A DNA stretch of 35,495 nucleotides from Methylococcales bacterium (GTDB taxonomy: Bacteria > Pseudomonadota > Gammaproteobacteria > Methylococcales > Methylomonadaceae), in contig JAPLRP010000088.1 of assembly GCA_026399095.1 (NCBI GenBank), positions 1 through 35,495 of the forward strand, read 5' to 3'. This document shows, one piece after another, positions 1 through 35,495 of the stretch. Within the stretch, counting starts at the first letter, position 1. Every line of letters begins with the position of its first letter. Under the pieces are notes generated by a model. The model did not search any database. It was not told where the DNA came from and was given only the letters and a program-made list of their open reading frames with translations. The position numbers were made by a program, and so were the translations under genes.

Positions 1-275
1 GCTTCCCACGATAACAGAGGAGTGCCAGTCTTTTAAATACCGAATTTGTCTCGCGTTTAGGAAGTGGATTTACAGCCGAATTCCCTGAATTACTTGAGGA
101 CTAAAGTAGTAGCTGGGGATTAAATATTGAAAGACGTTGCACTTTATTAATACTAATCGACACTAGTAAGATAAATTGTCATTATTAAAAGCTAAATTAA
201 TTAAGTTAAATTTTTAGAAAACACCCTATCTATACCGGCCACCACTTTTAAATAATAATTATAAGAAGGAAGGAT

Positions 276-1652
276 ATGAAAACATATAATGCTATAAGAC
301 TAAAAACCATCGTTAAAACATTACGTAATTTTGCTTTTACGCTGTCCACCGTCACGTTAATCAGTCTATCGATAACAACAACGCAAGCAGATGAAACCTG
401 CTTGTCACCCTATATGCCCAAAATTGAAGGCCAAGAAGATTTTGTCTATATCTGGACCTTAGGTGTAGAAGGCCTGGGTGATGAACAGGATAAAATGGTT
501 ACCGTCGATGTTAATCCTAAATCAAAAAACTACGGTAAAGTTATTAATAGCCTATCAGTTGGTGGACGTAACGAGGCGCATCACTCTGATTTCACTGATG
601 ATCGTCAATACTTATGGGCTGGTGGACTTGATACAAATAAAATTTTTATTTTTGATGTTCACACAGATCCAGCCAAACCCACCTTACAAAAAACCATTAC
701 CGATTTTGTTGCAAAAAGTGGTGGTATAGTCGGACCGCATTCTACTTATGCTTTGCCAGGCAGAATCATCATTACCGGGTTATCCAATAATAAGGATCAC
801 GGCGGGCGGACTGCTCTGGTGGAATATACTAACGACGGAAACTATATTGCTACTCATTGGATGCCTACAGATGGTGATTTGCAAGGTGCAATTAAAACCG
901 GCAAATATGCTGATGGTTATGGCTACGATGTGCGCGTATTACCCAATAGTAATGTTATGTTGACCTCTTCGTTTACTGGTTGGGGCAATTACATGATGGA
1001 TTTTGGCAAAATGCTGACAGATCCAGAAGCGATGAAACGTTTTGGTAATACCGTTGTGCAATGGGATTTGCACACCAAGAAACCGAAAAAAATATTTGAT
1101 ATTCCAGGTGCCCCCCTAGAAATTCGATGTGCGTTGCAGACCGGTCATAATTACTGTTTTACGACAACAGCTTTAACATCAAAAATATGGTTGTTATATG
1201 AAGATAAAAAAGGCGAATGGCAGTCTAAAGAAGTTGCTGATATTGGCGAGCCTAGCAAAATCCCATTACCAGTTGACATTTCCATTCAAAGTAATGACAA
1301 AATGTTATGGGTAAATACTTTTATGGATGGTAAAACCCGTGCCTTTGATATTTCAGATCCATTTAAACCCCAACAAGTTTTTGAGCAAAAAATAGGTGCG
1401 CAAGTGAATATGGTATCTTCAAGTTGGGATGGTAAGCGCATTTACTTTACCTCATCATTACTGGCAAATTGGGATAAAAAAGGTAGCGATAACGAGCAGT
1501 TCTTTAAAGCCTATCAGTGGGATGGTAAAAAGTTAACGCAAGAATTTGCCATTGATTTTACTAAAGAAAAATTAGGTCGTGCTCATCAAATGCGCTTTGG
1601 GGCCTATTCGTTATATCCCAAAAAAGACGAAAAACCACTGCCAAAGTCTTAA
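276..1652 (+). CDS. mtoX: Methanethiol oxidase (selenium-binding protein SBP56 family), periplasmic
   Basis: This 458-residue protein is full length for the SBP56 family. The bacterial members are copper-dependent methanethiol oxidases that convert methanethiol to formaldehyde, sulfide and hydrogen peroxide. A basic N-terminus and hydrophobic stretch (about residues 8-38) ending at TQA-DE look like a Sec signal peptide, so the enzyme should be periplasmic. Visible family motifs are EAHHSDF, LWAGGLDTNKIFIFDV, VGPHSTYALPG, and C-terminal HQMRFGAYSLYP; their histidines are candidate metal ligands. A strong AAGGAAGG ribosome site precedes the ATG. The next gene carries SCO1 and MauG domains, the usual partners of mtoX, which supports methanethiol oxidase over a generic selenium-binding protein. 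Activity is inferred from family and context. Confidence 0.9.
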   Translation: MKTYNAIRLKTIVKTLRNFAFTLSTVTLISLSITTTQADETCLSPYMPKIEGQEDFVYIWTLGVEGLGDEQDKMVTVDVNPKSKNYGKVINSLSVGGRNEAHHSDFTDDRQYLWAGGLDTNKIFIFDVHTDPAKPTLQKTITDFVAKSGGIVGPHSTYALPGRIIITGLSNNKDHGGRTALVEYTNDGNYIATHWMPTDGDLQGAIKTGKYADGYGYDVRVLPNSNVMLTSSFTGWGNYMMDFGKMLTDPEAMKRFGNTVVQWDLHTKKPKKIFDIPGAPLEIRCALQTGHNYCFTTTALTSKIWLLYEDKKGEWQSKEVADIGEPSKIPLPVDISIQSNDKMLWVNTFMDGKTRAFDISDPFKPQQVFEQKIGAQVNMVSSSWDGKRIYFTSSLLANWDKKGSDNEQFFKAYQWDGKKLTQEFAIDFTKEKLGRAHQMRFGAYSLYPKKDEKPLPKS

Positions 1653-1688
1653 TTAAGAAACCCGAAAATTAAATCTCTAAGTGTAGTT

Positions 1689-3719
1689 ATGTTAACAAGT
1701 AGCATAAAGAACAGATTTTTTTCGGGTTATCTCGTGAATTTATCGGTAGCGTTAAGTCATTTTCGCTACCGCTCATTATTTGGATTATTTATGTATGCCC
1801 TAAAACCGTTAACGCTACTTCTGGGTTTTTTGTTAGGCAGTATTTCTTTTCCAACACTCGCTACTAATAACAGTCAATCACTTAATCAGTCGGCATTAGC
1901 CCCTGGCTATGGTGCACTCACATTTACAGCACCTCTTCCAGGTACTTATCAACTACCTCCATTAGGTTTGGCTGCAGATGGTAAGGTCGTCAATACTGAA
2001 AATAAAAACATCATGTTGCATGATTTAATGGGCGATAAAATAATTCTATTAAGTTTTATTTACACCACCTGTAGTGATGTTAATGGCTGCCCATTAGCCA
2101 CGATGGTCTTACATAAAATAAAATCTCGTTTACAAAAAGAACCGTCATTGTCTAAGTCATTAAGGTTGTTAACCTTAAGCTTTAATCCGGAACATGACTC
2201 ACCGGATGTAATGCGTCATTATTCAGAAAAGTTAAAAGGTAGCGGAGTGGAATGGCAATTTTTGACAACCCTCTCTGAGCTCGAATTAGACCCGATCCTT
2301 CAGCATTATCCGCAAAACGTCCAAAAAGTTTATAATGCCCAAGGAGAGTTTACAGGTACGTTTTCACATAACTTACGTGTCTATTTAATTGACAAAAACA
2401 AACAAATTCGTAATATTTACAGTACCTCTTTTTTACACCCCGACACTTTAATTAGTGACATAAAAACACTCTTAGCCGAAGAGCAGTCTCTAAAAACCTC
2501 TGTGTTAACTATCCCGCCTGAATTAGCAATTAAAAATACGGATTTATATGCTGCGGGCGACAATAAAGAACATTATGAGCAAGAAAACTATCAAACTCGA
2601 TCCATTCCTTTAACTGCCCGTAAAGGTAATGCAATCGATTTATTAGCAACTACTAAACAGCCACAAATAGGACTGCCGCGGGTGCCTATTCCAGCATACA
2701 ACCTTTTATCGGCAGACAAAATAAGTTTGGGTCGTAAATTATTTTTTGATCGCCGCTTATCTTTCAATAACACGGTTTCTTGTGCCTTATGTCATATTCC
2801 GGAGCAAGGGTTTACAAGTAATGAGCTGGCGACCTCGATTGGTGTCGAAGGACGAAGTGTGCGTCGAAATGCTCCCACTATTTATAATGTCGCTTACGCT
2901 GAAAAATTGTTCCATGACGGACGTGAATACAAGCTTGAACAACAAGTCTGGGGGCCTTTATTAGCCCGTAATGAAATGGCAAATCCCTCAATCGGCCATG
3001 TGCTTGAGAAAATCAACAATAGCTTGGATTATAAAGGGCTGTTTGAAAGCGCCTTTCAACGTCCAGCCAGCATGGAAACCATCGGCATGGCTTTAGCCAG
3101 TTACGAGCGCACCCTTAATTCCGCTGATTCCCCGTTTGATCGATGGCACTTTCGTAAAGAACTAAATGCCATTAGCCCCGCGAGTCAACGTGGTTACCAA
3201 TTGTTTATAGGTAAAGCAGCATGCTCTACCTGTCATGCTTTAACAGAGAACAACGCACTGTTTACCGATCAACTTCTACATAACACCGGGATCGGTTATC
3301 TTCAATCGATGTCGAAAACAGCGGAAACCATTAATATACAAATTGCTCCGGGTATTTTTACAAAAATGACAATGACTGATACTCAATCGGTTACGGAAAC
3401 GAAAGCGAGTGATTTAGGGCAATATGAAATTACTCAAAATCCTGCGCACCGCTGGTCCTATAAAACACCCTCGCTTCGAAATATCGCCTTAACGGCTCCT
3501 TACATGCATAATGGCTCATTAGCACAATTACGAGATGTTGTGGATTTTTATAATAAAGGTGGAGTGATAAATGAAAATCTTGATCCTTTGATCAAGCCAT
3601 TGCATTTAAACACTCAGGAACAAGATGATTTGGTGGCGTTTTTACAGGCATTGACCGGCAGTAATAGTCAGTCTTTGGTTGCAGACGCATTTGCTACGCC
3701 CATTGGTGATAGTAAATGA
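1689..3719 (+). CDS. SCO1/SenC copper chaperone fused to MauG-like di-haem cytochrome c peroxidase
   Basis: The 676-residue protein joins two domains that are commonly separate genes beside mtoX. Residues ~70-265 are a SCO1/SenC thioredoxin fold with cysteines 128 and 134 (CSDVNGC, a wider spacing than the usual CxxxC) and a candidate copper-ligand histidine at ~227 (SHNLRVYLID). Residues ~330-660 are a CcpA/MauG-type domain with haem motifs CALCH (365) and CSTCH (512), plus the family's TPSLRNIALTAPYMHNGS segment. No stop or frameshift lies between them. A membrane or signal segment is at ~30-55. ATG 1791 (residue 35) is an alternative start that gives a cleaner signal peptide; neither start has a strong ribosome site. 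It begins 36 bases after mtoX, so co-transcription is likely. The probable role is copper delivery and redox maturation or electron transfer for MtoX (inferred). Confidence 0.88.
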   Translation: MLTSSIKNRFFSGYLVNLSVALSHFRYRSLFGLFMYALKPLTLLLGFLLGSISFPTLATNNSQSLNQSALAPGYGALTFTAPLPGTYQLPPLGLAADGKVVNTENKNIMLHDLMGDKIILLSFIYTTCSDVNGCPLATMVLHKIKSRLQKEPSLSKSLRLLTLSFNPEHDSPDVMRHYSEKLKGSGVEWQFLTTLSELELDPILQHYPQNVQKVYNAQGEFTGTFSHNLRVYLIDKNKQIRNIYSTSFLHPDTLISDIKTLLAEEQSLKTSVLTIPPELAIKNTDLYAAGDNKEHYEQENYQTRSIPLTARKGNAIDLLATTKQPQIGLPRVPIPAYNLLSADKISLGRKLFFDRRLSFNNTVSCALCHIPEQGFTSNELATSIGVEGRSVRRNAPTIYNVAYAEKLFHDGREYKLEQQVWGPLLARNEMANPSIGHVLEKINNSLDYKGLFESAFQRPASMETIGMALASYERTLNSADSPFDRWHFRKELNAISPASQRGYQLFIGKAACSTCHALTENNALFTDQLLHNTGIGYLQSMSKTAETINIQIAPGIFTKMTMTDTQSVTETKASDLGQYEITQNPAHRWSYKTPSLRNIALTAPYMHNGSLAQLRDVVDFYNKGGVINENLDPLIKPLHLNTQEQDDLVAFLQALTGSNSQSLVADAFATPIGDSK

Positions 3720-3878
3720 TGAGCGTTATTAGAAATCTTTAATGCGAGAAGGTTGCTCTACGAATTCGTATCGAAGTTTATTAATTAAACGAAATTTTAA
3801 AAAAATTGCTGATGATTTCTTAACACTTTTACTGCCAAGTACCCAGAATTATAAGATACACGGAGTAGATAAGATTTG

Positions 3879-4403
3879 TTAATGCCAACCACCATATTGA
3901 GTCGTTGGATCGCCACGCCAGCCAGTTGATGTTCTGTTGGCATCGGGAACATGTACCATATCTTCCGCAGCACGAACCAGATTGGCACGCGTATAACCTC
4001 CCATTGATTTTGCTGCTTTAGCAATCGCTGTTGTTGAAGGATTGATATAATAGGTTGTAATCGTGTCATAAATAACCACGCTAACTAATTTGTCGTCGCT
4101 ATTTTCAGAAGAAAATGTCAACAAAAGCGGTAAAATTGTATTGGCGGGAATTTTTACGCTGTAATTACTATTATCTACAGTTACTTGGCTAATAAGTCGA
4201 CCATTCTCATCCGTTACTTCCACTGTGCCTGCTTTAATGATATTTTTGTCATTACTTATCACGCCCTCTAAAGTCGTTTCTTGTGCATATTTTTTTTCGA
4301 CTGATTGACTTAACTTTACTGTTTTTTCATCTTTATCACAGCCAGTGATTGCAAAACTGCTTATGGTTGCCAACAGCAAAGATAATAAAATTTTATGCTT
4401 CAT
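3879..4403 (-). CDS. Hypothetical lipoprotein
   Basis: The product is not recognised. From ATG 4403 the 174-residue protein starts MKHKILLSLLLATISSFAITGC, a type II signal peptide with lipobox ITGC at Cys22. An AGGAAT ribosome site sits upstream, so this start is preferred to the upstream in-frame ATG at 4448. Asp follows the lipidated cysteine, which under the E. coli Lol rule would favour inner-membrane retention. The mature part is beta-rich (a GVISNDKNIIKAGTVEVTDENGR-like segment), suggesting an Ig or carboxypeptidase-regulatory-like fold. It ends in a polar, Gly/Trp-rich tail (TQYGGWH). The gene is convergent with the SCO1-MauG gene. No function can be assigned. Confidence 0.75.
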   Translation of the reverse strand: MKHKILLSLLLATISSFAITGCDKDEKTVKLSQSVEKKYAQETTLEGVISNDKNIIKAGTVEVTDENGRLISQVTVDNSNYSVKIPANTILPLLLTFSSENSDDKLVSVVIYDTITTYYINPSTTAIAKAAKSMGGYTRANLVRAAEDMVHVPDANRTSTGWRGDPTTQYGGWH

Positions 4404-4541
4404 AATAATTCCTAATAACCAAAAATATGAAGGCAAATTATACGTCACAGAACAAAGCTTTCATTTTTTCTTTACAATTGTACAGTTGACTTTTCAAACG
4501 TTAAACAAACAAATCAACTTCTAACTAACGAGATTGTTTTT

Positions 4542-5201
4542 ATGAATACTGAGTTTTGGATAGAAAACTGGAAAAAGAATAAAATCGGCTTTCATCAACA
4601 AAAAATTAACAGTCATCTTATTTCATTTTGGAAAAATTTAACGATTGCACCATCGAGCCATGTATTTGTGCCCTTATGTGGAAAAAGTTTAGATTTATTA
4701 TGGTTAAGTGAGCAAGGACACAATGTTATTGGTATAGAAATCAGTGAGCTTGCGGTATTTGATTTTTTTGCCGAAAACAAATTAACTTACAGCACGCTTG
4801 AGAAAGACAATTTCTATCGCTGGGAAGCAGAGCAGTTGACAATTTGGCAGGGGGATTTTTTTAATCTGACGGCTAATCATCTTCAAGATGTCGAAGGTGT
4901 TTTTGATCGTGCTTCATTAGTTGCTTTGCCTATTGTGTTACGCGAAAAGTATGCGCGACATTTAAAACAAATTTTACCTGCTAAGGCCAAAATATTGCTG
5001 GTCACGTTTGAATATCAACAATCAGAAATGAACGGGCCACCTTTTTCAGTTCATGAATCTGAAGTCCATGAGCTTTATGCGGATCATTATCAAATTAAGC
5101 TATTGTTAAAAAAAGATGTTTTGACCGACTACCCTCAGTTTCAAAATATCGGAGTCAAGAATCTCCAAGAGAAAATTTATTTACTAGAACCTTATTACTG
5201 A
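4542..5201 (+). CDS. tpm: Thiopurine S-methyltransferase (TPMT) family protein
   Basis: The 219-residue protein matches the bacterial TPMT family in length and layout: an N-terminal WIENWKKNKIGFHQ segment, the SAM-binding motif FVPLCGKSLDLLWLSEQGHNVIGIE (residues ~46-70), and an acidic GVFDRASLVALP segment at ~122. The family transfers a methyl group from S-adenosylmethionine to thiol or selenol groups. Bacterial members are linked to selenite and tellurite tolerance through volatile methylated products. It lies close to methanethiol oxidase, so volatile sulfur or selenium chemistry is a plausible but unproven shared theme. The gene stands alone on the plus strand; an ACGAG ribosome-like site lies 9 bases before the ATG. 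Confidence 0.85.
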   Translation: MNTEFWIENWKKNKIGFHQQKINSHLISFWKNLTIAPSSHVFVPLCGKSLDLLWLSEQGHNVIGIEISELAVFDFFAENKLTYSTLEKDNFYRWEAEQLTIWQGDFFNLTANHLQDVEGVFDRASLVALPIVLREKYARHLKQILPAKAKILLVTFEYQQSEMNGPPFSVHESEVHELYADHYQIKLLLKKDVLTDYPQFQNIGVKNLQEKIYLLEPYY

Positions 5202-5246
5202 TATTACCCAAATGTTCATCACAATACAGGCTCTCGACAAATCTAA

Positions 5247-5696
5247 TCTCCAAAATTTCTGAAAGCTTCTGGTTGTATTGTAGTGGTTCTGGGAGTAATC
5301 ATGGTTAATCGTGTGTTAGCGATAAGTGGTACGGGGGCGATATGAATACCTTGATTATTCGCGTGTCAAAACATTAGTGCCAAGTTCAGTGGGACCACAC
5401 TCATGTTATCTGATACAAACCATTCGTATGGGCGTCCGTAAAGACAGTTTCTCATCAAATGAATTCACTTTGCGTAAAGGTATTTCAGTCAAATGGATAA
5501 TGAGTAGGAAGGCATTAAATGAATGGAATAAAACCATCGTGGTGCCTCAATATAAATAAAATTTGAGTTAGTACAGAGGAGCAGGCAATAGATTTCAAAC
5601 CTTCCCAAAGTGACTTAGTTCTATAGATTTGCTGGATGGGAATGAATCCGGGAGCTTTCATAGTTATCGAAGATCATTTAGCAACTAAAAATGATC
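5247..5696. pseudogene. Decayed C-terminal part of a TauE/SafE-type membrane protein with a cupredoxin domain (plus-strand sense)
   Basis: Three plus-strand frames together rebuild one protein end. The first frame (5247-~5335) reads SPKFLKASGCIVVVLG then MVNRVLAISGTG. The second (~5330-5556) reads LVPSSVGP, QTIRMGVRKDSF, FTLRKGISVKWI and KTIVVPQYK. The third (~5585-5696) reads QAIDFKPSQ then CWMGMNPGAFIVIED. In order these match the last transmembrane helix and the cupredoxin domain of sulfite-exporter-like TauE/SafE proteins of the heavy-metal type. At least two frameshifts and several stops (5343, 5557, TAG 5624 where Trp is expected) break it. A conserved cysteine in the GCN-type motif also appears as Trp (NEWNKT). 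The rest of the membrane domain is missing upstream. No active product is expected. Confidence 0.7.
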
Positions 5697-5720
5697 CAAT
5701 AGCAAAGACTGAAAACATAT

Positions 5721-6155
5721 CTACTTTTTGTTTTCAATGTCACTATCTTCCGGACAGCCGTAGTTTTTGGCTGTGTAAGACAAGATCAAGATGGCAACAC
5801 TGAGTAGAGCAATAGCGACGGTTATGCTCAGCAGCAAATAAAGATGGAAGCTATCTGCTACTTTTTGAACATCAATAACTAAATGTCGTGATAATGCAGT
5901 AATAGCGATATAAATTAGAAATTGTACAGGCAAGCGGCGCGTTTTAAAATAAGTACCCACCATAGCGCCTAATTCGAGATAGATAAACAATAACAGTATC
6001 TCTTCCAGATTGGCGTGGCCTGTCTTCATCATTTCAATATAATCATGAATTGCCGACCAAACGATGGTCGCACCTATTCCAAATAGCGCGAGATAGTGAA
6101 AGCTATCGACCAATATATCGCCGAATTTGTGAATTAGAACAGTTTTATTTTGCAT
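5721..6155 (-). CDS. PsiE-family (phosphate-starvation-inducible) membrane protein
   Basis: This 144-residue protein has four predicted membrane helices (roughly residues 17-37, 48-67, 75-92 and 102-125). It carries the family pattern LFIYLELGAMVGTYF followed by PVQFLIYIAITALSRHLVID. PsiE proteins are widespread and their biochemical role is unknown. It starts 15 bases after the stop of the CydX-GGDEF gene, so it is probably the last cistron of the cyd operon. No clear ribosome site is seen before its ATG, which fits translation coupled to the upstream gene. The family call is fairly sure; a link to respiration rests on position only. Confidence 0.8.
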   Translation of the reverse strand: MQNKTVLIHKFGDILVDSFHYLALFGIGATIVWSAIHDYIEMMKTGHANLEEILLLFIYLELGAMVGTYFKTRRLPVQFLIYIAITALSRHLVIDVQKVADSFHLYLLLSITVAIALLSVAILILSYTAKNYGCPEDSDIENKK

Positions 6156-6170
6156 TGATATTAGTATTAA

Positions 6171-6743
6171 TTAAATCTGGAACGCCTTTTCTGTTGCAAT
6201 GCTGATTAATTTATCAACTTCATCAGCGGTAGTAGCCAATATTTCTGATTGAGTGGAGTATTCAGCAACACCGGTTGTCACTTCAACAGTTAAGCCTTTG
6301 GGTGTTTTTACGCGTTCTGAAATCGCATTTTTAACCCGAAGAGCTATTTCTTCTGCTTTTTTTAAGTGAGAACCCGGCATGGCAATAATAAATCCGTTTT
6401 CTTCCATTCTTGCAGCAAGATCAACGCCGACTCTAATATCTTCTTTGAAACAATCAACCACGTTTCGTAAGATGGCATCCATTTCAAAAGCCGCAATACT
6501 ATTATTGGATTTAAAATCTTTTAAACTGATAAAAAGAACAGAAAAAGGAAAGCCGTTGCGTTTAGAGTTTTCAACTTTTTCCTTTAAACGACCAACCATT
6601 GTTTCTTTGGTCATTAATTGGGTTAACGGATCTAAAAAGACGTGTTCTTTATCCCATGTCTCCTGTGCTTCCAGTCTTAGCACGTTCATAATGCCTAATG
6701 AGCAGGCCAATAATAATCCAAGTATCCAAGTAAAATACCACAT
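6171..6743 (-). CDS. CydX-like cytochrome bd small subunit fused to a degenerate GGDEF domain
   Basis: The first ~28 residues (MWYFTWILGLLLACSLGIMN, then VLRLE) are a full CydX/YbgT sequence. The invariant MWYF.WILG start and a Glu at position 25 match E. coli CydX, a 37-residue subunit that stabilises the haems of cytochrome bd-I. Instead of ending there, the frame continues into a GGDEF-type domain (~36-190). DPLTQL (38-43), FISLKDFK (71-78) and the late TVEVTTGVAEY strand are recognisable. The catalytic signature is EENGF (114-118) in place of GGDEF, and the metal-binding Asp in the FISLKDFK strand is Ser, so diguanylate cyclase activity is unlikely. No canonical RxxD inhibitory site is present. 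The gene starts 9 bases after cydB, with AGGAG overlapping the cydB stop. Confidence 0.85.
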   Translation of the reverse strand: MWYFTWILGLLLACSLGIMNVLRLEAQETWDKEHVFLDPLTQLMTKETMVGRLKEKVENSKRNGFPFSVLFISLKDFKSNNSIAAFEMDAILRNVVDCFKEDIRVGVDLAARMEENGFIIAMPGSHLKKAEEIALRVKNAISERVKTPKGLTVEVTTGVAEYSTQSEILATTADEVDKLISIATEKAFQI

Positions 6744-6752
6744 AGCAATCTC

Positions 6753-7892
6753 CTAATAGGCTGTATGATCGTTTTGATGAATGTGTTCCAGTGTTATTTT
6801 GCCGCGCAAAATCCGGAATACCCAAGTAGTATAAGTAATAACAATAGGTAAAAAAATCAGGGTAACCCAGAACATGATTTTTAAGGTAGCAAGACTGGAA
6901 CTGGCGTCCCATATTGTTAAAGAGCTGTTCATAACAGAGCTCGAAGGTATCAGAAAAGGAAACATGGATACGCCGGCGGTTAAAATAACAGCAGCTAATG
7001 TTAATGAACTACTGATAAATGCCAAGCCAGGACGCTCAATTTTTGAAAGTAAAATGGTTGCAATGCCTGAAACAAAAGCCAGGCAGGGTATTGCCAATAA
7101 CACAGGGCAATTATAATAATTGGCAAGCCATAATCCTGTTTGTTTGTTGACTATTTTTGCAAGTGGATTGGATTGTGCATTAGGTAAAACTTCAGAGCTA
7201 ATATGGTAACCATCAATATTGGCAACCCATACACCAGCGAGAGCAAAAACGACGAGTGTTAAGGCTGAAAAAATAGTCACGGTTTTTTTACATCGTTTAT
7301 TTATATCGCCCACCGTCTTGATTTGTAAAAAAACAGCACCATGCATAATGATCATCGACAAACTAACCACTCCTGCAGCTAGTGAGAAAGGGTTTAGTAA
7401 AGCCCAGAATGAACCCGTATAAAAAATACGCATATCGTTGTCAAAGTGAAATGGCACACCTTTTAACAAATTGCCAAAGGCCACGCCAAAAATTAACGCT
7501 GGAACAAGTCCCCCTACAAATAAGGCAATATCCCAGTTGCTACGCCATTGTTGACTGGGTAATTTACTGCGGTAATCAAAGCCTATCGGTCTTAAAAATA
7601 ACGCAAACAAGGTTAATAATAAGGCGAAATAAAATCCTGAAAATGCCACGGAATAGGCGACTGGCCAAGCAGCGAATAAAGCGCCACCAGCGGTAACAAA
7701 CCAAACCTGATTGCCTTCCCAAGTAGCGCCTACAGAGTTGATGATCACACGACGTTCGGTATCATTTTTGCCTAAAAAAGGTAGCAAGATGGCGACACCT
7801 AAATCAAAACCGCCGGTAATGGCAAAGCCTATTAGTAGTGCGCCTAATAGACCCCACCAGATCAAGCGCATGGTTTCATAATCAAAAATCAT
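6753..7892 (-). CDS. cydB: Cytochrome bd ubiquinol oxidase subunit II
   Basis: The 379-residue protein has the length and start (MIFDYETMRLIWWGLLGALL) of CydB. It also has the family segment TWEGNQVWFVTAGGALFAAWP near residues 55-75 and about nine hydrophobic helices. CydB is the structural partner of CydA in the quinol-oxidising bd complex, which reduces oxygen to water in the inner membrane without pumping protons. Its ATG overlaps the cydA stop by four bases (ATGA), so the two are translationally coupled. The CydX-GGDEF gene follows at once. Confidence 0.96.
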   Translation of the reverse strand: MIFDYETMRLIWWGLLGALLIGFAITGGFDLGVAILLPFLGKNDTERRVIINSVGATWEGNQVWFVTAGGALFAAWPVAYSVAFSGFYFALLLTLFALFLRPIGFDYRSKLPSQQWRSNWDIALFVGGLVPALIFGVAFGNLLKGVPFHFDNDMRIFYTGSFWALLNPFSLAAGVVSLSMIIMHGAVFLQIKTVGDINKRCKKTVTIFSALTLVVFALAGVWVANIDGYHISSEVLPNAQSNPLAKIVNKQTGLWLANYYNCPVLLAIPCLAFVSGIATILLSKIERPGLAFISSSLTLAAVILTAGVSMFPFLIPSSSVMNSSLTIWDASSSLATLKIMFWVTLIFLPIVITYTTWVFRILRGKITLEHIHQNDHTAY

Positions 7893-9451
7893 AATGCATC
7901 TCCTGTAGCTATTTCAAAATGGTAGCGACCCTTATGCAGGCTGCTGGGGCCTAATTTAATAAATTTAAGCATTAAGAACATTTCAATAACCAAAAATACG
8001 GTATATAAACTGATATAGCCAGCCAGACTTAGGTATAAATCCAGTTCGGTTAAGGATGAGGCGCTTAAAAAAGTAGGTAATATCTCGGCAATTGTCCAAG
8101 GTTGACGACCAAATTCAGCGACGAACCAACCCATTTCACATGCAATCCAGGGTAAGGGCATCATATAAAGACTGGCTCGTAATAACCAGTTTTGTCGGCA
8201 TTTTCTAATTGAGCTGGCAATAACTGCAAAAACAAATATCCCCAGCATAATAAAGCCACAAACCACCATAATCCGAAAGGTCCAGAATAAGGGTACGACT
8301 CTGGGTAAGGAGCTTTTGGCGGCCATTTCTATTTGCTGATCAGTGGCATCAACAACTTTGTCTGTATAGCGCTTTAGTAACAGACCATAGCCTAGGTCTT
8401 GCTTGTAGAGGTTAAATTCAGCAATAGTCGCCTCATTCTTGTTGCCCGCTCTTAATGATTGTAGTGCTGTGTAAGCTTTTATACCCTCACGTACACGTAA
8501 ACGATTTTTTTCTAGAATCTCAGATAATCCGGTAATTGGAGTATCAATAGAGCGTGTTCCAATCAAGCCCAATACCCAAGGAATTTTTACAGCATAACGG
8601 GTTTCCATCGTTTCCTGATCAGGGATGCCTATAAGAGTAAATGAGGCCGGTGGGGGTTCAGTGTGCCATTCGGCTTCAATAGCCGCAAGCTTGGCTTTTT
8701 GTACTTCGCCATCGGTATAGCCACTTTCATCACCCAAGACTATGACGGAAAGAACGGCGGCCAAGCCAAAGCCGGCGGCAATGGTATAAGAGCGTTGTGC
8801 AAAAGCGGCATCACGCCCTTTCAGCATGTAATAAGCGCTGATGCCCAGAACAAAAGCAGAGGCAGTGGTGTAACCGGCGGCAACAGTATGGACAAACTTA
8901 ACTTGGGCAGAAGGGTTAAATAATAACGAACCAAAGCTTGAAAGCTCCATACGCATCGTTTCAAAATTAAAATCCGCCCCCACCGGATTTTGCATCCAAC
9001 CGTTAGCGATTAAAATCCATAAGGCAGATAAATTGGTTCCTAAGGCAACCAACCACGTTACCAGCAAATGTGAACCTTTACCCATTTTATCCCAGCCAAA
9101 GAAAAACAGACCGACAAAGGTAGATTCCAGAAAAAATGCCATCAAGCCTTCAATGGCTAGCGGTGCTCCAAAAATATCACCGACATAATGTGAAAAATAA
9201 GACCAGTTCATGCCGAATTGAAATTCCATCGTTAAGCCGGTGGTGACGCCTAATGCAAAATTTATTCCGAATAATTTCCCCCAGAACTGGGTCATATCCT
9301 TGTATATTTCCTTACCGGTCATGACGTAGGTCGATTCCATAATCGCCAGTAAAAACGATAAGCCTAATGTTAACGGAACAAACAGAAAATGATATAAGGA
9401 TGTTGCAGCAAACTGCCAGCGTGATAAATCAACCATGGATTCTGAAATCAT
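7889..9451 (-). CDS. cydA: Cytochrome bd ubiquinol oxidase subunit I
   Basis: This 520-residue protein is CydA. It has the N-terminal SLYHFLFVPLTLG segment with haem d ligand His21, KFVHTVAAGY with the His equivalent to E. coli His186, the FRIMV segment with the haem b558 Met, and the diagnostic EFGRQPW motif. The length and long central loop (~240-390) fit the long-Q-loop type found in E. coli. The enzyme oxidises quinol with very high oxygen affinity and tolerates sulfide and cyanide better than haem-copper oxidases do. It is the first gene of cydA-cydB-cydX::GGDEF-psiE. ATG 9451 has a GGGGA site five bases upstream; Met6 (9436) is a possible alternative start. Confidence 0.96.
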   Translation of the reverse strand: MISESMVDLSRWQFAATSLYHFLFVPLTLGLSFLLAIMESTYVMTGKEIYKDMTQFWGKLFGINFALGVTTGLTMEFQFGMNWSYFSHYVGDIFGAPLAIEGLMAFFLESTFVGLFFFGWDKMGKGSHLLVTWLVALGTNLSALWILIANGWMQNPVGADFNFETMRMELSSFGSLLFNPSAQVKFVHTVAAGYTTASAFVLGISAYYMLKGRDAAFAQRSYTIAAGFGLAAVLSVIVLGDESGYTDGEVQKAKLAAIEAEWHTEPPPASFTLIGIPDQETMETRYAVKIPWVLGLIGTRSIDTPITGLSEILEKNRLRVREGIKAYTALQSLRAGNKNEATIAEFNLYKQDLGYGLLLKRYTDKVVDATDQQIEMAAKSSLPRVVPLFWTFRIMVVCGFIMLGIFVFAVIASSIRKCRQNWLLRASLYMMPLPWIACEMGWFVAEFGRQPWTIAEILPTFLSASSLTELDLYLSLAGYISLYTVFLVIEMFLMLKFIKLGPSSLHKGRYHFEIATGDAL

Positions 9452-9809
9452 GAGTTCCCCTATGGAGTTTGAGCCCTGTTAAGCAGGGCTTAAAATAAAT
9501 TGCATTGTGAACAAATTAAACCAATGCACCTTGCAAACAAACAAGACTTGTTTAAGGAAGAAAACTTTATCTCTTAAAGGTTATGCAGTCTAATAATTGC
9601 CCTTGTATGGTAAGGGTATTGTATGGTATTGTCTATTAGTATTTATTAATATTCTAGCTGTTTGATCATTTATTTAGCGGATTAGGTTTTGTTGTTTGTT
9701 ATTGCTGAATGTAACTATTCAAATAGTTTTTTTATAGTATTTACAGTTATCTAAAGGTAATTGTGAGAACACAAACAGTAAAATTATAACTAATAATGAG
9801 GAGAGTATT
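9452..9809. other. Divergent intergenic region between cydA and the SQR gene
   Basis: This 358-base AT-rich spacer should contain both divergent promoters. It holds the cydA-leader hairpin (9472-9490), a 10-bp direct repeat TTGTATGGTA at 9603-9612 and 9619-9628 (16 bases start to start, about 1.5 helical turns), and one FNR-like half site (TTGAT at ~9661-9665) whose second half is poor. A GAGGAG ribosome site precedes the SQR gene. No coding sequence or RNA gene is seen, and no convincing -35/-10 pair can be assigned. Confidence 0.5.
9472..9490. promoter_or_regulatory. Perfect hairpin in the cydA 5' leader
   Basis: AGCCCTG, five bases, then CAGGGCT forms a perfect 7-bp stem about 20 bases upstream of the cydA start. 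No plus-strand gene ends here, so it is not an obvious terminator. It may be a leader hairpin affecting cydA translation or stability, or an operator palindrome. The pairing is visible; the role is a guess. Confidence 0.35.
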
Positions 9810-11090
9810 ATGGCTCGTATTGTAATCTTAGGTGCAGGTATTGGCGGCGTACCGATGGCTTATGAAATGAAAGAAACAGTAGGGAAAAATCATGAGGTTA
9901 TTGTGATTTCTGATAGCCCTACTTTTCATTTTGTGCCATCAAATCCATGGGTTCCACCTGGTTGGCGTAAACCGGAAGACTTAAAGATTGAATTAGCACC
10001 GGTGATGAAAAAGAAAGGGATAGAATTTATTCAAAAAGCGGCGGCAAAAATTGATCCGGTTAATAATCAGGTTTTGCTGGATGATGATTCAGCGGTTGCT
10101 TACGATTTTTTAATTATTGCGACCGGTCCACGCTTGGCCTTTGATGAAATTCCTGGTTTAGGGCCTGATGGTTATACTTCATCGGTTTGTCATGTCGATC
10201 ATGCCGCTGTTGCTGCACAAGATTGGGATAAGTTTATGGAAAATCCTGGTCCGATTGTAATTGGTGCTGTGCAGGGTGCTTCTTGTTATGGCCCGGCTTA
10301 TGAATATTTGATGATTCTTGAAACTGAATTACGTAACAGAAAGATTCGCGATAAAGTACCGATGACTTTTGTTACTGCTGAACCTTATATTGGTCATTTG
10401 GGTTTAGGTGGTGTTGGCGATACCAAAGGTCTGATGGAAAGTGCCTTACGTGATAAATCCATTAAATGGATTACTAATGCCAAAGTCGACAAAGTTGAGC
10501 CGGGTATCATGTTTGTGACTGAAGTTGATGACGATGGGGTCGACAAGAAAAAACATGAACTGCCTTTCAAGCACTCAATGATGTTGCCGGCTTTTACCGG
10601 CATTGATGCGGTTCGTCATGTGGATGTTGAGGGATTGGTTAATCCGCGTGGTTTTGTTTTGGTGGATGATCATCAGCGTAATAGAACCTTTAAAAATATT
10701 TACTCAATTGGTGTTTGTATTGCTATTCCACCGGTTGAAAAGACGCCAGTACCTGTTGGAGCACCAAAAACAGGTTATATGATTGAGTCTATGGTAAGTA
10801 CTACCGCGCATAATATTGGCGAAGAATTGGCAGGTAAGGAACCCACACATGTAGCCACCTGGAATGCTTTATGTCTGGCTGATTTTGGCGATTCCGGAGT
10901 CGCTTTCTTGGCTATGCCACAAATCCCACCGCGAAATACAACTTGGTCAGCGCAGGGTAAATGGGTGCATTTGGCTAAAATTGGCTTCGAAAAATATTTT
11001 ATGCGTAAAATTCGTAAAGGGATTAGTGAGCCTTATTATGAAAAACTAATGCTTAAGTTCATGGGTGTGGTTCGGATAAAAGGTGAATAA
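9810..11090 (+). CDS. sqr: Sulfide:quinone oxidoreductase (FAD-dependent)
   Basis: The 426-residue flavoprotein begins with an FAD-binding Rossmann motif ([11 protein letters not shown]). It contains the second dinucleotide-family signature [16 protein letters not shown]. Cysteines 127 (SVCHVD), 159 (GASCYGP) and 355 (ALCLADFG) sit almost exactly where the three redox cysteines of characterised SQRs lie (128, 160 and 356 in Acidithiobacillus ferrooxidans). That separates it from type II NADH dehydrogenases. A C-terminal amphipathic stretch (~382-420) is suited to membrane attachment. The enzyme oxidises sulfide to polysulfide or sulfur and passes electrons to quinone. A GAGGAG site precedes the start. 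The DUF2892 gene follows after one base. The SQR subtype was not assigned. Confidence 0.85.
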
Positions 11091-11091
11091 G

Positions 11092-11292
11092 ATGACTATT
11101 GATAGAATAGTGTTTGCCGTTGCGGGCAGTTTTATTTTAATCAGTTTGTTGTTGGCACATTATCATTCAGAATTGTGGTTATGGTTTACGGCTTTTGTCG
11201 GTGCTAATTTGTTGCAATCTGCATTTACCGGTTTTTGTCCGATGACAATAATACTGAAAAAAATGGGTTTTAAATCGGGTTGTGCTTTCTGA
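11092..11292 (+). CDS. Small DUF2892 (YgaP-like) membrane protein
   Basis: This 66-residue protein is a DUF2892-type helical hairpin: two membrane helices (~7-25 and ~29-45), then [16 protein letters not shown] and a C-terminal SGCAF with a conserved-looking cysteine pair. In other proteins this domain is fused to rhodanese (YgaP) or encoded beside sulfur-metabolism enzymes. The ATG at 11092 is preferred to the upstream GTG because AAGGTGA, formed by the end of the SQR gene, lies at normal spacing. It is almost certainly co-translated with SQR. A sulfur-related role is inferred from context. Confidence 0.85.
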
Positions 11293-11301
11293 TTATAGAT
11301 T

Positions 11302-11392
11302 TAGGTTGGGTTACGTTATTGCCAAGCGATAGCGTAATTCAACATTTAAAGCTTCGTTGTAACGGGTTATGGCCATTGCCTAACGCAACCTA
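11302..11392. repeat. MITE/REP-like element with imperfect terminal inverted repeats
   Basis: The 91-base spacer element begins TAGGTTGGGTTACG and ends CCTAACGCAACCTA. The outer ~23 bases on each side pair imperfectly. GTTGGGTTACG-type ends are seen in short non-autonomous repeats scattered through many bacterial genomes. It carries no coding capacity and sits between the DUF2892 and tolC-like genes. Without the genome, copy number cannot be judged. Confidence 0.5.
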
Positions 11393-11412
11393 CATGACTG
11401 CATGGAAAGAAT

Positions 11413-12813
11413 ATGGTTAAAACTTTTAAAAACAGTATGTTGTCGCTTAGTTTGTTGTCAGTACTTATGCTGGCGAGCTTTTTGGTCACAGCAGAAACAG
11501 TTGATAAAAATGCTGGCAATAAAGTGGTGACGGAACAATCAAGCAGTCAATCTTATACGCTAGATCAAGCCATTGATTATGCACTTGCCAACAATCCTGA
11601 CTTGCAAGTTGCTACAGAACGGATTAATGAGGCTGATGCGCAATTAGGTATTGCATTGTCTGCATTTTATCCACAAATCTCTGCAAGAGTGGGTTATGAG
11701 CAGTCCAATAATCCTGCTCAAGTTTTTTCGATGATTGTCGCTCAAAGAGCTTTTGAGCCGAGTAATATCGATACCATTAATAACCCAGGCTATAGAGGCA
11801 ATTTTCGTCCAGAAATTATAGGTAAGCTGTCACTATTTCGGGGCGGACAGGATTATTATAATAGCAAAGCAGCTGAGTTGGGCATTGATGCCGCAGAATT
11901 TGAACGATCAACGGTTCGTAATGCTTTGATTGAAGCGGTTACTGCTTCTTATTATGCGTATTTGGCAGCGACAGAAGCGCAAATAGTTGCACAAGAATCT
12001 ATTAGTTCAGTGACTAGTGAGCTGAGTCAAACAAAAGCACAATACGAAGCCGGAACTGCACTTAAGTCTGATGTGCTTTCACTTGACGTGAAGTTAGCTG
12101 AGGCTCAAGATGCAGAAATAAGAGCCACTAATGGTATCGAAATATCTAAAGCCAGTATCGCTAATCTTCTAGGCTTGCCAAATTCCCAAGCCTTTACTAT
12201 TGCTTCATCGTTTAATCAATTAATGAAGCCTAAGTTAACGGCATCGTTTAAAGATTTTCTTGAACTTGCCATGGCTCAGCGACCAGAAGTTAAAGCCGCT
12301 GCCAATCAGGTAGAAATTAGTTTACGTAAGTTAAGAAGTGAACAAGGTGCTTATTTGCCCAAAGCCGATGCCTTTGTCAGTTATGGACAAAACAGCCAGT
12401 CCCCTGGTTTTTCTAGTGCCAACGATAATCTTACCGCGGGTGTTAGTGTAGAAATGGAACTATTTTCAGGATTTAATACCAAGCAACGCGTTAATTTGGC
12501 AGAACGAAAAGCTGCAGAAGCTCGAGAAACGGAACGAAAAATAAAATTGGGTGTTGAGCAAGAAGTGAAAACGGCTTTTTTAAAACTGCAAGAAGCCTTG
12601 GCACGCATGCATGTGACTGAAACTGCGGTACTGTCAGCTGACGAAGCCTTAAGGCTGGTTAATGAGGAAAGGCGTGCTGAAATTGTTACGGTTACCCGTT
12701 ATATTGAATCGGAAGTCGCCAGAAATAAAGCCAGATCAAACACTGTTGCGGCGCATTACGATGCACTGAGCGCTGAGGCAGCCTTAAAAAAAGCTGTGGG
12801 CGACTGGAAATAA
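11413..12813 (+). CDS. TolC-family outer-membrane efflux protein
   Basis: The 466-residue protein has a signal peptide (~1-27, ending VTA-ET). It has the two tandem alpha-helical repeats of TolC/OEP proteins: the first begins YTLDQAIDYALANNPDLQVA (~48-67) and the second FKDFLELAMAQRPEVKAA (~279-296). Long heptad-rich helices follow, including RKAAEARETERKIKLGVEQE. It should form the trimeric outer-membrane tunnel of a tripartite pump. Ten bases separate it from the adaptor gene, and the permease follows, so the three form one operon. The pump substrate cannot be read from this gene. Confidence 0.9.
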   Translation: MVKTFKNSMLSLSLLSVLMLASFLVTAETVDKNAGNKVVTEQSSSQSYTLDQAIDYALANNPDLQVATERINEADAQLGIALSAFYPQISARVGYEQSNNPAQVFSMIVAQRAFEPSNIDTINNPGYRGNFRPEIIGKLSLFRGGQDYYNSKAAELGIDAAEFERSTVRNALIEAVTASYYAYLAATEAQIVAQESISSVTSELSQTKAQYEAGTALKSDVLSLDVKLAEAQDAEIRATNGIEISKASIANLLGLPNSQAFTIASSFNQLMKPKLTASFKDFLELAMAQRPEVKAAANQVEISLRKLRSEQGAYLPKADAFVSYGQNSQSPGFSSANDNLTAGVSVEMELFSGFNTKQRVNLAERKAAEARETERKIKLGVEQEVKTAFLKLQEALARMHVTETAVLSADEALRLVNEERRAEIVTVTRYIESEVARNKARSNTVAAHYDALSAEAALKKAVGDWK

Positions 12814-12823
12814 AGGAAATCTT

Positions 12824-13909
12824 ATGTCACAACCTGAACAAAAAAACATGAATAAAATGATTGCTATTGCTGGAGCTGTTTTGGCGTTGATCCTGTTATT
12901 ACTTTATATGCAAGGGACTTTTGTCAGTAAAATATCCCCCGGATCAAGTCCATTGCTTAGTGAGTCGACGCTATCAAAAGCTGAGACGACATTGGTTGAA
13001 AAAAAGCGCGTTGATGATGATTTTACGTGGCCGGGTACTGTGAAATCAAGAATCGTTGCCAATATAGCGCCTAAAATGACGGCCAGAATTGTCGAGATTA
13101 AAGTTAATGCCAGCGATAAAGTTAAAAAAGGTGATGTGATTGCCCGACTGGATGAGCGAGAAGTTAGAGCTCAGGAACATGTGGCTCTTGCTGCTCTTGC
13201 TGGCGCTAATGCACAAGCGATTCGCGCCAAAGCAGATGAACAACGTACGCTTGGTTTGTATAGCAAAGAAGCGGCAACACGTGAAAGTCTTGATGCCGTT
13301 GTAGCACGCGCAAAAGAGGCGCATGCCAGTGTGGGTCAGGCAAGCAGTACGGTGGCTGAAATCAGATCGCATTTAGCGGATACCTTATTATTAGCCCCTT
13401 TTGATGGGGTTGTTGTTAAGCGACTTAAAGAACCTGGGGATATGGGCTTGCCTGGCGTACCGGTAGTGACTATACAAATACCTCAAGGATTAAGGCTTGA
13501 AGCTGATGTACCGACGACTTGTGCGGGTCGATACACGCCTGGTATGGATGTGACAGTGCATATTGATGCGCTGGGGAAGACAGTAGCCGCCAAAATTGAC
13601 GAGATCAGTCCGGATGTTGATTCGCAAACCCGAACTCAGCTTATTAAAGTAGCTCTCCCTGTCATTGCAGGTTTGCAGCCAGGCTATTTTGGCTGGTTGG
13701 AACAATCTTGTGATCAGCATGAAGCGTTATTGATTCCTGCTAGTGCTGTGCAACATATTGGCCAACTCGAAGTGGTTCAGGTAGTATCAGAGGGTAGGCA
13801 GCTAATGCGCCACATTAGAACAGCAAAGCGTTTTGGTGATCAGCTTGAGGTTATTTCCGGTTTAAATGTCGGTGAAGTCGTTGTCAGTAATTTACAGCAG
13901 GTAAAGTAA
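12824..13909 (+). CDS. RND efflux periplasmic adaptor (membrane fusion protein)
   Basis: The 361-residue protein has one N-terminal membrane anchor (~12-28) and then a split biotinyl-lipoyl-like fold: IVEIKVNASDKVKKGDVIARLDE (~88-110) and LLAPFDGVVVKRLKEPGDMG (~189-208). A helical hairpin between these halves is rich in Ala and Glu, and beta-barrel domains follow. This is the HlyD/AcrA-type adaptor that bridges an inner-membrane RND permease and TolC. An AAAGGAAAT ribosome site precedes the ATG. Its stop overlaps the permease start by one base (TAATG), showing tight coupling. Confidence 0.9.
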   Translation: MSQPEQKNMNKMIAIAGAVLALILLLLYMQGTFVSKISPGSSPLLSESTLSKAETTLVEKKRVDDDFTWPGTVKSRIVANIAPKMTARIVEIKVNASDKVKKGDVIARLDEREVRAQEHVALAALAGANAQAIRAKADEQRTLGLYSKEAATRESLDAVVARAKEAHASVGQASSTVAEIRSHLADTLLLAPFDGVVVKRLKEPGDMGLPGVPVVTIQIPQGLRLEADVPTTCAGRYTPGMDVTVHIDALGKTVAAKIDEISPDVDSQTRTQLIKVALPVIAGLQPGYFGWLEQSCDQHEALLIPASAVQHIGQLEVVQVVSEGRQLMRHIRTAKRFGDQLEVISGLNVGEVVVSNLQQVK

Positions 13910-16900
13910 TGGACGATCTGCAAAATCAAAGCCCTAAACGTGGTTTAACGACAAAGATTGTCAAAATTTTTACTACTTCTCAGCTGTCCATTTTATTTCT
14001 GATTATTTCTCTATTGGCAGGGGCGGCAGCACTTATTCTAACGCCTCGAGAAGAAGATCCCCAGATTGTTGTCCCAGTGATGGATGTATTGATTGAATAT
14101 CCGGGTGCTTCCAGCGAAGAAGTTGAGAAACTCGTTTCTACTCCATTGGAGGGGTTGCTTAAACAAATTGAAGGGGTGGAATATGTGTATTCCATCTCTA
14201 AACCAGGTTCTGCCATGGTTACTGTCCGTTATTTTGTAGGACAAGATTTTGAAGATAGCTTGGTTAAAACCTGGGACAGGCTGATGTCCAATCAGAACCT
14301 TATTCCATCCGGAGTAACGCATTGGAAAGTAAGTCCTGTTGAAATTGATAATGTACCTATTGTATTACTGACACTATCGGCACAAAATAAGGCCTATGAT
14401 TCAATGGCGTTACGACGTATAGCTGACGAATTGATTGTTTCTCTTAGAAGTGTTGGCGATGTGGGTAAAAGTTGGGTGGTGGGTGGTGATCAACGGCAGG
14501 TATCCATTTATGCCAACCCGTCAAGCTTGGTCGCGCATGGTGTTACCTTGATTGAAATTACACAGGCACTGGCTAATGCCAATGTTAATCTGCAAGCGGG
14601 TAGTTTTGAGCGAAATAACCGTGAGATTTTGCTGGAAGCCGGTCCCCATTTTAGTTCTTCAACAGAAGTGGGCGCGACTGTTTTAAAAAGTGTCGCGGGT
14701 CGTCCAGTTTATCTTCGGGATGTGGCGCGTATTGAAGATGGTCCTGCTGATGTTGATCATTATACGCGTATTGGTTTTGGTCCTGCGGTCGATGAAATGC
14801 CTACTATTGGTAAAGCCACGGGTAACCAGCCGTTAGTCGGTCAAGAACGCCAGATGGTGACTATTGCTGTTGCCAAGCGTAAAGGCAGTAATGCGGTGAA
14901 TGTTGCTGAAGCGGTTATTGCAACAGCAGAAAAATTGCATGGTACGTTGATTCCCGAAGCTGTTTTGTTAACGATTACTCGTGATTATGGTGAAACTGCC
15001 AATCATAAAGTCAATGAACTGGTTAAACATTTAAGTTTTGCTATTGTCATTATCGTGGTGCTGCTTGCATTTTCTCTGGGTTTAAAAGAGTCTTTTATTG
15101 TGTCTATCGCGGTACCTATGACCTTGGCACTCACGTTATTAATGGACTATCTCTCCGGGTACACCATTAATCGAGTTACCTTGTTTGCCTTGATTTTGTC
15201 GTTGGGTTTATTGGTGGATGATCCGATAGTTGATGTGGAAAATATCCACAGGCATTATAAATTACGGAAAGAATCGCCTTTGGAAGCCTTGTTGACAGCG
15301 GTTGATGAAGTTAGGCCGCCAACTATTTTAGCGACGTTTACAGTCATTGTGTCATTTCTACCGATGTTTTTTATCACAGGTATGATGGGACCCTACATGG
15401 CGCCGATGGCTTTTAATGTGCCTATAGCCATGATCGTCTCTTTAATTGTGGCTTTTACCGTTACTCCTTGGGCTAGTTTTAAATTATTGCAAACGGAATA
15501 TCACAAGCATAGTGACGAAGCACCTGAAGAGCTTAAGGAAACATTTATATACAAGGCTTATCGAGCGGCATTAGGTCCCTTGTTGGCAACTTCAGGGCGT
15601 GCCAAATTATTTTTACTCATTGTGTTAATAGCTTTTATAGGTTCAACGATGCTGGCGATTACTCGCGCCGTTCCGCTTAAATTGTTGCCGTTTGATAATA
15701 AAAACGAATTGCAAATCATGATTGATATGCCACGCGATGCAACGCTTGAGCAAACTGATGAGGTCGCGCGTGCTTTGGGTAGTTATTTGGCTACGGTCAA
15801 TGAAGTCACTGATTATCAGACTTATACCGGGTTGGCTGCGCCGATGGATTTTAATGGCATGGTTCGTCACTATTACTTACGCAGTGGTGGTAATGTGGGC
15901 GAAGTCAGAATTAACTTATTACCTAAAGATAAGCGTGAGCAGCAATCGCACGAAATTGCCTTACGTATTCGACCTGATATAGAAAAAATTGGTAAGAAGT
16001 ATCATGCTAACCTTAAAATTGTTGAAATTCCACCAGGCCCCCCCGTGCTTTCAGACTTAGTGGCTGAAGTTTATGGCCCGGCTGAAGCCAGTATAGACAA
16101 TCTAATAGCGGTGTCTAAACGTGTTAGAGCGGATATGGAAAAAACAGAAGGCGTAGTTGATGTTGATGACTTTTCTGAGGTTCAGCATGACAAAGTGCAT
16201 TTTGAGTTAAATCGTGAAAAAGCAGCGCTATCGGGCGTCAGTGTCGCGCAAGTCTCAGAAACATTACAAATTGCCACGGGTGGTAAGTCAGTAGGCATCG
16301 TTCATTTGGACAATGAACGTCAGCCACTGGAAATTAATCTGCAATTACCACGTGCGCTTCGTTCCACCGTGCCTGATTTATTGGCATTACGGGTAAGAAC
16401 CGGACAAGGTGATTTGATACCGTTAAGTGAAATTGGCACTGCTACCTTGGAAACTGAAGACCAGCCTATTTTCCATAAAAACTTGCAGCGGGTGAATTAT
16501 GTTGTAGGGAGTATGGCCGGTCGTAGTCCGGTAGAAGCGGTTTTTGATTTGAAGGATGTCTTAGCTGAGCGTCCTTTACCGCAAGGGTATTCTGCAGAAC
16601 TCGCCGGTGAGGGGGAATGGAAAATTACCGTCGATGTTTTTCGTGATCTTGGGCTCGCATTTGCGGCGGCATTGGTGATGATTTATGTGTTATTGGTCGG
16701 GCAAACCGGATCATTGACTGTGCCACTGGTTATGATGATTGCCATTCCGCTAACTGTAATCGGTATTATGCCTGGCTTTTGGCTGCTTAATTTATTTGCT
16801 ACGCCGATTGCAGGTTACCCCAACCCCATATATTTTACAGCGACCGCCATGATAGGCATGATTGCGCTGGCAGGAATTGTTGTGCGTAATTCTATTATCC

Positions 16901-17163
16901 TGATCGATTTTATTGAACGTATTCGTGCTCGTGCCGATGTGTCGCTTGCCGATGCCTTGATTGAAGCAGGTGCGATTCGCTTGCGCCCCATATTTCTGAC
17001 GGCTGGAGCTGCTATGTTCGGTGCGTTTGTGATTATTCTTGATCCGATATTTTCAGGGTTGGCTTGGAGTTTTATTTTTGGGATTTTTGCTTCGACATTA
17101 TTTTCATTATTGGTGATTCCTACGGTTTATTTTTTGATTAATAAAGATAAATTAGTTGACTAA
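13909..17163 (+). CDS. RND-family efflux permease (HAE/AcrB-like)
   Basis: The 1084-residue protein has the duplicated RND layout: a membrane helix at the N-terminus (~25-45), a large periplasmic loop, helices 2-6 (~375-520), a second periplasmic loop and helices 7-12 (~905-1080). The proton-relay pair Asp437-Asp438 lies in GLLVDDPIVDVENI. The VIEYPGASSEEVE start of the porter domain is typical. It should export small molecules from periplasm or inner membrane by proton antiport through the adjacent adaptor and TolC protein. Placement directly behind SQR/DUF2892 hints at a sulfur-related or quinone-damaging substrate, but the sequence does not show specificity. Confidence 0.92.
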   Translation: MDDLQNQSPKRGLTTKIVKIFTTSQLSILFLIISLLAGAAALILTPREEDPQIVVPVMDVLIEYPGASSEEVEKLVSTPLEGLLKQIEGVEYVYSISKPGSAMVTVRYFVGQDFEDSLVKTWDRLMSNQNLIPSGVTHWKVSPVEIDNVPIVLLTLSAQNKAYDSMALRRIADELIVSLRSVGDVGKSWVVGGDQRQVSIYANPSSLVAHGVTLIEITQALANANVNLQAGSFERNNREILLEAGPHFSSSTEVGATVLKSVAGRPVYLRDVARIEDGPADVDHYTRIGFGPAVDEMPTIGKATGNQPLVGQERQMVTIAVAKRKGSNAVNVAEAVIATAEKLHGTLIPEAVLLTITRDYGETANHKVNELVKHLSFAIVIIVVLLAFSLGLKESFIVSIAVPMTLALTLLMDYLSGYTINRVTLFALILSLGLLVDDPIVDVENIHRHYKLRKESPLEALLTAVDEVRPPTILATFTVIVSFLPMFFITGMMGPYMAPMAFNVPIAMIVSLIVAFTVTPWASFKLLQTEYHKHSDEAPEELKETFIYKAYRAALGPLLATSGRAKLFLLIVLIAFIGSTMLAITRAVPLKLLPFDNKNELQIMIDMPRDATLEQTDEVARALGSYLATVNEVTDYQTYTGLAAPMDFNGMVRHYYLRSGGNVGEVRINLLPKDKREQQSHEIALRIRPDIEKIGKKYHANLKIVEIPPGPPVLSDLVAEVYGPAEASIDNLIAVSKRVRADMEKTEGVVDVDDFSEVQHDKVHFELNREKAALSGVSVAQVSETLQIATGGKSVGIVHLDNERQPLEINLQLPRALRSTVPDLLALRVRTGQGDLIPLSEIGTATLETEDQPIFHKNLQRVNYVVGSMAGRSPVEAVFDLKDVLAERPLPQGYSAELAGEGEWKITVDVFRDLGLAFAAALVMIYVLLVGQTGSLTVPLVMMIAIPLTVIGIMPGFWLLNLFATPIAGYPNPIYFTATAMIGMIALAGIVVRNSIILIDFIERIRARADVSLADALIEAGAIRLRPIFLTAGAAMFGAFVIILDPIFSGLAWSFIFGIFASTLFSLLVIPTVYFLINKDKLVD

Positions 17164-17180
17164 GAGGGTGTTAAAAAAAT

Positions 17181-17969
17181 GTGCTGCCAATATTAGATAT
17201 GAATCGTACTATTGCTAACATTATCATCGACATAATTGCCGCATTTCTTCTTCTAGGGATGATTGCGACGGGCTATTTACTGCGTTATCCATTACCACCC
17301 GGCAGTAATAAAAGTTTAAGTTTGTGGGGTTTCACCCGTCACCAGTGGGGTGATGTCCATTTTTGGATTAGTCTGGGGCTTTTGTTGATACTAGTTATTC
17401 ATTTAGTATTACATTGGAATTGGATAGTAACGGTCATAGGTAAGCGTTGTCACTTGATAAAAACCGAACACCCTTCACTAATTCGCACGGGTATTTTATC
17501 AGGTGGAATAGTCATCTTTATGCTGACGCTGTTTACATGGGCGGCTCAAACAAGTGTTATAGAAATAGCCAGGCCAATGCGAGGCAATCATTTTGGACAG
17601 ACCCATCAGGCTAACGAATCTTCAGAAATAACACAGGCCCCAATCAGTATTAATCAAACAAATGTCGAATTTTGGAAAGATATCTATCCCATATTTGAAC
17701 ACAATTGCTTGTCATGTCATGGTCCACAAAAACAGTTCGCCAATTTTCGTATAGATCGTCGTGAAGATTTTTTCGGAAGTAATGGAAGGACGTTGCTAAT
17801 TTTACCGAAACAAAGTGCAATTAGCCCTTTAATCGCAATTGTTTCCGGAACAAGAAAGGATATGTCTATGGCTGAGATACACAAACTTTCTGATCAAGAT
17901 ATCCTTAAACTAAGAAAATGGATAGATTTAGGTGCCGAGTGGCCTGTAAAAATGGATGCAGAGAAATAG
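17181..17969 (+). CDS. Membrane b-type cytochrome (DUF4405-like) fused to a c-type haem domain
   Basis: Residues ~7-135 hold about four membrane helices with a DUF4405/cytochrome-b-like histidine pattern (RHQWGDVHFWIS, then VIHLVLHWNW), suitable for one or two b haems. Residues ~160-258 form a planctomycete-type cytochrome c domain with a single CLSCH haem site at ~179 and the family segments WKDIYPIFEHN and LSDQDILKLRKWIDLGAEWP. A possible Met axial ligand is in KDMSMAEI. It probably moves electrons between the membrane quinone pool and periplasmic carriers (inferred). The start is uncertain: GTG 17181 has GAGGG 12 bases upstream, while ATG 17199 lacks a ribosome site but begins a typical N-in helix. 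It lies 17 bases after the RND permease and may be in the same operon. Confidence 0.75.
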   Translation: MLPILDMNRTIANIIIDIIAAFLLLGMIATGYLLRYPLPPGSNKSLSLWGFTRHQWGDVHFWISLGLLLILVIHLVLHWNWIVTVIGKRCHLIKTEHPSLIRTGILSGGIVIFMLTLFTWAAQTSVIEIARPMRGNHFGQTHQANESSEITQAPISINQTNVEFWKDIYPIFEHNCLSCHGPQKQFANFRIDRREDFFGSNGRTLLILPKQSAISPLIAIVSGTRKDMSMAEIHKLSDQDILKLRKWIDLGAEWPVKMDAEK

Positions 17970-18030
17970 CTATAATAAACGGTATCCGTAAAACTTAATT
18001 TTTAGACACCTTTTTCTTGAGGACTAGATT

Positions 18031-20541
18031 ATGCCCACTAACCAATTTGTTATCAGCAATCCTAAAGCATCAATTACCAAGCTTCCGGAACAGGGAATGA
18101 AAAAAAATGATTTTATTGATGATTTCAAACAATATTACGTGCATTTACTAGGTAGGGATGAAAACTGTCGCTCACCTTATTATGCTGGTGAAGCCTTGTC
18201 GCAAGCTATTCGTGATCGTTTAATGGAGCGTTGGAAAGCTACTCATCAAGTCTATAAAAGTCATAATTGCAGACGTGGCTATTATTTGTCGATGGAATTT
18301 CTGATGGGCAGAACTTTAAGTAATGCCATGCTTAATCTTGGTATCACTGATACGGTAACCCTTGCTATGTATGAGCTGGGTATTGATATTGAGGAGTTGA
18401 TTAGTAGTGAGTTGGACGCAGGTTTAGGTAATGGTGGCTTGGGTCGCCTTGCTGCTTGTTTTATTGATAGTTGTGCCACACTTCAACTGCCTGTTATTGG
18501 CTATGGCTTGCGTTATGAATATGGCATGTTTACTCAGATCATTATTAACGGTGAACAGGTTGAAAAGCCTGACCATTGGTTACGTCATGGCAATGTCTGG
18601 GAAATTGAGAGATTAGAATATTCGCATTGCATTAAATTTGGCGGACATACTGAAATTAAAACTGATGAAAATGGCACGCAACGCTATTGTTGGCTATCTT
18701 CAAATAATGTATTGGCTGTTCCTTTTGATACGCCTATCCCCGGTTATCAGAATGGCACTGTAAATTCTCTAAGGCTTTGGAAGGCGGTAGCCACAGAAGA
18801 GTTTAATCTTGATGAGTTTAATGCTGGCGATTATGCCGAAGCCGTCGCAGCAAAAATTAAGGCAGAAAATATTACTATGGTGTTGTATCCCAATGATGTC
18901 AATGAGAATGGTAAAGAGCTCCGGTTACGGCAACAATACTTTTTGGCTTCCGCCAGTTTGCAGGACGTTATTGCTCATTGGATAGGTGTTCATGGGAGAA
19001 ATTTTAGTGAGTTTGCCGAGAAAAGTTGTTTTCAATTAAACGATACCCATCCCAGTATTGCCATTGCAGAGCTTATGCGCTTGCTTATAGATATTAATGG
19101 CTTGACTTGGCATGAGGCATGGGCAATTACCAAAAGCACTATGGCTTATACCAATCACACTTTATTACCAGAAGCCTTGGAAAAATGGCCTGTTAAATTG
19201 ATGCAACGGTTGCTCCCAAGATTGATGGATATTATTTTTGATATTAATGCCCATTTTATGGCTGAGGTTTCCGCACACTGGCCTGGAGATACTGAACGCT
19301 TACGCAGGATGTCAATTATAGAAGAAGGTGAGGAGCAATTGGTAAGGATGGCTTATCTGGCTATCGTCGGTAGTTTTTCTGTAAATGGGGTGGCTAAACT
19401 GCATTCAAAGCTGTTGCAGCAAGGGTTGTTTAGAGATTTTTATGCTTTATGGCCACAAAAATTTAATAATAAAACCAATGGGGTAACGCCAAGGCGCTGG
19501 TTGGCGGCCTGTAATCCCGAGTTGGCAGGCCTAATATCTGAAACAATAGGTGATCTCTGGGTCACTGACTTGTCACAATTAAAAAAGTTGGTGCCTTACG
19601 CAGACGATGCAGAGTTCAGGCAACATTGGCGAACAATTAAGCAAACAGCAAAACAGCGCTTGATAGATTATAAAAGGCACAAATTCGACATGGAGCTTCA
19701 TTTAAATGTTGATGCTATATTCGACGTTCAGGTAAAGCGTATTCATGAATATAAACGTCAAGTGTTAAATGTTTTGCACGTTATCTATCTTTATAATGAA
19801 ATTAAAAAAGGCAATGGAGATTCACGGGTGCCAAGGTGCGTATTAATTGGAGGTAAAGCAGCACCCGGGTATCATATGGCCAAGAAAATTATTAGGTTAA
19901 TTAATAATGTTTCCCAAGTCATCAACACTGATCCTGATATGGTCAATAAATTAACTTTGTTGTTTTTGCCGGATTATCGTGTTTCAGCGATGGAGAAAAT
20001 ATGCCCTGGTGCTGATTTATCGGAGCAAATTTCCACAGCCGGTAAAGAGGCTTCGGGTACTGGCAACATGAAACTAATGATGAATGGAGCCATAACCATT
20101 GGAACGCTGGATGGGGCAAATATTGAAATTCGTGAAGAAGTGGGTGACGAAAATTTTTTTCTGTTTGGTTTGACAGAGCAGCAAGTTGAAGAGCGACGAG
20201 GTCACTATGATCCTCTGGGTATTATTTCTCAAGATAAGGAGTTACAGGAAGTTATGCATCTTTTGGAGGCTGGGTGCTTTAATCAATTTGAACCAGGGCT
20301 ATTTGATGACTTGATTAATTCCATAAAAAGCACTTATGACCCTTGGATGACTATTGCCGATTTTCGTAGTTATATTGACGCCCAAAAACGTGTAGAAGAT
20401 GCCTATCGAGATCATGATCATTGGACAAAAATGAGTATCTTAAATTGTGCAAACAGTGGGAAATTTTCAACTGATAGAACGATTAGTGAATACAATCGGG
20501 ATATTTGGAAATTAACACCGCAACCGATAATAGATAACTAA
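18031..20541 (+). CDS. glgP: Glycogen/alpha-glucan phosphorylase
   Basis: The 836-residue enzyme is full length for family GT35. Recognisable blocks are RGYYLSMEFLMGR, the active-site ELDAGLGNGGLGRLAACF, GYGLRYEYGMF, and the pyridoxal-phosphate segment EASGTGNMKLMMNGA with Lys681. It releases glucose-1-phosphate from storage glucan in the cytoplasm. A GAGGA site eight bases before the ATG supports the start. It stands alone: there are no other glycogen genes in the window, and it is followed by a stem-loop shared with the convergent PatZ-like gene. Confidence 0.95.
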   Translation: MPTNQFVISNPKASITKLPEQGMKKNDFIDDFKQYYVHLLGRDENCRSPYYAGEALSQAIRDRLMERWKATHQVYKSHNCRRGYYLSMEFLMGRTLSNAMLNLGITDTVTLAMYELGIDIEELISSELDAGLGNGGLGRLAACFIDSCATLQLPVIGYGLRYEYGMFTQIIINGEQVEKPDHWLRHGNVWEIERLEYSHCIKFGGHTEIKTDENGTQRYCWLSSNNVLAVPFDTPIPGYQNGTVNSLRLWKAVATEEFNLDEFNAGDYAEAVAAKIKAENITMVLYPNDVNENGKELRLRQQYFLASASLQDVIAHWIGVHGRNFSEFAEKSCFQLNDTHPSIAIAELMRLLIDINGLTWHEAWAITKSTMAYTNHTLLPEALEKWPVKLMQRLLPRLMDIIFDINAHFMAEVSAHWPGDTERLRRMSIIEEGEEQLVRMAYLAIVGSFSVNGVAKLHSKLLQQGLFRDFYALWPQKFNNKTNGVTPRRWLAACNPELAGLISETIGDLWVTDLSQLKKLVPYADDAEFRQHWRTIKQTAKQRLIDYKRHKFDMELHLNVDAIFDVQVKRIHEYKRQVLNVLHVIYLYNEIKKGNGDSRVPRCVLIGGKAAPGYHMAKKIIRLINNVSQVINTDPDMVNKLTLLFLPDYRVSAMEKICPGADLSEQISTAGKEASGTGNMKLMMNGAITIGTLDGANIEIREEVGDENFFLFGLTEQQVEERRGHYDPLGIISQDKELQEVMHLLEAGCFNQFEPGLFDDLINSIKSTYDPWMTIADFRSYIDAQKRVEDAYRDHDHWTKMSILNCANSGKFSTDRTISEYNRDIWKLTPQPIIDN

Positions 20542-20559
20542 GCTTTCAATGAATATATT

Positions 20560-20594
20560 TCTGCGATATCAGTAAGATAGGCTGATATCGCAGA
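20560..20594. terminator. Bidirectional stem-loop between convergent glgP and the PatZ-like gene
   Basis: TCTGCGATATCAG and CTGATATCGCAGA form a perfect 13-bp stem around a 9-base loop, placed between the two stop codons. No strong T run follows on either strand, so it may terminate weakly, stabilise 3' ends, or do both. Confidence 0.55.
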
Positions 20595-20600
20595 GTTTCA

Positions 20601-23282
20601 CTATTGTCTTAAGTCTTTAATAACGCGCACAACTTCATTATCATTGGTTATTTTTTCTATACTAAAGCCCAATTTTTTTAGCAGTGATAACATGGGTTTG
20701 TTAACGATTAATACTTCACCTTCAAAAAATAACATACCTTTGGATTTGGCTGTTTGCATTAAGGTTGTCATGAGTTTTGAACCTATCCCCATGCAGTGGC
20801 TATCATCAGCGACCACAAGTGCAAACTCTACCGAATTGCCATCCGGATTCATCAGGTATCGACCAACTCCCAGTTCACGAATCATGTTGGCATCTTCAGT
20901 GACGGCAACAAAAGCCATCTCACGATCATAATCTATTTGTGTGAAACGAACTATCATTTCCGGAGTTAATTCCTGTAGCGATTGCATAAACCGGAAATAC
21001 TTTGTGCGTTCTGATAACCGATTGTGAAAATCTTTTTCCAAGGTAGCATCTTCTGGACGGATTGGCCGAATTGTAATATTAGTACCGTTGGCTAATTGAA
21101 AGGATTGGCTTAATTGGTAAGGGTAGGGGTGAATTGCCATATGCGAGTATGGTGTCAACGGATTGGTAAGTTGTGCTTTGATGCGGGCATCAACTGCCAT
21201 TGCCCCCCGTTCATCGACAATCAGTGGATTGATATCGAGTTCTAAGATTTCTGGCAGCTCACTGACCATGGTTGATATATTCAGTAAAACATCAATCAGG
21301 GATTGTTTATTGGCGGGTGGTAATTGACGGAATGCCTTTAAATATTTGGCCGCTTTGGTTTTTGCAATCATTTGCTCAACCATATAAGCGTTAAGTGGTG
21401 GCAGGGCTACAGCATTATCTTTTAAGATTTCCACCATAGTGCCACCCAAGCCAAAGCTAATGGCGGGGCCAAACACCGGATCTCTAACTACACCAATCAT
21501 TAGTTCCCGACCATTAGGACTTTTGAACATGGGTTCAACGGTCATGCCAACTTCATTTATTTCCGGGTGATTACGTTTAATGGCGGCTTCCATTTCTAAA
21601 TATTCCCGAGAAATATCCTGAACACTGTTAATGTTAAGTCTAACGCCACCTATATCAGATTTGTGACTAAATTCGGCCATGTTAACTTTTAAAACCACTG
21701 GAAATTTTAATGTTTCAGCGGCAATCATGGCATCTTTCACACTGGATACCTTGATGGTTTGAGTGACTGGAATATGGAAGGCAGTCAGAATAGCTTTAGA
21801 TTCCTGAGCGGTTAAAACCTGACGGCCTTCTGAAAGTACGCGCTCAATAATTAAACGGGAGCCTTGAACATCTGGTTTTGCAAGTTCATCGCTAGGTGAG
21901 GGAATTTGTTTTAGAAGAATTTGATTTTGGGCATATTTGGCTAAAAATGAAAAGGCATCAACAGCCACTTCAGGCGTACTAAAGTGTGCAACTTTACTAT
22001 TGGCAAACAACTCACGACCTTCCTGAACCTTTGCACCCCCAGTCCATGAAGCCAAGACTGGTTTTTTGCTGGCTTTAGCACCTTCAATAATACTTATTGC
22101 AACTTGCGTGGGGTTAGTCATTGCCTGAGGAGTCAAAATAACCAGTACACCATCTACATTTTTATCGTTAAGACAAATATCCAACGCTTTTTGGTAACGA
22201 TCAGATGTAGCATCACCCAGAATATCAATGGGATTGGCATGAGACCAATGAACGGGGAGTGCTTTATTTAGTGCTTCAATACTGGATGGGCTTAGTTCCG
22301 CCATAGTTATACCTACATCTTCGGCACGGTCCGTGCTCATTACACCAGGGCCACCTGCATTGGTAATAATAGCGAGGTGATCTTTTTTGACGACATAATT
22401 GTTTGCTAAAACCCGGGCAGCGGAGAATAACTCGGTAATGCTATAAACTCTAACCACACCTGCTCGGGCTATGGCAGCATCAAAGACATTATCGCCACCG
22501 ACCATGGCCCCCGTGTGAGACATGGCGGCTTTGCAGCCAGCTTCATGTCGACCTGATTTGATTAGAATAACCGGTTTTAAACGTGCCGCCGCTTTAAGTC
22601 CACTTAAAAAGCGACGCGCGTCTCTTATACCTTCTACATACATCAAGATGCCGGTTGTTTTGCTGTCTGTTGCCAGATAATCCAATACTTCTCCAAAATC
22701 AATGTCAGCTGCACCGCCCATCGATACGACAGTTGAAAAACCAATATCTTGCAATTTGGCCCAATCTAAAATAGCTGTACAAACGGCACCTGATTGGGAT
22801 AAAAGAGCCAAACTACCATCTTTAACGGTACCATCACCAAAAGTAGCATTCAGTTGTCCGCTTGGACGAATAACACCCAAACAGTTTGGACCAATAATGC
22901 GAATACTATAATGGTGTGCGATATCAAGTACTTCTTGTTGCAGTCGTTTCCCTTCTGAGCCTAATTCACCAAAGCCGGCGGTAATGATAATGACCGAGGT
23001 AACGCCCTTTTCACCACATTGGCGAATAATATCGGGTACAGTAGGGGCTGGGGTAGCAACAACAACGAGATCCAAATCTTCAGGAACAGTATTTAAGTCG
23101 GGATAAGCTTTTAAACCCAATAATTGATCACGTTTGTTGTTGACTGGGTAAAGGCCGCCTTGAAATCCTGCTTCCTGCATATTGAGTAAAAGTCGATAGC
23201 CAACGCTATCTTCGCGCTCTGAAGCACCAACAATGGCAACTGATTTAGGTGTAAAAAAGCGGTTTAAGTAATGAGGTCCCAT
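20601..23282 (-). CDS. PatZ-type protein: ADP-forming acyl-CoA synthetase-like domains fused to GNAT acetyltransferase
   Basis: From ATG 23282 the 893-residue protein matches the E. coli PatZ/YfiQ layout and length. The order is CoA-binding domain (FFTPKSVAIVGASE, ~8-130), succinyl-CoA-ligase-like domains with SHTGAMVGG, an ATP-grasp region (~480-720), and a C-terminal GNAT domain (~735-893) with acetyl-CoA loop HCMGIGSKLM. PatZ-type enzymes acetylate lysines, classically shutting off acetyl-CoA synthetase. GGAG lies five bases before ATG 23282, so this start is preferred to an upstream in-frame ATG at 23354 (917 residues) that has only a poor site. The synthetase half probably senses acetyl-CoA rather than making it (family knowledge). 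Confidence 0.88.
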   Translation of the reverse strand: MGPHYLNRFFTPKSVAIVGASEREDSVGYRLLLNMQEAGFQGGLYPVNNKRDQLLGLKAYPDLNTVPEDLDLVVVATPAPTVPDIIRQCGEKGVTSVIIITAGFGELGSEGKRLQQEVLDIAHHYSIRIIGPNCLGVIRPSGQLNATFGDGTVKDGSLALLSQSGAVCTAILDWAKLQDIGFSTVVSMGGAADIDFGEVLDYLATDSKTTGILMYVEGIRDARRFLSGLKAAARLKPVILIKSGRHEAGCKAAMSHTGAMVGGDNVFDAAIARAGVVRVYSITELFSAARVLANNYVVKKDHLAIITNAGGPGVMSTDRAEDVGITMAELSPSSIEALNKALPVHWSHANPIDILGDATSDRYQKALDICLNDKNVDGVLVILTPQAMTNPTQVAISIIEGAKASKKPVLASWTGGAKVQEGRELFANSKVAHFSTPEVAVDAFSFLAKYAQNQILLKQIPSPSDELAKPDVQGSRLIIERVLSEGRQVLTAQESKAILTAFHIPVTQTIKVSSVKDAMIAAETLKFPVVLKVNMAEFSHKSDIGGVRLNINSVQDISREYLEMEAAIKRNHPEINEVGMTVEPMFKSPNGRELMIGVVRDPVFGPAISFGLGGTMVEILKDNAVALPPLNAYMVEQMIAKTKAAKYLKAFRQLPPANKQSLIDVLLNISTMVSELPEILELDINPLIVDERGAMAVDARIKAQLTNPLTPYSHMAIHPYPYQLSQSFQLANGTNITIRPIRPEDATLEKDFHNRLSERTKYFRFMQSLQELTPEMIVRFTQIDYDREMAFVAVTEDANMIRELGVGRYLMNPDGNSVEFALVVADDSHCMGIGSKLMTTLMQTAKSKGMLFFEGEVLIVNKPMLSLLKKLGFSIEKITNDNEVVRVIKDLRQ

Positions 23283-23445
23283 TGATGCTCCGTTGTGAGA
23301 AAAATAACGTTGTGTAAATTTAAATACGAAACTTGGTGGATGTTTTACATCCATCTTTTATCTTTTGCTCTGATTTGGAAACTCAGCAAATCCTAGGTTT
23401 TATTGTGTAGCTTATTTAATAATAATATAAATTTTAGCTCAAAGT

Positions 23446-24132
23446 TTACTTATGAAAATGCTCAACCGGACATTTGTTTTGTCTTAAGCTAATAATTGGC
23501 CAATTTGAAGCGATGGCAAATTCAGTAAGTTTTTCATCTGGGTCAACTGCAACAGGGTTGTCCACTAATTTAAGTAACGGTAGGTCGTTATGTGAGTCGC
23601 TATAAAACCAACTACCTTGCATGGTTTCATTAGAGCTTTTTAACCATTCTTCTAATAATTTCACTTTACCTTCCTGAAAACAAGGAATGCCATTAAAGCC
23701 ACCAGTATATTTGCCGTCTATGAATTCAGGCGTTGTTGCTAATAAATGTTCAATATCATACAAGTTAACGATAGGCTCGGTAACAAAGCGGTTGGTTGCC
23801 GTGATAACCAATAAAGTATCACCTCTGTCTTTGTGCTTGGTAATTAGGTCTTGAGCAGGTTTTAATAATATCGGAGTGATAATGTCGCTTACAAATTTTG
23901 CGCGCCACTGATAAAGCTGTTCTGGATCGTTATTGGCTAGCGGTCGTAGGGAAAAACTTAAAAATTCTATAATATCCAGTGTGCCTTGTTTGTAATCATT
24001 ATAGAACTTGATATTAGCACTTTCGTAAATATCTTTATCAACTACCCCTTGGTCAACAAGAAATTGTCCCCACAAGTAATCGCTATCATCAGCTATCAGG
24101 GTATTATCTAAATCAAATATCGCTAAACTCAC
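23446..24132 (-). CDS. HAD-superfamily IB phosphatase (SerB/histidinol-phosphatase-like)
   Basis: The 228-residue protein has HAD motif I DLDNTL (Asp7 nucleophile and Asp9) and motif II TLLVITATNRF. A Lys (EGKVKLLEEW) follows, and motif III/IV is YSDSHNDLPLL with the metal-binding Asp pair. A helical cap lies between motifs I and II, typical of subclass IB. Members have been annotated as alternative histidinol-phosphatases or phosphoserine phosphatases; substrate cannot be decided here. It is divergent from rppH. The same pair of neighbours (HAD-IB and rppH) occurs in Pseudomonas, which suggests an old gammaproteobacterial linkage. Confidence 0.85.
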   Translation of the reverse strand: MSLAIFDLDNTLIADDSDYLWGQFLVDQGVVDKDIYESANIKFYNDYKQGTLDIIEFLSFSLRPLANNDPEQLYQWRAKFVSDIITPILLKPAQDLITKHKDRGDTLLVITATNRFVTEPIVNLYDIEHLLATTPEFIDGKYTGGFNGIPCFQEGKVKLLEEWLKSSNETMQGSWFYSDSHNDLPLLKLVDNPVAVDPDEKLTEFAIASNWPIISLRQNKCPVEHFHK

Positions 24133-24289
24133 GTTAAACCTATATTAAGTAATTAAAAGGGTTGTACACTCTGGTGTCTGGGGTTTTTTTGTGGAACAAT
24201 GGACTCATTATAAACAACTTGACCTACATTGTAATTTTACCAGTTAGCAAGATTAAGATATAGGTCGGTTAAAAGACACAGGTTTTAAC

Positions 24290-24841
24290 ATGATAGACTC
24301 TAAAGGATACCGACCAAATGTCGGGATCATCCTTTGCAATGACGAGGGTCGTGTGTTTTGGGCGAAACGAATGGGCGTTAATGCATGGCAATTTCCGCAA
24401 GGCGGAATTAATGACGACGAAGACCCTGAAGCAGCGATGTATCGAGAGTTGTGGGAAGAAACAGGATTGCAACAGCAGCATGTTGAGCTGCTGGGGCGAA
24501 CACGGTATTGGTTAAGGTATCAATTACCTGAGAGATATATACGCAAAAGCTCAATGCCTTTATGTATAGGGCAAAAGCAAATCTGGTATATGTTACGTTT
24601 GATCACCCAAGATTCGATGGTGCGTTTTGATCATTGTCCTAAGCCAGAATTTGATAGCTGGCGTTGGGTTGATTATTGGGAGCCGCTTAATGACGTAGTT
24701 TATTTCAAACGCAAGGTTTATCAAAAAGCCATGACTGAGTTAGGTGCTATTCTGGCAATTGATTCTGTGCCTGTTAATGCGTCTGGTTTTCTGAAAAAAG
24801 AGATTAAGCCTCGTCACATAAAAGTTCCTCGTTCAAAATAA
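24290..24841 (+). CDS. rppH: RNA pyrophosphohydrolase (Nudix)
   Basis: The 183-residue protein begins [20 protein letters not shown] and has [10 protein letters not shown] plus the Nudix box from [20 protein letters not shown] through TGL (~38-60), with the catalytic REL.EE glutamates. The segment [13 protein letters not shown] is characteristic of RppH. The enzyme removes pyrophosphate from 5'-triphosphate RNA, opening transcripts to RNase E decay. The 3' end carries a short basic tail ([11 protein letters not shown]). Confidence 0.95.
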
Positions 24842-25041
24842 TATCTTGTTTTTTAAAAAAAAGTCGATCAGCTATTAATAGCTTGTCGTTTTAAAGACGA
24901 CGTTAAATTTGATTACATTGCGTGCGATCAAGTATGTGGAAAATGGAAATGTAATAGCCATTCATAATTTAAGGCGTTTAGCGCATATTAAAATTCGTTA
25001 ATGTGAATAAGTGCAATATTTATATAAATATAACTTAATAC
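24842..25041. other. Intergenic spacer between rppH and corA
   Basis: This 200-base AT-rich spacer between convergent genes contains a perfect palindrome AGCTATTAATAGCT (24870-24883) and a weak stem GTCGT/ACGAC (24886-24902). Either could help terminate rppH or corA transcription, but no clear T-tract terminator is seen and no gene is recognised. Confidence 0.4.
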
Positions 25042-26106
25042 CTACAGCCATTTGTTTTTTTTAAAAAAACGAAGTAAAAATACGGACACGCTAATAAAAA
25101 AAATCCATATTGCAGGATAACCCCATCGCCATTTTAATTCCGGCATATATTCGAAGTTCATGCCGTAAACGCCAGCAACAAAAGTTAAGGGGATAAATAT
25201 AGAGGCAAATACGGTAAGTACCTTCATTGTTTCATTCATTTTGTTGCTGACGCTGGATAAGTATATGTCTAGCATTCCGGCTATCAAATCTCTGTAAGAT
25301 TCAATCGCTTCAATAATGCGAATGGCGTGATCATAGATATCGCTAAAATAACGTTTTGTCTTCTCTTTTAATAGAGGTGACTCGCTACGATGAATGGCGG
25401 CGAGTAATTCTCTTAAGGGTGAGACTGATCTACGAAAAAAAATTAACTCTCTCTTGATTTTCTGGATAATTGCCAGGGTTTCTGAGGAGGGCTCAGATAA
25501 TAGTTTATCTTCAACGGATTCGATAAGTTCATCAAAGCTATCTTGTAGAGCAAAATACTCGTCAACAACGGTGTCCATGATTATATAGGCTAAATAATCA
25601 CTTCCCAAGTTCCTTACTTGGCTCTTATCATTATCAAGACGATTTAAGACCGGATCAAACAATTTGTCAGGCTGTTCCATAAAGGTAAAAACAAAGTTAT
25701 TTAGTACCAACAAACTTATTTGTTCATAGTCGACATTTAAGGTGTTGGGTTTCATGGAGATGGCTTTTATTACAATGTATAAGTAATCGTTAAATTCTTC
25801 AAATTTAGGTCGCTGATGGGTGTTAAGAATATCTTCTAGTACCAAAGGATGTATGTCAAAAAACTGACCTATTGCTTCAATAATAGATACATCTTTTAAC
25901 CCGTCAATGATGACCCAAGTGATGGTGTCCGTCTGTTTGTAGGGAAGCAATTCTTCAATTGATTTGACAGTATGTTTGTTTAAGATGGATTTGTTGTAAT
26001 TCACCACATAAATTTTGTGTTCATGTGGATGTGCTTCGCCAACATGTACAAGTGAACCAGGTGGTAAGCCAGATTTTTCAGAAGCAAAGCTTAACGATTC
26101 AGACAT
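25042..26106 (-). CDS. corA: CorA-type magnesium/cobalt transporter
   Basis: The 354-residue protein has a large acidic cytoplasmic N-terminal domain and a long helix (~185-290). Two C-terminal membrane helices are separated by the signature YGMN (in VAGVYGMNFEYMPELKW). It ends in a basic tail (RFFKKNKWL). The GMN loop is the ion selectivity filter of the pentameric CorA channel, which imports magnesium and can pass cobalt or nickel. Its start overlaps the epmB stop by one base (TGATG), so it is translated from the epmB message despite no functional tie. Confidence 0.92.
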   Translation of the reverse strand: MSESLSFASEKSGLPPGSLVHVGEAHPHEHKIYVVNYNKSILNKHTVKSIEELLPYKQTDTITWVIIDGLKDVSIIEAIGQFFDIHPLVLEDILNTHQRPKFEEFNDYLYIVIKAISMKPNTLNVDYEQISLLVLNNFVFTFMEQPDKLFDPVLNRLDNDKSQVRNLGSDYLAYIIMDTVVDEYFALQDSFDELIESVEDKLLSEPSSETLAIIQKIKRELIFFRRSVSPLRELLAAIHRSESPLLKEKTKRYFSDIYDHAIRIIEAIESYRDLIAGMLDIYLSSVSNKMNETMKVLTVFASIFIPLTFVAGVYGMNFEYMPELKWRWGYPAIWIFFISVSVFLLRFFKKNKWL

Positions 26107-27149
26107 CAGTTATCCTTTAATGTAATGGTCTGTATAGGGAAATTGATGGGTTGTTTGGATAAGGCGCCTGCCTGTTCCATGACTAGTTTAGGTACAAGGT
26201 AGCCGGGCAGGATATTTTGCATTTGCTGGATTAGCGCTATTGCTGTTGTTTCCGGTACGTCAAAATGACCTGTCCCTGTCGCTTTATCCATCAGATGTAG
26301 ATAATAAGGAATGATACCCAAGCTGAAAAGCTGCTCACTTAATTCGCAAAGCACAGTAGCATCATCATTGACGCCCTTTAATAATACTGATTGGTTGAAT
26401 AAGGTAATGCCTTTATTTTGCAATAAGGTAAAGCCTGCAATAACGCGAGTATTAATTTCATTGGCATGGTTACAGTGTACGACCAGCACAATTTGTTTGG
26501 CACTTTTAGTTAATGAGTTGATGAATTCGTTGGTTATTCTGGCAGGTAAAACAATAGGTAAGCGCGAGTGAATTCTAATGCGCTTTAAATGTTTGATAGC
26601 GCTTAATTGCTGGATTAGTTTTTCCAATCTTTCGTCATTTAGTAACAAGGGATCGCCACCACTTAAAATAACTTCTGAGATATCATGGTTATCATTAATG
26701 TATTGGATGGCTGCATTTTCATGTTGTTTACCCAGTTGAAGATCTGAATAAGGAAAATTGCGGCGAAAGCAATATCGGCAATTAATTGCACAACTGCCTG
26801 TATTTATTAATAAAACACGACCTTGATATTTGTGTAAAACACCTATTTGAGTGGCAGAGGAAAGATCGCCTACTGGATCGTTACTAAATCCGGGGTATAT
26901 ATTCAGTTCATCTTTAATCGGCATTACTTGCCGTAATAAAGGGTCGTTTGGGTTATTTTTTTGCATGCTAGCGGCAAAGCTTAAAGGTACTCGTAAGGAG
27001 AAGTTTTTGGCAGCTGCTTCAGATACAGGTAAATCCTTAATAGATAAGTGCAGATAATGACATAAGTCTTCAATATTATTAAAAGCATCGGCAAGTTGTT
27101 GTTGCCAATTTTTAGTAAAGTGCAGAGTTTCGTTAAGTTGTTCGGGCAT
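26106..27149 (-). CDS. epmB: EF-P beta-lysine 2,3-aminomutase EpmB (radical SAM)
   Basis: The 347-residue protein carries the radical-SAM cluster motif CAINCRYCF (Cys120, 124, 127) and the downstream [13 protein letters not shown] motif. Its length is close to E. coli EpmB and shorter than catabolic lysine 2,3-aminomutases. It isomerises alpha-lysine to (R)-beta-lysine, which EpmA attaches to Lys34 of elongation factor P. It is divergent from efp and epmA, so the three genes form a compact modification locus. Confidence 0.93.
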
Positions 27150-27187
27150 GAAAGTGGTTATTTAAAGTTTCTATCGATTGTTGCGTC

Positions 27188-27199
27188 CATTATAATGGT
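27188..27199. promoter_or_regulatory. Palindromic -10-like element in the efp/epmB divergent spacer
   Basis: CCATTATAATGG is a perfect 12-bp palindrome with TATAAT at 27191-27196, about 38 bases before the efp start. Because it is symmetric, it reads as a -10 box on both strands in this 84-base divergent spacer. No strong -35 is visible, so this is a candidate only. Confidence 0.4.
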
Positions 27200-27233
27200 T
27201 AAGTTTTATATTGTTTGTCATCTTGAGGATAAA

Positions 27234-27803
27234 ATGGCCATTTACAGTACCAATGAATTTAAATCAGGGTTAAAAGTCATGTTGGATAATGATCCCTGTG
27301 CAATTATCGAAAATGAATTTGTAAAGCCAGGTAAGGGCCAAGCCTTTAATCGGGTAAAAATCAGAAACCTTAAAACTGGCCGAGTGATAGAAAGAACTTT
27401 TAAATCAGGCGATTCTCTTGAAGGGGCTGATGTGGTGGATGTTGTCATGCAATATCTTTATAGTGATGGTGAATTTAGACATTTTATGGTGCCAGATACT
27501 TTTGAGCAGTATCAATGCGAAGAAAAAACGGTCGGTGATGCCAGTAAATGGTTGAAAGATCAGGATTCATGTACGGTTACTCTATGGAATGATGCGACTT
27601 TATCTGTAACACCTGCTAATTTTGTTGAGCTTGCAATAGTTGAAACTGATCCTGGTGTGCGAGGTGATACTTCAGGTGGAGGTGGTAAACCAGCCAGTTT
27701 AGAGACTGGTGCAGTAGTAAGGGTGCCCTTATTTGTACAGCAGGGGGAAATTATTAAAGTTGATACCCGTACTGGGGAATATATTTCGCGCGTTAAAGAA
27801 TAG
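27234..27803 (+). CDS. efp: Elongation factor P
   Basis: From ATG 27234, which has a GAGG site six bases upstream, the protein is 189 residues, the normal EF-P length. The reading frame stays open upstream to an ATG at 27096, but that would add a non-homologous 46 residues and cover the promoter. The modified residue Lys34 lies in the KPGKGQAF loop. The C-terminal OB domain carries the family segment [23 protein letters not shown] relieves ribosome stalling at polyproline stretches. Both modification enzymes are adjacent, so Lys34 is predicted to be beta-lysylated. Confidence 0.96.
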
Positions 27804-28783
27804 TGTCTAAAGAGTGGCAGCCAACGTGTACTTCAGATGTTTTGCGCTTAAGGGCTCAGCTATATAACAAGATAAGAGATTTTTTTTCAGAAAGAGCGGT
27901 GCTTGAAGTAGAAACGCCGCTACTGGGTTCTGGTTGCGGAACGGATCCACAGTTGGATTTTTTTAATACTTATTATTGTACGCCGCCATTACAGCACAAA
28001 CTGTTTCTTCAAACATCACCCGAATTTGCCATGAAGCGATTACTGGCATCGGGTAGTGGCTCTATTTATCAGATATGTAAAGCTTTCAGAAATGGTGAGT
28101 CAGGGCGTTTTCACAATCCTGAGTTTACCCTCTTGGAATGGTATCGTGTTGGCTTTACACTGCCCGAATTAATGGATGAAATTGCTGAATTAATGTTTCT
28201 TTTGTTTAAGGATTATATTGCCTTAAATGATCCTCAGAGATTTAGCTATCAAGAGATATTTCAACACTATACCGGCTTAAATGCTTTGGAATTTTCTTAT
28301 AAGAAATACAGTGATTACGCGCAATCAAACAATGTTGCTGATGCGGTAACTATTTGCGGATACGATCATGGTTTATGGCTGGATTTTATTTTCAGTCATA
28401 ATATTCAACCCAATTTGGGACAAAATGCTGTTTCTATGATTTTTGGTTATCCAGCCTGCCAGTCGTCATTGGCTCGTATCAATAAAGATAATTCAAAAAT
28501 TACAGACCGTGTTGAAGTTTTTATAAATGGAGTTGAATTAGGCAATGGTTATTATGAATTAACTGATGCAAAAGAGCAGAGCAAACGATTTGATGAGGAA
28601 ATTGCTTTCAGGCGCCAAATAAAGCGCCCTGTTACTGTTAAAGACAAGCATCTTATTGCTGCTCTTGAACAAGGCTTGCCAGAATGTTCAGGTATGGCTA
28701 TTGGCTTGGATCGAATACTAATGCTTATGACAGGCAGTTCCATTATTGATGAAGTCCTTAACTTTCCGATACATAGGGCTTAA
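27803..28783 (+). CDS. epmA: EF-P lysine ligase EpmA (GenX/PoxA)
   Basis: The 326-residue protein is a class II lysyl-tRNA-synthetase-like catalytic core without the anticodon-binding domain, as expected for EpmA. Visible motifs are SGCGTDPQLDFF, FLQTSPEFAMKRLLASGSG, the motif 2 loop CKAFRNGESGRFHNPEFT, and motif 3 GMAIGLDRILMLM. It adenylates beta-lysine and joins it to EF-P Lys34. The start is a GTG whose first base is the last base of the efp stop (TAGTG), so translation is coupled. Confidence 0.94.
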   Translation: MSKEWQPTCTSDVLRLRAQLYNKIRDFFSERAVLEVETPLLGSGCGTDPQLDFFNTYYCTPPLQHKLFLQTSPEFAMKRLLASGSGSIYQICKAFRNGESGRFHNPEFTLLEWYRVGFTLPELMDEIAELMFLLFKDYIALNDPQRFSYQEIFQHYTGLNALEFSYKKYSDYAQSNNVADAVTICGYDHGLWLDFIFSHNIQPNLGQNAVSMIFGYPACQSSLARINKDNSKITDRVEVFINGVELGNGYYELTDAKEQSKRFDEEIAFRRQIKRPVTVKDKHLIAALEQGLPECSGMAIGLDRILMLMTGSSIIDEVLNFPIHRA

Positions 28784-28802
28784 TACAGTTTAATATTTAC
28801 TG

Positions 28803-28811
28803 TGTTATAAT
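28803..28811 (+). promoter_or_regulatory. Candidate extended -10 promoter for bamA
   Basis: TGTTATAAT is a consensus extended -10 (TGn plus TATAAT) about 50 bases before bamA. No good -35 is present at 17 bases. An ACAGT/ACTGT inverted repeat (28785-28803) abuts it and could be an operator. Confidence 0.4.
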
Positions 28812-28862
28812 TTGCCGGTTTTTAAATGACCAGACCATGATGTTTTATTTTTAGCCGCCTAA

Positions 28863-31199
28863 ATGAAATCAAATATTTTTTCTTACTTTTTATTACTGGG
28901 TCTGCTTGTATCTCATGGTGTCAAAAGTGACGAAGAATTCGTTGTTAGGGATATTCAAGTAAAAGGCTTGCAACGCATTTCTTTGGGAACGGTATATAAC
29001 TATCTCCCTGTTAATGTAGGGGAAAAGTTTTCATTAGACAACGTTGCACCAGCCATTAAGGCTTTATTTAAAACAGGTTTTTTTAAAGATGTGTCGTTGG
29101 AAAGGGAAGGCTCAACACTGATTGTTAATGTAGTAGAGCGTCCATCCATTGCAAAAATTGTCTTTGAAGGTAATAAAGATCTCAGTAAGGATGATCTGAC
29201 AAAAGCGTTGGATAAAATAGGTCTTGCTGAAGGAAAAATATTTGATCGGCAGATTTTGGATAAGGTTGAGCAAGAATTAACACGTCAATATCTAAGTCAC
29301 GGAAAATATGGTTTAAAGATTAAAATAGATGTGTCTAATTTAACCCGTAATCGGGTAGGCATACATATTAAAATATCTGAGGGGAGAGTTACCAAGATCA
29401 AGCAAATTAATATTGTTGGAAACAATTCTTTTGATGATAAAGTTTTGTTGGGCAAGTTAGAGTTAAATACCTCTAATTTATTGTCCTTCTATACTAAAGA
29501 TGATCAGTATTCCAAGCAAAAGTTATCGGCGGACTTGGAGACTTTACGATCTTACTATCTTGATCGTGGCTATATTAATTTTTCGGTTGAGTCCACTCAG
29601 GTAGCGATAACGCCTGATAAAAAAGATATTTATGTGACAGTTAATGTTAAAGAAGGTGATATTTACAAATTATCTAAAGTAAAGCTTGCAGGTAATTTGG
29701 TGGTAACGCCTGATGAATTGATTAAGTTGGTCAGCGTGGGGCCTGGTGAGATATTTTCCAGAAAAAGTGCGACTGAAACTTCAAAAGCCATTCAGGATCG
29801 CTTGGGAGACGAAGGCTACGCTTTTGCTAACGTTAATATGGTGCCTGAAATAAACGAGGCACTAAAAACGGTTGAAATGGCTTTTTTTGTTGATCCGGGT
29901 AAACGAGTTTATGTTCACCGTATTAACATGAGTGGTAACAGTAAAACCCGTGATGAAGTTCTGCGTCGAGAAATGCGTCAAATGGAAGCAAGTTGGGCTT
30001 CAAGTTCTAAAATTGAACGATCAAAAACCCGTCTCGAGCGATTGGGTTATTTTGAAACTGTTAATGTAGAAACGCCGCCTGTTGTAGGAACCGCAGATCA
30101 GATAGATGTTAATTACACTGTGGTAGAAAAAGCCTCGGGTAACTTGTCAGCTGGCGTTGGTTTCTCTCAGGTTCAAGGTATCGTTTTAAATGCCAACATT
30201 TCACAGGATAATGTTTTTGGCTCGGGTAAGCGAGTTAATCTTGCCTTTAATAACAGTACTTATATTACCAATTACCAATTTGGCTTTTATAACCCTTATT
30301 TTACTGTGGATGGTATTAGTCAGGGTTATAATATTGGTTATGCAAAGCGAAATGCTGGTTCGATAAATATTGCCAATTATTCGACTAATATTGCTAATGC
30401 GGGCATTAATTTTGGAATTCCCTTGAATGAATTTGATCAGATCCGTTTTGATACGGATGTAAAACACACAGAATTAAGTGTTGGATCTTATGCATCTCAT
30501 CAAATTAAACAATTCCTTAGAGATCAAGGATCTACCTTTTTGACGTTTGGACAGGCCATAAGCTGGACTCACGACACACTCAATCGGGCGATATTCCCCA
30601 ATAAAGGCGGCCAGCAGCGGTTATCCGGATTAGTGATGATTCCAGGAAGTGACCTTGAGTACTACAAAGTCGGTTACAAGCATCAGCATTACTTCCCTTT
30701 GGCTAAAGATTTAACCTTTAAGTTAAATGGTGAGGTTGCCTATGGGGGTAGTTACGGCAGTACGAGTGGTGGCTTGCCATTTTTTGAAAACTATTTTATG
30801 GGTGGAACCGGTTCTGTGCGTGGATTTAGAAATAATACCCTTGGTCCTAGGGATTCAAATGGATACCCGATTGGTGGTTCCAGTAAAATTGTGGGTAATG
30901 CCGAGTTGTTTTTTCCGGTACCCTTTTTCGCAGAAACAAAGTCACTAAGATTGGGAACATTTTTTGACGCAGGCGCCCTTAACGACAGCTTGTCAGTCAA
31001 TGGTATGAAATATTCTGCAGGTGTTTCTGGCGAGTGGTTGTCACCCTTTGGTGCCTTGTCAGTCAGTGCTGCGTACCCATTGAATTCTGGAACATATACT
31101 TTTGATACATACAATCCTATTCTCTACCCAGCACATATTGACATCACTAAAAATGATCAAACACAGTTCTTTCAATTTAACTTCGGTCAGAATTTCTAA
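28863..31199 (+). CDS. bamA: Outer-membrane protein assembly factor BamA
   Basis: The 778-residue protein has a signal peptide (~1-22), five POTRA repeats (~24-420; the first begins FVVRDIQVKGLQRISLGTV) and a C-terminal 16-strand barrel. The barrel contains the VRGF motif (in GTGSVRGFRNNTLGPRD) and ends in the terminal phenylalanine of outer-membrane proteins (FNFGQNF). It inserts beta-barrel proteins into the outer membrane. No ribosome-binding sequence is seen before the ATG. It is followed by skp. Confidence 0.96.
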   Translation: MKSNIFSYFLLLGLLVSHGVKSDEEFVVRDIQVKGLQRISLGTVYNYLPVNVGEKFSLDNVAPAIKALFKTGFFKDVSLEREGSTLIVNVVERPSIAKIVFEGNKDLSKDDLTKALDKIGLAEGKIFDRQILDKVEQELTRQYLSHGKYGLKIKIDVSNLTRNRVGIHIKISEGRVTKIKQINIVGNNSFDDKVLLGKLELNTSNLLSFYTKDDQYSKQKLSADLETLRSYYLDRGYINFSVESTQVAITPDKKDIYVTVNVKEGDIYKLSKVKLAGNLVVTPDELIKLVSVGPGEIFSRKSATETSKAIQDRLGDEGYAFANVNMVPEINEALKTVEMAFFVDPGKRVYVHRINMSGNSKTRDEVLRREMRQMEASWASSSKIERSKTRLERLGYFETVNVETPPVVGTADQIDVNYTVVEKASGNLSAGVGFSQVQGIVLNANISQDNVFGSGKRVNLAFNNSTYITNYQFGFYNPYFTVDGISQGYNIGYAKRNAGSINIANYSTNIANAGINFGIPLNEFDQIRFDTDVKHTELSVGSYASHQIKQFLRDQGSTFLTFGQAISWTHDTLNRAIFPNKGGQQRLSGLVMIPGSDLEYYKVGYKHQHYFPLAKDLTFKLNGEVAYGGSYGSTSGGLPFFENYFMGGTGSVRGFRNNTLGPRDSNGYPIGGSSKIVGNAELFFPVPFFAETKSLRLGTFFDAGALNDSLSVNGMKYSAGVSGEWLSPFGALSVSAAYPLNSGTYTFDTYNPILYPAHIDITKNDQTQFFQFNFGQNF

Positions 31200-31209
31200 C
31201 AGAACTTAT

Positions 31210-31238
31210 TTTAGATTATAAGACTTATTTCATATAAT
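31210..31238 (+). promoter_or_regulatory. Candidate promoter upstream of skp
   Basis: TTTAGA (31210-31215) and TATAAT (31233-31238) are separated by 17 bases in the bamA-skp gap. That gives a sigma-70-type promoter that could express skp, fabZ and lpxA independently of bamA. Support is sequence match only. Confidence 0.35.
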
Positions 31239-31300
31239 CGAATAGAATATACAAAATTTTACTTACTTTTATTTAACTTTAACCCGAGATCGATTTTACA

Positions 31301-31801
31301 ATGAAAAAGAAAATTGCATTATTTTTAGGACTATTGTTTGTTGCGAATATCAGTTACGCTGATTTAAAGCTTGGCTTTGTTAATATTCCAGCTGTACTTG
31401 AAAAAGCACCTCAAGCAGAACAAGCTAAAAAACGTTTGGAACAAAAGTTTTCTCCCAGAGACAAGCAATTAGTGGCTCAAGGTAAGGAAATCCAAGCTAT
31501 GGAAGAAAAAATGACTAAAGATGCTTCCATTATGAGCGACTCTGAGAAAGCTAATCTTGAGAGAGATATTAACAATAAAAAAAGAGATGCCAAAAGATCA
31601 CAACAAGAATTTAGTGAAGACTTTAATGCAAGTCGTAACGAAGAGTTAGGTAAATTGCAACGTCGCATTGTAGAAGCGGTTCGCGCAATAGCAAAAGATG
31701 ATGGTTATGACTTATTACTAACTGATGGTGTTATTTATGCTAAAGACCAGTTTGATATAACTGCTCAAGTTCAAACCAAACTGTCTAAAATGCCCGACTA
31801 A
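31301..31801 (+). CDS. skp: Periplasmic chaperone Skp/OmpH
   Basis: The 166-residue protein has a signal peptide ending SYA-DL, then the Skp start LKLGFVNIPAVLEKAPQ. A long charged coiled-coil tentacle region (~40-125, rich in Lys, Glu and Gln) and a short C-terminal beta segment (DLLLTDGVIYAKDQFDIT) follow. Skp holds unfolded outer-membrane proteins in the periplasm for delivery to BamA, encoded just upstream. In E. coli the next gene would be lpxD; here it is fabZ. Confidence 0.92.
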   Translation: MKKKIALFLGLLFVANISYADLKLGFVNIPAVLEKAPQAEQAKKRLEQKFSPRDKQLVAQGKEIQAMEEKMTKDASIMSDSEKANLERDINNKKRDAKRSQQEFSEDFNASRNEELGKLQRRIVEAVRAIAKDDGYDLLLTDGVIYAKDQFDITAQVQTKLSKMPD

Positions 31802-31861
31802 TTGATATATTATTAATTAAGCGTACCTATTACCCACTTCAAACATTAAGCACTCTAAAGT

Positions 31862-32305
31862 ATGTCTATCACATTAGATATTTTACAAATACAAGCATTT
31901 TTGCCACATCGATACCCTTTTTTATTGGTTGACAAAGTGATTGAGTGCGAACCTGGAATTAGGTTGTTGGGAGTGAAAAATGTCACTTATAACGAACCTT
32001 TTTTTCAGGGGCATTTTCCACAAAAACCGATTATGCCTGGCGTACTCATTTTGGAGGCTTTGGCCCAAACAACGGGTCTATTGGCTTCTGAAACAGCCGG
32101 TGATGAATTGGCAGGGATGATTTATTATCTGGTCGGTATTGATAAGGCCAAATTTAAAAGACCCGTTGTGCCAGGTGATCAATTGATGTTAGAAGCAAGG
32201 TTTGTTAAAAGCAAACGTAATATTTGGGCGTTTGAATGTCGTGCAGAAGTTGACGGCGAGTTCGTCGCAAGTGCTGAGATTAGATGTGCAGCTGTGGTAG
32301 ATTGA
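31862..32305 (+). CDS. fabZ: 3-hydroxyacyl-ACP dehydratase FabZ
   Basis: The 147-residue hotdog-fold enzyme has the active-site segment [20 protein letters not shown] with catalytic His51 and Glu65, and the N-terminal [13 protein letters not shown] motif. It dehydrates 3-hydroxyacyl-ACP in fatty-acid elongation. It competes with LpxA for 3-hydroxyacyl-ACP, which fits its position directly before lpxA. Confidence 0.96.
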
Positions 32306-32307
32306 TT

Positions 32308-33078
32308 TTGATTGATCAAACAGCCATTATTGATAAAAATGCTCAAGTAGCCAATGACGTTTCGATTGGTCCTTTCTCTGTGATCGGTCCGGATGTATCG
32401 ATTGGTTCCGGTACTGTTATTGGTTCTCATGTTGTTATTAAGGGGCCGACTAGTATTGGTAAAGAAAATAGAATTTATCAATTCACCTCAATTGGCGAGG
32501 ACCCCCAAGATAAAAAATATGCTTCAGAGATTACGCGACTTGAAATTGGTGATAGAAACACTATCCGGGAATTCACCTCTATGCATAGAGGTACACAGCA
32601 AGATAGTTGTCTTACCAAGATAGGTAATGATAATCTATTTATGGCGTACACGCATGTAGCCCACGATTGTATTATTGGAGATAATGTTATTATGGCTAAT
32701 GGAGCTTCGTTGGCTGGCCATGTTCATCTTAATAGTAATGCTATTCTCGGTGGTTTTACTTTGGTTCACCAGTTTACTCAGGTAGGTCAGTACAGTTTTG
32801 CTGCTATGGGTAGTGCTATAACCCAAGATATTCCTCCTTTTATTATGGTTGGTGGTAAACCAACCAGACCTCATGGTATAAACTCAGTGGGTATGGAACG
32901 CAACGGCATATCAGTAGAAGATATTCGCTTGATTAGAAATGCCTATAAAATAATTTACAAGATGAATTTACGATTGGAAGATGCCATAGAAAAAATGGAA
33001 GAGATGGCTAGTGATAGTAAGCAATTGTCTGACATGATCAGTTTTTTGCGTAATGTTAGTAGAGGAATATTGCGTTAA
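32308..33078 (+). CDS. lpxA: UDP-N-acetylglucosamine acyltransferase LpxA
   Basis: The 256-residue left-handed beta-helix protein has hexapeptide repeats from the start and the catalytic His119 in THVAHDCIIG. It also has VHQFTQVG and the C-terminal helical region (IRLIRNAYKIIYKMN). It transfers a 3-hydroxyacyl chain to UDP-GlcNAc, the first step of lipid A synthesis. TTG 32308 gives MIDQTAIIDKNAQ, matching the normal LpxA start, and lies two bases after the fabZ stop. The upstream ATG 32284 would add eight non-homologous residues inside fabZ, and TTG 32302 is also possible. The acyl-ruler position (E. coli Gly173) is Met167 (FAAMGSAI), as in Pseudomonas aeruginosa LpxA, suggesting a short, about C10, acyl chain. 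Confidence 0.93.
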   Translation: MIDQTAIIDKNAQVANDVSIGPFSVIGPDVSIGSGTVIGSHVVIKGPTSIGKENRIYQFTSIGEDPQDKKYASEITRLEIGDRNTIREFTSMHRGTQQDSCLTKIGNDNLFMAYTHVAHDCIIGDNVIMANGASLAGHVHLNSNAILGGFTLVHQFTQVGQYSFAAMGSAITQDIPPFIMVGGKPTRPHGINSVGMERNGISVEDIRLIRNAYKIIYKMNLRLEDAIEKMEEMASDSKQLSDMISFLRNVSRGILR

Positions 33079-33152
33079 AATCGTCATAAATTCAATTTCA
33101 CTTAAGATCTTCTTAGTTGAAGCAGTAAATAAGTCTATAAGACAGTGTAACT

Positions 33153-33767
33153 ATGAATGATGCCTTTATCGTCAAAACAAATCCATTTTTTTTCTTTGCT
33201 GGTGTTGATGAGGCCGGCCGAGGTCCCCTCGCTGGTCCGGTAGTTGCGGCGGCTGTTATTCTTGATCCAAAACGTCATATTGAGGGTTTAGCCGACTCCA
33301 AAATACTGAGTGAATCTAAGCGTGTCAGTCTTGCCCTGACTATTAAAACAGACGCTTTATGTTGGTCAGTTGGGATCGCCAGTGTTGAAGAAATCGACGA
33401 ACTCAATATTCTACAGGCTACTTTATTGGCCATGCAGCGTGCGATTAATAGTTTGGCAATTCAACCAGATGAAGCTTTGATAGACGGCAATTGTATTCCA
33501 AAATTGTTAATGCCTGCTAAAGCAATCGTGAAGGGTGACAGTAAAGTCAAAGTTATCAGTGCGGCTTCTATCGTCGCAAAAGTTGAGCGTGACAAAATCA
33601 TGGTTGATTATCATAAACAGTATCCTGATTACTCTTTTCATTTACACAAAGGCTATGGAACTAAACAGCATTTAAACGAGATTGGAAAATTTGGTTTTTT
33701 AACAATACACAGGAAAACATTCAATCCCTTTAGAACCCTAATACTTCAGCAAAACGCTAGTTTTTAA
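33153..33767 (+). CDS. rnhB: Ribonuclease HII
   Basis: The 204-residue protein has the RNase HII signature AGVDEAGRGPLAGPVVAAAVIL (catalytic Asp-Glu pair at ~19-20). LIDGNCIP and SAASIVAKVERD follow, with the remaining carboxylates. It nicks DNA 5' of misincorporated ribonucleotides and degrades RNA-DNA hybrids. It follows lpxA with lpxB absent. Its stop overlaps that of the convergent srkA by four bases, leaving no room for a terminator between them. Confidence 0.95.
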   Translation: MNDAFIVKTNPFFFFAGVDEAGRGPLAGPVVAAAVILDPKRHIEGLADSKILSESKRVSLALTIKTDALCWSVGIASVEEIDELNILQATLLAMQRAINSLAIQPDEALIDGNCIPKLLMPAKAIVKGDSKVKVISAASIVAKVERDKIMVDYHKQYPDYSFHLHKGYGTKQHLNEIGKFGFLTIHRKTFNPFRTLILQQNASF

Positions 33768-34750
33768 AGTCTGAGTGGCTCTTCATCCATTAAAGCAACC
33801 TGTTCGCGCAATTCAATAATACGATCTTGCCAATAACGAACGGTATTGAACCAGGGGAATGCCATAGGAAATGCAGGATCATCCCAGCGTCTGGCAATCC
33901 AGGCGGAATAATGGATTAAACGTAAGGTACGCAGAGCTTCTAATAGGTACAGTTCGCCCGGATTAAAGTCGTAAAACGTTTGGTAACCAGTCAATAGATA
34001 GTTGAGTTGTAAAGTCATTTCATCACGGTCCCCTGAAAGTAACATCCAGAGGTCTTGTATTGCTGGTCCCATTCGGCTGTCATCAAAATCAACAAAATGT
34101 GGGCCGTCATCGGTCCATAAAATATTGCCCGGATAACAGTCACCGTGGAGTCGTAGGTTTTTTATGCTGCCTGCACGATCAAAACAGCGCCTTACTGAAT
34201 CAAGTGCAAGATCAATAATGGCGCTATAGGCATTCAGAAGATCTAAAGGTATAAAGCCATTTTTCAACAAGTAACTGCTCGGTTCATTGCCAAAGTTAGT
34301 AATAGTAAGGGTAGGTCTCTCTTTAAAGTTTTTTAATGAACTTACGGCGTGGATTCGACCGATAAAACGTCCCATCCATTCAAGTTTTTCACGACCTTCA
34401 ATCTCCGGTACCCGCCCACCTTGTTTCGGAAAGACGGAAAATCGAAAGCCGTCGAGTTCATTTAGGGTTTTGTTATCTTTAAATTGTAATGGGGGTACCA
34501 CCGGTATTTCATTATCTGCAAGCTCTTTAATAAAAGAATGCTCTTCGAGGATGGCTTTCGTTGTCCAGCGGTTGGGTCTGTAGAATTTTGTTACAACGGG
34601 CGTTGAGTTCTCGATACCAATTTGGTAAACACGATTTTCATAACTGTTTAGCGCAAGTAGGCGCCCATCACCAGGCAATTCAACGCTATCCATAGCTTTC
34701 AAGATGATATCAGGTGTTAGTGCTGAAAAAGGCATTAGTTGAGTGTTCAT
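33764..34750 (-). CDS. srkA: Stress response kinase A (YihE/SrkA family)
   Basis: From ATG 34750 the protein is 328 residues, the same length as E. coli SrkA. Its start (MNTQLMPFSALTPDIILKAM) aligns with MNNSAFTFQTLHPDTIMDAL, so the upstream ATG at 34777 is probably not used. Conserved blocks are LNSYENRVYQIG, TKFYRPNRWTTKAILEEHSF with the ATP-binding Lys, catalytic LRLHGDCYPGNILW, metal-binding FVDFDDSRMGP, and QDLWMLLSGDRDEM. SrkA is an aminoglycoside-phosphotransferase-fold protein kinase that protects cells during envelope or oxidative stress. Confidence 0.94.
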   Translation of the reverse strand: MNTQLMPFSALTPDIILKAMDSVELPGDGRLLALNSYENRVYQIGIENSTPVVTKFYRPNRWTTKAILEEHSFIKELADNEIPVVPPLQFKDNKTLNELDGFRFSVFPKQGGRVPEIEGREKLEWMGRFIGRIHAVSSLKNFKERPTLTITNFGNEPSSYLLKNGFIPLDLLNAYSAIIDLALDSVRRCFDRAGSIKNLRLHGDCYPGNILWTDDGPHFVDFDDSRMGPAIQDLWMLLSGDRDEMTLQLNYLLTGYQTFYDFNPGELYLLEALRTLRLIHYSAWIARRWDDPAFPMAFPWFNTVRYWQDRIIELREQVALMDEEPLRL

Positions 34751-34918
34751 GATGATATTGTAACCTCGAATACTCATTAAAGTTAGATTGAATAATTAAT
34801 GCGTTACAAAGAAACATTTTATCTACGAAAAACACGAAAAAAATAATATCTGGGGTTGTTAGAAAAATTACTTATTGTTTGACTAAAGTCACCCGAAAAA
34901 TAACGACTTAGTTCATAT

Positions 34919-34940
34919 GGTTAAACGCTCTTAGTTAACC
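34919..34940. repeat. Short inverted repeat upstream of the tnpB remnant
   Basis: GGTTAA and TTAACC flank a 10-base loop about 50 bases before the tnpB homology. It could be a remnant of a subterminal hairpin of an IS200/IS605 element or chance in AT-rich DNA. The remaining sequence between srkA and tnpB (34778-34982) shows no gene. Confidence 0.3.
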
Positions 34941-34982
34941 GTGGTTTTGATATGTCAGTTAATTTATCGATGTGTAGCGTAA

Positions 34983-35495
34983 AACCCCGCCGGCATTGAT
35001 AGGGGCATAAAGCGTTTTGCTACCCTGAGCGATGGCACAGTCTATAACCCGCTCAATAGCTTCAAAGGCAAGGCGGAAAAGCTTGCCAAGTTTCAACGAC
35101 AGTTGAAAAACAAAAAGAAATTCTCAAACAATTGGAAAAAGGTAAAAGTAAACATAACAACATGTCATGAAGAGATAGCCAATGCCCGTAAAGACTATCT
35201 TCACAAAGTATCAACTGAAGTCTGCGATAACCAAGCGATGATATTGGTTGAAGACTTGAAGACTTGAAGACTTGAAGACTTGAAGATAAAGAATATGAGC
35301 AAGTCAGCAAAAGGCACACTCGATAAGCCCGGCAAGAAAGTGGATCAAAAGTCTGGATTGAACAAAGCAATAGTAGACCAAGGCTGGTCGATGTTCTTTC
35401 AGATGTTAGCGTACAAACAAGACTGGAACGGTGGCATGGTGCTAAAAGTTGCGCCACATCACACCAGTCAGCAATGCCCGGCTTGTCACCATAGC
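34983..35495 (+). pseudogene. tnpB: TnpB / IS200-IS605 OrfB, 5'-truncated and interrupted, running off the window
   Basis: The plus-strand frame reads GIDRGIKRFATLSDGTVYNP from 34992, the first RuvC motif with its catalytic Asp. It continues through FKGKAEKLAKFQRQLKNKKK to LVEDLK, the second RuvC carboxylate (Glu codon at 35250), and then to APHHTSQQCPACHHS, the start of the zinc ribbon. The frame upstream is closed by TAA at 34980, and no TnpB N-terminal half is found, so the 5' end is lost. An 8-bp repeat expansion after LVEDLK adds a TGA at 35265-35267, after which the same frame resumes. The right end and any omega-RNA lie outside the window. TnpB proteins are RNA-guided nucleases; this copy should be inactive. 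Confidence 0.85.
35253..35284 (+). repeat. Four tandem copies of an 8-bp unit inside tnpB
   Basis: GACTTGAA is repeated four times without interruption. The family reads VEDLKIKN here, which needs one copy, so three copies (24 bases) appear to have been gained. The gain keeps the downstream frame but creates an in-frame TGA. Replication slippage is the likely cause. Confidence 0.85.

Follow-up and report, generated by a model that had tools for sequence, protein, structure and literature searches.

The window, that is the whole stretch of 35,495 nucleotides analysed in this work, hosts on its minus strand a cytochrome bd operon in which cydA (7889..9451, PF01654) is followed by cydB (6753..7892, TIGR00203 / PF02322), and cydB in turn by a gene (6171..6743) in which the small subunit CydX is fused to a GGDEF-like domain. 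The fusion ORF runs from an ATG at 6743 down to 6171, and its translation yields 190 aa plus the stop without any break; the plus strand of 6171-6743 holds 16 stops, and the fusion frame is that of the minus strand. The one chain is matched by PF08173 at residues 1-27 (E 2.8e-14, 53.3 bits against a curated cut-off of 26.2), by the CydX model TIGR02106 (47.2 bits, cut-off 31.6), and by PF00990 at residues 36-178 (E 7e-16, 58.8 bits, cut-off 23.8). Three segments can be told apart, all on the minus strand. The CydX part (residues 1-27, 6663..6743), delimited by PF08173, by alignment with chain 6rko_X and by column identity, is a transmembrane helix opening with MWYFTWILG and carrying Glu25. The linker (residues 28-37, 6633..6662), delimited by the model and the gap-free alignment, prolongs the membrane helix, which spans residues 2-33 in the model. 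The remainder (residues 38-190, 6174..6632) is a pseudo-GGDEF domain with a DPLT start, Ser73, RVGVD at 104-108 and EENGF at 114-118, recognized by PF00990, the AlphaFold model, Foldseek and residue counts. The next gene downstream of the fusion encodes a psiE-like membrane protein (5721..6155, minus strand, PF06146). PsiE-like genes are neighbours at many loci, not all, and adjoin fused and free cydX alike (L149, L150, L164).

The first-pass annotation had read in this DNA a full CydX running without interruption into a GGDEF-like domain, in the operon position of cydX behind cydAB, with EENGF replacing the GGDEF signature and Ser replacing the metal Asp. All of this is borne out, and the loss of both residue features extends to every one of the 64 distinct fusion proteins collected, the one encoded in the window included. 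Only 9 nt separate the end of cydB from the fusion start. Among the 63 distinct fusions whose locus includes cydB, 62 have a spacing of 8-15 nt and one (L068) of 65 nt; no cydB is seen at one further locus, L065. A separate cydX in the absence of relatives of the fusion would have refuted the annotation. Neither holds, since the window's own genome (98.43% complete) has a single PF08173 match, the fusion itself, and the fusion has relatives in a methanotroph lineage, being carried by 64 distinct proteins with that of the window. The same genome has a single CydA (PF01654) match, in the fusion operon. An assembly or frameshift artefact can be ruled out, because the same junction recurs in 64 proteins, in records not labelled as metagenome-assembled genomes (MAGs; L038, L050, L057), and twice in the single-contig genome G019. 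A cytochrome bd-I carrying a CydX-pseudoGGDEF subunit is real and conserved; its function is unproven.

Residues 1-28 of the 64 fusion proteins have a mean column identity of 0.96, and the CydX part aligns with residues 1-29 of E. coli CydX (6rko_X). No alignment gap is found in residues 1-78 in any of the proteins, and the spacing between membrane helix and domain is therefore fixed. The fusion shares with CydX/YbgT of E. coli bd-I (TIGR02106, PF08173) the full CydX sequence, the position after cydAB and Glu25. However, E. coli CydX is a free chain of 37 residues, and the methanotroph protein adds in frame a domain of about 150 residues; with 190 aa and no intervening stop, the window protein does not qualify as a free small protein. 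CydX is reported to be necessary for assembly and activity of the E. coli oxidase (PMC6853902, PMC8951039), and described as mainly structural (PMC8951039).

The GGDEF part looks enzymatically dead throughout the family, as far as can be judged from residue identities. Fusions were compared with 30 controls, one ordinary GGDEF domain from each of 30 genomes in the window's genus; being the best matches returned, these are biased towards canonical GGDEF. The metal Asp (residue 73) is present in all controls and in none of the 64 fusions, where Ser (52) or Asn (12) is found instead. The GG(D/E)EF motif is missing in all fusions, and present in 29 of the 30 controls (GGDEF in 22, GGEEF in 7, SGEEF in the remaining one); Gly at 115 occurs in 0/64 fusions versus 30/30 controls. 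The second Asp of DxD, and the glycines and histidine of GHxxGD, are largely lost in the fusions. One protein (L120) has a chance GGE in its C-terminal tail. The inhibitory site (I-site) is altered as well. The RxxD signature preceding the motif is found in 27 of 30 controls and in no fusion, all 64 of which have RxxxD. R104 and D108 are invariant; position 105 is variable, position 107 less so. D108 is also conserved in 29 of 30 controls, and may therefore be structural. The usual I-site Arg falls in column 105 in 28 of 30 controls, and R104 may simply be that Arg displaced by the extra residue. The column aligned with another I-site Arg (PleD R390) is mixed in the fusions, featuring Q in 25, R in 23, K in 10, and other residues in the rest. 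By profile and fold the window protein belongs to the PF00990 superfamily; it lacks both the GG(D/E)EF motif and the metal Asp expected of an active diguanylate cyclase, and the RxxD I-site expected of a CdgI-type protein.

The AlphaFold model, built on the 64-row alignment (mean pLDDT 80.0, pTM 0.64), predicts a single helix (residues 2-33) followed by a GGDEF fold, for which the best solved Foldseek matches are diguanylate cyclases, namely 5llx (E 5.6e-13), SiaD (7e6g), WspR and PleD. The likeness to such PF00990 enzymes lies in the fold and in the DxLT start; in contrast to them, all fusions have lost the metal Asp, the GG pair and the RxxD spacing of the I-site. In the E. coli bd-I cryo-EM structure the C-terminus of CydX is exposed on the cytoplasmic side (PMC6853902), whereas a periplasmic prediction is cited in older work (PMC5322542). 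Here the structure was followed over the earlier prediction. Since the E. coli C-terminus is cytoplasmic, the pseudo-GGDEF domain should sit in the cytoplasm, which for the methanotroph protein is an inference.

A total of 104 fusion loci correspond to 65 distinct proteins, reduced to 64 by dropping a broken one (L072, 75 aa); one fusion cut by a contig end (L022) was kept. Distinct proteins were counted because some genomes were fetched by two routes, and loci are thus not independent. A profile (A1) made from the 64 fusions was searched at E 1e-27 against 311 genomes of the order, representing 50 genera. The 69 matching genomes fall in 15 genera. In 67 of them, from 14 genera, the match spans residue 1 to at least residue 163, and hence both parts; the fifteenth genus, g9, is represented by a fragment only (G308, residues 57-168), and in G305 the profile is matched but the fusion is broken. 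For four genomes (G280, G302, G303, G306) the profile match alone was considered, and the sequences were not read. When the window protein itself served as query, 145 of 151 related genomes matched at E 0.001, mostly through ordinary GGDEF proteins, and in 42 of the 151, by manual count, the match began at residue 1 and extended to residue 163 or beyond. At the level of the phylum, no fusion was found at E 1e-24 in the 397 genomes other than the window's own (398 drawn in all). At the level of the class, 309 of 369 genomes, own included, matched at E 0.001, nearly all via ordinary GGDEF stretches; at most 8 candidates were scored per genome and, among the matches listed, only the window's own starts at residue 1. 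In nine other listed matches (G311, G327, G331, G366, G371, G478, G502, G585, G643) the alignment begins at profile positions 5-12; their frames measure 330-700 aa, and none has an E value better than 3e-22. We take them, without inspection, for a membrane helix preceding a GGDEF domain.

A contig scan revealed, among the best 80 loci listed, at least 40 fusion loci (L033-L072). Their titles refer to Methylococcales, Methylococcaceae, Methylobacter or Methylomonas, with two exceptions. L066 is titled 'Gammaproteobacteria bacterium'; L065, a contig of 3,007 bases carrying a methanotroph-like fusion, is attributed to an uncultured 'Epsilonproteobacteria', and has perhaps been mis-binned. Named carriers include Methylobacter tundripaludum SV96 (L057), M. 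tundripaludum OWC-G53F (L038) and Ca. Methylobacter oryzae KRF1 (L050). One PF08173 match is found in 66 of the 67 genomes with a full-length fusion, and two, both fusions, in G019; therefore no free CydX was found beside a fused one. The two G019 copies, equal in score, lie far apart on the single contig (C1:1818148-1818708 and 3143763-3144323, the latter corresponding to L014). At L072 (L072:5001-5986) the CydX part is intact, but the GGDEF part is broken after about residue 65, and its 3' portion occurs twice in separate frames. The same broken state is found at G305:C58:56486-57462, probably in the same MAG. This may be a natural loss of a domain dispensable there, or a misassembly. Other candidates were discarded. 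L073, from Alteromonas, was listed as matching residues 1-169, and is a free 37-aa CydX with a separate ORF behind it, ABC transporter-like by reading only. Long stop-to-stop frames (151-189 aa) at PF08173 matches in G207, G218, G227, G229, G232 and G237 overlap the end of cydB, and no GGDEF match is present in frame at the six loci (L153-L158).

The fusion travels with its oxidase. A CydB tree, made by a quick method, included 119 rows, 62 from fused loci, counting the broken L072, and 57 from free ones, and the fused/free label changes only 2 times on it, versus a mean of 40 when labels are shuffled. Four members of the genus endowed with free CydX (G001, G003, G010, G026) carry a different bd oxidase, the CydB of which is 50-51% identical to that of the window. 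Constraining the fusions to one clade gave a log-likelihood 10.8 higher than that of the free tree (p-AU 0.674); a single origin is thus not rejected, nor is it proven. An exception is L107, a long branch with a free 37-aa CydX on the fusion side. No GGDEF match was found in its flank, and none of the ORFs listed behind cydX is GGDEF-like by reading.

The domain is not decaying. For residues 34-188 the median dN/dS was 0.184 and the maximum 0.378 over 190 pairs with dS between 0.15 and 1.0, and no pair exceeded 0.5; pairs are not independent. The GGDEF part evolves faster than CydX residues 1-33 (median 0.02, 189 pairs), and is under purifying selection all the same. Twenty positions set the family apart, in that 85% or more of the 64 fusions keep them and no more than 30% of the 30 controls share them (P39, E55, K56, N59, S60, N63, G64, F67, S68, E87, I103, R104, G106, G124, E131, I141, P148, A160, E161, V176). 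Eight of them cluster at 55-68, in or just after the first helix, and three at 103-106. These positions were assessed in the linear sequence and not on the model surface; moreover, shared ancestry by itself would produce part of such a pattern, because the controls are a mixture of paralogues.

An apparently dead GGDEF domain, attached to CydX and preserved by selection, points to a respiratory complex that has its own module for docking or control. The first-pass annotation had imagined a regulatory or docking module; the idea is still an inference, and we lean to docking or dimerization over sensing, because the RxxD spacing is lost in all fusions, and because the nearly complete genome G008 has no other GGDEF match. 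In the model proposed, the short cytoplasmic tail of CydX in a bd-I type quinol oxidase would have been swapped, probably once, for a GGDEF domain in a methanotroph lineage, and the acquired domain would have then lost catalysis, to be refitted as a protein-binding module. As inferred from E. coli, CydX would lie on CydA and clamp it, with its C-terminal end in the cytoplasm; since the CydX helix would lead straight into the domain, the pseudo-GGDEF would be kept at constant distance below CydAB on its cytoplasmic side. A conserved face, formed by helix 1 (E55, K56, N59, S60, N63) with a possible contribution of the RxG turn (R104, G106), may make a fixed protein contact. Its counterpart could be the oxidase itself, a second oxidase's pseudo-GGDEF within a bd dimer, or some cytoplasmic protein. 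The contact would stabilise or organise the complex, and no c-di-GMP would be made. In one structure bd-II is mostly a dimer, joined through AppX, the homologue of CydX (PMC8951039), which makes oxidase dimerization a concrete version of the docking model. No partner has been identified; that the domain serves cytochrome bd-I as a cytoplasmic module for docking or dimerization, without catalysis, is inferred, and we consider it the most likely reading, with middling confidence. The invariance of R104 and D108 would also be explained by a modified nucleotide site, and the further GGDEF proteins encoded in other fusion genomes of the genus speak against docking, as do the broken copy at L072/G305 and the domain's faster evolution relative to CydX.

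Alternatively, a remodelled site of the inhibitory type may let the pseudo-GGDEF bind c-di-GMP (or GTP or (p)ppGpp) and tune the activity or the stability of the oxidase to the signalling state. R104 and D108, kept in every fusion while residue 105 and, to a lesser degree, 107 vary, would fit such a sensor; CdgI offers the precedent of a degenerate GGDEF protein that binds c-di-GMP and retains an intact I-site (PMC5635695), and two PDB entries (9g85, 9g86) concern, by their titles, PleD with (p)ppGpp. Yet the spacing of the I-site is not preserved, D108 is kept in controls as well, and the column aligned with PleD R390 is mixed. The signalling background cuts both ways. GGDEF matches range from 1 to 32 in the 35 genomes of the window's genus, the fusion being counted where present, and 33 of them have 3 to 32, which counts in favour of a sensor. 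At variance with this, no GGDEF match besides the fusion was detected at E up to 1 in G008 (99% complete, 300 contigs), nor in the assembled part of G014 (84% complete), though R104 and D108 are retained in the fusions of both (L196, L197). Each has one weak EAL match (2.7e-6 in G008, 2.0e-5 in G014); HD-GYP was outside the search. In these two genomes c-di-GMP from GGDEF enzymes is perhaps absent. G008, having no other GGDEF, weighs against c-di-GMP sensing as a general role, and the evidence from the pair is unfavourable to it, not fatal. All considered, we judge the sensor unlikely, without discarding it.

A third possibility is that the pseudo-GGDEF forms heterodimers with canonical GGDEF proteins, acting as a decoy or tether through which the oxidase reports the state of respiration to c-di-GMP signalling. 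PdeK and CdgI, two of seven degenerate GGDEF domains of E. coli, engage in multiple strong heteromeric GGDEF contacts (PMC5635695), and the range of 1 to 32 GGDEF matches in genomes of the genus also speaks for it. In G008, and in the assembled part of G014, no GGDEF partner was found; moreover, nothing observed links the family-specific positions to the face of GGDEF-GGDEF contacts. We regard this possibility as improbable. Still less credit can be given to the notion that an accidental fusion has been tolerated as a passive solubility or assembly tail, with the CydX part still working: the MAG with intact CydX and broken GGDEF part (L072/G305) and the faster evolution of the domain are in its favour, but the absence of relaxed pairs in the dN/dS analysis, the 20 family-specific positions and the occurrence of complete fusions in 14 of the order's 50 genera speak against it. 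That the oxidase carries a working diguanylate cyclase, for which only the fold can be invoked, along with one enzyme described as active with AGDEF (PMC3974145), can practically be dismissed, given that metal Asp and Gly115 are lacking in all 64 fusions and that the second Asp of DxD and the Gly and His residues of GHxxGD are largely lost.

Whether it works by docking or otherwise, the exchange of the CydX tail for a refitted signalling domain makes the cytoplasmic organisation or gating of a terminal oxidase directly testable. The named carriers are methanotrophs, a group in which the bd oxidase is considered to sustain respiration when oxygen is very scarce (PMC11218250, PMC12810054). It is conceivable, though we would not count on it, that this bd-I has a built-in control domain, gating low-oxygen respiration either by nucleotide sensing through the rebuilt RxGxD or by driving dimers or larger assemblies. 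Were this true, we know of no terminal oxidase before it in which a domain that stems from c-di-GMP signalling is an integral part.

No description of a CydX-GGDEF fusion was found in the open-access literature, most subscription papers being outside the scope of the search. A broader set of listed matches includes, in titles and beginnings of abstracts, nothing on the fusion. The listed co-mentions of CydX and GGDEF concern genomes of Azotobacter, transcriptomes of Klebsiella and a gene of a Vibrio prophage. The words fusion, fused, GGDEF and Methylo are all absent from a study on CydX conservation (PMC4325964). A paper on Methylospira mobilis deals with cydAB copies and GGDEF counts separately, without mention of cydX (PMC6956133). 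A 2025 survey of Methylobacter genomes reports cydAB(X) with two or three subunits, and GGDEF, diguanylate and cydX do not appear in that text (PMC12810054). We infer that a survey looking for cydX as a small gene of its own would count it as absent, or label the fusion a diguanylate cyclase.

Known proteins resemble the fusion in single respects. CdgI, CsrD, PdeR and PdeK of E. coli, and FimX, have a GGDEF fold without an intact active site and are engaged in protein contacts or ligand binding (PMC5635695). FimX was among the structure matches of the pseudo-GGDEF search; CdgI keeps an intact I-site, unlike the CydX-pseudoGGDEF family. We know of no member of this set serving as subunit of a respiratory enzyme. 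Chimaeric proteins including a bd subunit have been published, but they involve another subunit and another partner, occur without a cydB gene, and are not proper bd oxidases in the opinion of their authors. An ammonium transporter chain (PDB 8qj3, 8qj4, 8qpf) combines in one chain a membrane transport protein and a C-terminal GGDEF match; it is a transporter, whereas the CydX fusion is an oxidase subunit. As to L107, its free cydX is followed (L107:3110-4965) by a 64-aa cysteine-containing protein and two ORFs which, by reading only, resemble a ferredoxin-domain P-loop ATPase, odd surroundings for a bd operon.
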